Shown: positions 1 through 64,000 of the stretch, piece after piece
Position numbering within the stretch: the stretch's first letter is position 1
Layout: the number at the start of each line of letters is the position of its first letter
Origin: Nocardioides astragali
Lineage (GTDB): Bacteria > Actinomycetota > Actinomycetes > Propionibacteriales > Nocardioidaceae
NCBI RefSeq assembly: GCF_024436375.1
Contig: NZ_JAFMZM010000003.1
Coordinates: 143,627-207,626, forward strand
Direction of reading: 5' to 3'
Length of the DNA: 64,000 bases
Notes under the pieces: generated by a model
What the model was told of the DNA's origin: nothing
The model's input: the letters and a program-made list of their open reading frames with translations, nothing else
Database searches by the model: none
Made by a program: the position numbers and the translations under genes

Positions 1-368
1 ATCGAGTTGAGGATCGCCCGGCGGCCCCAGTAGGTCCGGGCGTCCACCGCGACAGACGTCCAGGTCTCGCGGTCGGGGGAGAACCACGCGGCCGGACGGG
101 TGTCCCGGGTCTCGGTGGGGCGGTCCAGGAACACCGCGCCGACCACCCACCAGCCCTCTCCGCACTGGACCGCGTCGCGAACCACCGTGCGACCGGGTGC
201 GCCGGCGGGAGCGGGGAGCGTCCGTTCGGCCCAGGTGATCGTCATCGACTCCGGATCGCGGTCCGGATCCGGGGCGTCGCACCCGCTGGCCAGGCAGGCC
301 GCGAGGAGGGCGAGAGGGAGCCGGCCCTTTCGGCGGCGCGTGCTGTCCACGGCCCGATCCTCGTGCAT
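1..368 (-). CDS. putative lipoprotein, C-terminus cut by window edge
   Basis: Reading the minus strand from an ATG at 368 gives an open frame to the window edge, about 122 residues. It begins MHEDRAVDSTRRRKGRLPLA and has an Arg/Lys-rich n-region, a short Leu/Ala hydrophobic core and a lipobox LASG|C at about residues 27-31, followed by an Asp/Pro-rich linker. This is the layout of a Gram-positive lipoprotein anchored outside the membrane. The visible mature part has several Trp residues (EGWWVVGA, AAWFSPDRETW, TYWGRR) but no family I recognise. It is divergent from the cinA-like gene, and the ATG sits inside the possible upstream start region of that gene. The product is open to the left, so length and function are unknown. 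Confidence 0.6.
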   Translation of the reverse strand, partial: MHEDRAVDSTRRRKGRLPLALLAACLASGCDAPDPDRDPESMTITWAERTLPAPAGAPGRTVVRDAVQCGEGWWVVGAVFLDRPTETRDTRPAAWFSPDRETWTSVAVDARTYWGRRAILNS

Positions 369-399
369 GACCGGCTCGCTGGTGGGTACTCGACGCCGC

Positions 400-945
400 G
401 TGACCGAGAAGAAGCACGAGGCGACCGACCAGCAGTGGGTGCAGCGCATCGCCGAACGCGCGTGCGAGACCGGCACGACCGTCGCGGTGGCCGAGTCACT
501 GACGGCGGGCCAGCTCTCGGCACTGCTGGGGCAGGGGGCCGACGCTTCGACGTGGTACCGCGGCGCGGTGGTCGCCTACGCCTCAGAGGTGAAGTACGAC
601 GTCCTCGGCGTCGCCCGCGGGCCCGTGGTCACCGACCTGTGCGCCAGGCAGATGGCTGAGGGAGTACGCCGGCTGCTCGGGTCCGACGTGGCCCTCGGGA
701 TCACTGGTGTCGGCGGACCCGACAGCCAGGAGGGGAAGCCCCCCGGCACGGTGCACCTCGCCGTGACGGACGAGGACGGCACCCGGTCGCGCGAGGTGTC
801 GTTCGACGGCGACCCGGAGGCCGTGGTGGCCTCCTCGACGACCATCGCCCTGCTCGAGCTGGCGCGTGCGCTGGGCCTCGACAGCGAGTCCGGGGTGGAG
901 TCAGAGCCAGATGGGGCGCAGGCGCCTGAGCGCACCAGTGCATGA
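400..945 (+). CDS. CinA-family nicotinamide-nucleotide amidohydrolase domain protein (PncC-like)
   Basis: About 181 residues from the GTG at 400. The protein matches the CinA C-terminal domain: TVAVAESLTAGQLSALL near the N-terminus (conserved Ser of the AESLTxG motif), then SDVALGITGVGGPDSQEGKPPGT (GITGxAGP-type motif) and a GTVHLAV strand. The family deamidates nicotinamide mononucleotide to nicotinate mononucleotide in pyridine nucleotide salvage; the N-terminal MoaB-like domain of full CinA is absent. An in-frame ATG at 367 would add 11 residues but overlaps the start of the divergent lipoprotein gene, so the GTG (upstream GGTGGG at 381) is preferred. The acidic, low-complexity tail is probably disordered. 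Confidence 0.8.
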   Translation: MTEKKHEATDQQWVQRIAERACETGTTVAVAESLTAGQLSALLGQGADASTWYRGAVVAYASEVKYDVLGVARGPVVTDLCARQMAEGVRRLLGSDVALGITGVGGPDSQEGKPPGTVHLAVTDEDGTRSREVSFDGDPEAVVASSTTIALLELARALGLDSESGVESEPDGAQAPERTSA

Positions 946-973
946 GCGGCAGGACAGTGGGTACGGTCCCGGC

Positions 974-1108
974 ATGGCCCCTCCGCAGGACCCTGACCGG
1001 GTGGACCCGACCGATCAGTCCGGGCGACCCCTGCTGATCACGGGCGCGATAGTGGCGTTGATGGTCGTCCTCGCGCTGCTGATCGTCGTCTACGTCCTGT
1101 CGACCTGA
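974..1108 (+). CDS. small single-pass membrane protein
   Basis: 44 residues: a charged N-terminus (MAPPQDPDRVDPTDQSGRP) followed by one hydrophobic segment of about 24 residues (LLITGAIVALMVVLALLIVVYVLST), so a one-helix membrane protein with a cytosolic N-tail is likely. The ATG at 974 is chosen because a TACGGT box (962-967) lies 6 bases upstream, the pattern seen before other leaderless genes here; no Shine-Dalgarno is visible. It sits just upstream of recC, but recC has its own TANNNT box. Function is unknown. Confidence 0.5.
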   Translation: MAPPQDPDRVDPTDQSGRPLLITGAIVALMVVLALLIVVYVLST

Positions 1109-1143
1109 CCAGCACTGTCGGCACCCGCTCGTAGGGTGCTCCC

Positions 1144-4100
1144 GTGACCCTGCACCTGCACACGGCCGAGCGCACCGACGCGCTGGCCGACGGCCTGGCG
1201 GACCTGCTGGTCACCCCGCTCCCCGATCCGTTCGCCCGTGAGGTCGTGGTCGTGCCGGCGCGCGGCGTCGAGCGCTGGCTCACCCAGCGGCTCTCCCACC
1301 GGCTCGGGGTAGGCGGCCGCGGCGGCGACGGCGTCTGCGCCGGCGTCGACTTCGTGACCCCGCACTCGCTGGTCTCGATGCTGCTCGACCGCGACGCCGA
1401 GGACCCGTGGAGCCCGGACCGGCTGGCCTGGCCGTTGCTCACCGTGATCGACGACGTGATGGGCGCGCCCGGCTTCGAGGACCTCACCACCCACCTCGGC
1501 GGCGGTGACCCCGCCGACGACCGGTCGGCGCGGCGCTACGCCGTGGCCCGCCGCCTCGCGGGGCTGTTCTCCTCCTACGCCGTGCAGCGCCCGCACCTGC
1601 TCACCCAGTGGCGCGAGGGCCAGGACACCGACGGGGCGGGCGGCGCGCTCGACGGCGATCTGGTCTGGCAGGCCGCCCTCTGGCGCCGCGTCCTCGCGGT
1701 GGTCGACGAGCCGCCGCCCGACGTGCGACACGCGGAGACAGTGGCCCGGCTGCGGGCGGGTGGGGACGACCTCGACCTCCCGCCGCGGCTCTCGCTCTTC
1801 GGGCACACGCGGCTGCCCGAGACCGAGGTGTCCCTCCTGACCGCGCTCGCCGAGCTGCGTGACGTGCACCTGTGGCTGCCGCAGGCCTCGACCGCGCTGT
1901 GGAGCGCGCTGGCACCGGCCGCCCGAGAGGGGCAGGTGCCCCGCTCGATCGACACCTCGGCCGCCGTCGTCGGCCACCCGCTCCTCGGCTCGCTCGGCCG
2001 TGACGCACGAGAGCTGCGGCGTACGCTCGGCGACCTGCCCAGCCGCCCCGCGGCGGCGACTCCTCCGCCGCCCGACACGCTGCTGGGCTGGCTCCAGAAC
2101 GACCTCCGCGCCAACCGCGCGCCGAGCGCAGAGGAGCGGTCCGCACGCACGTGGTCCCCTCGGGGGGACGACTCGGTGCAGGTGCACGCCTGCCACGGCG
2201 CCGCCCGGCAGGTCGACGTGCTGCGGGAGGTGCTGGTCGGTCTGCTCCAGGACGATCCGACGCTCGAGCCGCGCGACATCCTGGTGATGGTCCCCGACAT
2301 CGAGACCTACGCCCCGTTGATCTCGGCGGCCTTCGGCATGGCCGACGTCGCGGGTGACGGTGCCGGCCACCCCGGCCACCAGCTGCGCGTGCGGCTGGCC
2401 GACCGGTCGCTCGCCGCCACCAACCCGCTGCTGGCCTTGGCCGCGCAGCTCGTCGAGCTCGTCCGCGGCCGGATGACGGCGAGCCAGGTGCTCGACGTGG
2501 CGGGTGCCGATCCGGTGCGTGCCCGCTTCGGCTTCGGCGACGAGGAGCTCGAGCGCGTCGCGCACTGGGTCGACGTGGGCGGCGTGCGCTGGGGCTACGA
2601 CGCCCAGCACCGTGACACCTTCGGGCTCGGTGGGCTCGACGCCAACACCTGGACCACCGGGCTGCGCCGCGTCCTGCTGGGGGCTGCCATGTCCGGGCTC
2701 GACCACCGTCTGGTGTCGGGCACGGTGCCGGTCGACGACGTGAGCGACGGAGACCTGGACCTAGTCGGCCGGTTCGCCGAGCTCGTCGAGCGGGTGCACG
2801 CCTTCGTCGCGAGTGCCGAGCGCGCCACGACGGTGACCGACTGGACGACGGCCCTGTCCGAGGCGGTGCACCGCCTCACCTCCACGCCGGTGACGGAGGT
2901 GTGGCAGGTGGCGCAGTTCGACCGCGAGGTGGCGCGCATCGCCGCCGGGGCCGGCGAGAGCAGCACGACGCTGCGGCAGGCCGACGTACGAGCGCTGCTG
3001 CAGCAGCGGCTCCGCGGCCGGCCCACCCGGGCCAACTTCCGCACCGGCACGCTCACCGTCTGCACGATGGTGCCGATGCGCTCGGTGCCGCACCGCGTCG
3101 TGTGCCTGGTCGGGCTCGACGACGGGGTGTTCCCGCGGGTGTCGACCGTGGACGGCGACGACGTCCTGGCCCGGCGGCCGCGCACCGGCGAGCGCGACCT
3201 GCGCGCGGAGGACCGCCAGCTGTTCCTCGACGCGATCGTGGCCGCGACCGACAAGCTCGTCATCACCTACACCGGCCGCGGCGAGCACACCGGCGCCGAG
3301 CGTCCGCCGGCCGTCCCGCTGGGAGAGCTGCTCGACGCGCTGGACCGCACGGCGGCCGAGCCGGTGCGCGAGCAGGTGCTGACCCACCACCCCCTCCAGC
3401 CCTTCGACGAGGCCAACTTCGTCGCCGGCCGGCTGCGCGGGGACGCCGCCTTCACCTTCGACCGGTTCGCCCTCGCCGGCGCGAGTGCCGCCCGCCTCGA
3501 CCGGGAGCCGGTGGGGGTGCTCGTGCCCCACCCGCTGCCAGTCGCCGACCCTTCGCCCCAGGACGTCTCCCTCGCGGACCTGCAGGACTTCTTCGCCCAC
3601 CCCGTGCGCGGGTTCTTCCGCCGGCTCCGGGTCGCGCGCCCCTACGACGCCGACGAGGTGAAGGACGAGATCCCGATCACCCTCGACGCGCTGGAGAAGT
3701 GGGCCGTCGGCGACCACCTCGCGTCCGAGGTGCTGGGCGGTGCCGACGCCCTCGCCGTCGGCGAGGCCCTGAAGGCCTCCGGTCAGCTGCCACCCGGTCC
3801 ACTGGGCAAGGGCGTGCTCGACGAGATCATCGAGGTCGTCCGCCCCCTCGTCATCCGCGCCCTCGAGCTGCGCCGTGGCCCGCTCCGCACCCTCGACGTC
3901 GACATCGACCTGGGCGGCGGCCGGCGGCTCTCCGGCACCGTCGGCGACGTCTGGGGCAACAACGCGGTGTCGGTCTCCTTCTCCAACCTCGGCGCCAAGC
4001 ACCGCCTCGCCGCCTGGATCAACGCGCTCGCGCTGGCCGCCGGCCTCCCCGACGAGAACTGGACCGTGCACACCATCGGCAAGCACCGCGCCGGCGGTCA

Positions 4101-4500
4101 GGTCCAGCTGATCGGTCCGCTGGCCCAGCACGACGCCCAGACGTGGCTGCGCGACCTCGTCGCTCTCTACGACGGCGGCCAGTGCGAGCCCCTCCCGCTG
4201 CCGGTGAAGACGACCCTGGCCTGGGCCGAGGAGCACCGTCGGGTGCGTGCCGGCAGCGACGGCGACGCTGACATGAAGGGCCGGGCCGAGTGGGAGACGC
4301 CGCGCTTCAACGACTCCGGCTTTCCCAAGGAGGACGCCGACGCCTGGCACGTACGCGCCTTCGGCGAGCACGCCGACTACACGCTGCTCGCTGCGCCCAC
4401 CCGCGGCGTCGAGGACGGCCCGCACCGACTGGGTCACTACTCCTGGCGCCTGTGGAGTCCGCTGATCGACTCCGGCCACGAACAGGTCAGGGGGCTGTGA
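1144..4500 (+). CDS. recC: exodeoxyribonuclease V subunit gamma (RecC)
   Basis: 1118 residues from a GTG preceded by TAGGGT (1132-1137) 6 bases upstream, which suggests leaderless transcription. It belongs to the RecC family: a helicase-like fold without a working Walker A motif, opening with LHLHTAERTDALADGLADLL and continuing with VVVPARGVERWLTQRLS, where family members have the VPN/PxxGMxxWL-type segment. In RecBCD this subunit holds the complex together, splits the duplex and recognises regulatory sequences; it acts at double-strand ends in the cytoplasm. It is followed 4 bases later by recB, and recB overlaps recD, so the three form an operon. Length is normal for the family. Confidence 0.93.
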   Translation: MTLHLHTAERTDALADGLADLLVTPLPDPFAREVVVVPARGVERWLTQRLSHRLGVGGRGGDGVCAGVDFVTPHSLVSMLLDRDAEDPWSPDRLAWPLLTVIDDVMGAPGFEDLTTHLGGGDPADDRSARRYAVARRLAGLFSSYAVQRPHLLTQWREGQDTDGAGGALDGDLVWQAALWRRVLAVVDEPPPDVRHAETVARLRAGGDDLDLPPRLSLFGHTRLPETEVSLLTALAELRDVHLWLPQASTALWSALAPAAREGQVPRSIDTSAAVVGHPLLGSLGRDARELRRTLGDLPSRPAAATPPPPDTLLGWLQNDLRANRAPSAEERSARTWSPRGDDSVQVHACHGAARQVDVLREVLVGLLQDDPTLEPRDILVMVPDIETYAPLISAAFGMADVAGDGAGHPGHQLRVRLADRSLAATNPLLALAAQLVELVRGRMTASQVLDVAGADPVRARFGFGDEELERVAHWVDVGGVRWGYDAQHRDTFGLGGLDANTWTTGLRRVLLGAAMSGLDHRLVSGTVPVDDVSDGDLDLVGRFAELVERVHAFVASAERATTVTDWTTALSEAVHRLTSTPVTEVWQVAQFDREVARIAAGAGESSTTLRQADVRALLQQRLRGRPTRANFRTGTLTVCTMVPMRSVPHRVVCLVGLDDGVFPRVSTVDGDDVLARRPRTGERDLRAEDRQLFLDAIVAATDKLVITYTGRGEHTGAERPPAVPLGELLDALDRTAAEPVREQVLTHHPLQPFDEANFVAGRLRGDAAFTFDRFALAGASAARLDREPVGVLVPHPLPVADPSPQDVSLADLQDFFAHPVRGFFRRLRVARPYDADEVKDEIPITLDALEKWAVGDHLASEVLGGADALAVGEALKASGQLPPGPLGKGVLDEIIEVVRPLVIRALELRRGPLRTLDVDIDLGGGRRLSGTVGDVWGNNAVSVSFSNLGAKHRLAAWINALALAAGLPDENWTVHTIGKHRAGGQVQLIGPLAQHDAQTWLRDLVALYDGGQCEPLPLPVKTTLAWAEEHRRVRAGSDGDADMKGRAEWETPRFNDSGFPKEDADAWHVRAFGEHADYTLLAAPTRGVEDGPHRLGHYSWRLWSPLIDSGHEQVRGL

Positions 4501-4503
4501 CGC

Positions 4504-4534
4504 GATGACCGACGCGATGACCGACGCGATGACC
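4504..4534 (+). repeat. 12-bp tandem repeat at the recB start
   Basis: GATGACCGACGC occurs twice (4504-4515, 4516-4527) followed by a partial third copy (GATGACC, 4528-4534). Each unit supplies an in-frame ATG (4505, 4517, 4529) and encodes MTDA; a further ATG lies at 4535. Slippage by one unit keeps the frame and changes only the number of possible starts. Confidence 0.85.
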
Positions 4535-7500
4535 ATGGACACCTTCGACATCGCCGCCGACCTCAGGCCCGGCACCACCCTCCTCGAGGCCAGCGCCGGC
4601 ACCGGCAAGACCTGGACCATCGCCGCCCTCGTCACCAAGCACATCGCCCTTGGCGAGGTGGGCCTCGACGAGATGCTGGTCGTCACCTTCACGCGTGCCG
4701 CGAGTCAGGAGCTGCGCGAGCGCGTACGCCGCCAGCTCGACGAGGCGGTCCAGCTGCTGGCCGACCCGGGGCACCGCGACCCCGCCAACCGGCTGCACGA
4801 CTGGCTGCTCGACGCGTCCGGAGCCCAGCTCGAGGAGCGCCTGGCCCGGCTCACGACGGCCCTCGTCTCGTTCGACGCCGCGACCATCGCCACGATCCAC
4901 CAGTTCTGCCAGCTCGTGCTGCGCAGCCTCGGCGTCGCGGGTGACACCGATGCGTCGGCCACGCTGGTCGAGGACCTGGAGCAGCTGACGACCGAGACGG
5001 TCGACGACCTCTACCTCGCCCAGTTCGGCACCGTGGAGAAGCCACCCTGGACCCGCGCCGCCGCGCTCGAGCTCGCCCGGTCCGTCGTCGGCGACCCACG
5101 GGCGGTGGTCGAGCCGGCCGCCGTGCTCACCGAGTCCCCCGACTCGACTGCCGCGATGAGGGTGCGGTTCGCGGGCGACGTGCTGGAGGAGGTGGAGCGC
5201 CGCAAGCGGCGCCTCGGCGTCCTCAGCTACGACGACCTGCTGAGCCAGCTGGCCGACGCCCTCGAGGACACCAGCGCGGCCGCGCGCCGGCGCATGCAGC
5301 ACCGATGGAAGTTCGTCCTGATCGACGAGTTCCAGGACACCGACCCGGTGCAGTGGCAGGTCTTCCAGCGAGCCTTCAGCGAGACCACGACGATGGTCCT
5401 CATCGGCGACCCCAAGCAGGCGATCTACGCCTTCCGAGGCGGCGACATCGTCACCTACCTCCAGGCTGCCGAGACCGCGACCACGACACAGACCCTCGGC
5501 GTCAACTGGCGCTCCGACCGCCCCCTGCTGCGGTCGATCCAGGCCGTGCTCCAAGGGGCACAGCTCGGCGAGGAGCGCATCGTCGTACACCCGGTCGAGG
5601 CGCACCTGCAGGAGTCGCGACTCCAGGGCGCCGGCGCTCCCTTCCGGCTGCGGGTCGTGCGACGGAGCGAGCTCGGCAAGGGTCCGCGGTCCAAGCCGCC
5701 GGTCGCCGTGTGGCGCGACCACGTCATCACCGACACCGCCCACGACATCAAGCGACTGATCGAGGCCCGGCCCACCTTCGACGGACGCGACCTCAAACCC
5801 GGCGACATCGCCGTGCTGGCGGCCAGGCGCAACGAGCTCGAAGCCGTGCAGCACGCGCTGGCCGCGGTCGGGGTGCCGTCGGTCGTCAACGCGGGCGGCT
5901 CGGTGTTCCACACCCCGGCGGCCGGCGAGTGGCTCACGCTGCTCGAGGCGTTGGAGCAGCCCCACCGCGCCGACCGGGTGCGGGCAGCAGCCCTCACGTC
6001 CTTCTTCGGCCACACGGCCCAGTCCCTCGACGCGGGCGGCGACGAGCTGACCGACGACCTCGCCGGCCGGGTCCGCCTGCTCGCCGACGTCTTCACCCAG
6101 CGCGGGGTCGCGGCCGTGGTCGAGGTGGCCGCGGTCGAAGGGCTGACGGCGCGGGTCCTTGCCCGCGTCGGCGGCGAGCGCACGCTCACCGACCTCCGCC
6201 ACATCGGCGAGTCGCTGCTCCGGGTGTCCACCGAGGACAAGCTCGGCCTCGTCGGCCTGCTGGCGTGGCTGCGCGAGCAGGTCGCCGACGAGAAGCTCGA
6301 GGTCGCCTCCGAGCGCACCCGGCGCCTCGACTCCGACGCCGAGGCCGTCCAGCTCGTCACCATCCACGGCAGCAAGGGCCTGCAATACCCCGTCGTCTAC
6401 CTCCCCACGCTGTGGAACCGCTTCACCGGCCGCGACCCGGCGGTCCCCCTCTTCCACGACGACGAGGGGCGACGGTGCCGCGACGTCGGCGGCGCGAGCG
6501 CCTTCCACCGCGAGGCCGTGCGGCGCCACTGGCGCGAGGACGCCGGCGAGTCCCTCCGACTGCTCTACGTCGCGATGACGCGGGCGCAGTCCCAGGTCGT
6601 CGCGTGGTACGCCGCTGCCGACCGCAACACGCCCGACTCACCGCTCCACCGGATGCTCTTCGGCCGCCGGCCGGGCATGGCGCCCGTCCCGGACGCCCAG
6701 GCGCTGGTCGACGAGGACCGTCTGCTGGCCATCCTCGCCGCCTGGGAGGAGGCCGGCGGGCCGAGCGTCGAGCTCGCTGCGCTGAGGCCGCCCGACCCGA
6801 CCCCGCTCGAGCGCTCCACCGACGCGCTGGGGCTGCGGACGTTCACCCGGGCGGTCGACACGACGTGGCGGCGGACGTCGTACTCCTCGCTGTCAGCCGC
6901 GAGTGCGGTGCACGCGGCCGCCGGGCTGTCCGAGCCGGAGCTGGTGCCCGACGAGGACCCCGACGTGACGGTCGACGAGGTGACCGTCGACCTCGGGGGC
7001 ATGGTCGTCGACGGCGCCGCCGTGGGCGCTGCCTCGGTGCCGTCGCCGATGGCGACGCTGCCGGTCGGTGCCACCTTCGGCTCGCTGGTCCACGCGGTCC
7101 TGGAGCACGCCGACCCTGCGGCCGACGACTTCCGCTCCGAGCTGCTCCGACTGATCCACGAGCAGCTGGTGTGGTGGCCGGTCGACCTCGACCCCGGCGA
7201 GCTCGCCGATGCGCTGGTCGCGGTGTGCCGGAGCCCGCTGGGACCGCTGGCCGGCGACCGGACGCTCCTGTCGCTCGGCCTCCCCGACCGGTTGCGCGAG
7301 CTCGACTTCGAGGTCCCCCTCGCCGGCGGCGACACCGTGGCCGCGCCCGCCGACGTACGCCTGGGCGACCTCGCCCCGCTGCTGCGACGGCACCTGCCCG
7401 AGGGCGATGCGGTCCGGGTCTACGCCGACGCGCTCGACGCTGACCCCGACCTCGCCGCCCAGTCGCTGCGCGGCTACCTCACGGGGTCGATCGACGTCGT

Positions 7501-7897
7501 GCTCCGGCTCGACGTCGACGGGCAGCAGCGGTTCCTGACCGTGGACTACAAGACCAACTGGCTGGGCCCCGTCGACCAGCCGCTGACGGCCCACGACTAC
7601 CGCCCCGAGATGCTCGACGAGGCGATGGCCCACTCCGACTACCCGCTGCAGGCACTGCTGTACACCGTGGTCCTGCACCGCTTCCTGCGCTGGCGGCTGC
7701 CGGCCTACGACCCGGCGATCCATCTCGGCGGCGTCCTCTACCTCTACCTCCGTGGGATGTGCGGACCCGAGACGCCCGTGGTCGACGGGATGCCGTGCGG
7801 GGTCTTCTCGTGGCGGCCCCCGGTCGCGTTGGTCGAGGAGCTCTCCGACCTGCTCGACGGAGTGCGTGACGAACAACGCCGCAGGGACCCCGCATGA
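4505..7897 (+). CDS. recB: exodeoxyribonuclease V subunit beta (RecB), UvrD-type helicase/nuclease
   Basis: 1130 residues. An SF1 helicase with Walker A ASAGTGKT at about residues 29-36, Walker B IDEFQDTDPVQW at about 272-283, and motif V/VI region SKGLQYPVVYLP near 622, followed by RLLYVAMTRAQ. The C-terminal RecB nuclease motif is VDYKTNW at about 1014, carrying the Asp and Lys of the active site. It is the 3'-5' motor and sole nuclease of RecBCD, which resects double-strand breaks for RecA loading. The start is ambiguous because of the 12-bp repeat giving four in-frame ATGs (4505, 4517, 4529, 4535). It is separated by only 4 bases from recC and overlaps recD by ATGA, so translational coupling is likely. 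Confidence 0.95.
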   Translation: MTDAMTDAMTMDTFDIAADLRPGTTLLEASAGTGKTWTIAALVTKHIALGEVGLDEMLVVTFTRAASQELRERVRRQLDEAVQLLADPGHRDPANRLHDWLLDASGAQLEERLARLTTALVSFDAATIATIHQFCQLVLRSLGVAGDTDASATLVEDLEQLTTETVDDLYLAQFGTVEKPPWTRAAALELARSVVGDPRAVVEPAAVLTESPDSTAAMRVRFAGDVLEEVERRKRRLGVLSYDDLLSQLADALEDTSAAARRRMQHRWKFVLIDEFQDTDPVQWQVFQRAFSETTTMVLIGDPKQAIYAFRGGDIVTYLQAAETATTTQTLGVNWRSDRPLLRSIQAVLQGAQLGEERIVVHPVEAHLQESRLQGAGAPFRLRVVRRSELGKGPRSKPPVAVWRDHVITDTAHDIKRLIEARPTFDGRDLKPGDIAVLAARRNELEAVQHALAAVGVPSVVNAGGSVFHTPAAGEWLTLLEALEQPHRADRVRAAALTSFFGHTAQSLDAGGDELTDDLAGRVRLLADVFTQRGVAAVVEVAAVEGLTARVLARVGGERTLTDLRHIGESLLRVSTEDKLGLVGLLAWLREQVADEKLEVASERTRRLDSDAEAVQLVTIHGSKGLQYPVVYLPTLWNRFTGRDPAVPLFHDDEGRRCRDVGGASAFHREAVRRHWREDAGESLRLLYVAMTRAQSQVVAWYAAADRNTPDSPLHRMLFGRRPGMAPVPDAQALVDEDRLLAILAAWEEAGGPSVELAALRPPDPTPLERSTDALGLRTFTRAVDTTWRRTSYSSLSAASAVHAAAGLSEPELVPDEDPDVTVDEVTVDLGGMVVDGAAVGAASVPSPMATLPVGATFGSLVHAVLEHADPAADDFRSELLRLIHEQLVWWPVDLDPGELADALVAVCRSPLGPLAGDRTLLSLGLPDRLRELDFEVPLAGGDTVAAPADVRLGDLAPLLRRHLPEGDAVRVYADALDADPDLAAQSLRGYLTGSIDVVLRLDVDGQQRFLTVDYKTNWLGPVDQPLTAHDYRPEMLDEAMAHSDYPLQALLYTVVLHRFLRWRLPAYDPAIHLGGVLYLYLRGMCGPETPVVDGMPCGVFSWRPPVALVEELSDLLDGVRDEQRRRDPA
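7870..7897 (+). repeat. 28-bp sequence repeated at 58474-58501
   Basis: The last 28 bases of recB (from the C before GAACAACGCC to the TGA) are identical to 58474-58501 just upstream of tadA. Both copies end in GACCCCGCATGA. Here they encode EQRRRDPA-stop and supply the recD start context. A 28-bp exact match by chance is very unlikely, so this is a shared or dispersed element. Confidence 0.85.
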
Positions 7898-9645
7898 GCA
7901 TCATCTTCGAGCCCGTCGACGCCCACGACCGCGACCTCGCCCTCGGCGCCGGTGGACTCCTCGCGCACTTCAACGTCGCCGGGGTGCTGACCTCCGCCGA
8001 CGTGCACGTCGCCGCCAACCTCGGGCGGCTGGTGGGCGAGGGCGACGACGCGGTGCTCCTCGCCGTTGCCCTGGCGGTGCGTGCCGTGCGCCACGGGTCG
8101 GTGTGCCTGGACCTGGCAGCCGTGCCGCAGTCGCTCGCAGACCTCGACCTGCCGTGGCCAGAGCCGGGCACGTGGCCCGCCGCCATCTCCGCCAGCCCCC
8201 TGGTGGCCGCGGGCGTGGTGCACCTCGAGCACGGCCTGGTCTACCTCGACCGCTACCACGAGCAGGAGACCCAGGTCCTCCACGACCTGCGCGACCGTGG
8301 TCGCTCCGTCCACACGGTCGACGAGGCGCTGCTCGACCAGTCCCTGGCGCGCGTCTTCCCCGACGTCGCCTCCGCCGAGCAGCGAGCGGCCTGCCGCCGT
8401 GCCGCCACCCAGGCGACGACCGTGATCACGGGTGGGCCCGGCACCGGCAAGACGACGGCCGTCGCCGGGCTCCTGGTCGCGCTGGTCGAGCAGGCCGAGG
8501 CGCGCGGCGAGGCGCTGCGGATCGCGCTGGCCGCCCCGACCGGCAAGGCCGCAGCCCGGCTGGAGCAGTCCGTGCGCGACTCCGCGTCGCGGTTCGGGGG
8601 CCAGGACCAGGGTCGGCTTGCGGACGTCACCGCGATGACGATGCACCGCCTCCTGCGCCGGCACCCCGGCAACAGCACCCGCTTCCGCCACCACCGCGGC
8701 AACCGGCTGCCCCACGACCTCGTCGTCGTCGACGAGGCGTCGATGGTGTCGCTGACGATGATGGCTCGCCTGCTCGAGGCCGTACGCCCCGAGGCACGCC
8801 TCGTGCTCGTCGGCGACCCCGACCAGCTCAGCTCCGTCGACGCGGGCGCGGTGCTGACCGACCTGGTCCGCGGCTACGAGCACCGGGGCGACACTCCGGT
8901 CGCCGCCCTCACCACCGCCCACCGCTACGGCGCGGAGATCGGTGAGCTCGCCGAGGCGCTCCGGCTGGGCGACGCGGATCGGGCCGTCGCCGCCCTGCGG
9001 GCCGGCGGCGATGCCGTGGAGTGGGTGGCCGCCGGCGATCCGGCCGGCACGATCCGCTCCGCCGTCCTGCCCCACGCACTCGCCGTGCACGACGGCGCTG
9101 TCGCGGGTGACCCCACGCGGGCGCTGGCGGCCCTGGACCGCCACCGGCTGCTCTGCGCGCACCGCGACGGGCCCTTCGGCGTACGCCACTGGAACCGGCG
9201 CATCGAGCAGTGGTTCACCGCCGAGACCGGGGTGTCGGTGCACGACGCCGCCTACCTCGGGCGACCGATCCTGGCCTCGTCCAACGACTACTCGCTCGGC
9301 GTCTACAACGGCGACACCGGGGTGATCGTCGCCAGTGCGGTCGGCGCGCGCGCCGCGATCGCGACCGGGGTCGGGTTCCTGGAGATCGCGCCGTCGCGCC
9401 TCGGTGACGTGGAGACCATGCACGCGATGACGATCCACAAGTCGCAGGGCAGCCAGGCCGACGAGATCACCGTCCTGCTCCCCGACGAGGACTCCCGCCT
9501 GCTGACCCGTGAGCTCTTCTACACCGCGGTCACCCGCGCCCAGCGCAAGGTGCGCGTGATCGGCTCGGAGTCGGCAGTCCGGGCCGCCATCGCGAGGCAG
9601 GCGTTGCGCGCCAGCGGCCTGCGTGCCCGGCTGGCGGATGCCTGA
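7894..9645 (+). CDS. recD: exodeoxyribonuclease V subunit alpha (RecD)
   Basis: 583 residues, starting in the ATGA overlap with recB. SF1B helicase motifs: Walker A GGPGTGKTTA at about residues 180-189, Walker B VVDEASMVS near 278, VGDPDQLSSVDAG at about 307, and the C-terminal MTIHKSQGSQ at about 511 with FYTAVTRAQRKVRVIG after it. The length and the N-terminal domain preceding the P-loop fit RecD of RecBCD rather than RecD2. It is the 5'-3' motor of the complex. The gene ends 37 bases before the next gene, which has its own -10-like box, so the recCBD operon probably stops here. Confidence 0.94.
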   Translation: MSIIFEPVDAHDRDLALGAGGLLAHFNVAGVLTSADVHVAANLGRLVGEGDDAVLLAVALAVRAVRHGSVCLDLAAVPQSLADLDLPWPEPGTWPAAISASPLVAAGVVHLEHGLVYLDRYHEQETQVLHDLRDRGRSVHTVDEALLDQSLARVFPDVASAEQRAACRRAATQATTVITGGPGTGKTTAVAGLLVALVEQAEARGEALRIALAAPTGKAAARLEQSVRDSASRFGGQDQGRLADVTAMTMHRLLRRHPGNSTRFRHHRGNRLPHDLVVVDEASMVSLTMMARLLEAVRPEARLVLVGDPDQLSSVDAGAVLTDLVRGYEHRGDTPVAALTTAHRYGAEIGELAEALRLGDADRAVAALRAGGDAVEWVAAGDPAGTIRSAVLPHALAVHDGAVAGDPTRALAALDRHRLLCAHRDGPFGVRHWNRRIEQWFTAETGVSVHDAAYLGRPILASSNDYSLGVYNGDTGVIVASAVGARAAIATGVGFLEIAPSRLGDVETMHAMTIHKSQGSQADEITVLLPDEDSRLLTRELFYTAVTRAQRKVRVIGSESAVRAAIARQALRASGLRARLADA

Positions 9646-9682
9646 AACGTGGGCGACACACCCACGGGATAGCCTCCTTCGC

Positions 9683-10288
9683 ATGCCTTACCTGATGCGC
9701 GTCGAGCTTCCCGATGTCCCGGGATCGCTGGGTCGTGTCGCAGGCGCGATCGGTGAGGCGGGCGGCGACATCGACGCGATCGAGATCGTCGAGAAGCGCG
9801 ACGGCTACGCGGTCGACGACGTGCTCCTCGAGATGGCTCCCGGCACGATGCCCGACTCGGTGGTCTCCGCGTGCTCCGTGCTCGACGGCGTGAGCGTGCT
9901 GTGGATCAACCGCTACGCCGCGGGCGGCAACCTGTTCCTCGACCTCGAGGTCGTCGAGGCCTTGACCGAGGACCCCGACACGGCGCGGGACCGGCTCATC
10001 GACCTGCTGCCGATCGCGTTCCGCGTCGACTGGGCCGCCCGCGTCCGGCCCGGCATGAACGGTGCGTCGGTCGTGCACGCGACCGACGCGGCACCCACCG
10101 AGTTCGAGATCGGTCCCATCACCTCGCCCACACGACTGCCCGGCGACGAGACGTACGTCGAGCTGGCCGCCCCCTTCGGCGACGAGGTGGTCCTGATGGG
10201 TCGCCGGGGCGGTCCGGAGTTCCTCGACTCCGAGCTCGCGCGGCTGCAGCACCTCCTCGGCCTGGCGACCACGATCAGCGGCCGCTGA
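9683..10288 (+). CDS. ACT-domain amino-acid-binding protein
   Basis: 201 residues. The N-terminus MPYLMRVELPDVPGSLGRVAGAIGEAGGDI is a classic ACT domain (ligand-binding beta-alpha-beta with PGxLxxV), followed by a second alpha/beta half without a catalytic motif I recognise. Such stand-alone ACT proteins are thought to sense amino acids. The ATG at 9683 is preferred over upstream codons because TAGCCT (9670-9675) lies 7 bases ahead, consistent with a leaderless transcript. It is convergent with the MFS gene, with only 19 bases between the stops and no obvious hairpin terminator. Confidence 0.75.
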   Translation: MPYLMRVELPDVPGSLGRVAGAIGEAGGDIDAIEIVEKRDGYAVDDVLLEMAPGTMPDSVVSACSVLDGVSVLWINRYAAGGNLFLDLEVVEALTEDPDTARDRLIDLLPIAFRVDWAARVRPGMNGASVVHATDAAPTEFEIGPITSPTRLPGDETYVELAAPFGDEVVLMGRRGGPEFLDSELARLQHLLGLATTISGR

Positions 10289-10307
10289 CGCTCTCCGATC
10301 GGACCAC

Positions 10308-11624
10308 TCAGGCGACCGACTTGATCCTGGTGACGAAGACCGACCCGAGGACGCAGAGCACGAAGCCGACGACGTACACCAAGCCGTAGCCGAGCGACCA
10401 GCTCTCGCCCTGCGTCGCGACCGATCCACCGAGCTCCCGCACCAGCACGAGGATGAGTCCGGCGATCGCCGGGGCGAGGACCTGCGGCAGCGCGGACGCG
10501 ATGTTGATGACGCCGAGGTCCTTGGCCCGGTCGCCGGCCCCGGGCAGCACCTGGGTGATCAGCGCGAAGTCGACGGCCTGGTAGACGCCGAACCCGGCGC
10601 CGAGCACGACCGCCGCGACCAGCGCGCCCGGCCAGTCCTGCCACAGGGCGAGCACCAGCGAGCTGGCGCCGATCAGGACGCCGGACCAGATCACGAAGAC
10701 CTTGCGCCTGCCGACGCGGTCGCTCCAGTGCCCGACCACCACGGTGGTCGCCACGATGGCGGCACCGTAGATCAGCACGAGCAGGCCCAGGCGCGAGGTC
10801 GCGTCGTCGTCGCCGTAGCCGAGGCCGTCGGTGAGGAAGTAGTAGAGGTAGTTGAGCGCGATCCAGTTGCCGAGGTTGACCAGGAGCCGGGTCAGGAAGG
10901 CCCAGGCGAAGTCAGGGTGCTCGCGCGGGGAGACCCAGAAGGAGCGCACCAGTCGCTTCCAGTCCATCGGCTCGATGACGTGGTCGGCCGGCAGCGCCAC
11001 GTCGCGCGAGCCGACGAGGTAGGGCACCGACAGCACCAGCATCACGACGGCGATCACGAGGTAGCCCTGGGCGATCGAGCCGGTGAGCTCGGCGATCTTG
11101 ATGCCCATCAGCACACCGACGGTGCCGGCGATCGCGACCAGTCCGCCGATCAGTCCGCGTCGCTCGGCGGGGACCTGGTCGGGCACCGCGGCGACGCCGC
11201 CGGCCCACGCGGCGTTGAGGGCGAGCTGGACCAGGCTCCACGCGACGACCATCAGAAGCGCGCTCTCCGCGACCGACAGCAGGAGCAGCGAGGCCGCGCC
11301 GAGCACGACGCCGCCGAGCACCCACGGCACCCGCCGTCCGAGCCGTGACCGCGTACGGTCGGAGAACGCGCCCCACACCGGGTTGGCGAACATCGAGACC
11401 GCGGCGCCTGCGAACAGCACCACCGCGAGGAGCGCCTCCTTGCTCATGCCGCCGGCGTCCGCAGCGGCGATCCGGTCCGCCTGCTGGGCGAGCAGGACCT
11501 GGATCGGGCCGAACCAGCCGGCCATCACGCCGAGGTTGAGCAGCACGAGGGCGCCGACCCAGCGAGCCGGTGGTGCGTCGACGGGCTCGTCGAAGGCCGA
11601 GCGCGCTGCTGCCTGAGTGGTCAC
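10308..11624 (-). CDS. MFS transporter
   Basis: About 438 residues from the GTG at 11624 (VTTQAAARSAFDEP). The frame continues upstream to 11774, but that extension lacks membrane character and is Cys/Gly-rich, so it is excluded. Some 11-12 hydrophobic segments are visible. The MFS loop motif between TM2 and TM3 is recognisable as NPVWGAFSDRTRSRLGRRVPW (G-x-x-x-D-R-x-x-x-R-x-G-R-R). The second-half equivalent is VVVGHWSDRVGRRKVF. The pattern resembles the sugar-type (SLC45/GPH-like) MFS families. Substrate cannot be read from sequence and the neighbours give no help. Confidence 0.8.
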   Translation of the reverse strand: MTTQAAARSAFDEPVDAPPARWVGALVLLNLGVMAGWFGPIQVLLAQQADRIAAADAGGMSKEALLAVVLFAGAAVSMFANPVWGAFSDRTRSRLGRRVPWVLGGVVLGAASLLLLSVAESALLMVVAWSLVQLALNAAWAGGVAAVPDQVPAERRGLIGGLVAIAGTVGVLMGIKIAELTGSIAQGYLVIAVVMLVLSVPYLVGSRDVALPADHVIEPMDWKRLVRSFWVSPREHPDFAWAFLTRLLVNLGNWIALNYLYYFLTDGLGYGDDDATSRLGLLVLIYGAAIVATTVVVGHWSDRVGRRKVFVIWSGVLIGASSLVLALWQDWPGALVAAVVLGAGFGVYQAVDFALITQVLPGAGDRAKDLGVINIASALPQVLAPAIAGLILVLVRELGGSVATQGESWSLGYGLVYVVGFVLCVLGSVFVTRIKSVA

Positions 11625-11758
11625 GGCGACATTGTGAGGGCAAGCGGGTTCGTGCGACAGCAGGTCTGGCCCACCCTTGCCCGGGCCGCCGTCACAGGTA
11701 CGCATGCCTCTCCCCTCCGCGCGGTAACGTGGGTGCGCCTGCGACGAGAGGACGTCCG

Positions 11759-11944
11759 TTGACCATCGACGCACCGAACCCCGAGTCCCCCGACGACACC
11801 GGCGTGACCCAGCCGGCCGACCCGTTCGAGCCCGAGGCCCCCGCGCACCTGGACCCCGACCCGGAGACGGTCGCCCACGACGAGGACCTCGACGACGAGG
11901 CGACCGCGGACGAAGCGGCCCCTGCCCCGCGCCAGCCCAGCTGA
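11759..11944 (+). CDS. small acidic Pro-rich hypothetical protein
   Basis: 61 residues, strongly acidic and Pro/Ala-rich (PDPETVAHDEDLDDEATADE), with no hydrophobic segment, so probably disordered. TTG at 11759 is the best start: GAGAGGAC (11745-11752) is a plausible ribosome binding site. A TAACGT box lies at 11724. No family is recognised. It lies between divergent and convergent genes with nothing coding opposite. Whether it is expressed is uncertain. Confidence 0.4.
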   Translation: MTIDAPNPESPDDTGVTQPADPFEPEAPAHLDPDPETVAHDEDLDDEATADEAAPAPRQPS

Positions 11945-11948
11945 GGCG

Positions 11949-12389
11949 TCAGGCTCGCTCGAGCAGGAAGAGCGGGATCAGCCGGTCGGTCTTCTCCTGG
12001 TACGACGCGTACGTCGGCCAGGTCGCGACCGCGTGCTGCCACCAGTCCTCGCGCTCCTCACCGCTGAGCTCGCGCACGCGGTAGGTGTGCTTCTCCGCCT
12101 TGTCCTGGAGCTCCACCTCGGGGTGCTTGCGGTAGTTGTCCACCCAGGCGGGGTCCTTCGCGCGACCACCGTTCGAGGCGACCGCGAGGTAGGCCCCGTC
12201 GCGCTCGACCCGCATGACGGGGTTCTTGCGGAGGTTGCCCGAGGACGAGCCCACCGACGTGACGACCACGACCGGGTAGCTCGTGCCGGGCAGCGTGCCG
12301 CCCTTCTCCCCGTTGGTGGCCTCGTACTCCTCGACGTTCTTGCGGACCCATCCGGTCGCGCTCGGGGCATAGGTGCCAGTGAGTGCCAT
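11949..12389 (-). CDS. nitroreductase/deazaflavin-dependent oxidoreductase (Ddn-like)
   Basis: 146 residues, full length for the Ddn/F420-dependent quinone reductase family. Typical elements are GTLPGTSYPVVVVTSVGSSSGNLRKNPVMRVERDGAYLAVASNGGRAKDPAWVDNYRKHP, i.e. the split-barrel core with T-S-x-G-RxG-x-RKxP and the WY/WxxNxxAxP helix. Family members reduce quinones or xenobiotics using F420H2, and some bind FMN or haem instead. F420 dependence is inferred from the family. It is divergent from menB across a 141-bp region containing a long palindrome. An association with menaquinone protection is conceivable but not shown. Confidence 0.8.
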   Translation of the reverse strand: MALTGTYAPSATGWVRKNVEEYEATNGEKGGTLPGTSYPVVVVTSVGSSSGNLRKNPVMRVERDGAYLAVASNGGRAKDPAWVDNYRKHPEVELQDKAEKHTYRVRELSGEEREDWWQHAVATWPTYASYQEKTDRLIPLFLLERA

Positions 12390-12432
12390 GTCAGTCCCAA
12401 CGCCACGATCAGCGGCGATCTTCCACCGATAC

Positions 12433-12485
12433 CTGAGGACGTGGTGAACGTGTCGGGCTCCGGTTCCCGTTCACCACGTCCTCAG
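12433..12485. repeat. 18-bp perfect inverted repeat between divergent genes
   Basis: CTGAGGACGTGGTGAACG (12433-12450) is perfectly reverse-complementary to 12468-12485, with a 17-base loop. Terminators are not expected between divergently transcribed genes, so this is more likely a dispersed palindromic element or a regulatory site. It ends 33 bases before the TACGGT box of menB. Confidence 0.85.
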
Positions 12486-12530
12486 ATACCCGGGCGGAGC
12501 CGGTCGGGCCGACTCGATACGGTGCGGGGC

Positions 12531-13466
12531 ATGAGTGCGATCGAAGGCGTCAGCGAGATCTTCGACCCCGAGGCGTGGGACGCCGTTCCCGGCTTCGAGG
12601 ACCTCACCGACCTCACCTACCACCGCGCCCGCGAGCACGGCACGGTGCGGATCGCCTTCGACCGTCCCGACGTCCTCAACGCGTTCCGGCCGCACACGGT
12701 GGACGAGCTGCTGCGCGCGCTGGAGCACGCCCGTACGTCCGCCGACGTCGGGTGCGTGATCCTCACCGGCAACGGGCCCAGCGCCAAGAACGGGAAGTGG
12801 GCCTTCTGCACCGGCGGGGACCAGCGGATCCGTGGGCGCGCGGGCTACCAGTACGAGACCGAAGGCCACACCGACGCGGGCGCGGAACCGAACCCGATCG
12901 ACAAGGCCAGGCTGGCGCGGCTCCACATCCTCGAGTGCCAGCGGCTGATCCGCTTCATGCCGAAGATCGTCCTGTGCGTCGTCCCGGGCTGGGCCGCGGG
13001 CGGTGGGCACAGCCTGCACGCGGTGGCGGACCTGACCCTCGCCAGCCGCGAGCACGCCCGCTTCAAGCAGACCGACGCCGACGTCGGCTCCTTCGACGGC
13101 GGCTACGGATCGGCGTACCTCGCCCGCCAGGTCGGCCAGAAGTTCGCCCGCGAGATCTTCTTCCTGGGCGACGAGTACGACGCCGAGACGATGCACCGGA
13201 TGGGTGCGGTCAACCGGGTCGTCGACCACGCCGATCTGGAGCGCGAGGCGCTGGAGTGGGGCCGGAAGATCAACGGCAAGTCGCCCACTGCCCAGCGGAT
13301 GCTGAAGTACTCCTTCAACCTCCTCGACGACGGCCTGGTCGGCCAGCAGCTCTTCGCCGGCGAGACCACTCGATTGGCCTACATGACCGACGAGGCACAG
13401 GAGGGCCGCGACCAGTTCCTCGAGAAGCGCGAGCCCGACTGGTCGCCCTACCCCTGGTACTACTGA
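12531..13466 (+). CDS. menB: 1,4-dihydroxy-2-naphthoyl-CoA synthase (MenB)
   Basis: 311 residues of the crotonase superfamily. MenB hallmarks are present: VRIAFDRPDVLNAFRPHTVDEL, FCTGGDQRIRG (oxyanion-hole segment), CVVPGWAAGGGHSLH, DVGSFDGGYGSAYLARQVG and the signature C-terminus FLEKREPDWSPYPWYY. It cyclises O-succinylbenzoyl-CoA to 1,4-dihydroxy-2-naphthoyl-CoA in menaquinone synthesis. ATG at 12531 follows TACGGT (12518-12523) by 7 bases, and an SD is absent, suggesting a leaderless mRNA. No other men gene is in the window. Confidence 0.95.
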   Translation: MSAIEGVSEIFDPEAWDAVPGFEDLTDLTYHRAREHGTVRIAFDRPDVLNAFRPHTVDELLRALEHARTSADVGCVILTGNGPSAKNGKWAFCTGGDQRIRGRAGYQYETEGHTDAGAEPNPIDKARLARLHILECQRLIRFMPKIVLCVVPGWAAGGGHSLHAVADLTLASREHARFKQTDADVGSFDGGYGSAYLARQVGQKFAREIFFLGDEYDAETMHRMGAVNRVVDHADLEREALEWGRKINGKSPTAQRMLKYSFNLLDDGLVGQQLFAGETTRLAYMTDEAQEGRDQFLEKREPDWSPYPWYY

Positions 13467-13534
13467 ACCCTGCTCGCAGTCTGGTCGGCGCATTTTCGCT
13501 CGCCGCGGCCCCGGGACTGCGTGACTATGGGCGC

Positions 13535-14218
13535 ATGGATTGGGATGACGCGACTCGCGAGAGGCTCGAGACAGCGCTCAACGAGTCCGACGTGGTCGGA
13601 GTTCGGCTCGACCCCGCCGGTGCCCACGTCGACGTCCTGCTCCACGTGCTTGCACTGCCAGAGTCCGGCCCGCTCACGAAGGACGGTCGCCGGATCATGA
13701 GGCTCATGCGGCCTGCAGACCTTCGGTTCCTGCTGCGGCGAGATCCGGTCGGTGAGCAGGCGGCGGCCCAGCCCGCCATCCCTCTGGCTGACGAGGCTGC
13801 CGTCGAGGACTTCTTCGAATCGCTCGCCTGGGGTGGTTCCGTCTACGGCTGGCGATTCTTCGACGATCCGGGACTGACTCGTGACTGGTCAGCGGATCCG
13901 AGTCTCCGCATCTCGATCCGCTCCGGCGGCGGTGCGCACTCGTTCTTCTGGTTCAACGAGTGCGGCGTCGAGGGGGACGGTGACACCGAGTCCTTCTGCA
14001 TCGAGGGGACGGTCACCTTCGACGATCTTGTCGTGCTTGATGCCGCAGAGCATGAGATCCCCATCGAGACGTTCATCGCTGACGGAGTCCGTCAGTGGGA
14101 CGCCTTCTACGGGCATGACGAGCGCCTCAGCCTTGAGGCGCAGAGCGAGTCGCAGGAGGGCGCCCCGAGGTGGAGGAAATGGGCGGAGGGAGCCCAATCC
14201 GCCATCGGTCCGATCTGA
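13535..14218 (+). CDS. hypothetical protein, no recognised domain
   Basis: 227 residues from an ATG at 13535. No signal peptide or membrane segment. Trp-rich segments (LAWGGSVYGWRFFDD, SFFWFNECG) and a C-terminal acidic/aromatic part (VRQWDAFYGHDERLS) suggest a soluble globular protein. The sequence resembles the many actinobacterial hypotheticals of about 200 residues that sit beside lipoproteins, but I cannot name a family. It is on the same strand as menB and the lipoprotein gene that follows, with 88 bases to the latter. Confidence 0.6.
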   Translation: MDWDDATRERLETALNESDVVGVRLDPAGAHVDVLLHVLALPESGPLTKDGRRIMRLMRPADLRFLLRRDPVGEQAAAQPAIPLADEAAVEDFFESLAWGGSVYGWRFFDDPGLTRDWSADPSLRISIRSGGGAHSFFWFNECGVEGDGDTESFCIEGTVTFDDLVVLDAAEHEIPIETFIADGVRQWDAFYGHDERLSLEAQSESQEGAPRWRKWAEGAQSAIGPI

Positions 14219-14306
14219 TCGCGTGTCACTGAACCTTCCGCCTTGCTCGTCGCGTCATAGGAGTGACGGGAAGTTCCCGGCGCGGGGAGCAAGGGAGACC
14301 TGCGTC

Positions 14307-15053
14307 ATGCCACACCTCTCCACACCGATCCGCATCGCAGCACTCACGGCAACCGCGGTCCTCCTCACGTCGTGCAGTGACTCCGGAGGTGGCGACTCGG
14401 GCGGCGGCGACCCCCCGTCAGAGCCTTCACGTGACTTCGTCTCGGCGACCCGACTCACGGATGCGGCCGACGAGGCCACGCTCGCGCCCGGGCGCTACGC
14501 CATGGGGTTCGTCAGCCCCGAGCCCGACCCGCCGATGGTGCTGATCGAGGTCCCAGCGGGCTATCACGGCCGCGGAGACGGGTACGAGATCACGGGCGCC
14601 GACGAGAGCAGCGGCTTCCGCCACCTCGACACCTGGACCGTCGACGTGGTGGCGACCCGGGCGTGCGGAGACACCGAGTGGAAGGACCCCGGACCCAGCG
14701 TGGCCGATCTTGCCGACGCGCTCCGGTCCTTGTCGGTGTGGGAGACCACGCCTCCGGTGCCGGTGACCATCGGGGGGCACGAAGGCGTCTTCATGGAGCT
14801 CAACGTGCCTGCCCGCCTCCGCGGCGCCTGTCGTACCGAGCTGTCCAGCTGGCGCGACCACCTCGGGGGCTTTCAAGGGATCGGTGCCGGCAAGGCCCAG
14901 CTGCTGTGGATCGTGGAGGTCGATGGTCAACGCCTGATGCTCGTCGTCGGCTACTTCCCCGGTCCCAACGGCCCCAGTCCCCGCTTGGTCGCGGAGATGG
15001 TCGCCATGGCCGAAACGGCCGAGTTCGTCGATGCCGACCAGGTGGCACCCTGA
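14307..15053 (+). CDS. putative secreted lipoprotein
   Basis: 248 residues with a short Arg n-region, a hydrophobic core (AALTATAVLLTS) and lipobox LLTS|C at about residues 20-24, followed by a Ser/Gly/Asp linker. The mature domain contains two Cys (ATRACGDTEW and GACRTELSSW) that could pair, and hydrophobic strands near the C-terminus (LLWIVEVDGQRLMLVVGYF). It is predicted to be attached to the outer face of the membrane. AAGGGAGAC at 14291-14299 is a good ribosome binding site for the ATG at 14307. Function is unknown. Confidence 0.7.
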   Translation: MPHLSTPIRIAALTATAVLLTSCSDSGGGDSGGGDPPSEPSRDFVSATRLTDAADEATLAPGRYAMGFVSPEPDPPMVLIEVPAGYHGRGDGYEITGADESSGFRHLDTWTVDVVATRACGDTEWKDPGPSVADLADALRSLSVWETTPPVPVTIGGHEGVFMELNVPARLRGACRTELSSWRDHLGGFQGIGAGKAQLLWIVEVDGQRLMLVVGYFPGPNGPSPRLVAEMVAMAETAEFVDADQVAP

Positions 15054-15142
15054 CGGCGACTCGTGCCGCGCTGCCTGTCAGTGGCCAGGGCAGGCGGAAA
15101 CCTCGACGACGTCACGGCCGTGTCGCGACTAACGTCTGCCGC

Positions 15143-16060
15143 GTGACCGAAGAGAGCGACGTCGACGAGGGTCACCGAGCCCCTGCCATCGAGGGCTCGA
15201 CCGCTCTCCCGACCGGCTTCGACCACCCGCACGCGTCCGAGCAAGCCCGCCGGATCGCGGAGGACGGGATGATCCTCCGCGTCCAGGTCGGGTCCGGCGT
15301 CCACGGCACCTCGATCGACGGGCAGGACGACCGAGACGAGATGGGTATCTGCCTCGAGCCCGCTGCGTACGTCACCGGGCTCGCCCGAGTCCCCAGTGGC
15401 ACCCGCGGTGGCGCGGCGCCGATCCGGTTCGAGCAGTTCGAGCGGCACACTGGCTGGGACCGACCGGGCGGACTGGCGAACCGCTCGGGCCCGGGAGACC
15501 TCGACGTCATCGTGTACTCCGCGCGGAAGTGGGCCAGCCTCGCACTGGCCGGCAATCCCACGGTGCTGCTGGTCCTCTTCGTGCCCGACCACGAGGTCGT
15601 CCACCGCAACGAGGTCGGCGCCCGGCTCGTCGACAACGCACACCGGTTCGTCTCGAAGCTGGCGGCCGACCGGTTCCTCGGCTACCTCCGCTCGCAGAAG
15701 GCGGCGATGACCGGCGAGATCGGCGCGCACACCAACCGCCCCGAGCTCGTCGCGATCCACGGGTACGACACGAAGTTCGCCATGCACGCGCTACGCCTCG
15801 GCGTCCAGGGCGTCGAGCTCCTCACCACCGGGCGCATCACCCTTCCGATCCCCGAACCCGACCTGTCCTACCTGCGGGCGATCCGCCGCGGGGAGGTCGA
15901 GCTCGACGATGTCATCGCGGCGATCGACCGGGCCGAGGCGCGACTGGTGCGGCTCAGCGAGTCAGCATCCGTGCCCGACCAACCTGATCGGGACTGGGTC
16001 GATCAGTGGCTGCACGCGAGTCACGTGGACTACTGGGCTCGCACCCCTACCCCGGAATAA
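15143..16060 (+). CDS. nucleotidyltransferase (DNA polymerase beta superfamily, COG3541/YcgL-like)
   Basis: 305 residues from GTG at 15143, which follows TAACGT (15130-15135) by 7 bases. Near residue 48 the segment VQVGSGVHGTSIDGQDDRDEMGICLEP carries the GS-x-x-x-G nucleotidyltransferase motif with nearby DDRDE acidic residues for metal binding; later GDLDVIVYSARKW and LRSQKAAMTGE are also typical. This COG3541-type family is repeatedly found next to RNA-repair genes. Its reaction is not established; nucleotidyl transfer to an RNA end is an inference. It lies immediately upstream of the two structured RNAs and rsr on the same strand, so it is probably part of the RNA-repair island. Confidence 0.75.
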   Translation: MTEESDVDEGHRAPAIEGSTALPTGFDHPHASEQARRIAEDGMILRVQVGSGVHGTSIDGQDDRDEMGICLEPAAYVTGLARVPSGTRGGAAPIRFEQFERHTGWDRPGGLANRSGPGDLDVIVYSARKWASLALAGNPTVLLVLFVPDHEVVHRNEVGARLVDNAHRFVSKLAADRFLGYLRSQKAAMTGEIGAHTNRPELVAIHGYDTKFAMHALRLGVQGVELLTTGRITLPIPEPDLSYLRAIRRGEVELDDVIAAIDRAEARLVRLSESASVPDQPDRDWVDQWLHASHVDYWARTPTPE

Positions 16061-16065
16061 AACCG

Positions 16066-16096
16066 TTGCGCGCCTAGGTGTGTAGACCCCTACACT
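16066..16096 (+). promoter_or_regulatory. possible promoter for the Y RNA/rsr region
   Basis: TTGCGC (16066-16071) as -35 and TACACT (16091-16096) as -10, with a longer than usual 19-base spacer. Transcription would begin near 16103, just before the 5' strand of the first structured RNA. Assignment is by eye only. Confidence 0.35.
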
Positions 16097-16118
16097 CCTC
16101 AGGACAACACAACAGAGC

Positions 16119-16254
16119 GGCCCGCGTGGGCCGGAGATCGTCGGTTACCACTACGGATGGCCGGGTTGCGGGTTCGAGTCCCGTCACGACCTTCGGGTCG
16201 CGTAGCTCAATGGGTAGAGCAGGATTCGGCGATCACAACATGCCCACGCGGACC
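16119..16254 (+). ncRNA. yrlA: Y RNA with permuted tRNA-like module (YrlA type)
   Basis: A closing stem pairs CCGCGTGGGC (16122-16131) with GCCCACGCGG (16242-16251), perfect over 10 bp. A 4x7 internal loop follows (CGGA 16132-16135; ACAACAT 16235-16241). Next is an inner stem GATCGTCG (16136-16143) with CGGCGATC (16227-16234), with one G-U pair. Inside is a tRNA in circularly permuted order: a hairpin with 7-nt loop CTACGGA (16151-16157); a T-arm GCGGG-TTCGAGT-CCCGT (16168-16184); acceptor 3' strand CACGACC; a cUUCGg tetraloop (16192-16195); acceptor 5' strand GGTCGCG (one A-C mismatch); TA at tRNA positions 8-9; and a D-arm GCTC-AATGGGTA-GAGC (16205-16220). This is the known architecture of bacterial YrlA RNAs, which bind the Ro protein by the stem and mimic tRNA with the head. 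The rsr gene follows directly, supporting the call. Exact ends are uncertain. Confidence 0.82.
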
Positions 16255-16287
16255 CTCCGGACGGCTTGCCCGTCCACACCGTCACGA

Positions 16288-16395
16288 GAGTGGCGGGCCG
16301 GAGCGGATCGGTTATCTCCCTCTCACGGAAGCCCTCGGAGGAGGGCACCCCGGGAATCCGGGGTCCGGTCGGTCCGCACAGCTCGCCCGCCACTC
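16288..16395 (+). ncRNA. second Y RNA-like RNA with the same Ro-stem and a different head
   Basis: GAGTGGCGGGC (16288-16298) pairs perfectly with GCCCGCCACTC (16385-16395). As in the first RNA, a 4x7 internal loop follows (CGGA 16299-16302; ACAGCTC 16378-16384), then an inner stem GCGGATCGG (16303-16311) with TCGGTCCGC (16369-16377), all nine positions pairable including G-U. The head lacks T- and D-arms. It holds two hairpins, GCCCTC-GGAG-GAGGGC (16331-16346) and ACCCCGG-GAAT-CCGGGGT (16347-16364), the latter a 7-bp stem with a 4-nt cap like the capped acceptor of RNA 1. The motif GGGC-CGGA-G and the reciprocal C-ACAnCnn-GCCC are shared with RNA 1. It may be a separate transcript or part of the rsr 5' leader. 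Confidence 0.6.
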
Positions 16396-16451
16396 CCGGA
16401 CGGCACGCACCTGACCCAGGGCCACGGCTCATGACGACGAAAGGAACGACG

Positions 16452-18047
16452 ATGGACGTGCTGCGCGCCTTCAACCTGCGCCGCACCGAGCAGACCTCCC
16501 GTGCTGACCGGCGCCAGCGGAATAACTCCGCCGGCGGCTACACCTTCACGCTGGACGACTCGGCGCGGCTGCGCCGGTTCCTCATGCTCGGCGTGGACGG
16601 CGGGACCTACTACGCCGCTCCTCGGCAGCTCGTGGCCGAGAACGTCGAGGTCCTGGTCCGCATGGCCGAGTCCGAGCCGGAGGCCCTGGTCTCCACCATC
16701 GTCGACGTCTCCACCCGCGGCGCCGCGCCGAAGCCGAACCCGGTGCTGTTCGCGCTGGCGTACGCCGCCTCGGTGCCCGAGTCCTCGGCACTGGCCCTGG
16801 CGGCGCTGCCCCAGGTCGCCCGCACGGGAACGCACCTGTTCCTGTTCGCGACGTACGTCGAGCAGTTCCGCGGCTGGGGACGAGGCCTGCGGCGGGCGGT
16901 CGCCTCCTGGTACACCGACAAGGAGCCAGACGCCCTGGCGTACCAGGCGGTGAAGTACCGCCAGCGCGAGGGCTGGAGCCACCGCGACCTGCTGCGGCTG
17001 GCACACCCGGTCTCGACCGTGCCCGAGCTCAAGGACACTTATGCGTGGATCGTCAACGGCTCGGTGGGCGACCAGGTCCCGGCTCTGATCGAGGGCTTCG
17101 TCCAGGCGCAGTCCACCACCGAGGTGGCGGAGTGGGTGCGGCTGGTGCACGCGCACCGGCTGTCCTGGGAGATGCTCCCGGACGCGGCGCTCGGCGAGAC
17201 CGCGGTCTGGAACGCGCTGCTGGACGTGGGTGTGCCCCAGACGGCGCTGATGCGCCAGCTGCCGCGGCTGACGCGCCTGGGCTTGCTGCCGGACATCGGT
17301 GGCCGGACCGACGAGGTGTCCGAGCAGCTGGCCGACGCGGCGCGCCTGCGCAAGGCGCGGGTGCACCCGGTGAACGTGCTGGTCGCGCAGCGGACCTACG
17401 CCTCGGGGCAGTCCGCCCGCGGTGCCGGCACGTGGTCGCCGACGCAGACGGTCGCCGACGCGCTGGACGCTGCGTTCTACGCCGCGTTCGGGGCGGTGGA
17501 GCCTTCAGGCAAGCGCACCCTGCTCGCGGTCGACGTGTCCGGCTCGATGGGAGTGCCCATCTCGGGCCTGCCGATCACGGCGCGGGAGGCGTCGGCGGCG
17601 CTGACCCTGGTGCAGCTGGCCACCGAGCCGTACGCGTCGGCGGTCGGGTTCACGACGGGTTCCGGCGGCGACTGGCACCACTCGGTGCTGAAGCCGCTGA
17701 GGATCTCGCCGCGGCAGCGGCTCGACGACGCCCTGCGCGTCGTGGACGCGATGCCGATGTCGGGGACGGACTGTGCGCTGCCGATGGTCCACGCGACGAG
17801 GAAGCGGCTCGAGGTCGACACGTTCGTGGTCTACACGGACAACGAGACCTGGGCGGGCGACATCCACCCGCACCAGGCGCTCGAGGCCTACCGGCAGGCG
17901 TCGGGGATCGCGGCGAAGCTCGTGGTCGTCGGCATGACGGCGACCGAGTTCTCGATCGCGGACCCCACGGATGCCGGCATGCTCGACGTCGTTGGCTTCG
18001 ATGCCGCGGCGCCCTCGTTGATCACCGAGTTCGCTCGTGGGATCTGA
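16452..18047 (+). CDS. rsr: TROVE-vWA protein, bacterial Ro60 orthologue (Rsr)
   Basis: 531 residues. The N-terminal two thirds is a HEAT-repeat TROVE ring: FNLRRTEQTSRADRRQRNNSAGGYTF, then YYAAPRQLVAENVEVLVRM, PNPVLFALAYAAS and HLFLFATYVEQFRGWGRGLRRAVASWY. The C-terminal third is a von Willebrand A domain with the MIDAS segment AVDVSGSMG at about residues 357-365, the MIDAS Thr in SGTDCALPM and TDNETW near 462. Ro proteins bind Y RNAs and misfolded RNA and, in Deinococcus and Salmonella, work with PNPase in RNA degradation and stress survival. ATG at 16452 is chosen over the ATG at 16431 because AAAGGAA (16440-16446) is optimally spaced for it. Two Y RNA-like genes lie immediately upstream; small HTH, hen1 and pnkp follow. 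Confidence 0.93.
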   Translation: MDVLRAFNLRRTEQTSRADRRQRNNSAGGYTFTLDDSARLRRFLMLGVDGGTYYAAPRQLVAENVEVLVRMAESEPEALVSTIVDVSTRGAAPKPNPVLFALAYAASVPESSALALAALPQVARTGTHLFLFATYVEQFRGWGRGLRRAVASWYTDKEPDALAYQAVKYRQREGWSHRDLLRLAHPVSTVPELKDTYAWIVNGSVGDQVPALIEGFVQAQSTTEVAEWVRLVHAHRLSWEMLPDAALGETAVWNALLDVGVPQTALMRQLPRLTRLGLLPDIGGRTDEVSEQLADAARLRKARVHPVNVLVAQRTYASGQSARGAGTWSPTQTVADALDAAFYAAFGAVEPSGKRTLLAVDVSGSMGVPISGLPITAREASAALTLVQLATEPYASAVGFTTGSGGDWHHSVLKPLRISPRQRLDDALRVVDAMPMSGTDCALPMVHATRKRLEVDTFVVYTDNETWAGDIHPHQALEAYRQASGIAAKLVVVGMTATEFSIADPTDAGMLDVVGFDAAAPSLITEFARGI

Positions 18048-18405
18048 GCGTCCAGGAGGCACAGGCGGCGCCGGAGCCGATCCCCTCAGGGGGGTCGGCC
18101 TCCGGCGCCGTACTGGTTCCAGGTCCGGATCGTCCACCGCGGACGCGCGTGCCGCCCGTGCCCGCGAGCTGCACCGCAAGGCAGCCGAAGCCGACCAGCT
18201 GGCCGCACGCAGCCGCGCCGAACGCGATCGGCTCCTGCTCCAGCTCCGCGCGGAGGACCCGGGGCGATGGAGCTACACAGCGCTGGCGGAGGCGATCGGC
18301 TGCAGTCGCGAGCTGATCGCCCTGGTGATCAAGCGACAACGCGGAAGCGCAGAACGCCCCTCGAGCAACGACAGGAAGGAAATGCCCGGACCCCGGGCAG
18401 ACTGA
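18037..18405 (+). CDS. small coiled-coil/HTH protein between rsr and hen1
   Basis: 122 residues from a GTG overlapping the rsr stop by 11 bases; no other in-frame start lies before the conserved part. The first 40 residues are Gly/Arg-rich and coincide with a long DNA hairpin (18067-18109), so they may not be structured. Residues about 45-75 (ARARELHRKAAEADQLAARS-RAERDRLLLQL) form a charged helix likely to coil. Residues about 80-105 (WSYTALAEAIGCSRELIALVIKRQRG) look like a helix-turn-helix. It could be a local regulator or RNA/DNA-binding partner of the RNA-repair genes; no family is recognised. The opposite strand ORF looks like a shadow. Confidence 0.5.
   Translation: MGSERPGGTGGAGADPLRGVGLRRRTGSRSGSSTADARAARARELHRKAAEADQLAARSRAERDRLLLQLRAEDPGRWSYTALAEAIGCSRELIALVIKRQRGSAERPSSNDRKEMPGPRAD
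18067..18109 (+). terminator. strong GC hairpin just after rsr
   Basis: GGCGCCGGAG (18067-18076) pairs with CTCCGGCGCC (18100-18109); inside, CCGA/TCGG and CCCC/GGGG add pairs around a 5-base loop, with two single-base bulges. It starts 19 bases after the rsr stop. There is no T-tract, and it lies inside the 5' end of the small HTH ORF, so it could be a partial terminator, an attenuator, or an mRNA processing and stability element. Confidence 0.55.
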
Positions 18406-18409
18406 GCCA

Positions 18410-19822
18410 GTGCTGCTGACCGTCACCACGACCCACACCCCGGCGACAGACCTGGGCTACCTGCTGCACAAGCATCCCGACCGGGTGCAGGAGTTCAAGC
18501 AGTCGTTCGGCACGGTGACGGTCTTCTACCCCGAGGCGACCCGGGAGCGGTGCACCGTCGCGCTGGCGCTCGACGTCGACCCGCTGCGGCTGGCCAGGTC
18601 CCGCACCAAGAACGCTCCGGACTTCAGCCTCGCCCAGTACGTCAACGACCGGTCGTACGCCGCGTCGTCGCTCCTCGCCGTGGCGATGGCCGACGTGTTC
18701 AGCACCGCGCGAAGTGGCCGCTGCGACTCGCGCCAGGAGCTCGCGGACTCGGCCATCCCGTTGGAGATCGTGATCCCGGTGCTCCCGTGCCGGGGTGGCC
18801 CTGAGGTCGCGCACCGGCTGTTCGAGCCGCTCGGCTGGACGGTGGAGGCGGAGCCGATCCCGCTCGACGACGCGTTCGCCGAGTGGGGCGACTCGCGCTA
18901 CGTCCGGCTGCGGCTCACCGGTCTCGTACGACTCGCCGACGCGCTGAACCAGCTCCACGTCCTGCTTCCGGTGCTGGACGAGTCGGAGCACTACTGGCAG
19001 GGCCCGGACGAGGTCGACAAGCTGATGCGGTCCGGGGAGGGCTGGCTCGCGTCCCACCCCGAGGCGGACCTCATCACCCGCCGCTACCTCGGTCGCCGCG
19101 GTGGACTCACTCGCGTGGCGCTGGCGCGCCTGGCGGAGCTGGGCGACGAGGTCGAGGACGCTGTCGAACCGTCGGAGGACGAGGAGGTCCTGCAGCCGGA
19201 GGAGAAGCGCGTCCCGCTCAACACCCAGCGCCACGAAGCGGTCCACCAGGCACTGCTCGACCTGGGCGCGCGGTCCGTGATCGACCTCGGTTGCGGCCCG
19301 GGCCAGTTCCTCGACCGGCTCGTGAAGACCCCTGCCTTCACCCGCATCGCCGGAAGTGACGTCTCCACCCGGTCGCTCCAACACGCCGCCCGCCGCTTGC
19401 GCGTGGAACGGATGAGCGAGCGGCAGGCCGAGCGCGTACAGCTGTTCCAGAGCGCCCTCACCTACGAGGACGAGCGTTTCGCCGGCTTCGACGCCGCGGT
19501 GCTCATGGAGGTCGTCGAGCACGTCGATCCTCCGCGGCTGGAGGCGCTCGAGCGCGTCGTGTTCGGAGCCGCCCGGCCGGGTGCGGTCGTCGTGACCACA
19601 CCCAACGCCGAGTACAACGCGCTCTACGAAGGGCTCGTCGGGATGCGGCACCCCGACCACCGGTTCGAGTGGACCCGCGCCGAGCTTGGCGACTGGTCGG
19701 ACCGCGTCGCCTCGACCTACGGCTACCAGGTCGAACGGCGAGGCATCGGCGATCTCGACGAGACACTCGGCAACCCCACGCAGATGGCGATCTTCACCAG
19801 GAAGGAGGACAGCGATGACTGA
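18410..19822 (+). CDS. hen1: 3'-terminal RNA ribose 2'-O-methyltransferase Hen1
   Basis: 470 residues. The bacterial-type Hen1 layout is clear. The N-terminal domain opens MLLTVTTTHTPATDLGYLLHKHPDRVQEF, includes YVNDRSYAASSLLAVAMADVFSTA and is the part that activates the Pnkp ligase. The C-terminal SAM methyltransferase has VIDLGCGPGQFLDRL at about 289 (motif I), ALTYEDERFAGFDAAVLMEVVEHVDPPRL at about 367 (the ExxEH metal-binding motif of Hen1) and VVTTPNAEYN. It methylates the 2'-OH at the 3' end of the broken 5' RNA fragment before Pnkp seals it, protecting against renewed cleavage. The start is a GTG 5 bases after the HTH gene. Its last 8 bases overlap pnkp, whose SD GAAGGAGGAC lies inside hen1. 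Confidence 0.95.
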   Translation: MLLTVTTTHTPATDLGYLLHKHPDRVQEFKQSFGTVTVFYPEATRERCTVALALDVDPLRLARSRTKNAPDFSLAQYVNDRSYAASSLLAVAMADVFSTARSGRCDSRQELADSAIPLEIVIPVLPCRGGPEVAHRLFEPLGWTVEAEPIPLDDAFAEWGDSRYVRLRLTGLVRLADALNQLHVLLPVLDESEHYWQGPDEVDKLMRSGEGWLASHPEADLITRRYLGRRGGLTRVALARLAELGDEVEDAVEPSEDEEVLQPEEKRVPLNTQRHEAVHQALLDLGARSVIDLGCGPGQFLDRLVKTPAFTRIAGSDVSTRSLQHAARRLRVERMSERQAERVQLFQSALTYEDERFAGFDAAVLMEVVEHVDPPRLEALERVVFGAARPGAVVVTTPNAEYNALYEGLVGMRHPDHRFEWTRAELGDWSDRVASTYGYQVERRGIGDLDETLGNPTQMAIFTRKEDSDD

Positions 19823-22331
19823 GGCACCCAAGCGCCAGGTCACGCTGCCCGCCATGGGACTGGTCGTCCTCGTGGGCGTGTCCGGGAGCGGCAAGTCGAC
19901 CTTCGCACGCACCCACTTCAAGCCCACCGAGGTCGTCTCCAGCGACTTCTGCCGGGGCCTGGTCGCCGACGACGAGAACGACCAGTCGGCCACGCCCGAC
20001 GCCTTCGACGTCCTGCACTACATCGTCGGCACACGGCTGCGCCGCGGCCTCCTCACCGTGGTCGACGCCACCAACGTCCAGAAGCCCGACCGAGCGTCCT
20101 TGATCAAGCTCGCCAAGAGCCACGACGTACTGGTCGACGCTGTCGTCATCGACGTCCCGGACTCCGTCGCGATCGAGCGCAACGAGCGGCGCGCGGACCG
20201 CAACTTCGGCAGCCACGTCATCACCCGGCAGCACCGCGACCTCAAGCGATCCATGGCGCGCCTCACCAAGGAGGGCTTCCGTCGGGTCCACGTCCTCCGG
20301 GGGACCGACGAGGTCGATGCCGTCGAGATCGTCCGCGAGCGTCCGTGGAACGACCGCAGGGATCTCCACGGCCCCTTCGACCTCATCGGGGACGTCCACG
20401 GCTGCGCCTCCGAGCTCCGCACGCTCCTGAGCGAGCTGGGCTGGAAGATCGACTACGACGGCACTGCCGCGGTCGACGCCACCCACCCCGACGGACGTCA
20501 GGCCGTCTTCGTCGGCGACCTCGTCGACCGCGGGCCCGACACGCCCGGCGTGCTCCGCCTCGTCATGGGGATGGTCGCCTCCGGCAACGCGATCTGCGTG
20601 TCCGGCAACCACGAGGCCAAGCTCGTGCGTGCCCTCAAGGGCTCCAAGGTGACCGTCTCCCACGGGCTGGCGGAGTCCCTCGCCCAGCTGGAGGCCGAGC
20701 CGGAGGAGTTCCGCGCGCAGGCACTGGGCTTCATGGACCGGCTCATCAGCCACTACGTCCTCGACGACGGCAGGCTCGTGGTGGCCCACGCCGGGCTCAA
20801 GGAGTCCTACCACGGCAGATCCTCCGGGCGCGTCCGCTCCTTCGCCCTCTACGGCGACACGACGGGCGAGACCGACGAGTACGGCCTGCCGGTCCGCTAT
20901 CCGTGGGCCCAGGACTACCGGGGACAGGCGATGGTCGTCTACGGCCACACTCCGGTCCCGAAGGCCGAGTGGGTCAACAACACGATCTGCCTCGACACCG
21001 GCGTCGTGTTCGGCGGCGCCCTGACGGCCCTGCGCTACCCCGAGCGGGCGATCGTGTCGGTCCCGGCCGAGAAGGAGTGGTACGAGCCGGTTCGCCCGCT
21101 CGTCCCCGCTGTCGGCGATCGAGAGCCGGCGGTGCTGAGGATCAGCGACGTCGCCGGCACGCGCTGGCTGGAGACCACGCATGCCGGCAAGGTCAAGGTC
21201 CCGGAGGAGAACGCCGCGGCCGCGCTCGAGATCATGAGCCGGTTCGCGGTGGACCCACGGTGGCTGGTCTACCTCCCGCCCACGATGTCGCCGGTCGCGA
21301 CCTCGACGCGCGAGGGGTTCCTCGAGCACCCTGAGCAGGCCTTCGAGGAGTACGCCGGCTGGGGTGTCACCCGGGTGGTGTGCGAGGAGAAGCACATGGG
21401 CTCGCGCGCCATCGCTGTCATCGCCAAGGACGCCGATGCCGCCGAGCGGCGGTTCGGGGTCGGCGACGGCACCGCGGGCGTGGTCTACACCCGCACCGGT
21501 CGCCCCTTCTTCGCGGACACCTCCGAGCTCGTCGACCGGTTGCGCACGACTGCTGCTCCGTTGTTCGAGTCGCTGGACACCGACTGGCTCGCGCTGGACT
21601 GCGAGCTGCTGCCGTGGTCGGCCAAGGCGCTCCCCCTCATCAAGGTCCAGTACGCCTCCGTCGGTGCCGCGGCCCGTCGGGTGCTGCCCGAGGCGCTGGA
21701 CGTCCTGGAGAGCGCGAAGCGCCGAGGGCTCGACGTCGAGGCGCTCATCGCGAAGACCGTGCGGCGGCGCGACAATTCCGAGGCCTTCCGCGATGCGTAC
21801 GCCGCGTACGTCCGTCCGACCGACGGCCTGGACGGTGTCACGCTCGCGCCGTTCCAGATCCTCGCGTGCGAAGGCCGCGCCCTCGCCCTCACGGAGCCCC
21901 ACGACTGGCACCTCGCCGAGCTGGCCAAGCTGGAGGGCGATCTCATCACGCCGACGCGGCACCGCTTCGTCGACCTGTCCTCACCCGAGGAGCGCGACGC
22001 CGCAACCCAGTGGTGGCTGGACCTCACCGCGTCCGGCGGTGAGGGGATGGTCGTCAAGCCGGCTCACCTCACCGAGGGCCGTGTCCAGCCGGGCATCAAG
22101 GTGCGTGGTCGCGAGTACCTTCGGATCATCTACGGCCCGGACTACACCGACTCCCTCGACGTCCTGCGCCAACGGCACCTCGGCAAGAAGCGCCAGCTCG
22201 CGCAGCGTGAGCACGGACTGGGCCTGGATGCGCTCTCCGCCTTCGTCGACCACGAGCCACTGTGGAAGGTGCACCAGGCCGTGTTCGCCGTCCTCGCGCT
22301 GGAGTCCGAACCCGTCGACCCGCGGCTCTGA
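19815..22331 (+). CDS. pnkp: polynucleotide kinase-phosphatase-ligase (Pnkp)
   Basis: 838 residues, the full three-domain enzyme. The kinase has P-loop VGVSGSGKSTFA at about residues 20-31. The binuclear metallophosphatase has GDVHGC (about 192), GDLVDRGPD (about 234) and GNHEAK (about 264). The C-terminal adenylyltransferase/ligase has CEEKHMGSRA near 525, in which the Lys is the adenylation site, plus LDCELLPW and EGMVVKP as downstream ligase motifs. It heals 2',3'-cyclic phosphate and 5'-OH ends and, with Hen1, seals broken tRNA-like RNAs. All catalytic motifs look intact. It is translationally coupled to hen1 and ends the island. Confidence 0.96.
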   Translation: MTEAPKRQVTLPAMGLVVLVGVSGSGKSTFARTHFKPTEVVSSDFCRGLVADDENDQSATPDAFDVLHYIVGTRLRRGLLTVVDATNVQKPDRASLIKLAKSHDVLVDAVVIDVPDSVAIERNERRADRNFGSHVITRQHRDLKRSMARLTKEGFRRVHVLRGTDEVDAVEIVRERPWNDRRDLHGPFDLIGDVHGCASELRTLLSELGWKIDYDGTAAVDATHPDGRQAVFVGDLVDRGPDTPGVLRLVMGMVASGNAICVSGNHEAKLVRALKGSKVTVSHGLAESLAQLEAEPEEFRAQALGFMDRLISHYVLDDGRLVVAHAGLKESYHGRSSGRVRSFALYGDTTGETDEYGLPVRYPWAQDYRGQAMVVYGHTPVPKAEWVNNTICLDTGVVFGGALTALRYPERAIVSVPAEKEWYEPVRPLVPAVGDREPAVLRISDVAGTRWLETTHAGKVKVPEENAAAALEIMSRFAVDPRWLVYLPPTMSPVATSTREGFLEHPEQAFEEYAGWGVTRVVCEEKHMGSRAIAVIAKDADAAERRFGVGDGTAGVVYTRTGRPFFADTSELVDRLRTTAAPLFESLDTDWLALDCELLPWSAKALPLIKVQYASVGAAARRVLPEALDVLESAKRRGLDVEALIAKTVRRRDNSEAFRDAYAAYVRPTDGLDGVTLAPFQILACEGRALALTEPHDWHLAELAKLEGDLITPTRHRFVDLSSPEERDAATQWWLDLTASGGEGMVVKPAHLTEGRVQPGIKVRGREYLRIIYGPDYTDSLDVLRQRHLGKKRQLAQREHGLGLDALSAFVDHEPLWKVHQAVFAVLALESEPVDPRL

Positions 22332-22371
22332 GCTGCATTCCCAACCCCACCGGCGGCACGACGTACGGCGC

Positions 22372-23250
22372 CTACAGCACCAACCGGAGCACGGTGTCGG
22401 CCAGGCCGATACGCACCGTCTGCCCCCACGTCAGGGTGAGGGCATCGCCCTCGATGCCGTCACCGAACGCGACCAGGCGATCGGACTTCACCGTCAGGCT
22501 CAGGTCGGTCCCGACCAGCTCGCCCTCGGTGAGCGTGGTGCCCGTGGCCGGGGACGGCCAGGCCTCGCGCACGAACCAGACGAGTCGGGGCTCTTCGGGG
22601 CCGGGCAGTCGTAGCCGGCTGCCCCGTTCGAGTGCGACGGAGCGGCACCAACCGGTCGACCCGGTGCCGGTCGAGACGATGACGCCCGACGACGCCTGTG
22701 ACTCACCGGTCGCCCCTGGCGCCTCCAGCTCGTAACGCGCGGTCTGGTGGGTCGGGTGCCCGAGGTAGATCTCGTTGAGGGCGAGCAGCTGCTGCCCGTC
22801 GTCGAGACTGGCCCTGACCATGGTGTGAGAGGTGGCGTGGTCGGTGGCCCGCAGCAGCTGCCCGAGGTCGGCGGGGGCGTGGGTGACCAGCACGCCCGCG
22901 TTGCGACCCGGCTCCGGGTCGATGCCGATCACCGGCTGCCCGTCGAGGTACTTCGCGACGTTGGCCACCAGCCCGTCCTGCCCGACGACGACGACGACGT
23001 CGTCGGGCGAGAAGATGAAGCGGGACACGTCGGCCCGCTCGACGGTTCCCCGACGCCACTCGACGGGGATCGCGGCGGCCGCGGTCTCGAGTGCCTGCTG
23101 TGCGAGCCGGTGGCGCTCCTCGAGCTCGGCGATGTCACGGCCGCGGGTGCTGAGGAAGAACGCGGCCTGCCCGCGGGTGCCGTGCGTGCCGATCAGCTCG
23201 TCGTACTCCGTGCGACGGTGGACGATCACGACGCGAGGCGTGAGGCTCAT
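22372..23250 (-). CDS. NAD kinase-like protein
   Basis: 292 residues. The NAD kinase fold is recognisable: [13 protein letters not shown] at the start, [20 protein letters not shown] where NAD kinases have [15 protein letters not shown] containing the NE motif, and [12 protein letters not shown] matching the ST-TGSTA loop. GQDG keeps the catalytic-type Asp but replaces the first Gly pair, so activity or specificity may differ; it may be a paralogue of the housekeeping enzyme. It overlaps the SPFH gene by 4 bases (GTG/ATGA-type coupling) and is part of the operon whose promoter region carries two NrtR-like operators, linking it to NAD(P) homeostasis. Confidence 0.75.
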
Positions 23251-24254
23251 GTCGTCGACCTGCCCGCTGCCAGCTGGGCCAGGGCGGTGCTGACGAGGTC
23301 GGGGCTCAGGACCAGCGTCTCGATGGCGGGCAGGTTGGCGGCGAGCTCCTTCAGGGCCAACGCCAGCAGGACTGCCTCCGGCACGTCGCGGTAGGCACCG
23401 ACCCGAGCCGCTTCCGCGTCACCCTCCGCGACGCCCGCCAGCCGGGCTCCTTCCGCGCGGGCCTCCGCGAGCGTCACCGTGCGCCGCGCCTCCCCCTCGG
23501 CGGCGATGGCGCCCGCCGCGGCGGCTTCCTCCGCCTCCCGACGGGTGTTGGCACCTCGCTGGCTCACCAGCTGCTCCTCACGTCGGGCCAGCTCGATCTG
23601 CGTCTGCAGCTCGTTCTCGCCGATCGCCCGCTCGCGCTCCACCGCGACCGCCCGCCTCTCGAACGTCGCCTTGTCCGACTCCTGCTGCACCCGCTCTCGT
23701 GTCGGGGTGCGCAGCGCCTTCTCCACCTCGGGCTCGGGGCGCACCGCGACCACGCGTACGCCGACGACGGTGATGCCGGTCTCGGCCAGACGCTCGTCCC
23801 CTCGCAGGCCGTCGGTGATCACCGTCCGCACCGGGCCGACACCCCCGGCCATGGCCGCAGTGAGGTCGACCATGGCCAGCATGTCGATGGCGTACTGCTG
23901 CGCGGACTCGGTCAGCAGGCCGGCGACCTGGTCGAGCGGGGTGCTGCGCCAGGCACCGGTCTCCGGGTCGATCGAGAAGTCGATGCGGCCGGCCGCCGTG
24001 GCAGGGTCCGTCACGCGGTAGGTGATGGTCGCCTGGACCGTGACGTCCTGGAAGTCGCTCGTGCGAGCGTGGAACAACAGCGGCAGCTCACGGTCGTCGA
24101 CCGGGACCTCGTGCAGGACCGCACTGAGCGGCCGGAACCAGAACGACGCACCGACGCCGGCGCGGATGGTCCTGCCGTTGCGGATGTGCCCGACGTGCGT
24201 GGTGCTGGACCCGCGCAGGTGGTGGGCGAAGGGATAGCGGGCGATGTCGGCCAT
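23247..24254 (-). CDS. SPFH/band-7 domain protein without N-terminal membrane anchor
   Basis: 335 residues from ATG at 24254, with SD GAGGAG upstream; the frame extends further to 24317, but that would run through operator DNA. The SPFH core is [29 protein letters not shown] and [69 protein letters not shown], a long charged coiled coil, followed by [42 protein letters not shown] typical of stomatin/slipin relatives. The usual N-terminal hydrophobic anchor is missing, so membrane attachment is unclear. It is coupled to the NAD kinase-like gene and divergent from nrtR. Its connection with NAD metabolism is by context only. Confidence 0.75.
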
Positions 24255-24272
24255 GAGAGGCTCCTCCTCGTT

Positions 24273-24295
24273 GTTAATGTCAGTATGACGATAAG
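24273..24295. promoter_or_regulatory. predicted NrtR operator 1
   Basis: Imperfect palindrome GTTAATGTCA-GTA-TGACGATAAG; 7 of 10 arm positions pair, including the GTCA/TGAC core. It lies just upstream of the SPFH gene SD, in the divergent interval between SPFH and nrtR. The call rests on symmetry, similarity to operator 2 and the adjacent nrtR gene. Confidence 0.6.
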
Positions 24296-24306
24296 TCGCC
24301 TCGCGG

Positions 24307-24329
24307 CTAAGTGTCAAACTGACGCTAAG
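24307..24329. promoter_or_regulatory. predicted NrtR operator 2
   Basis: Palindrome with half-sites CTAAGTGTCA and TGACGCTAAG around AAC; 8 of 10 arm positions pair. Its centre is 34 bp from that of operator 1, about three helical turns. It ends 5 bases before the TAGAGT -10 box (24335-24340) of nrtR, so autoregulation is likely. Confidence 0.65.
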
Positions 24330-24346
24330 GCGGGTAGAGTCTTCTC

Positions 24347-25039
24347 GTGGCTCCTGGAGATGCGCATCCCTCGGTCGCCGTCACGGTCGACCTCGTCGTC
24401 CTGACGGTGCGTTCGGAGCAGCTGCAGGCGCTCACGGTTCAGCGCGGGGAGGCGCCGTACGCCGGGCGTTGGGCACTCCCCGGCGGATTCCTGCAGCCCG
24501 ACGAGGACCTGCCGGACGCGGCGGCTCGCGAGCTCCACGAGGAGACCGGGCTCTCGTCGGACCGCTTCCACCTCGAACAGCTCGCCTCCTACGGTGCTCC
24601 GGATCGGGACCCGCGAATGCGCACCGTGACGGTGGCCTACATCGCCCTCGCGGCCGACCTCCCGGTGCCGACTGCGGGCACCGATGCTGCGGACGCTCGG
24701 TGGCAACCGGTGAGCGAGCTGCTCGAGGGCGACCGGGAGCTGGCCTTCGACCACGCAGCGATCCTGGCGGACGGGGTGGAGCGCGCCCGCTCGAAGCTCG
24801 AGTACACGCCGTTGGCCGCCGCGTTCTGTCCGTCGGAGTTCACCGTCAGCGAGCTCCGGCACGTCTACGAGGTCGTGTGGGGGACGGTGCTCGATCCCCG
24901 CAACTTCCACCGCAAGGTCACCCGGACCGAGGGGTTCCTGGAGCCGACGGGTGACACGACGACTCGGGAGGGCGGACGCCCCGCCCGGCTCTACCGGGTC
25001 GGGACCGTCGCGCAGCTGCACCCGCCTCTGCTCCGCTGA
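24347..25039 (+). CDS. nrtR: NrtR-type Nudix transcriptional regulator of NAD metabolism
   Basis: 230 residues. The N-terminal Nudix domain (VAVTVDLVVLTVRSEQLQAL...WALPGGFL) carries an intact Nudix box: G-x5-E-x7-R-E-L-H-E-E-T-G-L at about residues 47-69. The C-terminal winged helix (LAAAFCPSEFTVSELRHVYEVVWGTVLDPRNFHRKV) is the NrtR DNA-binding part. NrtR repressors control NAD synthesis and salvage genes and respond to ADP-ribose or NAD-derived ligands; an intact box leaves ADP-ribose hydrolysis possible. GTG at 24347 follows TAGAGT by 6 bases with no SD, indicating a leaderless transcript. It faces two operators and is followed by a sirtuin gene 47 bases downstream. Confidence 0.85.
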   Translation: MAPGDAHPSVAVTVDLVVLTVRSEQLQALTVQRGEAPYAGRWALPGGFLQPDEDLPDAAARELHEETGLSSDRFHLEQLASYGAPDRDPRMRTVTVAYIALAADLPVPTAGTDAADARWQPVSELLEGDRELAFDHAAILADGVERARSKLEYTPLAAAFCPSEFTVSELRHVYEVVWGTVLDPRNFHRKVTRTEGFLEPTGDTTTREGGRPARLYRVGTVAQLHPPLLR

Positions 25040-25086
25040 ACCCTTCAGCGTGCGCTCCTGCGGGTGCGGGCTGGTACTACTGGGGC

Positions 25087-25785
25087 ATGCGAGTCGTGGT
25101 CCTCACCGGCGCCGGGATCTCCGCCGAGAGCGGGCTGTCCACCTTCCGCGACTCCGACGGCCTGTGGGAGGGCCACGACCCGATGCAGGTGGCGACCCCC
25201 GAGGCGTACGCCGACGACCCCGGCCTCGTGCAGCGCTTCTACGACGACCGGCGCGCCGCCCTGTCGCGGGTCGAGCCCAACGCGGCCCACCACGCGCTCG
25301 CGCGGCTCGAAGAGGCGCTCGGCGACGACCTGCTGGTCGTCACCCAGAACGTCGACGACCTCCACGAGCGCGCGGGCTCGCGGCGGGTCCACCACATCCA
25401 CGGGAGGTTGCGGTCGGCCTGGTGCACGACCTGCGACGTCCGGCACGAATGGGACGCTCCGCTGGCCGATGGCCCACCGTGCCCCGGCTGCGGTGTGTCG
25501 ACGCTGCGGCCCGACATCGTCTGGTTCGGCGAGGTCCCCTACGGCATGGCCCTCGTGGAGCAAGCCCTGTGGCACTGCGACCTGTTCGTGTCCGTCGGCA
25601 CGTCGGGTGTCGTCTACCCGGCAGCCGCATTCGTGCACTGGGCCCGCGGCGCGACACTCGAGCTCAACCTCGAGCCCAGCGCGGGTGCCACTGACTTCGC
25701 CGAGTCCCGTCAGGGACCGGCGACGCGGCTCGTGCCGGGCTGGGTGGACGAGCTCCTGCGGGACGGGTCGCGGACCTCGCCCTGA
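25087..25785 (+). CDS. cobB: Sir2-family NAD-dependent protein deacylase (CobB-like)
   Basis: 232 residues. Sirtuin motifs in order: VVVLTGAGISAESGLSTFRDSDGLW (NAD site), the FYDDRR segment with Tyr and Arg spaced as in class III desuccinylases, VVTQNVDDLHERAGS, catalytic His in VHHIHGRL, a zinc ribbon CTTCDVRHEW...PCPGCG, LRPDIVWFGE and SVGTSGVVYPA. It removes acyl groups from lysines, consuming NAD and producing nicotinamide and O-acyl-ADP-ribose. Its position after nrtR fits an NAD-responsive unit. The 3' end overlaps the convergent histidine kinase gene by 76 bases. Confidence 0.93.
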   Translation: MRVVVLTGAGISAESGLSTFRDSDGLWEGHDPMQVATPEAYADDPGLVQRFYDDRRAALSRVEPNAAHHALARLEEALGDDLLVVTQNVDDLHERAGSRRVHHIHGRLRSAWCTTCDVRHEWDAPLADGPPCPGCGVSTLRPDIVWFGEVPYGMALVEQALWHCDLFVSVGTSGVVYPAAAFVHWARGATLELNLEPSAGATDFAESRQGPATRLVPGWVDELLRDGSRTSP

Positions 25786-27566
25786 GGCATCGGCGGGAAG
25801 TGCAGCCGGATGCACGTGCCGCGCCCGAGGCGTGACTCGACCTCCACGCTGCCGCCGTGGCGCTGCATGATCTCGCGCACGATCCCCAGCCCCAGGCCCG
25901 TGCCGGGGCGACGCAGCGCCTCCTCGTTGGTCGACCGGAACAGCGGCAGGAAGAGACGGTCCTGGTCCGCCTGGGAGATGCCGATCCCCTCGTCCTTGCA
26001 GCCGAAGGTGATGCTGCCGTCGAGCCCGCGCTCGACCCCCAGCCAGATCTCGTCGCCGGGGTTGGAGTACTTCACGGCGTTGTCGACCAGGTTGATGATC
26101 GCGCTCGCGATCTCGCGGGCGTCGGCGTAGACCATCGCCGGGTGGGTCTCGCCGACGAGGTGCAGGGTGATGCTGGCCTTCTCGGCGACGGCCGTCATGG
26201 ATGCCAGGGTCTCGTCGACGATGGGGACGAGATCGATGCGCTCCATCATCGGAGGGTGTTGCGGGTCGCTGACGCGCGACAGCATCGCGAGCCCCTCCAG
26301 CAGGTCGCTCAGCCGCTCGGTGCCGCGCAGGATGGCCTGGGCCCGCCGCTGGTCGCGGTCGCCGGCGAACTCGCTGGCCGCCAGGAACTCGGCATTGGCC
26401 GCGATCACCGTCATCGGGTTGTTGATCTCGTGGGTGAGCTCGCGCAGGAACCGGTGCCGGGCCTCCTCGAGCTCGCGCAGCTCCTCGAGCAGGGCACGCT
26501 CGCGCTGGGTGGCGTGCGCGTTGGCGATGGCCCGGCCGAGGTCGTGGCCGAGCTCGAGCGCCGCGACGCCCTCGCCGTCGGTCCACCGTCGCGAGCCGGT
26601 CCGCCGGGCTGCCATGAGCATGCCGAGGACCTCGTCGTCCACACCGACAGGGGCCACCACGACCGCCTCGAACCCGGCGGCCTCGAGGGCCTGGCTGAAC
26701 CAGTCGGCATGGGTGGCGTCGAGCTCCGGGTCGCCCCAGATGCGTGAGGTCTCGATGATCAGCACCCGCTGGTTGGCCCACGCGCGCGCCGCGGCCTCGT
26801 CGAGCGCCTGCCTCACGTCCGGCGCCATGCCGAGGCCGAGGGTGTCGGGGCTCTCGGCGTCCTGGTCGAGGAAGACGTGGATCTCGAGCTCATCGACCGA
26901 CAGCGCCCCGAGCAGCGTCGTACGGGCCTCCCGCAGGAGGTGGTTGACGTCGTGCCGGGCCGGGTTGGACCTCGCCAGGCGCCGCGTGGCCCGGATGATC
27001 CGCATGTGGTCGGCGAACTCCTCACGCTCGACCAGGGTGACCACCGAGCGAAGGGTCAGCGACAGGGCGTCGGAGATCTCCAGCACGCGGTCCTTGTCGG
27101 GTCGCTTCAGGTCCGCAGGCACGTCGAGGTAGAGCAGCGCCCGGAGGTCACCGCGCTCGTCGGCGATCTGCGCGACCAGCATGTCCATCGGGTGCCAGTC
27201 CTCGGGATTGCCGGTGCTGGGGATGTCCGGCACCGCCACGACGCCGTCGATGAGCTCGCGGGTCGAGTCGGAGTAGCTCTCGTCCGGGATCCAGATGAAG
27301 TGCCCGATGCGCTCGCCATCCGCAAACACCATCTGCATGTCGGCCAGGCGGGAGGCAGTGCCGAGGCGCTCGTCAGCGCTGGTCATGTCGCCGTAGATGG
27401 CCACGAACTCCAGCAGGCCCTTGGGCCGGACCACCTCGATCGCGCACACCCGGAAGCCGGCACGGGTGGCGGCGTCGCGCGCCAGGGCGTGCATCAGCGC
27501 CCGAGCACGTGCATCACCCCAGCTCAGGTCGCGCGTCCGGCGCTCCCCTGCCCGCACCTGGTCCAT
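25710..27566 (-). CDS. GAF-domain sensor histidine kinase (orphan)
   Basis: 618 residues from ATG at 27566 with SD GAGGACG; the longer upstream frame is not protein-like. Two GAF-like sensory regions precede the kinase (about 40-200 and 215-365), without membrane segments, so a cytosolic sensor. The dimerisation helix has the phosphoacceptor His in RFLRELTHEINNPM at about 377, and the ATPase has the N box INLVDNAVKYSN, G1 CKDEGIGIS and G2 GTGLGLGIV. No response regulator gene is adjacent. The signal is unknown. Its C-terminal coding end runs antisense into the sirtuin gene. Confidence 0.9.
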   Translation of the reverse strand: MDQVRAGERRTRDLSWGDARARALMHALARDAATRAGFRVCAIEVVRPKGLLEFVAIYGDMTSADERLGTASRLADMQMVFADGERIGHFIWIPDESYSDSTRELIDGVVAVPDIPSTGNPEDWHPMDMLVAQIADERGDLRALLYLDVPADLKRPDKDRVLEISDALSLTLRSVVTLVEREEFADHMRIIRATRRLARSNPARHDVNHLLREARTTLLGALSVDELEIHVFLDQDAESPDTLGLGMAPDVRQALDEAAARAWANQRVLIIETSRIWGDPELDATHADWFSQALEAAGFEAVVVAPVGVDDEVLGMLMAARRTGSRRWTDGEGVAALELGHDLGRAIANAHATQRERALLEELRELEEARHRFLRELTHEINNPMTVIAANAEFLAASEFAGDRDQRRAQAILRGTERLSDLLEGLAMLSRVSDPQHPPMMERIDLVPIVDETLASMTAVAEKASITLHLVGETHPAMVYADAREIASAIINLVDNAVKYSNPGDEIWLGVERGLDGSITFGCKDEGIGISQADQDRLFLPLFRSTNEEALRRPGTGLGLGIVREIMQRHGGSVEVESRLGRGTCIRLHFPPMPQGEVRDPSRRSSSTQPGTSRVAGP

Positions 27567-27626
27567 GGGCTTTCGTCCTCCCCGCCATGTGGATCGTAAG
27601 CGTGGGGATGGACTTCCGGGAGATCT

Positions 27627-27653
27627 TCCACAGGACTTGGTCGTTGCTGTGGA
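27627..27653 (-). terminator. hairpin downstream of the M15 peptidase gene
   Basis: TCCACAG (27627-27633) pairs with CTGTGGA (27647-27653) across a 13-base loop, 12 bases past the peptidase stop on the minus strand. There is no clear T-tract. It is a weak intrinsic terminator candidate in a 98-base gap. Confidence 0.3.
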
Positions 27654-27664
27654 GGAACTGTTGA

Positions 27665-28519
27665 CTACAACCCGTTCTGGCTGAAGTGCATGTAGTCCCT
27701 GGAGTGACGCCAGGCACCGCCCCATTCCCAGCCGATCCGGGCGAAGGCGCGGACGACGGGACCGTCGGCGGTGACCATGCCCGCACGGACGCGGGGGCGG
27801 TCGAGGTAGGCCGACGCCAGCTCGGGCAGCACGACCGGCCCCTTCGCGTACGGGTTCTGGAACGAGTTGAGGTCGATGGCCAGCCCGTAGGCGTGCTGGG
27901 AGAAGTACGTCGCCCCGGTGGACGGGCGACACACGAACGAGCCCGTCCCGTTGCCGTCCCCGGTGCTCGGTGCGTCGGGGTCGTAGGCGCGGACGATGCC
28001 GACCTGCTCCTGCGGGAAGCGCGTGCGGTAGAGCACCCCGAAGACCTCCACGATGTCGTCGGCCACCGTGCGGTGCACCAGCAGCTCACCTGTGTGGCGT
28101 TCGCCGTCGAAGCCCCAGAAGGCCAACCGCACCCAAGCCAGGTCCGTGGCGGCGACGGGACACCCCGGCTTCCAGCTGGAGCGCCGGATGACGTGCCGCG
28201 GGGCGGGTGAGACCACCGTGCTCGCGTAGCCGCGTCCCGGCAGCATGCGTACGTCGTCGGGCAGGGTCCAGCGACGGTGGCGCATCACCGGCGGGGTCGG
28301 TCGCACCACGCCGTAGCCGGTGGCCGGGTCCTCGGGCAGCACGCGCGTGCCGAGCCAGGGCGGCGGGACGCTGCCGAACCCCGTGGCCGCCTCGTCCTGC
28401 GTGCCGTCCACGCTGGGCGGAGCCTCGACCCGGACGCGCTCGGCGACGACCGGCACCGGCACCGCGGCGACCGTGAGGACCACCTGGACCAGGGCGGCGA
28501 GCAACCCGTTGACCGACAC
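27665..28519 (-). CDS. M15-family (D-Ala-D-Ala carboxypeptidase-like) metallopeptidase, exported
   Basis: About 284 residues. A hydrophobic N-terminus (LLAALVQVVLTVAAVPVPVVA) serves as signal or anchor. The peptidase M15/VanY-like core has the zinc motif YFSQHAYGLAIDLN (HxxGxAxD) and a C-terminal WRHSRDYMHFS, whose His completes the metal site. Family members cleave D-alanyl peptide bonds in peptidoglycan. Of two adjacent GTG codons (28522 and 28519), the second is 6 bases from a TACGGT box on the minus strand, the spacing seen at other leaderless genes, so it is preferred. The gene is divergent from an acyl-CoA dehydrogenase. Confidence 0.8.
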   Translation of the reverse strand: MSVNGLLAALVQVVLTVAAVPVPVVAERVRVEAPPSVDGTQDEAATGFGSVPPPWLGTRVLPEDPATGYGVVRPTPPVMRHRRWTLPDDVRMLPGRGYASTVVSPAPRHVIRRSSWKPGCPVAATDLAWVRLAFWGFDGERHTGELLVHRTVADDIVEVFGVLYRTRFPQEQVGIVRAYDPDAPSTGDGNGTGSFVCRPSTGATYFSQHAYGLAIDLNSFQNPYAKGPVVLPELASAYLDRPRVRAGMVTADGPVVRAFARIGWEWGGAWRHSRDYMHFSQNGL

Positions 28520-28613
28520 CACCTCACCGTACGTGGGCGTGACCCGCCACCGTCCAGGCGTCCGAGGTCAGGATCACTCCCCGCGCCAGGTGACTCGCGG
28601 GTAACATGGCCGC

Positions 28614-29759
28614 ATGAAGCGAGAGATCTACGACGAGGACCACGAGGCCTTCCGCGCCTCGGTCAGGCAGTTCCTGGACCGCGAGGTCACCCCGCAGCTC
28701 GAGACGTACGCCGCCAACCACGGCCTCGACCGCGACTTCTGGCTCGCGGCCGGCAAGCAGGGCTTCCTCGGACTGGAGATCCCCGAGGAGTACGGCGGCT
28801 CCGAGGCCGGCGACTACCGCTTCAACGCCGTGCTGACCGAGGAGCTGGCCAAGGTCAACATGACCCTGCCCAGCTGCGTCGGCATCCACGCCGACATCAC
28901 CGTGCCCTACCTGGTGCACCTCACCAACGACGAGCAGAAGGCGCGCTGGCTGCCGGGCGCCGCGACCGGCGAGATCGTCACCGCCATCGGCATGACCGAG
29001 CCGGGCGGCGGGTCCGACCTCGCCAACCTGAAGACCACGGCGGTCCGTGACGGCGACGGCTGGGTCATCAACGGCTCCAAGACCTTCATCACCAACGGCG
29101 GGTCGGCCGACCTCGTGCTCGTCGCGGCCCGCACCAGCCCGGAGAAGAAGGCCAAGGGCATCTCGCTCTTCGCCGTCGACACCACGCTCGAGGGCTTCAG
29201 CGTCGGGCGGGTGCTCGACAAGGTGGGCCAGGACGAGTCCGACACCGCCGAGCTGGCCTTCGAGAACGTCCGGGTCTCCGACGACGACCTCGTCGGCCCG
29301 CTCGACACCGGCTTCATCTCGATGATGCAGTTCCTGCCGCAGGAGCGACTCGGCTCCGCCATCACCAACCTCGCGCACGCCAAGCAGATCCTCGTGGAGA
29401 CGGTCCAGTACGCCAAGGACCGGCAGGCCTTCGGTCAGCCGATCGGCTCCTTCCAGAACACCCAGTTCCTCCTCGCCGACCTGGTGACCCGCATCGACGT
29501 GACCGAGGCCTTCGTCGACCAGTGCGTGATCGCCCACACCAAGAAGGAGCTGACGCCGGTCGACGCGGCGAAGGCGAAGTGGTGGACCTCGCAGGTCCAG
29601 AACGACGTGCTCGACCACTGCGTACAGGTCCACGGCGGCTACGGCTACATGAACGAGTACCGCGTCGCCCGCGCCTGGCGCGACGCCCGGGTCACCAAGA
29701 TCTGGGCGGGCTCCAACGAGATCATGAAGATGCTGATCGGGCGCGACCTGGGCCTGTGA
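28614..29759 (+). CDS. acyl-CoA dehydrogenase
   Basis: 381 residues, standard length. Motifs: LGLEIPEEYGGSEAGDYRF, GEIVTAIGMTEPGGGSDLANLKTTA (FAD and acyl-CoA binding), the WVINGSKTFITNGGSADL strand, RQAFGQPIGSFQNTQF and QVHGGYGYMNEYRVARAWRDARVTKIWAGSNEIMKMLIGRDL. These place it with short/branched or long-chain acyl-CoA dehydrogenases. ATG follows TAACAT (28602-28607) by 6 bases. It overlaps the following 2H phosphoesterase gene at TGATG, so the two are cotranscribed although their functions appear unrelated. Confidence 0.93.
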   Translation: MKREIYDEDHEAFRASVRQFLDREVTPQLETYAANHGLDRDFWLAAGKQGFLGLEIPEEYGGSEAGDYRFNAVLTEELAKVNMTLPSCVGIHADITVPYLVHLTNDEQKARWLPGAATGEIVTAIGMTEPGGGSDLANLKTTAVRDGDGWVINGSKTFITNGGSADLVLVAARTSPEKKAKGISLFAVDTTLEGFSVGRVLDKVGQDESDTAELAFENVRVSDDDLVGPLDTGFISMMQFLPQERLGSAITNLAHAKQILVETVQYAKDRQAFGQPIGSFQNTQFLLADLVTRIDVTEAFVDQCVIAHTKKELTPVDAAKAKWWTSQVQNDVLDHCVQVHGGYGYMNEYRVARAWRDARVTKIWAGSNEIMKMLIGRDLGL

Positions 29760-30325
29760 TGACGCGGATGTTCGTCGCGGTCGTCCCGCCACCGGAGGTG
29801 GTGGATCACCTCGACGACTTCCTGTCCGTACGCCGTGAGGCGGCGGGCTTCCGCTGGTCGGTCCCCGAGCAGTGGCACGTGACGCTGGCGTTCTCCGCCG
29901 CGGTGCCCGACCGCAGCGTGGAGGACCTCGGCGAGCGGCTCGCCCGGGCCGGGGGCCGGCGACGACCGTTCGAGCTGCGAGTGGCCGGCGGTGGCGCGTT
30001 CCCCCACGCCGACCGGGCTCGCGTCCTCGTCGCCCGGCTCGGGGCCGACGACGAGGCGGCGACCGAGCTCGAGCACCTCGCGGCCGGGTGCCGCCGTGCG
30101 ATGTCGCGCGCGGGCGCGCGCGTCGACGGCCAACGCTTCCGTCCCCATCTCACGCTCGCTCGCCTCGGTCACCCCGACAACGTCACGTCGTGGGTCCGGT
30201 TGCTCGACGCCTACGAGGGTCCTGCCTGGCGCGTCGACGAGGTGAGCCTGGTCGCCTCGCACCTCGGGGAGGGGCCGCGCCGACGTCCGCGGCACGAGGT
30301 CGTGGCGTCGTACCCGCTGGGTTGA
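29759..30325 (+). CDS. thpR: RNA 2',3'-cyclic phosphodiesterase (ThpR/LigT, 2H family)
   Basis: 188 residues. Two HxTx catalytic motifs are present: WHVTLAF at about residue 38 and RPHLTLARL at about 128, with the FVAVVPPPEV strand at the start typical of LigT. The family opens 2',3'-cyclic phosphate RNA ends to 2'-phosphates. Its chemistry is close to the end-healing of the Pnkp/Hen1 island about 7 kb upstream, but an operonic link exists only with the acyl-CoA dehydrogenase. The ATG overlaps the preceding stop (TGATG). Confidence 0.88.
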   Translation: MTRMFVAVVPPPEVVDHLDDFLSVRREAAGFRWSVPEQWHVTLAFSAAVPDRSVEDLGERLARAGGRRRPFELRVAGGGAFPHADRARVLVARLGADDEAATELEHLAAGCRRAMSRAGARVDGQRFRPHLTLARLGHPDNVTSWVRLLDAYEGPAWRVDEVSLVASHLGEGPRRRPRHEVVASYPLG

Positions 30326-30377
30326 GCGCAGCCTCACCTTCGTTGCACGGCGTACGACGCGCGGCGAGGATCGAGGT

Positions 30378-31112
30378 GTGAGCATGGAAATTGGGACGGA
30401 CGACGCACCCCAGCACTGGCACGACGACGTCGGGGACGACGTCAGCGGCCGCCTCAACTGGCTGCGGGCCGGAGTGCTCGGCGCCAACGACGGCATCGTG
30501 TCGACGGCCGGGGTCGTCATGGGTGTCGCCGGAGCGACCGACGACAGCGGCGCCATCCTCATCGCCGGCATCGCCGCACTGACGGCGGGAGCACTGAGCA
30601 TGGGCGCCGGCGAGTACGTCTCGGTCAGCACCCAGCGCGACTCGGAGCGCTCGATCCTCGCGATGGAGCAGGTCGAGCTCGAGCAGATGCCGGAGACGGA
30701 GCAGTCCGAGCTGGCCCGGATGTATCGGGACAAGGGGCTGTCGAAGGAGACCGCCGAGAAGGTCGCGGCCGAGCTCACACGCAAGGACGCGCTCCGCGCG
30801 CACGCGGACATCGAGTTCGGCATCGACCCCGACGCGCTCACCAACCCGTGGCAGGCCGCGTTCGCGTCGATGGTCGCCTTCACCCTCGGTGCGCTGCTCC
30901 CGCTCCTGGTGGTCGCCTTCGTGCCCGACGGCGCCCGCGTCGCCACCACGGTCGTCACGGTGGCGCTCGCGCTGGCCGGGGCCGGCGCGGTCAGCGCCAA
31001 GCTGGGCTACAGCCCGCGGCTGCCGGCCATGGTGCGCAACGTCTCCGGCGGCCTGCTCGCGATGGGCGTGACCTACGTCATCGGCATGCTCGCCGGTACG
31101 CACCTCGGCTGA
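30378..31112 (+). CDS. VIT1/CCC1-family metal (iron/manganese) transporter
   Basis: 244 residues. The N-terminal segment GRLNWLRAGVLGANDGIVSTAGVVMGVAGAT and the TM2 motif LSMGAGEYVSVSTQRDSER are the VIT signatures; a cytosolic charged loop with Glu clusters (MEQVELEQMPETEQSELARMYRDKGL) is the metal-binding region; then three more helices. The family exports Fe2+ or Mn2+ from the cytosol or into compartments. Either the GTG at 30378 (GAGGA at 30366) or the ATG at 30384 (GAGG at 30373) may be the start. Convergent with pntB across a long palindrome. Confidence 0.88.
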   Translation: MSMEIGTDDAPQHWHDDVGDDVSGRLNWLRAGVLGANDGIVSTAGVVMGVAGATDDSGAILIAGIAALTAGALSMGAGEYVSVSTQRDSERSILAMEQVELEQMPETEQSELARMYRDKGLSKETAEKVAAELTRKDALRAHADIEFGIDPDALTNPWQAAFASMVAFTLGALLPLLVVAFVPDGARVATTVVTVALALAGAGAVSAKLGYSPRLPAMVRNVSGGLLAMGVTYVIGMLAGTHLG

Positions 31113-31143
31113 GCGCGCCGCGCTCGCTCCCCGGTCTGTTCAC

Positions 31144-31217
31144 CATGGGATGTCGGTGAGCCCGCACTTCCCTGCGTCAATTGACCAGGGGAAGTGCGGG
31201 TCGGTCGACATCCCATG
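31144..31217. terminator. two-stage palindrome between convergent genes (bidirectional terminator)
   Basis: CATGGGATGTCG (31144-31155) pairs with 31206-31217 and CCCGCACTTCCC (31161-31172) with 31189-31200, both perfect 12-bp stems separated by a 5x5 internal loop. The apical loop contains TCAATTGA. It lies between the ends of the transporter and pntB, so it could stop both transcripts. Its length and symmetry also suit a dispersed repeat. Confidence 0.65.
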
Positions 31218-31231
31218 ATGAAGCGGCAGCC

Positions 31232-32686
31232 TCAGCCGAGGGCCGCCACGATCTCGTTGACCTTGTCCTTGGCGTCACCGAAGAGCATCTGGGTGTTGTC
31301 CTTGAAGAACAGCGGGTTCTGCACGCCTGCGTAGCCGGTCGCCATGGAGCGCTTGAACACGACGACGTCCTTGGCGTTCCAGACCTCCAGCACCGGCATC
31401 CCCGCGATGGGCGAGCCCGGCTCCTCCAGCGCGGCGGGGTTGACCGTGTCGTTGGCGCCGATCACGAGTACGACGTCGGTGTCGGGGAAGTCGTCGTTGA
31501 CCTCGTCCATCTCGAGCACGATGTCGTACGGCACCTTGGCCTCGGCGAGCAGCACGTTCATGTGGCCGGGCAGCCGGCCGGCGACGGGGTGGATGCCGAA
31601 TCGAACCTCGACGCCCTTGTCGCGCAGCTTCTTGGTCATCTCCGCGACCGGGTACTGCGCCTGCGCGACGGCCATGCCGTAGCCAGGCGTGATCACGACC
31701 GACGACGCGTGGGCGAGGAGCTCGGCGACCTCGTCGGCCTGGATCTCGCGGTGCTCGCCGTAGTCGCGGTCCTCCCCGCTCACCGCACCGTCGGAGCCGA
31801 ACCCACCGGCGATGACGCTGACGAAGGACCGGTTCATGGCCTTGCACATGATGTAGCTCAGGATCGCACCGGAGGAGCCGACCAGGGACCCGACGATGAT
31901 GAGCAGGTCGTTGCTCAGCATGAAGCCGGCGGCCGCCGCGGCCCAGCCGGAGTAGGAGTTGAGCATCGAGACCACGACCGGCATGTCGCCGCCGCCGATG
32001 GCCGCCACGAGGTGGAAGCCGAGCAGCAGCGCGAGCGCGGTCATGGCGATCAGCGGCACCAGGCCGAGGTCACCCTCGACCGGGACGAACCACGCCAGCA
32101 GCAACGCCGAGGTGACGAGGATCCCGAGGTTGAGCAGGTGCCGGCCGGGGAGCGTCAGCGGCTTCGAGGTCATCTTCGCGCTGAGCTTGAGGTAGGCCAC
32201 GATCGAGCCGGTGAAGGTCACCGCGCCGATGAAGACCCCGAGGAACACCTCGACGTCGTGAATGGTGCCGAGCGAGCCCTCGAGGTGGCCGTCACCGTGG
32301 TTCGCCTCGAGGTAGGAGTTGAAGCCGACCAGCACCGCTGCGATGCCGACGAAGCTGTGCAGCATCGCCACCAGCTCGGGCATGCCGGTCATCTCGACCG
32401 TACGGGCCCGCCGGGCGCCGATGACGGCGCCGATCGCCATGGCCACCACGATCAGCACCAGGGTCACGGCGAGCGGGCGCTGGTCGCCGTACTGGCTGTT
32501 GCGCGCCGCCAGGACGAGGGTGGCACCGAGTGCGAGCGCCATGCCGGCCATGCCGAAGGTGTTGCCGCGGCGCGCGGTCTCGTGCTTGGACAGTCCCGCC
32601 AGGGCGGCGATGAAGAGGATCGCGGCGACGATGTAGGCAGCCTGGATCAGGCCGGGCAGTCGCTCGGAGGTCAGGAAGTCGCTCAT
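31232..32686 (-). CDS. pntB: NAD(P) transhydrogenase subunit beta (PntB)
   Basis: 484 residues. The first ~290 residues hold about eight to nine transmembrane helices (domain II). The C-terminal domain III carries the NADP(H) site: [59 protein letters not shown] and [14 protein letters not shown], then [18 protein letters not shown]. With PntA it uses the proton gradient to drive NADPH formation from NADH. It follows pntA by 9 bases on the minus strand. It ends before the palindrome at 31144-31217. Confidence 0.96.
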
Positions 32687-32695
32687 GGGCGGGGC

Positions 32696-34225
32696 TCAGT
32701 CCTTCCGGAACATCTGGAGCATGCGTGCGGTCACCAGGAAGCCACCGAAGATGTTGATGCTCGCGACGAGCACGGCGACCAGGGCCAGGATCGTGACGGC
32801 GAGGTTGTCGCTGCCGACCTGCAGGATCCCGCCGACCAGGATGATCCCGGAGATGGCGTTGGTCTCGCTCATGAGCGGTGTGTGCAAGGCGTGCGCGACG
32901 TTGGAGATGACGTAGTAGCCCACGAAGATCGCCAGCGCGAAGACGGTGAAGTGCCCCAGGAAGCTCGGCGGTGAGTACGCCGCGGCGAGCGCGAAGAGGA
33001 CGGCCGCGAGCGCTGCTGCGAAGAGCTTGCGCCGTGGGTCGACCGGCTTCTTCTCCACCGGTTCGGGCCGGGCGGCCGGAGCGGCGGCGGCCGGGGCAGC
33101 ACTGACCTGCACGGGCGGGGGCGGCCACATCGTGCTGCCGTCGCGGGAGACGGTGATCCCGCGCTGGACCACGTCGTCCATGTCGAGCGTGAGCTGCCCG
33201 TCCTTCTCGGGCGTGAGCAGCTTGAGCAGGTTGACGATGTTGGTGCCGTAGAGCTGGCTGGTCTGGGCGGCCAGGCGGCCGGCGAGGTCGGTGTAGCCGA
33301 GGACGGTGACGCCGTTGTCGGTCACGATCCGCTCGTCCTTGACCGTGGCCGCGACGTTGCCGCCGTTGGCGGCGGCCATGTCGACGATGACCGAGCCGGG
33401 TCGCATCGCCGCGACGGTCTCGGCCCGCACCAGCTGCGGAGCGGGGCGGCCGGGGATGAGGGCGGTGGTGATGACGATGTCGGCGGCGCGCGCCTCCTCG
33501 TCGTACATCGCCGCGGTCGCGGCCTCCTGCTCGGCGGTCATCTCCTTGGCGTAGCCGTCGGAGGAGACCTCCTGCTCCATCTCCACGGTCACGAACTCCG
33601 CACCCATGGACTCGACCTGCTCGGCCACCTCGGGGCGTACGTCGAAGGCGCGCACGATCGCGCCCAGGGAGCCGGCCGCACCGATCGCCGCCAGGCCGGC
33701 GACACCGGCGCCGACGACGAAGACCCGGGCCGGCGGCACCTTGCCGGCGGCAGTGACCTGGCCGGTGAAGAGGCGCCCGAACTCGTGGGCGGCCTCGATC
33801 ACGGCGCGGTAGCCGGCGACGTTGGCCATCGAGGACAGCACGTCCATCGACTGCGCGCGCGAGATGCGGGGGACGGCGTCCATCGCCAGCGCGGTGACTC
33901 CCGCGGCGCTGAGCCGCTCGACCAGCTCAGGGCTGCGGGCCGGAGCCAGGAGGGCGATGACCGTGGCGCCGGGGCGCAGCCGCGCGATCTCGTCGTCGGT
34001 GGGAGCGTTGACCTTCACCACCACGTCGCTCGACCAGACGTCGTCGGCGGGACCGACCCTCACCCCGGCATCGGTGTAGGCGGTGTCCGGCTGGTCGGCC
34101 GCCACTCCGGCGCCCTGCTCCACGACGACGTCGTACCCGAGCGCGGCCAGCTGCGACGCGGTCTTCGCCGTGGCGGCGACGAGCGTCTCGCCGGGTCGGG
34201 ACTCACGTGGGATGCCGATGCGCAC
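32696..34225 (-). CDS. pntA: NAD(P) transhydrogenase subunit alpha (PntA)
   Basis: 509 residues, single-chain alpha form. The NAD(H)-binding domain I comprises [45 protein letters not shown] and [30 protein letters not shown] (GxGxxG). An Ala/Pro-rich linker (about 370-400) leads to three to four C-terminal membrane helices including [18 protein letters not shown]. The GTG at 34225 has SD AGGAGG at good spacing. First gene of pntAB. The NAD(P) balancing role fits with the NAD module upstream, but the two are not linked transcriptionally. Confidence 0.96.
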
Positions 34226-34365
34226 TGCTGCCTCCTGGTGGGGGCCGGGGAATCTGGACGGGACCTCAAGGCGTGCGGGCCCGGCTCAACGTACCGAAGT
34301 CCCGTCCGGCACCGCCGACGTCTCAGGTGAGGTGGGTCACGTGTCGGCCGCGTCGAGCCCCGCGC

Positions 34366-34929
34366 TCACGTCTCGCGTACGGGCTCCACGACCTCGAGCC
34401 GCTCGAGCAGGAAGAGCAGCGCCGCGGCGAAGGGGTTCGTCGCGGTCTCCTCCCGCACCCGCGCGAAGTCGACCTGCTCGCGCAACGCGCGGACCACCGG
34501 GATCATCGCCCCGAAGTCGCAGTAGTGCTCGTCGAGGGCGAGCATCTTCTGCACGACGACCTCGGTCGCGGACAGCACCGGCATCTCCACGGACAGGACC
34601 TCCAGGACGTCGGCGTCCTCCACGACCGCGCGCTCGGCGGGGCCGCTGGAGTGCCGGTGGATCAGGTCCACCATGGCGCCGTCGCTATAGACCTTGAAGA
34701 GCCAGTCCTCCGGCGGATGGACGACCTCGAGCCCGTTCGCCTCGAGGCACTCCTCGACCTGGTCCACGTCCTCGGCCGCGATGAGGAAGTCCACGTCGTG
34801 GTCGGGCTCTGGGCCACCGCGTGCCCAGACCGCGTAGCCGCCCGTCAGCGCGAAGGGGACACCGGACTGCTTCAACGCCACGGCGACGCGCTTCAGCGCC
34901 TCGCGCAGGGCCTCCTGGGAACCGTCCAT
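34366..34929 (-). CDS. nucleotidyltransferase-fold protein
   Basis: About 187 residues. FALTGGYAVWARGGPEPDHDVDFLIAAED is the pol-beta nucleotidyltransferase core (GG followed by DxD), then EVVHPPEDWLFKVYSDGAMVDLIHR. This resembles the DUF6036/MNT-like or aminoglycoside-nucleotidyltransferase-like stand-alone proteins. ATG at 34929 is used; an in-frame ATG at 34953 is an alternative. No HEPN partner gene is adjacent. The start is 56 bases from the divergent endonuclease/phosphatase gene. Substrate unknown. Confidence 0.65.
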   Translation of the reverse strand: MDGSQEALREALKRVAVALKQSGVPFALTGGYAVWARGGPEPDHDVDFLIAAEDVDQVEECLEANGLEVVHPPEDWLFKVYSDGAMVDLIHRHSSGPAERAVVEDADVLEVLSVEMPVLSATEVVVQKMLALDEHYCDFGAMIPVVRALREQVDFARVREETATNPFAAALLFLLERLEVVEPVRET

Positions 34930-34984
34930 GCCGGGCAGGTACCCGTCATGCATGACTTCACGCCCGATGGGGCACGAGGGGGAG

Positions 34985-35788
34985 ATGCGACTCGCCAGCT
35001 TCAACATCCTGCACGCGCGCTCGCAGCAGGACGATCGCGTGGACATCGACCGCTTCGCCGCGGCCATCGCGTCCCTGGACGCCGACGTGCTCGCGCTCCA
35101 GGAGGTCGACCGCTACCAGTCCCGCTCCTCGGACGCCGATCTCACCGCGGTCGCCGCTGACGCCATGGGCGCCCCGGAGCACCGGTTCGTCGCGGCGCTG
35201 TCCGGCGTGCCTGGCGCGACCTGGATGGCCGCGGACGGCAACGAGCAGCCTGACAGCGCGGCGTACGGCATCGCGCTGCTCTCCCGCTACCCGGTGCACG
35301 CCTGGCACACCGTCCGCCTGGCCCCGGTCCCGCTCAAGTTTCCGATGTGGTTCAAGGGCTCGCGCCGCCCCGAGCTGATCCGCGACGAGCCGCGCGTGGC
35401 GGTCGCGGCCGCCGTCGAGACACCCCACGGCATGGTGACGGTCGCCGACGTGCACCTCACCTTCGTCGAGTGGTGGAACGGCCGTCAGCTGGCGCTGGTG
35501 CGCGACTCGCTGGCGACCGCGAACCGCCCGCTCGTGCTGATGGGCGACCTCAACATGGGGCCGGCACGGGCGGCGCGCATCACGGGGATGCGACCGCTGG
35601 TGTCCCAGCCGACCTTCCCGGCGCACACGCCGCGCATGCAGCTCGACCACGTCCTGCTCGACGGCGACCTGCCGACGGCTACCGGTCGCGCGGTCGAGAT
35701 GCCGCTGTCGGACCACCGGGCTTTGGTGGTCGACGTGTCCGACCGACGTCGTCCGAATCCGTCGCACTCGTCTCAGGAGGCGTGGTGA
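34985..35788 (+). CDS. endonuclease/exonuclease/phosphatase family protein
   Basis: 267 residues. Catalytic elements of the EEP fold: LASFNILHAR, DVLALQEVDRYQ (metal-binding Glu), VTVADVHLTF, LVLMGDLNMGP (Asp/Asn pair) and LSDHRALVVDV (catalytic Asp-His). No signal peptide is seen. ATG at 34985 has a strong SD (GAGGGGGAG). The substrate could be DNA, an inositol phosphate or a phospholipid. The last codons overlap the next gene (GTGA). Confidence 0.8.
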   Translation: MRLASFNILHARSQQDDRVDIDRFAAAIASLDADVLALQEVDRYQSRSSDADLTAVAADAMGAPEHRFVAALSGVPGATWMAADGNEQPDSAAYGIALLSRYPVHAWHTVRLAPVPLKFPMWFKGSRRPELIRDEPRVAVAAAVETPHGMVTVADVHLTFVEWWNGRQLALVRDSLATANRPLVLMGDLNMGPARAARITGMRPLVSQPTFPAHTPRMQLDHVLLDGDLPTATGRAVEMPLSDHRALVVDVSDRRRPNPSHSSQEAW

Positions 35789-36459
35789 AGCTCCTTCTCA
35801 CGTCCGGAGGCATCACGAACGAGAGCATCCGCGACGCTCTGGTCGATCTGCTGGGCAAGCCGATCTCCGCGTCCCACGCGCTCTGCATCCCCACGGCGCA
35901 GTGGGGCCACCCGATGCTCGGGCCCGCCACGGTACGACGCTCCGTCGCCGGCGAGCCTCCGTTCGACAGGATGGCCAGCCTGGGCTGGGCGTCCTTGGGC
36001 GTCCTCGAGCTCACCGCGCTGCCCAGCATCGGCGAGGAGCGGTGGGTGGCGTGGGTCCGAGAGGCCGACGTGCTGCTGGTGGACGGCGGCGACACGACGT
36101 ACCTGTGCCACTGGATGCGGGAGTCAGGGCTGTCGCGGGTCATGGCGTCGCTGCCCGAGACGGTCTGGGTCGGGATGAGTGCCGGCAGCATGGTGATGAC
36201 ACCGCGGATCGGTGACGACTTCGTCTCGTGGCCGTCCGCCCCGGACGACCGCGCGCTCGGGGTCGTCGACTTCTCGATCTACCCCCACCTGGACCACGAG
36301 CAGATGCCGGGGAACACGTTGGCCGAGGCGGAGAGATGGGCGGCCGACATCGCAGGTCCGGCGTACGCGATCGACGACCAGACCGCCATCAAGGTGACCG
36401 AGGGCAGGGTCGAGGTCATCTCCGAGGGACACTGGAAGGCCTTCCCGGCAGGACCTTGA
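35785..36459 (+). CDS. peptidase E-like (S51/type 1 glutamine amidotransferase-like) protein
   Basis: 224 residues. LLLTSGGITNESIRDALVDLL, VLLVDGGDTTYLCHWMRESGL and VGMSAGSMVMTP (nucleophile Ser in GxSAG) match the dipeptidase E/cyanophycinase-like S51 family, which hydrolyses N-terminal aspartyl dipeptides. The GTG start overlaps the preceding stop, with SD CAGGAGG, so the two genes are coupled. Confidence 0.8.
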   Translation: MKLLLTSGGITNESIRDALVDLLGKPISASHALCIPTAQWGHPMLGPATVRRSVAGEPPFDRMASLGWASLGVLELTALPSIGEERWVAWVREADVLLVDGGDTTYLCHWMRESGLSRVMASLPETVWVGMSAGSMVMTPRIGDDFVSWPSAPDDRALGVVDFSIYPHLDHEQMPGNTLAEAERWAADIAGPAYAIDDQTAIKVTEGRVEVISEGHWKAFPAGP

Positions 36460-36484
36460 GGGCCACGCTGAACGAGTCGGTGTC

Positions 36485-37192
36485 TCAGCTCTTCTTCGCA
36501 GCGGACACGTCGACGCAGACGATTCCCTTGTTGCCGTCCTGGTCGGCGATCACGGTGTGCGAGGGCGCGTTGCTGTCGTCGACGACGGTCCCGCCGGCGG
36601 CGACGGCGGCGGCGACCCGTTGCTCGGCCACTTCGGGCGCCACGTAGACCTCGATGTGGAACCGCCGCCCCGCGGTCTCGTGCTCGTCGGCGTCCCCGAA
36701 CCACAGATTCGGCACGCGTGCCGTTGCGTCCCGGATCTCGTCGCTGGGGGTTCCCCGGCCTTGGGCCTCAGCGCTTCCGGTCAGCAGCGCGGCCCACACC
36801 GGGGCGATGGCCGCAGAGTCCGCCGTGTCGAGGCCGAGCTCGATGTGGCTGACCGAGCCCGGGTCAGACGTGAGCTGGTGGTCGGCGGCGACCTCGGTGA
36901 TCCGTCGCGCAAGGTCGACGTCCTGCTGGGTCACCCATTCGACGACGTGTTCAGTGCCCTCGTCGTCGCGGTAGATCGCGTCGTCACTGACCAGCTTGAA
37001 GTCGACGTACCCCTTGCCGATCGACACGCGCGGGTGGTGGCCGAGCGCGTCGCCCGCCTCGCCCACCGCGGCGACGAACCGTGCGCCGGCAGCGAAGTCG
37101 TCGACCACGTACCGGGCGTGCAGTCCCTGAGCGAGCTTGCGCCAGTCGGTCAGATCGGCCTCGGCGATCTTGTCACCCCTCAGCATGTCCAT
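36485..37192 (-). CDS. pterin-4a-carbinolamine dehydratase-like/VOC fusion protein
   Basis: 235 residues. Residues 1-100 (ADLTDWRKLAQGLHARYVVDDFAAGARFVAAVGEAGDALGHHPRVSIGKGYVDFKLVSD) match pterin-4a-carbinolamine dehydratase, including the GHHP motif that holds the active-site His pair. Residues about 110-230 form a glyoxalase/VOC-like domain (VSHIELGLDTADS..., RRFHIEVYVAPEVAEQRVAAAVAAGGTVVDD). ATG at 37192 follows TAGGGT by 8 bases on the minus strand, a leaderless pattern. No aromatic amino-acid hydroxylase is nearby. The role of the fusion is unknown. Confidence 0.75.
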   Translation of the reverse strand: MDMLRGDKIAEADLTDWRKLAQGLHARYVVDDFAAGARFVAAVGEAGDALGHHPRVSIGKGYVDFKLVSDDAIYRDDEGTEHVVEWVTQQDVDLARRITEVAADHQLTSDPGSVSHIELGLDTADSAAIAPVWAALLTGSAEAQGRGTPSDEIRDATARVPNLWFGDADEHETAGRRFHIEVYVAPEVAEQRVAAAVAAGGTVVDDSNAPSHTVIADQDGNKGIVCVDVSAAKKS

Positions 37193-37286
37193 ACGCTGGG
37201 ACCCTAGCCCCGATCCAGGCGGAGCACCCGAGCTCATCGCTTCGCGGTCGGAGCAACGATCCACGACGGGTAAGCGTCGTACTGGC

Positions 37287-37679
37287 ATGCGGCATGTCCC
37301 CGTCACCGTGACCTTGGCACTCTTGTGTGTCGCTGGCGCTGGTTGCAGCGCGGGGACGTCCGATGAGGTTTCGCGTCATGTCGGCACCTACGAGGCCACT
37401 GGCGAGGGTGGTGATGGCGCGCTGCTTGAGGGAACTGTCCAACTAGACGACGGCTGCTTCTTCGTCGAAGCCAGCACCAGCGAGCGCTTCCTCGTCTACT
37501 TCCCGGCGGACGAGGTCGAGTGGAGCGACGAGGGGCTTCGGTATGCCGTTTCGACGTATGGCACAGGCGACAGCATCGCCCTCGGCGGCGGAGGCTCCAG
37601 CGCCTCGCGGCCCGTTCCGTCGGACTGCCGTGAGCGGTTCGAGGCTTTGCCGCAGTGGACTGTCGCTCAGTCCGGCTAG
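37287..37679 (+). CDS. small putative lipoprotein
   Basis: 130 residues with an export signal (MRHVPVTVTLALLCVAGAGC, lipobox AGAG|C at about residues 16-20). The mature part is acidic with two Cys (DDGCFFVEAS and SDCRERF) that may pair, and beta-rich, suggesting a small extracytoplasmic domain. The gene is divergent from the dehydratase/VOC gene. The base composition is slightly lower in GC than its neighbours. No family recognised. Confidence 0.6.
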   Translation: MRHVPVTVTLALLCVAGAGCSAGTSDEVSRHVGTYEATGEGGDGALLEGTVQLDDGCFFVEASTSERFLVYFPADEVEWSDEGLRYAVSTYGTGDSIALGGGGSSASRPVPSDCRERFEALPQWTVAQSG

Positions 37680-37743
37680 CGCGCTGGGCCAGTCTGCCGA
37701 CGCGACCGGTACGTCCCGAGCTGATGGCGTGCAAGCCTCGCAG

Positions 37744-38529
37744 TCAGGGCGTCATCGACCAGGGCTCTGCGAACGTCACTCCGCCGCCCACTGCTGCTTC
37801 CTGCAGCTGTGCGCGTATCTCTGGCGCACGGTCCGCCTGAGAGCGGAAGTGAACGGACACGTCCGTGGGACCGGTCCCTTGGACCGAGACGAAGCCCCCG
37901 ACCGCCCGCACGAAGAACGTACGGCCGGCCCCGTCCTCTTCGGCGACCTCGACATCGTGGGCCTGCAGCGATCTGATTGCCTCGCTGACGCGAACGAGGC
38001 TCGTTCTGTCGCCCTTGCCGTTGACAGCGCCGGTTGGACCGAGAGGGGACTCGAAGAATCGGAATCCGCGTGGGCGCAACATGACTCCGGAGTCCAGCCA
38101 CCACGCAACGACTTCAGGCAGGTCGCTTCCGGCGATGTAAGTCCGGTCCCCGTCCCGCGGCAGCACATGAATGCGGCCCGTCCCTGCGTGGAAGATGATC
38201 TGGTCACCTTGCAAGGACTCGGCGACAGACATTGAGGCGAGTGCGTACGCCGGGGTGAGCTCCTCGTCTGGACCGTCGAAGAACCACGACTCCTCGACCA
38301 CGGTTCGGAAGAAGGCTTGCTTGCTCGCGAGGTCCGTCGGCGCAAACAGGCGGAGGTCGTCGTAGAACGTCCCGTCGCCGAGCGTGGTCATGAGCTCGCG
38401 GTATCCGGGCGGTAGCCGACTGTCGAGGGATTCCCCAGCGGCGTCGACGTCGGCGTCCGTCCAGAGCCTCAGCTCGTCCTTCACCAGGTAGAAGTCGCGC
38501 CAATCGGCTCTCACACAAGCCCCTCTCAT
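37744..38529 (-). CDS. SMI1/KNR4 (SUKH) domain protein
   Basis: 261 residues from ATG at 38529. The first 150 residues match the SUKH fold: DFYLVKDELRLWTDADVDAAGESLDSRLPPGYRELMTTLGDGTFYDDLRLFAPTDL, then GDQIIFHAGTGRIHVLPRDGDRTYIAGSDLPEVVAWW. The second part (KGDRTSLVRVSEAIRSLQAHDVEVAEEDGAGRTFFVRAVGG) is a separate alpha/beta region. SUKH proteins are often immunity proteins in contact-dependent toxin systems, but no toxin is visible beside it, so it would be an orphan. No signal peptide. The stop is 65 bases past the end of the small lipoprotein gene. Confidence 0.7.
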   Translation of the reverse strand: MRGACVRADWRDFYLVKDELRLWTDADVDAAGESLDSRLPPGYRELMTTLGDGTFYDDLRLFAPTDLASKQAFFRTVVEESWFFDGPDEELTPAYALASMSVAESLQGDQIIFHAGTGRIHVLPRDGDRTYIAGSDLPEVVAWWLDSGVMLRPRGFRFFESPLGPTGAVNGKGDRTSLVRVSEAIRSLQAHDVEVAEEDGAGRTFFVRAVGGFVSVQGTGPTDVSVHFRSQADRAPEIRAQLQEAAVGGGVTFAEPWSMTP

Positions 38530-38612
38530 GGTTCGGTCCACGCTACGTGAGAGACGACACCCGCCTGGCTCTCGGAGCCCTACCGGCAGGCCGGTCTGGG
38601 ACAATCACGTGC

Positions 38613-39077
38613 ATGGACTCACCGGACTCCACCAACGCCAACCCCGACGCCGACCCCCTGCTCCACCTGGCTTTCACCGGCTTGGACCACGCCATCGACA
38701 GCGTCGAGGCCAGTGGGGGTCCACTCATCCCGTTCGTTCTCGCACGCACGGGCGACCGGCTGAGTCTGCAGCGCTTCCTCACCGAACGCCTCGAGGACGG
38801 CCTGGCGGAGGTCGAGCAGCACCTGGCGGCCGTCATTGCCGGGGACCGCGGAGACCGGACCGCTGAAGTGGATGCTGACGTAGACGGCGCCTGCGGCGCT
38901 TGGGACGGCTACCTCACCGTCGAAGGCAGGCGCACCGACGCGGTGCTGGCGCGAGCCGTTGATCGCACTGGAGCCGAGGTGGTCCTGGCGCAGCGGTACG
39001 AGGTGCGCGGCCTTCTCCGCAAGACCGCGCGGCGAGTCGGCAACGCTGCACTCATTGCCGACAACCGACGCGAGTAG
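38613..39077 (+). CDS. hypothetical soluble protein
   Basis: 154 residues from ATG at 38613. Composition is acidic N-terminally and basic at the end (LLRKTARRVGNAALIADNRRE). The region TDRLSLQRFLTERLEDGLAEVEQHL is helical; VDGACGAWDGYLTVEGRRTDAVLARAVDRTGAEVVLAQRYE looks like strands. No domain family recognised. It is divergent from the SUKH gene. Confidence 0.55.
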   Translation: MDSPDSTNANPDADPLLHLAFTGLDHAIDSVEASGGPLIPFVLARTGDRLSLQRFLTERLEDGLAEVEQHLAAVIAGDRGDRTAEVDADVDGACGAWDGYLTVEGRRTDAVLARAVDRTGAEVVLAQRYEVRGLLRKTARRVGNAALIADNRRE

Positions 39078-39583
39078 CTGGTCGGCCGAACGCAGGCGCA
39101 GTTGACGCAGCGACGAACTGATGATGTGCAGCACTTCTTGCGAGACCTCCGTGCCGGTTCCTTGCGTCACCGCGAAGCGCGCCACCTCCCCTGACGAGCA
39201 GCCGGATGGGCCCCGATGCGCTCACACAGCCGATGGGCGGACCAACGTCGAGGCTGACAGCGTGTCGGCATGTACGGACTGAGCCGTGACACCGACCTGA
39301 GTCCCCTGAGCGGTTGCGCACTGACCTTTGTCGGTTTCGGCCAGCACCAGGTGCAGCTCGGCTTCTCGGGAGACACCTGAGGCGCACTACAAGAGCTACC
39401 AGATCAGCCTAGGAGACCGCCTGCTGGTTGTCTGACGCAACGCACTGATCCACCGCGACCCGTACGCCCACTCGTACCGATGTGCGCGATCTGCCTCTTG
39501 CGAGCCCGATCGAGCAGGCGAGCTGAGCCCCCGGGCGTGCCGATGGCCCCGCTGCCTGGTGCGCAGCGGGGTGTGGGGCGGGG
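39078..39583. other. gene-poor interval
   Basis: About 500 bases without an intact gene. Apart from the short ORF at 39270-39380 and short overlapping minus-strand ORFs that look random, I see nothing convincing. It borders a run of decayed sequences and is probably remnant DNA. Confidence 0.4.
39270..39380 (+). pseudogene. truncated 36-codon ORF, possibly a DUF6188-like N-terminal fragment
   Basis: ATG at 39270 gives MYGLSRDTDLSPLSGCALTF followed by VGFGQHQVQLGFSGDT and a stop. The pattern (Y-G-L-x-x-D-T-D-L-S-x-L-x-G-x-x-L-x-x-V-x-x-G-x-x-x-V-x-L-x-F) resembles the first 35 residues of small actinobacterial DUF6188-type proteins, which usually continue for another 80-100 residues. Here the frame stops early and no continuation is seen in the other frames. 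The family match is from memory. Confidence 0.3.
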
Positions 39584-40994
39584 TCATCGTCGACGCTGTT
39601 GCGCGATCCCGGGCGGGTCGAGTGGGATGGTGCCGGTGGCGTCGCGGCGGTAGCGGTGGCCGTGGGGGCTGGTCCACACGAACTCGCCGGGCCCGATGAC
39701 GTCGTAGTGCCATGCAGTGTGGGTCTTGAGGCGGTGGTGGAACCGACACAGCGCACCGAGGTTGTCGGTCTCGGTGGGTCCGGGCTGGGGTCTGCCTTCG
39801 GCCTCGGCGTCGTGGTCGTACTCGATGACAAATGGTCCACGTCGCAGCGTCTGGACGGCCGGCTGCACCAGGGAAAGACACACGTCCGGTCTCGCAGAAT
39901 GACCTGCTCGCGGATTCGGTCCGGGATCTCGTATCCGGGCGCCTCGAGGTGAGCGTTGAGGTCGATGACGGGCTTGACGGTGACCTTCGTGCGGGAGTCG
40001 CCGCACCAGGCCCGGACCTGCTCCAGCAGCAGGAGGCGTTGGCCTTCCTCGAGCCGCCCGGTCGGGGTGAACACCGTGTGGCCGTCCTCGACGGAGCGGG
40101 CGTCGAAGTGGGCGTGCAGCACCACCGCCCGCGCGGCCGGGAGGCCGTTCTGGCCGGATGCACCTGCCTGGCCTTGGTCTGGGAATGGAGGTCGAGGGCG
40201 GTCTGGGTCCGGGCGAGGTCGCCGAGGGCGGCAGCCCTTCGGGCGTCGAGGGACTCGGTGGAGCCGAGGGCCTTGCGCCGCTCGGCGCCGTGGGTCAGGA
40301 CGCGGTCGACGTCGAGGGCGTCGGCCAGGTCGACCTCCGCCTCGATCCGTACGGTGCCGGCGAAGTGGACGTCCTCGCCGTGAACCGTGACGTGCCGCGG
40401 GTCCACGGACAGGTAGCCGTCATCGGGGTCCGCCGCCGGATCCGCTGGGGCGAGCTCGAAGCGCTTGATGCTCTCTGGGACCAGCCGGTCGAGCTGGGCG
40501 GGGCCGATGCGTCCGGCGACGGCCGCGACCTGGGCATCGACCCACCCGGCCGCCTCAGGAGTCAGCGACGGGGTGGCGTGGATCGTGGCTTCGGCCACCA
40601 TCCGGGCCCGCCACGGCGCGACCCGACCCGACTGCACCTGCGCCCACAACCGCGGGAGCCGGTGCCGCAGCTCCAGGGCGTGCCCGATCAGCCGCTTCGC
40701 CGACACCGTCGAGATCCCGAGGACGGTGCCGAGCTCGGCGACGCAGAACTCCGCCACCGCCGGGCAGCCCTCACCGGCGATGGGTTCCTCGTGCTCACAT
40801 CCCGGCACGGTGAAGGTCGCCGCCATGTGGATCGACTCCGGCGGATGGAGGTCCGCCCAGCGGGCGGCGAGGTCGAGCTGACGGGCAGCTTCGGCGTTCT
40901 CGACCTCTCGCGAGGCCTTGATCGTGGCGAGCAGACCGGAGGCGTCGAGGTCTCCGACCTCTGCCTCGCGTCTCCGTGCAAGCGTCCCGATCAT
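39584..40994 (-). pseudogene. DUF222/HNH endonuclease, broken by two frameshifts
   Basis: Three minus-strand frames together spell one DUF222-HNH protein. Part 1, from ATG at 40994 (MIGTLARRREAEVGDLDASG), has the DUF222 core to about 40165. The reading then continues in another frame as SGQNGLPAARAVVLHAHFDA and onward to CVFPWCSRPSRRCDVDH. Near 39830 it shifts again to VIEYDHDAEAEGRPQPG, then TETDNLGALCRFHHRLKTHTAWHYD and HGHRYRRDATGTIPLDPPG. The HNH cysteines and histidines are intact but split between frames. TAGAAT lies 7 bases upstream of the ATG on the minus strand. Either the gene is dead or the sequence has two single-base deletions. Multicopy DUF222-HNH genes are common in this group of bacteria. 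Confidence 0.8.
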
Positions 40995-41039
40995 GTGTTC
41001 GATTCTAGAGATCGCCACTGACAATCGCCGACAGCGAGA

Positions 41040-41235
41040 TCAAACGGCTGTTGCAACGAGCCTCTTGTTGAGGGCCTGGCCGGGAGGTCTGCCATTCGAG
41101 GGTCTTGCGGGCCTGGTGTTCAGGCTCAGTGCGACGTGGTCGCATTCGGTGGTGGTGAGCTGGCGCACGTCGGCGCCCTTGGGTCAGTACTTGGCGCAGT
41201 AGTCCCGTTGGTCGAGTGGGTGTGACCTGACCAGA
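41040..41235 (-). pseudogene. IS30-family transposase C-terminal remnant
   Basis: Minus-strand reading with several frame changes gives HTHSTNG-LLRQ, then KGADVRQLTTTECDHVALSL, NTRP, RKTLEWQT and finally ALNKRLVATAV-stop at 41040. This is the end of an IS30-type transposase (TNGLLRQYFPKGTDL...LNxRPRKTLxWxTPAExL). At least three single-base indels and an in-frame stop are needed, so it is decayed. No terminal inverted repeats are found in the remaining 150 bases up to 41385, which hold nothing else recognisable. It sits directly upstream of the HNH pseudogene. Confidence 0.55.
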
Positions 41236-41385
41236 GTCGGCCGCCGCGCTTGACGGACGCTTGCGCTGCTCTTGCAGTGCCCGTGCCTCAGAGGCCGAGG
41301 TCATCAGCGAACTTCTGCTCGCGCCCCGCTACCCGACCGGGCGCCCACCGGCGCCGACAATGACCGCTAGCGCCATGCTGGGCGC

Positions 41386-42048
41386 ATGGAGATGACTCAC
41401 CCGGTTCTGGACTTTCCCGTCTACGGGCTCTCCGACGGCCCGGACGGCCCGCGGTGGCTCGACGGTGTGGAGGGCCGCCTGGGGTCTCCCGCGACCGGGG
41501 TCTGGCTGGGGCACGGGAGCACGCGGCGAGATTCCCGGCGCCCGTGGACGCAGGTGGGCACCTTCTCCGGCGACCGGTTCCCGGGTGCCGGGGTCGACGC
41601 CGACGAACGGGCTGCTGGGATAGCCGCGGTGGCAGTGGTGGACGCGACCATGCCTGACCTGGCGAACCGGCCCGACGACTACGGCCAACGGCTGCTGGAC
41701 GTCGCCTTGTCCCGAGCCGCCGGTCACACGGGGTGGCGGCAGGCGTCCTGGATGGTCGACCACCAGACCGTCTCGGCGTCGGTGCTGGACTGGGCGGGGG
41801 CCTGGGCGGCCTTCACGACCGCGCTGCCGGAGGTCGATGTCGTGGTTATCGGGTTCGGCGTCGAGCCCGCCGGGTTGGCCCTGGTCGAGGTGCGGGACGC
41901 GTCGACGTACCACTTCGACCTGGGCCGGCCGATCACCTTCCCCGACACCGTCGAGCAGGCGCGTGCCGCCGCCGGTGTCTGGTCCGACCCGGCGACCGTT
42001 GACGCCCGGTGGCCCACGCACCCTGACCACACGACCGCTCACGCCTAG
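41386..42048 (+). CDS. hypothetical protein
   Basis: 220 residues from ATG at 41386 (an ATG at 41392 is also possible). Soluble and Trp-rich (PRWLDGVEG, GWRQASWMVD, SVLDWAGAWAAF), with strands EVDVVVIGFGVEPAGLALVEVRD and DASTYHFDLG. No catalytic motif seen and no family recognised. It lies between the decayed region and the rhamnose regulator. Confidence 0.55.
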   Translation: MEMTHPVLDFPVYGLSDGPDGPRWLDGVEGRLGSPATGVWLGHGSTRRDSRRPWTQVGTFSGDRFPGAGVDADERAAGIAAVAVVDATMPDLANRPDDYGQRLLDVALSRAAGHTGWRQASWMVDHQTVSASVLDWAGAWAAFTTALPEVDVVVIGFGVEPAGLALVEVRDASTYHFDLGRPITFPDTVEQARAAAGVWSDPATVDARWPTHPDHTTAHA

Positions 42049-42098
42049 GATTTGGGCTCGCCGACGATCCTGAAGCCAGGATGGGAGCGCAAGGACTC

Positions 42099-43112
42099 TC
42101 AGCCGAGAGTGGAGCGCCGGGCCACGAGCTCGGGGAGGAAGACCAGCTGCTCGTGCACGTGCGCGGGGTTGTCGGCCTCGTCGAGGACCAGCTCGGCGGC
42201 GCGCCGCCCGAGCTCCTGCCGTGGCTGCCGCACCGAGGTCAGCGGGACGGCCGCGGCGCTGGCGTACTCGATGTCGTCGTAGCCCACGATCGCGAGGTCG
42301 CCCGGAACGGCGAGGCCCGACGTGCTCAGCTGCTGGAGCAGGCCGAGGGCGAGCAGGTCGTTGGCGCAGAACGCGGCGGACGGGCGGCGGCGTTTGGCGA
42401 GGCCCATCAACCGTTCGCCCGCCGAGCGACCCTCGACCACGGTGAGGCCGTCGGTCGGGACGACGGTCAGCTGGTCGTCGGGAAGGCCCGCCTCCTTCCA
42501 GGCGCGACGGGCGCCCTCGAGCCGGTCACGGACCTGGCCGATCGTGTCGGGCCCGCCGATGAAGGCCACGCGCGTGTGTCCCTGCTCGACGAGGTGCTCG
42601 ACGGCCAGGCGCCCGCCGAGCTCGTCGTCGACGGCGACCGAGCAGAACTGGTCGTCCTCACGGGTGCGGTCGACGATGACCAGCGGCGTGCCGTTGCGGC
42701 GTACGTCGTCCAGGACGGACGCCTGGGGATCGACGGGCGTCACCAGGATCCCCTGCACGCGCTGCTCGACGAGGTGGGCGAGGTAGTCGCCCTCCCGCGA
42801 GGCCCGGTTGTCCGAGTGGCACAGGAAGAGCCGCAGTCCGGCGGCCTCGGCGGCGCGCTCGGCACCCTCGGCGACGTCGGTGAAGAACGGGTTGCGGGCG
42901 TCGAGCAGGACGTAGGCGAGGGTCCGGCTGTGCCCGGCGCGCAGCTGGCGCGCGGACTCGTTGCGGACGAAGCCCAGGTCCTGCATGGCCTGCTCGACCC
43001 TCGCCCGCGTCTTGGGCGAGACGCGGTCAGGCCGGTTGAGGACGTTGCTGACGGTGCCCAAGGAGACGCCGGCGCGCGCGGCGACGTCTTTGACGGAATG
43101 TGCCCGTGCCAC
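42099..43112 (-). CDS. LacI-family regulator, probably of the rhamnose operon
   Basis: 337 residues. The N-terminal HTH SVKDVAARAGVSLGTVSNVLNRPDRVSPKTRARVEQAM is a textbook LacI headpiece with hinge; the rest is a periplasmic-binding-protein-like sensor (LAYVLLDARNPFFTDVAEGAERAAEAAGLRLFL, VDRTREDDQFCSVAVDDELGGRLAVEHL, LAIVGYDDIEYA). It is divergent from the rhamnose transport operon across 174 bases that contain a TTGAAA/TTTCAA palindrome, so it is inferred to repress that operon with rhamnose or a derivative as inducer. Confidence 0.88.
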   Translation of the reverse strand: MARAHSVKDVAARAGVSLGTVSNVLNRPDRVSPKTRARVEQAMQDLGFVRNESARQLRAGHSRTLAYVLLDARNPFFTDVAEGAERAAEAAGLRLFLCHSDNRASREGDYLAHLVEQRVQGILVTPVDPQASVLDDVRRNGTPLVIVDRTREDDQFCSVAVDDELGGRLAVEHLVEQGHTRVAFIGGPDTIGQVRDRLEGARRAWKEAGLPDDQLTVVPTDGLTVVEGRSAGERLMGLAKRRRPSAAFCANDLLALGLLQQLSTSGLAVPGDLAIVGYDDIEYASAAAVPLTSVRQPRQELGRRAAELVLDEADNPAHVHEQLVFLPELVARRSTLG

Positions 43113-43137
43113 CTGTGCACCTCCCCGCTGTCGGCGG

Positions 43138-43145
43138 TTGAAACG
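43138..43145. promoter_or_regulatory. possible LacI-type operator half-site near regulator start
   Basis: TTGAAACG matches the left half of the operator at 43260-43273. It lies 26 bases from the regulator start codon, placed for autoregulation. The right half is poorly conserved, so confidence is low. Confidence 0.35.
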
Positions 43146-43226
43146 ATGTGGCGGGAAGCGTACGCCATTCCCCCTCCCTGCGGCACCGGCTCAGGGATCA
43201 GCGGCGAATCTCCGCGAAGACACCTC

Positions 43227-43256
43227 TTGACACCTGTGACGGCGCTCACTTACCTT
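43227..43256 (+). promoter_or_regulatory. promoter of the rhamnose operon
   Basis: TTGACA (43227-43232) is a consensus -35 and TACCTT (43251-43256) a plausible -10 with an 18-base spacer. Transcription would start at about 43262, inside the operator palindrome. Confidence 0.65.
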
Positions 43257-43259
43257 TCG

Positions 43260-43273
43260 TTGAAACCTTTCAA
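43260..43273. promoter_or_regulatory. LacI-type operator of the rhamnose operon
   Basis: TTGAAACCTTTCAA: perfect TTGAAA/TTTCAA arms around CC, typical for LacI-family sites. It covers the expected transcription start, so a bound regulator would block initiation. It lies 13 bases before the ATG of the ATPase gene. Confidence 0.65.
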
Positions 43274-43286
43274 TCCGAGGAGCTCC

Positions 43287-44804
43287 ATGATCGCCAGCAA
43301 CACCGCCGCGCCGGTGCTCGAGCTGCGTGACGTCTCGAAGTCGTTCGGCCCCGTCGTCGCCCTGCGGTCCGGCAGCCTGCGCGTCGACGCCGGCTCGATC
43401 CACGCCCTCGTCGGCGAGAACGGCGCGGGGAAGTCGACCTTGGTCAAGGTCGTTGCCGGCGTGCACCGCCGCGACACCGGCACCTTCGAGCTCGGTGGCG
43501 AGCCGGTCGATTTCTCCTCCACCGCAGAGTCCAAGCAGGCCGGCATCGCGGTGATCTACCAGGAGCCGACCCTCTTCCCCGACCTGTCGGTGACCGAGAA
43601 CATCTTCATGGGCCGCCAGCTGCTCAGCCGGGGCCGCCGGATCGACCGGCAGGCGATGTACGCCGAGGCCGAGGGCCTCTTCACCCGACTGGGCGTCCGC
43701 ATCGACCCGCGCCGCCCCGCCGAGGGCCTCTCGATCGCCGACCAGCAGATCATCGAGATCGCCAAGGCGATCTCGCTCGACGCGCGCCTCCTGGTGATGG
43801 ACGAGCCGACCGCCGCGCTGAGTGGCGTCGAGGTCGAGCGGCTGTTCGCCGTCGCTCGCAGCCTGCGCGACGAGGGTCGCGCCCTCGTGTTCATCTCGCA
43901 CCGCTTCGACGAGGTCTTCGCGCTCGCCGACACGGTCACCGTCATGCGTGACGGCGCCTACATCGACACGCGCCGCATCGACGAGACGTCGCCGTCCGAG
44001 CTGGTCTCATTGATGGTGGGCCGCGACGTCGACGACCTCTTCCCCAAGGTCCCCGCGGAGATCGGCGCGCCCGTCCTCCAGGTGCGCGGCCTCAACCGTG
44101 CCGGGGTCTTCCACGACATCGACCTGGAGGTGCGGGCCGGGGAGATCGTCGGCCTCGCCGGACTGGTCGGCGCCGGCCGCAGCGAGATCGCCCGCGCCGT
44201 CTTCGGCGTCGACCGCTACGACTCGGGCTCGGTGTCGGTGGCCGGGAAGCCCGTCAAGGGCCACGACCCGCGCTCGGCCATCCGCGCCGGGATGGCGTTC
44301 ATCCCCGAGGACCGACGCAAGCAGGGCCTCGTCATCGACTCCTCGGTGACCCGCAACGTCGCGGGCGTGATCCGTCGCGGCATCGCGAAGGCGGGCCTGC
44401 TGACCTCGGCGATGGAGCACCGTGCCGCCGGCCCCTGGGCCGCGACCCTCGAGGTGAAGACCAGCGCGCTCGACATGACCGCGGCCACGATGAGCGGAGG
44501 CAACCAACAGAAGGTGGTCATCGCCAAGTGGCTGGCGACCGGGCCGAAGCTGCTGATCATCGACGAGCCCACCCGCGGCATCGACGTCGGCACCAAGGCG
44601 GAGGTCCACCGGCTGCTCTCCGAGCTGGCCGGCCAGGGCCTCGCGATCCTGATGATCTCCTCAGAGCTCCCCGAGGTCCTCGGCATGGCCGACCGCGTCC
44701 TGGTCCTCTGCGAGGGACGGATCACCGCCGAGCTCGATCGCGCCGACGCCACCCCCGAGGCCGTGATGCACGCGGCCACCCACCACCTGGAGGCCGCGCG
44801 ATGA
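43287..44804 (+). CDS. rhaT: sugar (L-rhamnose) ABC transporter ATP-binding protein
   Basis: 505 residues with two ABC ATPase domains, as in RbsA/XylG-type importers. Domain 1: Walker A GENGAGKSTLVK near 47, LSIADQQIIEIAKA, Walker B LLVMDEPTAALS. Domain 2: degenerate Walker A GLVGAGRSEIAR near 292, signature MSGGNQQKVVIAKWL, Walker B LLIIDEPTRGID. It energises import with the two permeases. ATG at 43287 has SD GAGGAG; the long upstream frame is not coding. Substrate assignment rests on the operon. First gene after the LacI operator. The symbol follows actinobacterial/rhizobial rhaT(S)PQ naming. Confidence 0.9.
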   Translation: MIASNTAAPVLELRDVSKSFGPVVALRSGSLRVDAGSIHALVGENGAGKSTLVKVVAGVHRRDTGTFELGGEPVDFSSTAESKQAGIAVIYQEPTLFPDLSVTENIFMGRQLLSRGRRIDRQAMYAEAEGLFTRLGVRIDPRRPAEGLSIADQQIIEIAKAISLDARLLVMDEPTAALSGVEVERLFAVARSLRDEGRALVFISHRFDEVFALADTVTVMRDGAYIDTRRIDETSPSELVSLMVGRDVDDLFPKVPAEIGAPVLQVRGLNRAGVFHDIDLEVRAGEIVGLAGLVGAGRSEIARAVFGVDRYDSGSVSVAGKPVKGHDPRSAIRAGMAFIPEDRRKQGLVIDSSVTRNVAGVIRRGIAKAGLLTSAMEHRAAGPWAATLEVKTSALDMTAATMSGGNQQKVVIAKWLATGPKLLIIDEPTRGIDVGTKAEVHRLLSELAGQGLAILMISSELPEVLGMADRVLVLCEGRITAELDRADATPEAVMHAATHHLEAAR

Positions 44805-45886
44805 GCCACACCGACATCGAGCGCCCGGACGCGGAGTCCAGCGAGGTGTCCGCGAGCGAGGCCCTGCTCGTCGAGCCGAGTCGGCTCTCGCCCACCCGCC
44901 GGGTCCTCACCACCGTGCTGCGCTCGCGCGAGCTGTCCATCTTCCTCGTGCTGGTCGCGGTCGTCGTGCTGGCGACCGCCAAGAACGAGAGCTTCCTCTT
45001 CAGCTCCGACGGCTGGCGCAACTTCCTGCTCAACCCGTCGATCCTGGTGCTGCTCGCAGTCGGCCAGGGCGTCGTGATCATCACCCGCAACGTCGACCTG
45101 TCCGTCGGCTCGGTGATGGCGCTCACTGCCTACCTCACCGGCCGGCTCTTCATCGAGCAGCCCGGCCTGCCGGTGGTCGTGGTCCTCGCCGCGTGTCTGC
45201 TGCTCGGCGCGGTCCTCGGCCTCGTCAACGGCGCGCTGGTTGCGTACGGCAACGTGCCGGCCCTCGTCATCACGCTCGGCACCCTCTACATCTACCGCGG
45301 GATCATGCTCACCTGGGCGGGCAGCGACCGGATCAACGCCGGCGACCTCCCCCGCGAGTTCTTGCGGCTCGGCACCCGCGCCGTCCTCGGCGTACCCATC
45401 CTGACGATCATCGCGCTCGTGGTGCTCGCCGCGGTCGGCTACTACCTCCACACCGCCCGTGGCGGCCGGGAGCTCTACGCCATCGGCTCCGACCCCGACG
45501 CGGCCGTGCTCTACGGCCTGGCCGTACGCCGTCGCGTGCTGGCCGCCTTCGTCCTCAGCGGCGCCTTGGCCGGGCTGGCCGGCGCCCTCTACACCGCCCG
45601 CTACGGCACGGTGAGCTCGAGCGTCGGCAACGGCATCGAGCTCCAGGCCGTCGCCGCGGCCGTGATCGGCGGCATCGCGATCTTCGGCGGCAGCGGCACC
45701 GTGTGGGGCGCAGCCATCGGCGCCTTCCTGCTCGTGACCATCAACCGAGCCCTGCCCAGCCTGGGCATCGAGGACTTCTGGCAGCGCGCCGTCGTGGGCG
45801 CCCTGATCCTCGGCGCGATCGTGCTCGACCGCGTCCTCGCCGCCAGACAGGCCCGCCGGCTCGCCGAATCGAGGGACCACGCATGA
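44801..45886 (+). CDS. rhaP: sugar (L-rhamnose) ABC transporter permease 1
   Basis: 361 residues with a ~45-residue cytosolic N-tail, then about nine to ten membrane helices of the BPD_transp_2 family. Conserved segments: ILVLLAVGQGVVIITRNVDLSVGSVMAL, VPALVITLGTLYIYRG, ELYAIGSDPDAAVLYGL (EAA-like coupling region) and AAAVIGGIAIFGGSGTVWGA. The ATG overlaps the ATPase stop (ATGA). It pairs with the next gene as the heterodimeric channel. Confidence 0.88.
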   Translation: MSHTDIERPDAESSEVSASEALLVEPSRLSPTRRVLTTVLRSRELSIFLVLVAVVVLATAKNESFLFSSDGWRNFLLNPSILVLLAVGQGVVIITRNVDLSVGSVMALTAYLTGRLFIEQPGLPVVVVLAACLLLGAVLGLVNGALVAYGNVPALVITLGTLYIYRGIMLTWAGSDRINAGDLPREFLRLGTRAVLGVPILTIIALVVLAAVGYYLHTARGGRELYAIGSDPDAAVLYGLAVRRRVLAAFVLSGALAGLAGALYTARYGTVSSSVGNGIELQAVAAAVIGGIAIFGGSGTVWGAAIGAFLLVTINRALPSLGIEDFWQRAVVGALILGAIVLDRVLAARQARRLAESRDHA

Positions 45887-46953
45887 GCACCCACAAGCCG
45901 ACGGCACCCGCCCGCACGTACGCCGCGTACTCGGCGCCGCTGTGGCGACGTGTCCTGCTCACCCGGGAGACGGCCGTCATCGCCCTGACTGCGGCGGTGA
46001 TCCTCTACTCGATCGTCAACGTGCCCAACTTCGACGGGCCGCTGACCCTGAAGTTCCTCCTCCAGGACATCGCACCGATCCTGCTGATCGCGCTGCCGAT
46101 GACGCTGGTGATCATCACCGGCGAGATCGACCTCTCCGTCGCGAGCATCATGGGCCTGAGCAGCGTGCTGCTCGGCGTGCTCCACGAGAACGGCATGTCC
46201 GTCCCCGCCGCGGCGCTCCTGGCGCTGCTCGCCGGCCTCGCGTGTGGCGCCCTCAACGGGTTCCTGATCGCCTACGTGGGACTGCCCTCGCTCGCCGTCA
46301 CCATCGGCACCCTGGCGCTCTTCCGGGGCATCGCGGTCGGCCTCCTCGGCACGAAGGCGGTCACGGACTTCACGGAGAAGTGGAGCGACGTGGCAACCGG
46401 CACGATCGGCGACAGCCGCATCCCGTTGGTCATCATCCCGTTCGCGGTGCTCGCCGTCGCCTTCGTCGTCCTGCTGCACTTCTCGACCTTCGGGCGCGGT
46501 GTCTACGACATCGGTCTCAACGACGAGGCGGCGCACTTCACCGGCGTCGACGTGGCACGCACGAAGTTCATCCTGTTCGTCCTGTCGGGCGTGGTGTCCG
46601 CCTTCGCCGGCATCTACTTCACGCTCCGCTTCGGCAGCGCCCGGGGCGACAACGCCACCGGCTACGAGCTGCAGGTCATCGCAGCCGTGCTCCTCGGCGG
46701 CGTCTCGATCTTCGGTGGTCGCGGCCGGCTGCACGGCGTGCTCGCCGGCGTCGTCCTGATCGGTGTCATCTCCAGCGCGCTCCGTCTGGAGAGCGTCACG
46801 GTCAACGTCACCAACATCATCGTCGGCTGCCTGCTGGTGGCCTCGGTGATCCTCCCCAGCGTCCTTGCGTCGACCTCATCGAGGTTGCCGCGCAAGGCAG
46901 CGACTCCCCCGGAGTCGCGCCCCACCCAGAACGCGGCATCCGCCGGCGTCTAG
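45883..46953 (+). CDS. rhaQ: sugar (L-rhamnose) ABC transporter permease 2
   Basis: 356 residues, about nine to ten helices. Same family as the preceding gene: ALPMTLVIITGEIDLSVASIMGLSS, LPSLAVTIGTLALFRG, GVYDIGLNDEAAHFTGVDVARTKF and IAAVLLGGVSIFGGRGRLHG. The last 25 residues are a polar tail. The ATG overlaps the stop of permease 1. The segment order (two permeases plus tandem ATPase) matches rhamnose RhaTPQ and autoinducer-2 Lsr importers; the downstream catabolic genes decide for rhamnose. Confidence 0.88.
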   Translation: MSTHKPTAPARTYAAYSAPLWRRVLLTRETAVIALTAAVILYSIVNVPNFDGPLTLKFLLQDIAPILLIALPMTLVIITGEIDLSVASIMGLSSVLLGVLHENGMSVPAAALLALLAGLACGALNGFLIAYVGLPSLAVTIGTLALFRGIAVGLLGTKAVTDFTEKWSDVATGTIGDSRIPLVIIPFAVLAVAFVVLLHFSTFGRGVYDIGLNDEAAHFTGVDVARTKFILFVLSGVVSAFAGIYFTLRFGSARGDNATGYELQVIAAVLLGGVSIFGGRGRLHGVLAGVVLIGVISSALRLESVTVNVTNIIVGCLLVASVILPSVLASTSSRLPRKAATPPESRPTQNAASAGV

Positions 46954-46974
46954 GAACACGAAAGGTAGACACGC

Positions 46975-48021
46975 ATGAAGTTCCACACGAGGCGGCCGAC
47001 GGCACTGGCTGCGATCCTGCTCACCGCGTCCGTTGCCCTGACCGCCTGCGGCGACGACGGGGGCGACGGCGGCGACTCCGGCAGCGGCGGCGATGGTGGC
47101 GGCGCGCTCAGCATGACCATGCTCCCCAAGAACCTGGGCAACCCCTACTTCGACACCAGCACCAAGGGCGCGGAGAAGGCGGCCGAGGAGCTCGGCGCGG
47201 AGATCGAGGAGGTCGGCCCCGAGGCCGCCAGCCCTGACGCGCAGGTGTCCTACATCAACACCGTCGCACAGCAGGGCCAGGACGCGCTGATCCTCTCCGC
47301 CAACGACCCCGAGGCCCTCTGTGACGCGATCGACGAGGCCCGCAGCGCCGACGTCAAGGTCGTCACCTTCGACGCCGACACCAACCCCGAGTGCCGCGAC
47401 CTGTTCGTCAACCAGGCCACCGCCGAGGGCATCGCGGCCAAGCAGCTCGAGCTCATCTCCGAGCAGATCGGCGGCGAGGGCGAGATCGCCATCCTGTCCG
47501 CCAGCGCCAACGCGACCAACCAGAACGCGTGGATCGAGATGATGGAGACCGAGCTCGCCGAGAACCCCGACTACGCCAACATCGAGCTGGTCGACACCGT
47601 CTACGGCGACGACGAGGACCAGAAGTCCTTCGACCAGACCGAGGCGCTGCTGCAGAACCACCCCGACCTCAAGGGCATCATCTCGCCCACCACGGTCGGC
47701 ATCGCCGCCGCAGCCCGCTACCTGTCGGACTCCGACGCGAAGGGCAAGGTCGCTCTGACCGGTCTGGGCACCCCCAACCAGATGCGTGAGTACGTCGAGA
47801 ACGGCACGGTCGAGTCCTTCGCCCTGTGGAACCCCGAGGACCTCGGCTTCCTGGCGACGTACGCCGCGGCCGCGCTGGTCAACGGTGACATCTCCGGCGA
47901 GGAGGGCGACACCTTCGAGGCCGGCGACCTCGGCGAGTTCGAGGTCGGCGCCGACGGCGTCGTGCTCCTCGGCGAGCCGTTCACCTTCAACGCGGACAAC
48001 ATCGGCGACTTCGACTTCTGA
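46975..48021 (+). CDS. rhaS: rhamnose ABC transporter substrate-binding lipoprotein
   Basis: 348 residues. Signal peptide with lipobox ALTA|C at about residues 22-25, a Gly/Asp/Ser linker, then a type-I periplasmic-binding fold: SMTMLPKNLGNPYFDTSTKGAEKAAEELGAEI, YINTVAQQGQDALILSANDPEALCDAIDEA, VVTFDADTNPECRDLFVNQAT, IISPTTVGIAAAARYL and VESFALWNPEDLGFLATY. This is the RhaS group of binding proteins. It captures rhamnose outside the cell for the importer. A strong hairpin follows at 48042-48078. Confidence 0.88.
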   Translation: MKFHTRRPTALAAILLTASVALTACGDDGGDGGDSGSGGDGGGALSMTMLPKNLGNPYFDTSTKGAEKAAEELGAEIEEVGPEAASPDAQVSYINTVAQQGQDALILSANDPEALCDAIDEARSADVKVVTFDADTNPECRDLFVNQATAEGIAAKQLELISEQIGGEGEIAILSASANATNQNAWIEMMETELAENPDYANIELVDTVYGDDEDQKSFDQTEALLQNHPDLKGIISPTTVGIAAAARYLSDSDAKGKVALTGLGTPNQMREYVENGTVESFALWNPEDLGFLATYAAAALVNGDISGEEGDTFEAGDLGEFEVGADGVVLLGEPFTFNADNIGDFDF

Positions 48022-48041
48022 TCGGCCCCCCACCACCTGAC

Positions 48042-48078
48042 GTCCCGGGGCCGGCGCCACATCCGCCGGCCCCGGGAC
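48042..48078 (+). terminator. 15-bp perfect GC hairpin between rhaS and the mutarotase gene
   Basis: GTCCCGGGGCCGGCG (48042-48056) pairs perfectly with 48064-48078 around a 7-base loop. There is no T-tract. After a binding-protein gene such a hairpin usually stabilises the upstream mRNA or acts as a leaky terminator, giving more transport mRNA than catabolic mRNA. Confidence 0.7.
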
Positions 48079-48115
48079 CTCCCACCACCGTGCCCCCACG
48101 AGCAAGGAGAACGCG

Positions 48116-48523
48116 ATGCACCGCGTCTGCTTCACCCTCCAGGTCCGCCGTGACCGGATGGCGGAGTACGCCGAGCGCCACGCCGCGGTGTGGCCCGAGA
48201 TGCTCCGCGCCCTCCGTGACACCGGCTGGCACAACTACTCCCTCTTCCTGCGCGAGGACGGCCTGCTCGTCGGCTACCTCGAGACCCCGGACCTCGCAGC
48301 CGCCCGACATGGCATGGCCGACACCGAGGTCAACGTCCGCTGGCAGGCCGAGATGGCCCCGTTCTTCGAGGACCTCGACCTTCCCGCCGACCAGGGGTTC
48401 TGGCAGCTGACCGAGGTGTTCCACCTCGAGGACCAGCTCGCCGACCTCACCGCCGACACACAGCCAGACGCACAGCCAGACACACGCCCAGACGCACCCA
48501 CCCAGACAGCTCAGGACCAGTGA
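48116..48523 (+). CDS. rhaM: L-rhamnose mutarotase
   Basis: 135 residues. The RhaM/RhaU family core covers residues 1-105: RVCFTLQVRRDRMAEYAERHAAVWPEMLRALRDTGWHNYSLFLREDGLLVGYLETPD, with the conserved His and Trp residues of the active site, and VRWQAEMAPFFEDLD. It interconverts alpha- and beta-L-rhamnose so the isomerase gets its substrate. The final 25 residues are a repeated Asp/Thr/Pro/Gln tail (TQPDAQPDTRPDAPTQT), encoded by short DNA repeats and not part of the fold. Its stop overlaps the isomerase ATG. Confidence 0.93.
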   Translation: MHRVCFTLQVRRDRMAEYAERHAAVWPEMLRALRDTGWHNYSLFLREDGLLVGYLETPDLAAARHGMADTEVNVRWQAEMAPFFEDLDLPADQGFWQLTEVFHLEDQLADLTADTQPDAQPDTRPDAPTQTAQDQ

Positions 48524-49701
48524 TGACCACCTTCTCCGCCATCAGCGCCCGGCTCGGCGACCTCGCGATCGAGGTGCCGTCCTGGGCCTACGGCAACTCC
48601 GGCACCCGCTTCAAGGTCTTCGGCTCCCCCGGGACTCCGCGCAGCGTCCAGGAGAAGATCGCCGACGCCGCCACGGTGCACCGCTTCACCGGCCTGGCGC
48701 CGACCGTGGCGCTGCACATCCCGTGGGACCTCGTCGACGACTACGCCGCGCTCGCGTCGTACGCCGAGGACCAGGGCGTGCGCCTCGGCACCATCAACTC
48801 CAACACCTTCCAGGACGACGACTACAAGCTCGGCAGCCTCACCCACGCCGACCCGGCCGTCCGCGCGAAGGCGGTGCAGCACAACCTCGACTGCATCGAG
48901 GTGATGCACCAGACGGGCTCGCGCGACCTGAAGATCTGGCTCGCCGACGGCACGAACTACCCCGGCCAGGGCGACATCCGCGCGCGCCAGGACTGGCTGG
49001 CCGAGGGCCTGCGCACGATCTACGACCAGCTCTCCGACGACCAGCGGCTGGTGCTGGAGTACAAGTTCTTCGAGCCGGCGTTCTACCACACCGACGTGCC
49101 GGACTGGGGCACGTCGTACGCCCACTGCACCGCCCTGGGCGACCGCGCGATGGTGTGCCTCGACACCGGCCACCACGCGCCCGGCACCAACATCGAGTTC
49201 ATCGTCGCCCAGCTCCTGCGGCTCGGCCGGCTCGGCTCGTTCGACTTCAACAGCCGCTTCTACGCCGACGACGACCTGATCGTCGGTGCCGCCGACCCCT
49301 ACCAGCTCTTCCGGATCATGGTCGAGGTCGTGCGCGGAGGCGGCTACGGCAACAGCGCCGACGGCAGGCCCAACGACGTCGCGCTGATGCTCGACCAGTG
49401 CCACAACATCGAGGCCAAGGTGCCCGGGCAGATCCGCTCCGTGCTCAACGTCCAGGAGATGACGGCCCGGGCACTGCTGCTCGACACCGACGCGCTCGAC
49501 AAGGCGCGTACGTCCGGCGACGTGCTGCTCGCCAACGAGATCTACATGGACGCCTTCTACACCGACGTACGACGCGACCTGGCCGCCTGGCGCGAGCAGC
49601 GCGGCCTGCCGGCCGACCCCATGCGTGCCTACCTCGACTCCGGCTACCAGCAGCAGATCGAGGCGGACCGCGTCGGCGGCTCGCAGGCCGGCTGGAACTG
49701 A
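48523..49701 (+). CDS. rhaI: L-rhamnose isomerase (RhaI type)
   Basis: 392 residues, TIM-barrel xylose-isomerase-like. Conserved stretches: ALHIPWDLVDDYAALASYAEDQGVRLGTINSNTFQDDDYKLGSL, KIWLADGTNYPGQGDIRARQDWL, EYKFFEPAFYHTDVPDWGTSY, VCLDTGHHAPGTNIEFIVAQLL, FDFNSRFYADDDLIVGAADPYQLF and DQCHNIEAKVPGQIRS, with the metal ligands Glu, Asp, His and Asp in these segments. It converts L-rhamnose to L-rhamnulose. The ATG at 48523 overlaps the mutarotase stop by one base. Confidence 0.94.
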   Translation: MTTFSAISARLGDLAIEVPSWAYGNSGTRFKVFGSPGTPRSVQEKIADAATVHRFTGLAPTVALHIPWDLVDDYAALASYAEDQGVRLGTINSNTFQDDDYKLGSLTHADPAVRAKAVQHNLDCIEVMHQTGSRDLKIWLADGTNYPGQGDIRARQDWLAEGLRTIYDQLSDDQRLVLEYKFFEPAFYHTDVPDWGTSYAHCTALGDRAMVCLDTGHHAPGTNIEFIVAQLLRLGRLGSFDFNSRFYADDDLIVGAADPYQLFRIMVEVVRGGGYGNSADGRPNDVALMLDQCHNIEAKVPGQIRSVLNVQEMTARALLLDTDALDKARTSGDVLLANEIYMDAFYTDVRRDLAAWREQRGLPADPMRAYLDSGYQQQIEADRVGGSQAGWN

Positions 49702-49776
49702 CACATCAACCCGGTCTCGTGACGGTCGCCAGAGCGACCTCCTCGACCAGCGAAACCGAACAGGAATCCTGCAATC

Positions 49777-51840
49777 GTGAATGACCTCAACCCCACCGCC
49801 AGCCCTGTTGTGGCCGAGCTCGTCGAGCGCTCGAACCGGCTGGGCTCGGACCCCAAGAACACCAACTACGCCGGTGGCAACACCTCGGCCAAGGGCACTG
49901 CGACGGACCCCGTCACCGGCGAGGACGTCGAGCTGCTGTGGGTGAAGGGGTCCGGGGGGGACCTCGGCACGCTGACGCCCTCGGGCCTCGCGGTGCTCCG
50001 GCTGGACCGGATGCGCGCGCTCGTCGACGTCTACCCCGGGGTGGACCGCGAGGACGAGATGGTGGCGGCCTTCGACTACTGCCTCCACGGCAAGGGCGGG
50101 GCCGCGCCGTCGATCGACACCGCGATGCACGGCCTGGTCGACGCCGCCCACGTCGACCACCTGCACCCCGACTCGGGCATCGCCATCGCCACTGCCGCGG
50201 ATGGTGAGCACCTGACCAAGGAGGTCTTCGGCGACAAGGTGGTGTGGGTGCCGTGGCGCCGGCCAGGCTTCCAGCTCGGGCTCGACATCGCCGCCATCAA
50301 GGAGGCCAACCCGCGGGCGATCGGCTGCGTCCTCGGCGGCCACGGCATCACCGCCTGGGGCGACACCAGCGAGCAGTCGCGCAAGAACTCGCTCTGGATC
50401 ATCCGCACCGCGGAGCGCTACATCAAGCAGCACTCGAAGAAGAACCCGTTCGGTGCCCGCGTGAAGAAGTACGAGCCGCTCAGCCCGGCAAGGCGTCGTG
50501 CCCGCGCCGCCGAGGTCGCGCCGCTGCTGCGCGGCGTCGCGTCGCAGGACCGCCCGATGGTCGGCCACTTCATCGACGACAAGGTCGTCCTCGACTTTCT
50601 CGCCAGCCGCAACGCCCCGCGCCTGGCCGAGCTCGGCACGTCGTGCCCCGACCACTTCCTGCGCACCAAGGTCAAGCCGATGCTGCTCGACCTCGGCCCG
50701 GACGCCCCGATGGACAAGGTGCGGACCCGGGTCGCCGAGCTGCACGAGGCCTACCGCGCCGACTACGCGGCCTACTACGACCACAACGCCAAGGCGCTCG
50801 GGGGCGAGTGGCCCGCGATGCGCGGCGCCGACCCGCTGATCATCCTGGTGCCGGGCGTGGGCATGTTCAGCTACGGCAAGGACAAGCAGACCGCTCGCGT
50901 GGCGGGTGAGTTCTACGTCAACGCCATCAACGTGATGCGCGGCGCCGAGGGCCTGTCGACGTACGCCCCCATCGACGAGTCGGAGAAGTTCCGTATCGAG
51001 TACTGGGCGCTGGAGGAGGCCAAGCTCCAGCGGATGCCGAAGCCCAAGCCGCTCGCGACGCGCGTCGCGCTCGTCACCGGCGCCGCGTCCGGCATCGGCC
51101 GGGCCACCGCGGTCAAGCTGGCCGCCGAGGGCGCCTGCGTCGTGATCGCCGACCTGTCGCAGGAGTTGGCCCGGGAGGCGGCCGCGGCGATCGGGGGCCC
51201 CGACGTCGCCGTCGGCGTCCAGGTCGACGTCTCCGACGCCGCTGCGGTGCAGGCCGCCGTCGACGCTGCCGTGCTGGCCTTCGGCGGCCTCGACCTCGTC
51301 GTCAACAACGCCGGGCTCTCCCTGTCGCGCTCCCTGCTGGAGACGACCGAGAAGGACTGGGACCTCCAGCACGACGTGATGGCGAAGGGCTCGTTCCTCG
51401 TGGCCCGGGCCGCGGCGAAGGTGATGATCGACCAGGGCATCGGCGGCGACATCGTCTACATCTCGTCGAAGAACTCGGTCTTCGCCGGCCCCAACAACGT
51501 CGCGTACGGCGCCGCCAAGGCCGACCAGGCCCACCAGGTGCGCCTCCTGGCCGCCGAGCTCGGCGAGCACGGCATCAAGGTCAACGGCGTGAACCCCGAC
51601 GGCGTCGTCCAGGGCTCCGGGATCTTCGCCGGAGGCTGGGGCGCGTCGCGGGCGGCCGTCTACGGAGTCGACGAGAAGGACCTCGGCAAGTTCTACGCCC
51701 AGCGCACCCTGCTCAAGCGCGAGGTGCTGCCGGAGAACATCGCCAACGCCGTCTTCGTGCTCTGCTCCGACGAGCTCAGCCACACCACCGGCCTCCACGT
51801 CCCGGTGGACGCCGGGGTCGCGGCGGCGTTCCTCCGGTGA
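49777..51840 (+). CDS. rhaEW: bifunctional rhamnulose-1-phosphate aldolase/short-chain dehydrogenase (RhaEW)
   Basis: 687 residues. The N-terminal ~400 residues are a class II aldolase (GGNTSAKGT, LLWVKGSGGDLGTL, zinc ligands in HVDHLHPDSGIAIA, LGGHGITAWG). The C-terminal ~260 residues are an SDR (LVTGAASGIGRATA, LVVNNAGLS, Ser in YISSKNSVFAG and the YxxxK in VAYGAAK). The fusion splits rhamnulose-1-phosphate into DHAP and L-lactaldehyde and oxidises lactaldehyde to L-lactate. GTG at 49777 has AGGAATC upstream. It follows the isomerase by 75 bases and feeds the lutABC genes downstream. Confidence 0.95.
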   Translation: MNDLNPTASPVVAELVERSNRLGSDPKNTNYAGGNTSAKGTATDPVTGEDVELLWVKGSGGDLGTLTPSGLAVLRLDRMRALVDVYPGVDREDEMVAAFDYCLHGKGGAAPSIDTAMHGLVDAAHVDHLHPDSGIAIATAADGEHLTKEVFGDKVVWVPWRRPGFQLGLDIAAIKEANPRAIGCVLGGHGITAWGDTSEQSRKNSLWIIRTAERYIKQHSKKNPFGARVKKYEPLSPARRRARAAEVAPLLRGVASQDRPMVGHFIDDKVVLDFLASRNAPRLAELGTSCPDHFLRTKVKPMLLDLGPDAPMDKVRTRVAELHEAYRADYAAYYDHNAKALGGEWPAMRGADPLIILVPGVGMFSYGKDKQTARVAGEFYVNAINVMRGAEGLSTYAPIDESEKFRIEYWALEEAKLQRMPKPKPLATRVALVTGAASGIGRATAVKLAAEGACVVIADLSQELAREAAAAIGGPDVAVGVQVDVSDAAAVQAAVDAAVLAFGGLDLVVNNAGLSLSRSLLETTEKDWDLQHDVMAKGSFLVARAAAKVMIDQGIGGDIVYISSKNSVFAGPNNVAYGAAKADQAHQVRLLAAELGEHGIKVNGVNPDGVVQGSGIFAGGWGASRAAVYGVDEKDLGKFYAQRTLLKREVLPENIANAVFVLCSDELSHTTGLHVPVDAGVAAAFLR

Positions 51841-51851
51841 CCGAGCGCTTC

Positions 51852-51890
51852 GGTGGTTGAGGTGCGAGCGCAGCGAGCCTCGAAACCACC
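51852..51890. repeat. dispersed palindromic element at the rhaB start
   Basis: GGTGGTTGAGG (51852-51862) and CCTCGAAACCACC (51878-51890) are inverted arms with a two-base gap, enclosing GCGAGCGCAGCGAGC. I recall this sequence as a common intergenic palindrome in Nocardioides-type genomes (from memory). It overlaps the predicted start and first 13 codons of rhaB. Confidence 0.65.
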
Positions 51891-53322
51891 CGTCGCCGTC
51901 GCCGCCGTCGACCTCGGGGCCTCGAGCGGCCGGGTGATGGTGGGCGAGGTCGGACCCGACGTGCTCCGCCTGCACGCGGCCGCACGCTTCGGCAACGAGC
52001 CGATCCGCACCACGGACGGCCTGCACTGGGACGTGCACGAGCTGCACCGGCAGACGTTGGCCGGACTGGCGGCTGCGCGCCGGCTGGCCGCGGACACCGC
52101 GGCCGGACGGCTGGCCAGCGTCGGCATCGACAGCTGGGCGGTCGACTACGGCCTGCTCCGCGACGGACGCCTGCTCGGGCATCCCTTCCACTACCGCGAC
52201 GAGGTGCGGAGCGACCGAGGGCCGCTGCTCGTGCACGACGTGCTCCCGCCCGAGGAGCTGTACGCGCGCAATGGGCTGCAGTTCCTGCCGTTCAACACGC
52301 TGTTCCAGCTCGCCGCCGATCCGTTGCACGCCGACGCGGACCGGCTGCTGCTCGTGCCCGACCTGATGGCCTACTGGCTGACCGGCGTCGAGGCTGCCGA
52401 GCGCACCAACGCCTCGACGACCGGTCTGCTCGACGTCCGCACCCGCGAGTGGGACGACGAGGTCATCGCCCGGCTCGGCATCGCCCGCTCGCTCCTGGCC
52501 GACCTGGTCGACCCCGGCACGACCGTCGGCACCCTCCTCCCGGAGGTCGGCGAGGCCGTCGGCGCCCCGGGCCTGCCGGTGGTCGCCGTGGGCTCCCACG
52601 ACACCGCGTCCGCGGTGGTCGGGGTGCCCTTCGAGCGGGCGGAGGCGGCGTACGTCTCCCTCGGCACCTGGGGCCTCGTCGGGCTCGAGCTCCACGAGCC
52701 GGTGCTCACCGAGGAGAGCCGGCTGGCCAACTTCACCCACGAGGGCGGGGTGGACGGGACGACCCGGTTCCTCACCAACGTGATGGGCACCTGGCTGCTC
52801 AGCGAGTCGCTGCGGGCGTGGGGCCGCGACGACCTGCCCGCCCTGCTTGCGGCAGCCGGGGACGTCACTGGTCCCGTGCCGGTCGTGGACGTCCAGGACC
52901 CGCGCTTCGTGCCGCCCGGCGACATGCCAGCCAGGATCGCGGCGTGGTGCGCCGAGCACGACGTCGCCGCGCCGAGCGACGCGGCCGGCATCGTGCGCTG
53001 CATCGTCGAGTCGCTCGCGGCGGCGTACGCCGAGGCGCTGACGACGGCGTCGCGCCTCGCGCGCAAGCGGGTCGAGGTGGTGCACGTCGTCGGCGGCGGC
53101 AGCCAGAACACCTTGCTGTGCCAGGCGATCGCCGACGGCACCGGCCTGCCGGTGGTCGCCGGACCGGTCGAGGCGACCGCCCTCGGCAACGTGCTGGTGC
53201 AGGCCCGCGCCGCTGGGGCCGTACGCGGCGGGCTCGGCGACCTGCGGGCGCTGATCGCGCGCACCCAGCACCTCCGCCGATACGAGCCGCACGCGCGTGC
53301 GTGGAAGGATGTCGAGGCGTGA
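51853..53322 (+). CDS. rhaB: rhamnulokinase (RhaB)
   Basis: 489 residues, FGGY sugar kinase. Motifs: VAAVDLGASSGRVMVGEV (phosphate 1), ASVGIDSWAVDYGLL (catalytic Asp in the GIDSWAVD loop), YRDEVRS, FLPFNTLFQL, NASTTGLLDVR, VVAVGSHDTASAVVGVP, YVSLGTWGLVG and HVVGGGSQNTLLCQ. It phosphorylates L-rhamnulose at O1. The start must lie in the palindromic repeat (GTG at 51853 or 51862), since no start codon exists between it and the conserved region, so the first ~13 residues (VVEVRAQRASKPP) come from repeat DNA. The stop overlaps the next gene. Confidence 0.94.
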   Translation: MVEVRAQRASKPPVAVAAVDLGASSGRVMVGEVGPDVLRLHAAARFGNEPIRTTDGLHWDVHELHRQTLAGLAAARRLAADTAAGRLASVGIDSWAVDYGLLRDGRLLGHPFHYRDEVRSDRGPLLVHDVLPPEELYARNGLQFLPFNTLFQLAADPLHADADRLLLVPDLMAYWLTGVEAAERTNASTTGLLDVRTREWDDEVIARLGIARSLLADLVDPGTTVGTLLPEVGEAVGAPGLPVVAVGSHDTASAVVGVPFERAEAAYVSLGTWGLVGLELHEPVLTEESRLANFTHEGGVDGTTRFLTNVMGTWLLSESLRAWGRDDLPALLAAAGDVTGPVPVVDVQDPRFVPPGDMPARIAAWCAEHDVAAPSDAAGIVRCIVESLAAAYAEALTTASRLARKRVEVVHVVGGGSQNTLLCQAIADGTGLPVVAGPVEATALGNVLVQARAAGAVRGGLGDLRALIARTQHLRRYEPHARAWKDVEA

Positions 53323-54047
53323 GGGTCGCCCTCCAGATCACCTGCGTCAACGACGCCATGTTCCCCGATACGGGGAAGGCGGTCGTCCGGCTGCTGCGCC
53401 GCCTCGGGGTCGAGGTCGACTTCCCGGCCGCCCAGACCTGCTGCAGCCAGCCGATGGTCAACACCGGCTACCTCGACGAGGCGGTGCCGGTGGTGCGGGC
53501 GTACGTGGACGCGTTCTCCGGCTATGACGCGGTGGTGACGCCGTCGGGGTCGTGTGCCGGGTCCGTCCGGCACCAGCACGCGCTCGTGGCACGGCGTTCG
53601 GGTGATCCGGGGCTGGTGGCCGCGGTCGCGGACACCTCGCCGCGGGCCTACGAGCTGTCGGAGTTCCTCGTCGACGTGCTCGGCGTGGTCGACGTGGGGG
53701 CCTACTTCCCGCACCGGGTGACCTACCACCCGACGTGCCACAGCCTGCGGATGCTGGGTGTCGGTGACCGGCCTCAGCAGCTGCTCGAGAACGTCCGCGG
53801 GATCGAGCTCGTCGACCTGCCCCACGCGACGGAGTGCTGTGGGTTCGGCGGCACGTTCGCGCTGAAGAACGCCGACACGTCGGTCGCGATGGGCGCCGAC
53901 AAGGCCCGTCACGTCCGCGACACCGGTGCGGAGGTCCTGGTGGCCGGCGACAACTCCTGCCTGATGCACATCGGCGGGATGCTCTCGCGCCAGCGCGCCG
54001 GCGTACGAGTCATGCACCTGGCCGAGATCCTGGCGGCAACGGCATGA
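53319..54047 (+). CDS. lutA: lactate utilization iron-sulfur protein LutA
   Basis: 242 residues from GTG in the rhaB stop overlap. Two CCG-type cysteine domains: TCCSQPMVNTGY with SGSCAGSVRHQH, and HPTCHSL with TECCGFGGTFALKN. LutA is the CCG-domain subunit of the LutABC complex that oxidises L-lactate to pyruvate. Placement directly after rhaB makes it a continuation of the rhamnose pathway: lactate formed by RhaEW is oxidised here. Confidence 0.93.
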   Translation: MRVALQITCVNDAMFPDTGKAVVRLLRRLGVEVDFPAAQTCCSQPMVNTGYLDEAVPVVRAYVDAFSGYDAVVTPSGSCAGSVRHQHALVARRSGDPGLVAAVADTSPRAYELSEFLVDVLGVVDVGAYFPHRVTYHPTCHSLRMLGVGDRPQQLLENVRGIELVDLPHATECCGFGGTFALKNADTSVAMGADKARHVRDTGAEVLVAGDNSCLMHIGGMLSRQRAGVRVMHLAEILAATA

Positions 54048-55546
54048 GCGGCACCTTCGTCGGGATGCCCGCCTTCCCGACCGCCGCCCGCGAGGCGCTG
54101 GGCGACACGCAGCTGCGGCGCAACCTCGCCCACGCCACCCGCACCATCCGCGACAAGCGCGCCAAGGTGGTCGCCGAGGTCGAGGAGTGGGAGGAGCTGC
54201 GGCTCGCCGGCGCAGGCGTCAAGGAGGCCGCGCTGCGCGACCTCGCCACGCACCTCGAGACCCTCGAGGACTCCCTGACCCGGGCCGGCGCGACGGTGCA
54301 CTGGGCCCGGGACGCCGAGGAGGCGTGCGCGATCGTCGCGTCCGTGACCAAGGCCCAGGGCGCGGACGAGGTCGTGAAGGTCAAGTCGATGGCCACGCAG
54401 GAGATCGGACTCAACGAGGCCTTGGAGGCCGATGGCATCGCCGCCTGGGAGACCGACCTGGCCGAGCTCATCGTGCAGCTCGGCGAGGACCTGCCCTCAC
54501 ACATCCTGGTCCCGGCGATCCACCGCAACCGCGCCGAGATCCGCGAGATCTTCCGCCGCCGCATGGGCGCCGTGGGCCGGCCCGCTCCCGACGGCCTCAG
54601 CGACGAGCCGGCCGCCCTCGCCGGAGCCGCGCGCGAGCACCTGCGCGAGAAGTTCCTGCGGGCCAAGGTCGCGGTCTCCGGCGCCAACTTCGCCGTCGCC
54701 GACACCGGCACCCTCGTGGTGGTCGAGTCCGAGGGCAACGGCCGGATGTGCCTGACCCTGCCCGAGGTGCTCATCAGCGTCGTCGGCATCGAGAAGGTCG
54801 TCGCCACCTGGGCCGACCTCGACCCGATGCTGCGGCTGCTGCCCCGCTCCTCCACCGGTGAGCGGATGAACCCCTACACCTCCACGTGGTCCGGCGTGAC
54901 GCCCGGCGACGGTCCCCAGGAGGTGCACGTCGTGCTCCTCGACAACGGCCGCACCCGTGCGCTGGCCGACGACGTCGGACGCCAGGCCCTGCGCTGCATC
55001 CGCTGCTCTGCCTGCCTCAACGTCTGCCCGGTCTACGAACGCGTCGGCGGACACGCCTACGGCTCGGTCTACCCCGGCCCCATCGGCGCCATCCTCAACC
55101 CGCTCCTCAACGGCGTCACCGACCCCCAGACCGCGTCCCTGCCCTACGCCTCCACCCTGTGCGGCGCCTGCTTCGAGGTCTGCCCCGTGCGCATCGACAT
55201 CCCTTCGGTCCTCGTCGACCAGCGCGCCGCCGTCGTCGACTCCCACCGCGACGACCGGATCCCCAAGCCGGAGGCAGTCGCGATGAAGGGCGCCGCCTGG
55301 ACCTTCTCCTCGGCCCGACGTCTCGCCCGCGCCGAGCAGGCGTCCGGCCTGGCCGGGCGGGTTCTCGGCCGGTTCTCCCGTACGACCCTGCCCGGTGGGC
55401 AGGCGGCTGCGGGCCGCCTTCCCGGCCCCGCGGCCGGGTGGACCTCCGCCCGCGACCTCCCCGCCCCGCCGGCTGAGTCCTTCCGGGCCTGGTGGCTGCG
55501 TACCAACGGGGGCACCGACGGCGGCCAGGACGGAGGCGGGTCGTGA
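54044..55546 (+). CDS. lutB: lactate utilization iron-sulfur protein LutB
   Basis: 500 residues. The DUF162/LutC-like region (VVKVKSMATQEIGLNEALEADGIAAWETDLAELIVQL, GANFAVADTGTLVVVESEGNGRM) is followed by two [4Fe-4S] motifs, CIRCSACLNVCPVY at about 320 and CGACFEVCPV at about 378, then a C-terminal extension. It is the electron-transfer subunit of the LutABC lactate dehydrogenase. The ATG overlaps the lutA stop by 4 bases. The last ~60 residues are Gly/Ala/Pro-rich and variable. Confidence 0.94.
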   Translation: MSGTFVGMPAFPTAAREALGDTQLRRNLAHATRTIRDKRAKVVAEVEEWEELRLAGAGVKEAALRDLATHLETLEDSLTRAGATVHWARDAEEACAIVASVTKAQGADEVVKVKSMATQEIGLNEALEADGIAAWETDLAELIVQLGEDLPSHILVPAIHRNRAEIREIFRRRMGAVGRPAPDGLSDEPAALAGAAREHLREKFLRAKVAVSGANFAVADTGTLVVVESEGNGRMCLTLPEVLISVVGIEKVVATWADLDPMLRLLPRSSTGERMNPYTSTWSGVTPGDGPQEVHVVLLDNGRTRALADDVGRQALRCIRCSACLNVCPVYERVGGHAYGSVYPGPIGAILNPLLNGVTDPQTASLPYASTLCGACFEVCPVRIDIPSVLVDQRAAVVDSHRDDRIPKPEAVAMKGAAWTFSSARRLARAEQASGLAGRVLGRFSRTTLPGGQAAAGRLPGPAAGWTSARDLPAPPAESFRAWWLRTNGGTDGGQDGGGS

Positions 55547-56127
55547 GCGCCCGCGACGAGATCCTGGCCAAGGTCCGCTCCGCCCTCGACGGGGTCGAGC
55601 CGGCGTACGCCGTCCCGCCCGCCCCGCGCGTACCTGACCGCGGCGACCTCGCCGCCCTCTTCGTGGAGCGGGTGGAGGACTACCGCGCCGTGGTGACCCG
55701 TTGTGCCGCGCCCGACCTGGCCGGGGTCGTGGCCCAGGTGCTCGACGGCGCGCGGGCGGTCGTACCTCCCGGGCTGGACCTCGACCTGCCCGGCGCGGTC
55801 ACCGACGACGGCTTCACCGCCTACGAGCTCGACCGCTTCGACGCCGTCGTGACCCGAGCGCGGGTCGGCATCGCCGAGACCGGCACCATCGTGCTCGACC
55901 ACGCCCCCGACCAGGGGCGGAGGGCCATCAGCCTGGTCCCCGACCTCCACGTCTGCATCGTCGACGCGGGCCAGGTCGTCGCCGACGTCCCCGATGCGAT
56001 CGCCCTGCTCGACCCCGCGCGACCCCTCACCTGGATCAGCGGACCGTCCGCCACCAGCGACATCGAGCTCGACCGCGTCGAAGGGGTCCACGGCCCCCGC
56101 ACCCTCCACGTCGTCCTCGTCTCTTGA
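55543..56127 (+). CDS. lutC: lactate utilization protein LutC
   Basis: 194 residues, DUF162 family. VTDDGFTAYELDRFDAVVTRARVGIAETGTIVLDHAPDQGRRAISLVPDLHVCIVDAGQVVADVPDAIALLD and WISGPSATSDIELDRVEGVHGPRTLHVVLV are characteristic. Third component of LutABC. GTG at 55543 overlaps the lutB stop. Last gene of the rhamnose-lactate operon; a palindromic repeat begins immediately after its stop and may terminate transcription. Confidence 0.93.
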   Translation: MSARDEILAKVRSALDGVEPAYAVPPAPRVPDRGDLAALFVERVEDYRAVVTRCAAPDLAGVVAQVLDGARAVVPPGLDLDLPGAVTDDGFTAYELDRFDAVVTRARVGIAETGTIVLDHAPDQGRRAISLVPDLHVCIVDAGQVVADVPDAIALLDPARPLTWISGPSATSDIELDRVEGVHGPRTLHVVLVS

Positions 56128-56180
56128 CGAGTTGAGTGCTGGACCCGTCGTAGCCGCCGCGGGGGCCAGCACTCGACCCG
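56128..56180. repeat. palindromic repeat, left copy
   Basis: GAGTTGAGTGCTGG... pairs with ...CCAGCACTCGACCC, enclosing CCGTCGTAG. It begins one base after the lutC stop. It is related to the element at 57135-57186 in inverted orientation: the reverse complement of that copy aligns with conserved GAGTYGAGTGCT, ACCCGTCGTAG and AGCACTCRAC. Confidence 0.7.
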
Positions 56181-56232
56181 CGCCTGTGGACGACGCCAGC
56201 GGCGAAGACCCCCGTCCCCCGACACTCGGGCG

Positions 56233-57140
56233 ATGGGGGATCGATTCTGGCGTGGGTTGGCCGACGCGCAAGCCGGCTGCTGTCGCGTAGGCAGCTCCGT
56301 GCGCTCGGGGTCAGCGAGTCCGAGCTGCGCCACCACGTGGCGATGGAGCGATGGGCTCATCGGAGCAGCGGCGTGGTCAGTACGACGACCGGACCGCTGT
56401 CGCATGAACAGCGGTTGTGGCTGGGGGTGCTGCATGCCGGACCGACGGCCATGGTGGGTGGCCTGAACGCAGCAGAGTGGGGTGGGCTCAAGCGATGGCC
56501 CCGAGACGAGATCACCATCCTGGTGAGCAACCCACTCAGCTACGAGACCCTGCCGGGCTACCGCTTCTTCCGCACCCGTCGTTCCTTCAAGCTCCTGGTC
56601 GGGCGCGGCGAGCTACCGGTCTGCAAGGTGGCTCCGGCTGTGCTCCTGTTCGCCTCGACCGAACCCCACCTGCGCACCGCGCTGGGCGCCGTCACAGCCA
56701 CGGTCCAGCAGCGGCTCACGACCCCGGACGAGCTCCTCGAGTGGATCACTCTCCTGGCGCCCTTGCGCCGGGCTCGGCACTTTCGCGACCTCCTCGGTGA
56801 CGTCACCGACGGGGCACAGTCGCTCGCCGAGGTCGACTTCCGCCGCGCCTGCCGCACATACGGCCTGCAGCTGCCGACCAGCCAACGCGTCCGTCTCGAC
56901 AGCCGCGGACGCAAGCGCTACACCGACAACGAGTGGCGGCTGCCGAACGGCATCGTGGTGATGCTCGAGATCGACGGCGCCTTCCACGACGACGTCCTTC
57001 AGGCCACCGATGACCGCGCCCGGAACCGTCGGCTCTCGGGCGAGGGACGCATCCTCGTCCAGTGCACCGCGTGGGAGGTCCGCCACGACCCCGAGCGGCT
57101 CATCGAGGACCTCGTTGCACTCGGCGTACCCCGCAGTTGA
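56233..57140 (+). pseudogene. AbiEi/DUF559-like protein gene with N-terminal frameshift
   Basis: ATG at 56233 starts MGDRFWRGLADAQAG in frame 1, then the family-type continuation LLSRRQLRALGVSESELRHH (winged-helix part) appears in the next frame from CTG at 56277. One base is missing at about 56276. From there the frame is open for 288 codons: VVSTTTGPLSHEQRLWLGVL, then AEWGGLKRWPRDEITILVSN and VTDGAQSLAEVDFRRACRTYGL, followed by the nuclease-like end VVMLEIDGAFHDDV and ILVQCTAWEVRHDPERLIEDL. This layout (HTH plus C-terminal DUF559/Vsr-like domain) is common in Nocardioides. A shortened product could start from GTG 56337 or ATG 56343. Flanked by inverted palindromes. Confidence 0.7.
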
Positions 57141-57186
57141 GTGCTCGCGCTCGCTCGCACTACGACGGGTTGAGCACTCGACTCAC
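57135..57186. repeat. palindromic repeat, right (inverted) copy
   Basis: AGTTGAGTGCTC (from 57135, including the stop of the frameshifted gene) pairs with GAGCACTCGACT (to about 57183), enclosing CTACGACGG. It lies between the frameshifted gene and the convergent upp gene, where it could also serve as a terminator. Confidence 0.7.
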
Positions 57187-57195
57187 GGGGAAGGG

Positions 57196-57837
57196 TCAGT
57201 GGGCGACGCCGTACAACCGGTCGCCCGCGTCGCCGAGGCCCGGCACGATGTAGCCCTTGTCGTTGAGCTTCTCGTCCATCGCCGCGGTCACCACGGTGAC
57301 CGGGACGGCGTGGTCGCCGAGCGCGGCCTCGAGGTTGTCGACGCCCTCGGGGGCGGCGAGGAGGCAGATGGCGGTGATGTCGTCGGCGCCGCGCATGGTG
57401 AGGAACTGGATGGCCGCCGCGAGGGTGCCGCCGGTCGCGAGCATCGGGTCCAGGACGTAGCACTGGCGACCCGACAGGTCCTCGGGCAGGCGCTCGGCGT
57501 ACGTCGATGCCGCCAGCGTCTGCTCGTTGCGGACCATGCCCAGGAAGCCGACCTCGGCGGTCGGCAGCAGCCGCATCATGCCGTCGAGCATGCCCAGACC
57601 GGCGCGCAGGATCGGCACGACCATCGGCTTGGGCTGGGCCAGGTGGACGCCCGTCGTCGGGCCGACCGGGGTGGTGATGTCCATCGGCTCCACCCGCACC
57701 TCGCGGGTGGCCTCGTAGGCCAGCAGGGTGACCAGCTCGTCGGTCAGGCGACGGAAGGTCGGCGAGTCGGTGTCCTGGTTGCGCAGGACGGTGAGCTTGT
57801 GGGAGACGAGGGGGTGGTTCACCACGTGCAGGCGCAT
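57196..57837 (-). CDS. upp: uracil phosphoribosyltransferase
   Basis: 213 residues, full length. Motifs: [18 protein letters not shown] at the start, [19 protein letters not shown], the PRPP-binding [20 protein letters not shown], and the uracil-binding [16 protein letters not shown] at the end. It makes UMP from uracil and PRPP. ATG at 57837 follows TAGGGT by 7 bases on the minus strand, a leaderless arrangement. Divergent from the tRNA adenosine deaminase pair. Confidence 0.96.
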
Positions 57838-57950
57838 GGGGGCAACCCTAGTGGTGGCCCGTCCCGGCAGACAGTGGCGGGAAAGAGGTTGGCGGACCCG
57901 CGGCTTCGTGGGACATTGGAGGAGTCCGCAGCCTGTGGGGAGGTCGCTTC

Positions 57951-58436
57951 GTGTCCGAGCACGTCGGTGAGGTCGACTTCGCGCTGGCCGCGTTCCTCCG
58001 GGACGGCGCCTGGCAGGTGCAGGAGATCGCCTCCCCCGCCTACGACTCGATCGAGGCCCTGGGTCATGCCCTGCGCCAGGTGGCCGGCGACGCGGGCGGC
58101 GTCGCGATGGTCGCCGTCGACGAGGACTTCTTCGTCCTCGTGCGGGTCGCCGGGTCGACGACCCGGGTGCTGCTCTCCGACGTCACGGCCGCCGACCAGT
58201 GGGAGCTGGCCCAGTCGGCCGTCGCCTTCCTGGGGCTGCCCCCGCCGGAGGACGACGACGTCGAGGTGCCCGCGGGCGACCTGGGCCTGCTCGACGACCT
58301 GGGGCTCCACGCCATCGACATGGGTGCCCTGCTGGACGACGTCGAGCTCTACCCCGACGAGATGCTCTCCGAGATCGCGCGCCAGCTGGGGTTCGGCGAG
58401 CTCTTCGACGACGCCGTCGGCCTGACGTCAGCATGA
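57951..58436 (+). CDS. tRNA adenosine deaminase-associated protein
   Basis: 161 residues. [65 protein letters not shown] and a strongly acidic C-terminus ([48 protein letters not shown]) are typical of the actinobacterial protein always encoded before tadA. Biochemical role unknown. GTG start at 57951. Confidence 0.85.
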
Positions 58437-58473
58437 GCACCCCACGACGTTCTTCTCCTCCGCTGCGCTCCCC

Positions 58474-58501
58474 CGAACAACGCCGCAGGGACCCCGCATG
58501 A
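58474..58501 (+). repeat. 28-bp copy of the recB/recD junction sequence
   Basis: Identical to 7870-7897. Here it lies in the 93-base gap between the deaminase-associated gene and tadA, preceded by TTCTCCTCCGCTGCGCTCC. Its ATGA supplies an ATG (58498) that is not in frame with tadA. Confidence 0.85.
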
Positions 58502-58529
58502 CCTGGCCCGTCGCGATGTGGACCGCTGC

Positions 58530-58994
58530 ATGACGTGGGACGACCCCATGCGCCTGGCCCTGGCCCAGGCGCAGGCCGCGCTCGCGGGCGACGACGTACC
58601 CGTGGGAGCCGTGGTCGTCGACGCGACCGGGACCGTCATCGGCACCGGCCGCAACACTCGCGAGGCCGAGGGCGACCCCACCGGCCACGCCGAGATCGTC
58701 GCGCTGCGCGCAGCAGCGGCCGCACGTGGCGAGTGGCGGCTCACCGGCTGCACGTTGGTCGTCACCCTTGAGCCCTGCACGATGTGCGCCGGGGCGCTCG
58801 TCCTCGCCCGGGTGGACCGCCTCGTCTTCGGTGCGTACGACGACAAGCTGGGCGCGGCCGGTTCGCTGTGGGACGTGGTCCGCGACCGTCGGCTCAACCA
58901 CCGCCCCGAGGTCGTCGCAGGCGTCCTCGCGGCGGAGTCCACCGCCCTGCTCGACGGGTTCTTCGCCCGGCACCGCTCGCGGGAGGTCAGATGA
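58530..58994 (+). CDS. tadA: tRNA-specific adenosine deaminase (TadA)
   Basis: 154 residues from ATG at 58530 (a GTG at 58518 is possible). Zinc deaminase motifs: GHAEIVAL (HAE) at about residue 53 and LEPCTMCAGALV (PCxxC) at about 81; VPVGAVVVD and LVFGAYDDKLGAAGSLWDV are TadA features. It converts A34 to inosine in tRNA-Arg(ACG). The preceding accessory gene supports the identity. The stop overlaps the GNAT gene ATG. Confidence 0.93.
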   Translation: MTWDDPMRLALAQAQAALAGDDVPVGAVVVDATGTVIGTGRNTREAEGDPTGHAEIVALRAAAAARGEWRLTGCTLVVTLEPCTMCAGALVLARVDRLVFGAYDDKLGAAGSLWDVVRDRRLNHRPEVVAGVLAAESTALLDGFFARHRSREVR

Positions 58995-59461
58995 GCAAGG
59001 TCCGCCGGGCCACCCCGGACGACGCCGACGTGCTGGGCGCTCTGCTGTGGGACTTCAACACGGAGTTCGAGACGGAGACCGACGACGCCGACGTGCTGGC
59101 GGCGCGGTTCGCCCGGCTGCTGGCGCTCGACGAGGTCGTGGCCGTGCTGGCGGAGGACGGCGACGGCACGCCTGTGGGCTTCGCCTTCCTGAGCCTGCGC
59201 CCGGCCATCTGGTACGACGGCCCCGTCTCGCAGCTCGAGGAGCTCTACGTCGTGCCCGAGCTGCGGTCACAGGGCATCGGCACCCAGCTCCTCGACCTCT
59301 CCCGTCGGCTCGTGCTCGAGGTGGGCTCACCGGAGATGCACATCGGCGTCGACGAGGTGGACGTCGACACCCGCCGGTTCTACGAGCGGCACGGCTTCCG
59401 CAACATCGAGGACGGCGTCGACTACCGGATGCTCCTCTACATCGGCCCGACCGGCGACTGA
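58991..59461 (+). CDS. GNAT-family N-acetyltransferase
   Basis: 156 residues. VRRATPDDADVLGALLWDFN opens a GNAT fold; acetyl-CoA motif A is LEELYVVPELRSQGIGTQLLDLSRRLV (R/Q-x-x-G-x-G/A), and DTRRFYERHGFRNIED is motif B. Substrate unknown. The ATG overlaps tadA by 4 bases. The 3' end overlaps the convergent WS/DGAT gene by 25 bases. Confidence 0.85.
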   Translation: MSKVRRATPDDADVLGALLWDFNTEFETETDDADVLAARFARLLALDEVVAVLAEDGDGTPVGFAFLSLRPAIWYDGPVSQLEELYVVPELRSQGIGTQLLDLSRRLVLEVGSPEMHIGVDEVDVDTRRFYERHGFRNIEDGVDYRMLLYIGPTGD

Positions 59462-60873
59462 TCACTGCTCGATGGTGCGGCGGAGACCATCTCGTCGACA
59501 CCTTCCGCCAGGCACGCGGCCAGGTCGGCCATGTCAGCGACCGCGCTGGCGTCGACGTTGACGCCGATGCAGGCGGTGTCACCGACGGTCACCAGGCACA
59601 CGGTCAGCGCGGCGCCGGGGAGCGGCCCGAGGACGTACATCCCCTGCACCTCCGCGCCGGCCATGTAGCGCCGTCGCGGCGGGCCGGGCAGCGTCAGCAC
59701 GAAGGCGTCGGGGACCGCGGCGGTGCGCAGCGCCGAGGCGCCGACGAACGACGGCAGCCGGTTGAGGGCCGGGGCGGCTGCGTCGAGCACCTCCAGCGCC
59801 CGTTCGGTGTGCAGCGACAACACCTCGCCCCGCACGGCCGCGACCCGGTCGACGGGGTCCTCGATCGCGAGCGGTCCGGAGATCAGCGCGCCCTTGAAGC
59901 GGTTGCCGAGGTCGTCGGCGCGGTCGAGCGAGACCCGCACGCCGACCGGGATCTCGGGCAGCGTGCTGCCACGCCGCGCGTGGTAGCGGCGGAGGCCTCC
60001 GAGCACCAGCGCGACCGCCGCGTCGTCGAGCGTGCCGCCTCCCTGCCGGGCCACGGTGCGCAACGGCTCGAGCGGGGCATCGAGGGTCAGGAAGGACCAC
60101 ATCCGGCCCGTGCGCGGCGTCAGCTCCGGTGAGGGGGGCGCGGCCTGGGTGAGGAGGCGGCGGACGGAGGCTGCGTAGTGCAGCGTGGAGGCGACCACGG
60201 CCTGCGGTCGGGTGGCTGCGTGGCCGAGGGTGCGTGCCGTCGCCAGGGCCACCTCGGGCAGGGTCGCGAGGCCGGTGCGCAGGCCCGAGACGGCGAGGTC
60301 GACGGGATCGGCGTCCGCCGGGGCGGCGACGTCGTCGTCGGCCACGGGCTTGCGGGCGGTGTGGCTGCGCTTGCCGGACTGCAGCATCGACAGGAGCTGG
60401 ACCGTGCCGAGCGGGTCGGCCAGTGCGTGGTGGATCTTGAGGACGTACGCCGCACCCTCTCCCACACCCTCGAAGAGCACGCCCTCCCACAGCGGGCGCG
60501 ACCGGTCGAAGGGGCGCAGCGCGATCTGCGCGGCCTGGGCCAGCATCTCCTCGCGACTGGAGACCCGCTCGCGACGCAGGTGGTAGCCCAGGTCGAAGGT
60601 GGGGTCGTCGGCCCACGTCGGCGCGGCGGTCGGCACGACCGGCTCGACGACGCGCTGGCGGAGTCGGCGTACGAGCCCGGTCCCCCACTCGGCCGCGGCG
60701 ACCAGGCGCTTCCAGTCCGGCGCCCGGTCGAGGTCGATGATCACGGTCGTGGTGGACGACTGGACGGGGTGCCGCTCGGCACGCCACAGCAGCGTCTCCA
60801 TGGGCGTCAGCTCAGGGGCGGCCGCCAGGGCCGCGGCGCTGCCCCAGCGCTCGAAGTCCTCCCGCGCGTTCAT
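59437..60873 (-). CDS. wax ester synthase/diacylglycerol acyltransferase (WS/DGAT)
   Basis: 478 residues from ATG at 60873. The N-terminal TPMETLLWRAERHP and the catalytic motif KIHHALADPLG (HHxxxDG-type with Pro in place of the final Gly position) at about 145 mark the WS/DGAT family, with FNVxxSNVPG-like C-terminal segments replaced by VLTLPGPPRRRYMAGAEVQGMYVLGPLPGAALTVCLVT. It would acylate diacylglycerol or fatty alcohols to store lipid. The ATG overlaps the stop of the upstream HAD-PlsC gene (ATGA), so the lipid enzymes are coupled. Confidence 0.88.
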   Translation of the reverse strand: MNAREDFERWGSAAALAAAPELTPMETLLWRAERHPVQSSTTTVIIDLDRAPDWKRLVAAAEWGTGLVRRLRQRVVEPVVPTAAPTWADDPTFDLGYHLRRERVSSREEMLAQAAQIALRPFDRSRPLWEGVLFEGVGEGAAYVLKIHHALADPLGTVQLLSMLQSGKRSHTARKPVADDDVAAPADADPVDLAVSGLRTGLATLPEVALATARTLGHAATRPQAVVASTLHYAASVRRLLTQAAPPSPELTPRTGRMWSFLTLDAPLEPLRTVARQGGGTLDDAAVALVLGGLRRYHARRGSTLPEIPVGVRVSLDRADDLGNRFKGALISGPLAIEDPVDRVAAVRGEVLSLHTERALEVLDAAAPALNRLPSFVGASALRTAAVPDAFVLTLPGPPRRRYMAGAEVQGMYVLGPLPGAALTVCLVTVGDTACIGVNVDASAVADMADLAACLAEGVDEMVSAAPSSSDQSPVGPM

Positions 60874-62306
60874 TGAACCGGCCACTTCGCGAGGGTCTCC
60901 TCGAACTTGGTGTGCAGGGCGGCGATCCGCTCGCTCATGTCGTCCTCGTTCCAGTCGGTCTCCGGCTCGAGCACGCACACGTCGACGACGCCGGGGTTGA
61001 GCACCAGGGAGCTGCGCCGCATCAGCTCACCGGTGTTGCGCAGCACCACGGGCACGACCGGCACGCCAGCCTGCGCGGCAAGGTGGAAGGCGCCCTTGCG
61101 GAACGGGCCGAGCACGGGCGTGGCCGAGCGGGTGCCCTCCGGGAAGATCATCAGCGACGTGCCGGCGCGGATGCGCTCGACGACCCCGGCCAGGGTGGCG
61201 CGGGCCGACGCGGAGTCGGAGCGGTCGATGTAGGCGGGGTCGATGACCACCGAGCCGACGATGGCGCGCGGGTCCCACCGCGCCTCCTTCTTGGCCACGA
61301 TCGTGAAGTCGCGCTCCAGCAGGGCTCCCAGGACCGGGATGTCGAGCGAGCTCTGGTGGTTGGCCACGAAGATGGCCGGCCGGTGGGTCCAGAGCCGCTC
61401 GCGGTTCTGGACGTCCATCGTCACCCCGGCCAGCGCCATCGGGAGCGAGGTGGCGAGCTTGACGGCGAGGTTGCGGCCCTCGCGGGCGTCGCGGCGGAGC
61501 AGGCCGTAGGCCAGGCCGGAGACGACGCCGGAGTTCATCGCGGCGAGTGCGGCCGCGGTGCGCCCGGCCGCGACGAGGGAGCCGCCGACGGGGTCGCTGA
61601 GGTCGAGCACCGGCCAGCCCAGCCGGGCAGCCGCCGCCCGGAGGTCGCGGTGCGGGTTGAGGGCGGTGGGGTGCCCGACGGAGGAGAGGAAGGCGACGTC
61701 CTCGTAGCCGTTGCCGTAGGCGTAGGACTCGGCGAGGTCGACGCCGTGCTCCCGAGCGAAGGCTCGTACGCCGCTGGCCTTGTGCCGGCCCCAGAGCATC
61801 GGGCCGTGGGTGGCGCCGGTGAACTGCCCGTCCTCGACCACGAGCCGGGTGCAGATGAGGTGCTCGACACCGAGGTCGCGGGCGACCGGGGCGATCTGGT
61901 ACTTCGTCGCCGCCGAGGCGACCGCCACGGTATGCCTCGCCCGCTGGTGGGCCAGGACGAGCGCGCGCGACTCGCGGCGGATGGTGCCGGCGATCTTGGA
62001 GCGGAAGAGCCGCTCCCCGAGGTCGGCGAACGCCTCCTCGGACTCCCCGCGCATCGCCGAGAACGCGACGTGCGCGATCCGGGTGGGGTCGCCGCCCAGC
62101 TCCCCGTCGACCGCGGTCACCACGGTCCGCAGGAACTCGGCCGGCGACACCTCGCGGCCCTTGAGCCGGTCGCCGTAGAACGTGGCCGCCGTGTAGCCCG
62201 CGACCAGCGTGCCGTCGAGGTCGAAGAAGGCGCCGACGGACGGCCCCTGCGGGCCGGCCTCGATCGCCTCGATCGCAACCTGTGCGTCGGCGGAGAGCCC
62301 GCTCAC
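60870..62306 (-). CDS. HAD-IB phosphatase/lysophosphatidate acyltransferase fusion
   Basis: 478 residues from GTG at 62306. N-terminal HAD-IB hydrolase: FFDLDGTLVAGYTAATFY (DxDGT), VAVASAATKYQIAPVARDLG, YAYGNGYEDVAFLSSVG. C-terminal PlsC domain: FVANHQSSLDIPVLGALL (HX4D) near 335 and MIFPEGTRSATPVLGPFRKGAF. This fusion resembles mycobacterial PlsC-type enzymes that acylate lysophosphatidate and may dephosphorylate the product. GTG overlaps the stop of the PlsB-like gene (GTGA). Confidence 0.9.
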   Translation of the reverse strand: MSGLSADAQVAIEAIEAGPQGPSVGAFFDLDGTLVAGYTAATFYGDRLKGREVSPAEFLRTVVTAVDGELGGDPTRIAHVAFSAMRGESEEAFADLGERLFRSKIAGTIRRESRALVLAHQRARHTVAVASAATKYQIAPVARDLGVEHLICTRLVVEDGQFTGATHGPMLWGRHKASGVRAFAREHGVDLAESYAYGNGYEDVAFLSSVGHPTALNPHRDLRAAAARLGWPVLDLSDPVGGSLVAAGRTAAALAAMNSGVVSGLAYGLLRRDAREGRNLAVKLATSLPMALAGVTMDVQNRERLWTHRPAIFVANHQSSLDIPVLGALLERDFTIVAKKEARWDPRAIVGSVVIDPAYIDRSDSASARATLAGVVERIRAGTSLMIFPEGTRSATPVLGPFRKGAFHLAAQAGVPVVPVVLRNTGELMRRSSLVLNPGVVDVCVLEPETDWNEDDMSERIAALHTKFEETLAKWPVQ

Positions 62307-64000
62307 CGGCTCTCCTGCCGGTGGCGCGGCTGGGAGGGGGCGGACGTCGCCACGCCGGCCGCGATCTCGCCGATGATGTTGACCCGGCGCACGGAGTCGC
62401 GCAGCTCGGCCGCGAAGGCCTCCCGGGCCGTGCCGATCCCCTCGCCACCCTCGAGCAGCCCCTTGTGGCGGGCGAGCGCCACGGCGGTGCGGAAGAGCTC
62501 GAGCGAGATCGACTCCGCGCTCGCGACGCGGCGCTGCAGCGCCCACTGATGGCCCACGGCGAGGGCGTCGGCCATCAGGTCGTCCTCCTCGACGGGGCTG
62601 TCGCCGCGGTCGGCGAGGCGGTCGGCGAGCACGAGGTAGGCGTCGAGGAACGGGCGCAGCACCAGGTGGGCCAGGTGCGGGCGTGCGCTCACCAGCAGCT
62701 CGCGGGCCCGCTCGGGCGCCATGTCGGTGACGTCCTCGCCGACGAGCAGCTCGAGCTCGGTGCGCAGGTCGGCCTCGAAGCCGGCGCGGCCGGGGAAGAA
62801 GAACTCGAACTTCAGGAGGTCGCGCATCCGCTTGGCCTCCTCCCAGCCCACCTGCAGCGGGCCACCCTCGGGCAGCTCGGCGTCGGGCTCGAGCTCGCTG
62901 ACGGTCAGCAGTGCGAGCTCTCCGATCGCGCGCTCGACGAGGATGTGGATGACCGTGTTGCGGTAGAACGCGGCGACCAGGTGCTGGTCGTCATCGATCT
63001 TCCAGACCGGCTCGCTGCCGCCGTCGTACGTCGCCAGCACGCCGCTGCGGGCCAGCTCGGCCAGCGCCCGGCGGATCGTCGAGCGGTCGCGGAGGTCGGC
63101 GGCACCGGCGACCGGCCAGCGCCGCGCCTCGATGTAGGTGGCCAGCGGCTCGACGGTGTCGAGCACCTCGTCGACGGTCAGGGCACGGTCGGCGCCGAGC
63201 AGGGCGAGCGAGACGATCGCGGTGACCGTCACCGGGGTGGCGCGGTTGAGCCGGTGGGAGATGTCGAGCGCGACCCGCTCGACGGCCTGGTGCCCGGTGA
63301 TGCCCTCCGCCGCCAGCTCGTCGAGCCTGTCGCGCAGCGAGAAGGGCTCGCCGACGGTGAGGTAGGCCCGGCCGAGGCGGTTGCGCTGCAGCCGGGCGAA
63401 GCGCACCAGCCAGCGCCAGTCCTCCGGTGTCTTGCTGGCGCCGCGAGCCTCCGCGGTCATCAAGGACACCTCGTGCAGCTGGTCGTAGACGACCGAGACG
63501 GGCACCACCTGGACGTCCGGCGCCTCGTCGCCCTCCCCGTCGCCCTGCACCGTGTCGGTGAGGTACTTGAGGATGCCGTGCACCGGTGGGCGCAGCTTGC
63601 CGGTGCGGGTGCGCCCGCCCTCGATCGACCACGCCAGGTTGCGCTTGTTGACCACCATCTGGCGGATGTAGGAGCGCAGGGCCAGGCGGTAGACCGGGAT
63701 CTCCTGCGTCGCCCGCCGGATGAAGATGACGCCGGTGCGGCTGGCGATGGAGCCGATCAGCGGCAGGTTGAGGTTGGCCCCGCCGAAGGTGTAGGTCGGC
63801 GAGAAGCGCCGCGCCATCAGCACGTTGGGGATGACCATGCCGTCGAGGTAGGAGCGGTGGCTGAAGGCGAGCGCGAGGCTGTGGGAGCGGTCCACCTGCC
63901 GCAGCTTGTGCATCTCCTCCTCGTCGACCAGGACGTCGTACGCCCTGAGGAACCACTCCCCCATGCGGGCCCAGCCCTGCGAGGCGCGGTCGTCGTGGGC
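62303..64000 (-). CDS. glycerol-3-phosphate O-acyltransferase-like protein (PlsB-type), N-terminus beyond window
   Basis: At least 565 residues visible; the minus-strand frame stays open to the right edge (before MGEWFLRAYDVL it reads HDDRASQGWAR), so the start is probably outside. Acyltransferase blocks: FSHRSYLDGMVIPN (HX4D), FGGANLNLPLIGSI, VIFIRRA and WSIEGGRTRTGKLRPP, then VPVSVVYDQLHEVS. This matches PlsB/GPAT, which places the first acyl chain on glycerol-3-phosphate. First visible gene of the overlapping lipid operon. It may be longer than the internal ATG at 63964 suggests. Confidence 0.85.
   Translation of the reverse strand, partial: AHDDRASQGWARMGEWFLRAYDVLVDEEEMHKLRQVDRSHSLALAFSHRSYLDGMVIPNVLMARRFSPTYTFGGANLNLPLIGSIASRTGVIFIRRATQEIPVYRLALRSYIRQMVVNKRNLAWSIEGGRTRTGKLRPPVHGILKYLTDTVQGDGEGDEAPDVQVVPVSVVYDQLHEVSLMTAEARGASKTPEDWRWLVRFARLQRNRLGRAYLTVGEPFSLRDRLDELAAEGITGHQAVERVALDISHRLNRATPVTVTAIVSLALLGADRALTVDEVLDTVEPLATYIEARRWPVAGAADLRDRSTIRRALAELARSGVLATYDGGSEPVWKIDDDQHLVAAFYRNTVIHILVERAIGELALLTVSELEPDAELPEGGPLQVGWEEAKRMRDLLKFEFFFPGRAGFEADLRTELELLVGEDVTDMAPERARELLVSARPHLAHLVLRPFLDAYLVLADRLADRGDSPVEEDDLMADALAVGHQWALQRRVASAESISLELFRTAVALARHKGLLEGGEGIGTAREAFAAELRDSVRRVNIIGEIAAGVATSAPSQPRHRQESR

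Follow-up and report, generated by a model that had tools for sequence, protein, structure and literature searches.

Bacterial Y RNAs are already known to lie beside rsr, to occur in multiple copies and to carry tRNA-like domains (PMC4726728, PMC7790460, PMC8394870). Chen et al. 2014 and Wang et al. 2018 are reported to describe bacterial Y RNAs and YrlA. The relevant sections of PMC8394870 describe D, T and acceptor arms only. The Ro-binding motif of bacterial Y RNAs is GNCGAA(N)G. In D. radiodurans the partner of the Y RNA is PNPase (PMC4726728). Nematode sbRNA is a homologue of vertebrate Y RNAs, while bacterial Y RNAs are described in the same paper as not homologous with the vertebrate clades (PMC4726728). 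The Salmonella rsr-yrlBA-rtcBA operon brings together Rsr, RNA-repair enzymes and two Y RNAs, namely YrlA with a tRNA-like domain and YrlB (PMC7790460). Hen1 and Pnkp-type enzymes also form part of the Pnkp1-Rnl-Hen1 complex, which mends ribotoxin-cleaved RNA (PMC4411300).

The locus described here lies in a 64,000-nucleotide stretch of the Nocardioides astragali genome (the window) and carries two RNAs, RNA 1 and RNA 2, before rsr. As in YrlA (RF02553), they adjoin rsr and have a Ro-binding basal stem, and at least one of them shows T, D and acceptor arms. However, both have an anticodon-like hairpin after the motif UUAYC, and the RF02553 consensus has none there. Nematode sbRNA (RF01656) is similar in its CGGA loop, its 9-base inner strand followed by UUAUC and its 3' strand with ACCAAC. 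The grouping of Rsr, two Y RNAs and RNA-repair enzymes is that of the Salmonella operon, but in this locus rsr comes after the Y RNAs, and the repair genes found are rlaP, hen1 and pnkp; the search for RtcA, RtcB and RtcR was limited to the nine window frames profiled. Hen1 and Pnkp-type enzymes are shared with the Pnkp1-Rnl-Hen1 complex, whereas hen1 and pnkp are linked to rsr only in the window and in two other loci (L003 and L019).

All genes of the locus are on the forward strand. The RNA-repair nucleotidyltransferase gene rlaP (15143–16060; PF10127, 84.2 bits) is followed by RNA 1 (16122–16251), RNA 2 (16288–16395), rsr (16452–18047), the RNA 3'-end 2'-O-methyltransferase gene hen1 (18410–19822; TIGR04074, 682 bits) and the kinase-phosphatase-ligase gene pnkp (19815–22331; TIGR04075, 1331 bits), whose start is inferred within the open frame 19686–22331. 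Rsr, the Ro60 orthologue, is a full-length TROVE-vWA protein supported by both profile and structure matches. It scores 514.7 bits with NF041674, below the cut-off of 900, and its best PDB matches are D. radiodurans Rsr (2nvo, E 4.3e-120) and RO60 (9nen, E 8.6e-100). Between rsr and hen1, a small open frame (18037–18405) shows weak HTH and MRP-L20 matches below the Pfam cut-offs. Rsr is rare within the genus, any match occurring in 7 of 196 Nocardioides genomes and a full-length one in 5, this genome included. Each of these five loci (the window, L003 = L085, L019 = L084, L086 and L087) has at least two Y RNAs.

The repair genes are not a constant feature of rsr loci. Among 82 other loci, L003 matches all three window repair proteins, L019 matches Hen1 and Pnkp, and L068 has a hen1 match 4.8 kb away; the remaining 79 give no match in the flanks searched. 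These flanks are mostly 4–5.6 kb and some are shorter; at L086 and L087 they are only 1.5 kb, too short for hen1 to have come into view. A general linkage of rsr to RNA repair is rejected for the flanks searched, with hen1 and pnkp both near rsr in L003 and L019 only. Ten neighbouring frames from six other loci were mixed, five of them without a Pfam match. At the Cellulomonas iranensis locus L005 (927–3623), a DnaB helicase with an intein and a LAGLIDADG domain is found upstream of rsr.

A perfect palindrome, GTGTAG-ACCC-CTACAC, is located before RNA 1 at 16080–16095. The pattern GTGTAG-N4-CTACAC has a single exact copy in the genome. It is present with 0 of 12 mismatches in 13 of 83 rsr loci, the window among them, and allowing up to 2 mismatches raises the number to 29 of 83, of which a few are probably chance matches. 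Perfect copies start about 35–65 bases ahead of a Y RNA's CGRA loop. The palindrome is possibly an operator, with its regulator unidentified. A scan around it found no consensus sigma-70 promoter, and a scan of 16000–16480 found no terminator on the forward strand.

RNA 1 is closed by a 10-bp outer stem, CCGCGTGGGC/GCCCACGCGG, in which 16122–16131 pairs with 16242–16251. Next is an internal loop of CGGA (16132–16135) facing ACAACAT (16235–16241), and then a 9-bp inner stem between 16136–16144 and 16226–16234. The UUAYC motif follows as UUACC (16145–16149). Its last two bases open the anticodon-arm-like hairpin CCA-CUACGGA-UGG (16148–16160, loop 16151–16157), so that the inner stem is succeeded by UUA, the hairpin, CC, GGGUU and the T-arm mimic GCGGG-UUCGAGU-CCCGU (16168–16184). 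The acceptor-stem mimic, capped by a UUCG tetraloop, occupies 16185–16202. A UA resembling U8-A9, a D-arm mimic and an A resembling position 26 complete the domain (16203–16221).

RNA 2 has the same basal design and no T or D arm. Its outer stem is 11 bp, GAGTGGCGGGC/GCCCGCCACTC (16288–16298 with 16385–16395), its internal loop pairs CGGA (16299–16302) against ACAGCTC (16378–16384), and its inner stem is again 9 bp (16303–16311 with 16369–16377). UUAUC (16312–16316) is followed directly by the anticodon-arm-like hairpin UCC-CUCUCAC-GGA (16317–16329, loop 16320–16326) and by two apical hairpins (16331–16363), which are mostly kept among relatives, with the first absent from L007. The coordinates and the stem and loop layout of both RNAs agree with the original prediction, which had given the inner stems as 8–9 bp. 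That prediction was silent on the UUAYC motif, the tRNA-like domain of RNA 1, the anticodon-like hairpins and the RNA-repair genes; it was incomplete rather than wrong.

Under the usual tRNA numbering, RNA 1 reads as a class I tRNA that is circularly permuted and cut between positions 26 and 27, an order that is likely but inferred from sequence alone. In this layout the Ro stem would be inserted between positions 26 and 27, and the domain would run as anticodon-like arm, 5-base variable region, T arm, tetraloop-closed acceptor stem, U-A, D arm and A. The T arm agrees at 17/17 positions with that of tRNA-His and that of tRNA-Asp in the same genome, the UA, D arm and A are 18/19 identical to tRNA-Lys(UUU), and the loop CUACGGA equals the anticodon loop of tRNA-Arg(ACG). 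As the T arm, D arm and loop are nearest to different tRNAs, RNA 1 is a mosaic and not a copy of one tRNA. RNA 2 would retain only the anticodon-like hairpin of a tRNA, beside two plain hairpins; its loop CUCUCAC equals the anticodon loop of tRNA-Glu(CUC) of this genome. An intramolecular partner for the triplet was sought and rejected, the best six column triples pairing fully in at most 6 of 19 RNA 1 relatives.

Both RNAs fold more stably than their shuffles, with z-scores of −2.26 for RNA 1 and −4.16 for RNA 2. The RNA 2 hairpin is present in both the MFE and centroid folds, with a pair probability of 0.52–0.57 in the thermodynamic ensemble. For the RNA 1 hairpin this probability is 0.01, and the permuted-tRNA fold lies 5.4 kcal/mol above the MFE. 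The RNA 1 hairpin is unstable by energy rules and would therefore need tertiary or protein support.

No family model accepts either RNA at its cut-off. RNA 1 scores 40.5 bits with RF02553 (gathering cut-off 69), and RNA 2 gives no match to this model at E 1. The nematode sbRNA model RF01656 (ceN72-3_ceN74-2) gives 29.5 bits for RNA 2 and a weak 23.1 bits (E 0.42) for RNA 1, both under the cut-off of 38. Seven other loci were searched with RF01656. It exceeds its cut-off in the Chloroflexota locus L080 (39.8 versus 38), falls short of it in L074, in L056 and twice in L016 (E 0.2 and 0.47), and has no match in L068, L081 and L014. The block common to RF01656 and the bacterial RNAs is CCGGAG...GGUUAUC plus the AC-rich strand before the outer stem. 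It may represent one Ro-docking module, with homology and convergence not separated. ARAGORN finds no tRNA gene in the window, and RF00005 has no match at E 1 in 12000–22000. Elsewhere, five RF00005 tRNA matches directly precede the Y RNA and rsr on an Anaerolineae contig (L081, 1592–2347), and one lies just before the Y RNA cluster of L074. Three features of bacterial Y RNAs are present, in that the RNAs adjoin rsr, have the Ro-motif basal stem with one transition and, for RNA 1, carry a tRNA-like domain. RNA 1 and RNA 2 are thus likely bacterial Y RNAs; their transcription and Rsr binding are inferred, without expression or binding data.

The 22-base 5' module GGGCCGRAGNNNNTCGGTTAYC, with up to 2 mismatches, matches the 5.17 Mb genome twice on the forward strand and never on the reverse, and these two matches are RNA 1 and RNA 2. 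The reversed control pattern has 0 forward and 2 reverse matches. Recurrence was counted in 83 loci. Of 116 rsr loci on genome contigs the 80 best were taken, and the window, L086 and L087 were added to them; L084 and L085, which repeat the contigs of L019 and L003, and the partial matches L088 and L089 were dropped beforehand. A structural descriptor (outer stem, CGRA-like loop, inner stem, UUAYC and a 3' loop of 5–9 bases; RNA 1 scores 21.1) gives 156 matches at a score of at least 17 in the 98,321 bases upstream of rsr. The opposite strand gives 1, and ten block shuffles average 0.0. Downstream of rsr, 293,127 bases give 9. The cut of 17 was chosen with the controls in view; at 15 the counts are 189 upstream, 11 on the opposite strand, a shuffle mean of 7.3 and 37 downstream. 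At least one match at 17 lies upstream of rsr in 66 of 83 loci and none in the other 17, with 0 to 5 copies per locus. Loci in which the module adjoins rsr bear the labels Actinomycetota, Chloroflexota, Armatimonadota and others, and viral contigs have it as well. The paired RNAs with their shared outer stem, CGGA/seven-base loop and inner stem are real and not a product of chance.

Among 54 actinomycete loci with at least 900 bases upstream (L032 was excluded for too little upstream sequence), 46 have two or more copies, 5 have one and 3 have none. The last three are L020, L059 and L087. The stretch searched in L059 may be coding, because its rsr match starts at residue 61, and L087 was scored on the wrong strand; its other strand has two Y RNAs with scores of 17.9 and 16.9. 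Copies were typed by simple text patterns for the T loop and D arm. The first copy has both (T+D) in 34 of the 46 multicopy loci. The copy nearest rsr is of this type in 2; in 22 it has the T arm alone, and in another 22 it has neither. A second Y RNA class, in which UUAUCUGGYAU is followed by a T arm without a D arm, is seen in L010, L012, L015, L034, L042 and others. On viral contigs with rsr (L249–L311) as many as six Y RNAs are present, and five of these loci have them downstream of the gene.

UUAUC or UUACC occurs in 134 of the 156 copies from genomes and in 104 of the 123 from viral contigs. These motifs and the 5' consensus raise the descriptor score, so the 5' profiles are partly built in. 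The letters of the 3' loop carried no weight, and there a C three bases before the outer stem is found at 97% in 95 seven-base loops. CGAA itself is found in 43 of the 156 copies.

Covariation supports the helices in both families. Among 21 RNA 1 sequences, the window included, 98.1% of cells are paired and 19 of 37 pairs have changed on both sides; for 9 RNA 2 sequences, again with the window, the values are 95.0% and 9 of 35. None of 500 shuffles reached either count, and further pair types in the RNA 2 set are not above shuffles (352/500). Helices 1 and 2 of each set are the outer and inner stems. Neither set was chosen neutrally. Pairing in both Ro stems is a condition of the descriptor, the T+D label used for the RNA 1 set itself requires T-loop and D-arm text, and this set was picked from 56 listed copies largely for showing the hairpin frame. 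The freest RNA 1 helix is the acceptor stem (helix 5), in which 98.2% of cells are paired and both sides have changed in 4 of 6 pairs. The hairpin stem of the RNA 2 relatives, which was not selected for, pairs in 74.1% of cells.

The original prediction had proposed CGGA/ACAnCnn as the Ro recognition module; this is supported, with Rsr binding inferred and the 3' strand corrected to ACNNC(A/U)(C/U). Its reading that rsr directly follows the RNAs held, by the NF041674 and PDB matches, as did its covariation-like stems between the two RNAs, by covariation among the relatives of each. Its failure to see the published bacterial motif did not stand, since GCCGGAG is GNCGAA(N)G with A changed to G once. 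A lack of stem and loop conservation at orthologous rsr loci would have refuted it; this was looked for, and 65 of 82 loci outside the window conserve the architecture.

The central observation is the hairpin after UUAYC. It was first noticed on the apical sequences of the genome set and tested afterwards, with Y RNAs sharing the same 25 apical bases counted once (nonredundant). A 3-bp stem on a 7-base loop is present in 92 of 147 nonredundant genome RNAs, compared with 32.0 in shuffles. Loops of 8 and 9 bases are also raised (57 and 56), and those of 4, 5, 6 and 10 are near background (26, 27, 39 and 34). When the 7-base loop must start with CU, the count is 49 of 147 versus 2.09 in shuffles (maximum 6 of 200). 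The hold-out consisted of 64 loci, 63 on viral contigs plus L241, which is not viral. The descriptor has 123 matches there; the opposite strand has 2, shuffles average 0.0, and 15 of the 64 loci have no match. L241 was read unoriented in these counts; three copies are present on its other strand, scoring 18.3, 20.1 and 15.5, and all of them lack a CU hairpin. In this hold-out the CU hairpin is found in 27 of 116 nonredundant RNAs versus 1.21 (maximum 5 of 500). If any loop start is allowed, 7-base loops number 50 (shuffles 19.5, maximum 30), and the excess of 9-base loops is almost as great, at 44 (shuffles 19.2, maximum 29).

A letters-only test gives the same picture. Loops were picked as CTNNNR, and complementarity of their flanks was then asked. 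The flanks are complementary in 40 of 48 loops of the genome set (re-paired 13.4, maximum 22 of 5000) and in 22 of 37 of the hold-out (re-paired 5.6, maximum 13), versus 17/179 and 19/177 when the other 15 dinucleotides replace CT. With distinct flank pairs counted once, the values are 12/20 versus 3.0 (maximum 8) and 12/26 versus 3.1 (maximum 9). Two additional RNAs in L315 show UCA-CUCCGAA-UGA and UCC-CUGACAC-GGA, the latter one base beyond the tested offsets. The CU hairpin is missing in 187 of 263 Y RNAs, 37 of the 71 T+D types included, and is kept by 42 of the 192 not of this type. The anticodon-arm criterion (a closed 7-base loop with U second and mostly a purine sixth) is met for the group and for the window loops, although RNA 1's hairpin is weak in energy terms. 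The hairpin is thus likely a selected anticodon-loop mimic, with C32, U33, mostly purine 37 and three closing pairs, a judgement made from sequence alone. No anticodon-like element is mentioned in the open-access literature searched, nor in the relevant sections of PMC4726728, PMC7790460, PMC8394870 and PMC9569102. It may be new to that literature; key papers lie outside it and an earlier notice is not excluded.

The loops resemble those of real tRNAs beyond the window. This genome yields 45 tRNA matches with 43 distinct loops, and 11 of 34 distinct Y loops equal one of them (7.2 with positions 37–38 permuted, P 0.02). A pooled set of 55 distinct loops came from five actinomycete genomes, four of them incompletely covered. 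Against it, 14 of 34 loops match in the genome set (P 0.003) and 10 of 21 in the hold-out (P 0.02). For both sets together the count is 21 of 51, against 13.1 with positions 37–38 permuted, and 0 of 20,000 permutations are as high; the other 30 equal no pooled tRNA loop. Actinomycete loops joined with text-frame loops from four Cellulomonas loci match in 14 of 30 (P 0.00015). The sequences are related, so these P values are guides only. Loops copied from a tRNA of their own genome are both window loops and that of RNA 2 in L004. Exact copying as a rule fails for the RNA 1 loop in four other genomes, for which 33–37 distinct tRNA entries each, from 45–55 matches, form incomplete sets. In L004, L008 and L051 the tRNA with RNA 1's anticodon was recovered and its loop is different, and in L041 no such tRNA was recovered from the incomplete set. 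Avoidance of equal triplets by tandem copies was also considered; 0 of 22 within-locus pairs are equal against an expectation of 0.87, which is not significant.

Among relatives of RNA 1, the triplet and the base after it are among the most variable positions. The frame GUUAYCACU-N5-UGG retrieves eight RNA 1 genes from Nocardioides and Cellulomonas. Their entropy is 1.56, 1.41, 1.81 and 1.56 bits across positions 34–37 and 0.54 bits at position 38. L086 and L087, the other two such loci, lack this exact frame. Positions 34–37 are among the six highest of 45 columns, position 35 being tied with the last CGRA-loop base and one inner-stem base. The frame columns are fixed by the search, and most of the 22 preceding columns are constant of themselves. 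Across all loci, 19 different five-base cores are seen among the 26 loops that fit the frame. Positions 34–37 could be under diversifying selection, with no rate test behind this claim.

The two Y RNA genes precede rsr, and we propose that each RNA docks on Rsr through its outer stem, CGGA/ACNNCNN internal loop and inner stem. Docking is inferred because of the stem and loop conservation and the neighbouring gene. The apical part would be the effector end. The pair would gate the Ro ring of Rsr and show a tRNA-like, anticodon-bearing face to a tRNA-handling protein, which may be PNPase, a repair enzyme or an anticodon nuclease. The anticodon-like loop would add a motive for tRNA mimicry, in the nucleases and repair enzymes that act on anticodon loops. 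The RNA anatomy, the covariation, the loop statistics and the presence of Rsr and repair genes alongside are shown. The explanation as a whole, with Rsr docking, a permuted tRNA and a selected anticodon mimic, is likely; transcription, binding, partner and function are inferred.

Three other explanations can be considered. The one that survives best holds that the hairpin is a generic U-turn read for its shape by Rsr or PNPase, with an incidental tRNA likeness. This remains possible, though rather unlikely: the hairpin directly follows the Ro-binding stem, its conserved positions are those of a U-turn, and exact tRNA matches are a minority of distinct loops (21/51). Against it, positions 37–38 track the triplet as in real tRNAs beyond permutation, and a shape element gives no reason for the high variability at 34–37. 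A second explanation takes these as ordinary Y RNAs in which the hairpin is a passive relic of tRNA descent without its own function. The close resemblance of the T, acceptor and D parts of RNA 1 to tRNAs of this genome and the absence of the hairpin from 187 of 263 Y RNAs speak for it. It is nevertheless unlikely. In a relic, C32, U33 and purine 37 should decay as fast as the triplet, but the closing pairs compensate, CU-start loops are in large excess while the triplet varies, and 42 of 192 non-T+D RNAs keep the hairpin. Finally, an attenuator or structured 5' UTR of rsr would fit the position directly upstream of rsr and the absence of a forward-strand terminator in 16000–16480, but it is very unlikely, as each RNA is closed by its own perfect outer stem, copy number ranges from 0 to 5 with copies downstream of rsr in five viral-contig loci, and both RNAs match Y RNA models.

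The selected anticodon mimic on an Rsr-docked RNA remains the preferred reading, and a bolder form of it can be stated, which as a joint claim we lean against. Y RNAs would include whole-tRNA mimics, anticodon included, held by Rsr as variable baits, a decoy role that is inferred. The bait loops would copy tRNA loops cut by toxins or phage-defence nucleases, the Ro particle would draw off the nuclease or sense the cut and pass the RNA to the adjoining repair enzymes, and phages would carry the same baits.

A selected anticodon loop with a variable triplet would make the purpose of the tRNA-like part of Y RNAs directly testable, and it would tie Ro60 particles to tRNA damage and repair. Both RNAs are suggested to be tRNA stand-ins beside RNA-repair genes. 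They may offer a handle on an RNA class common with animals, in which Ro60 is a lupus autoantigen.
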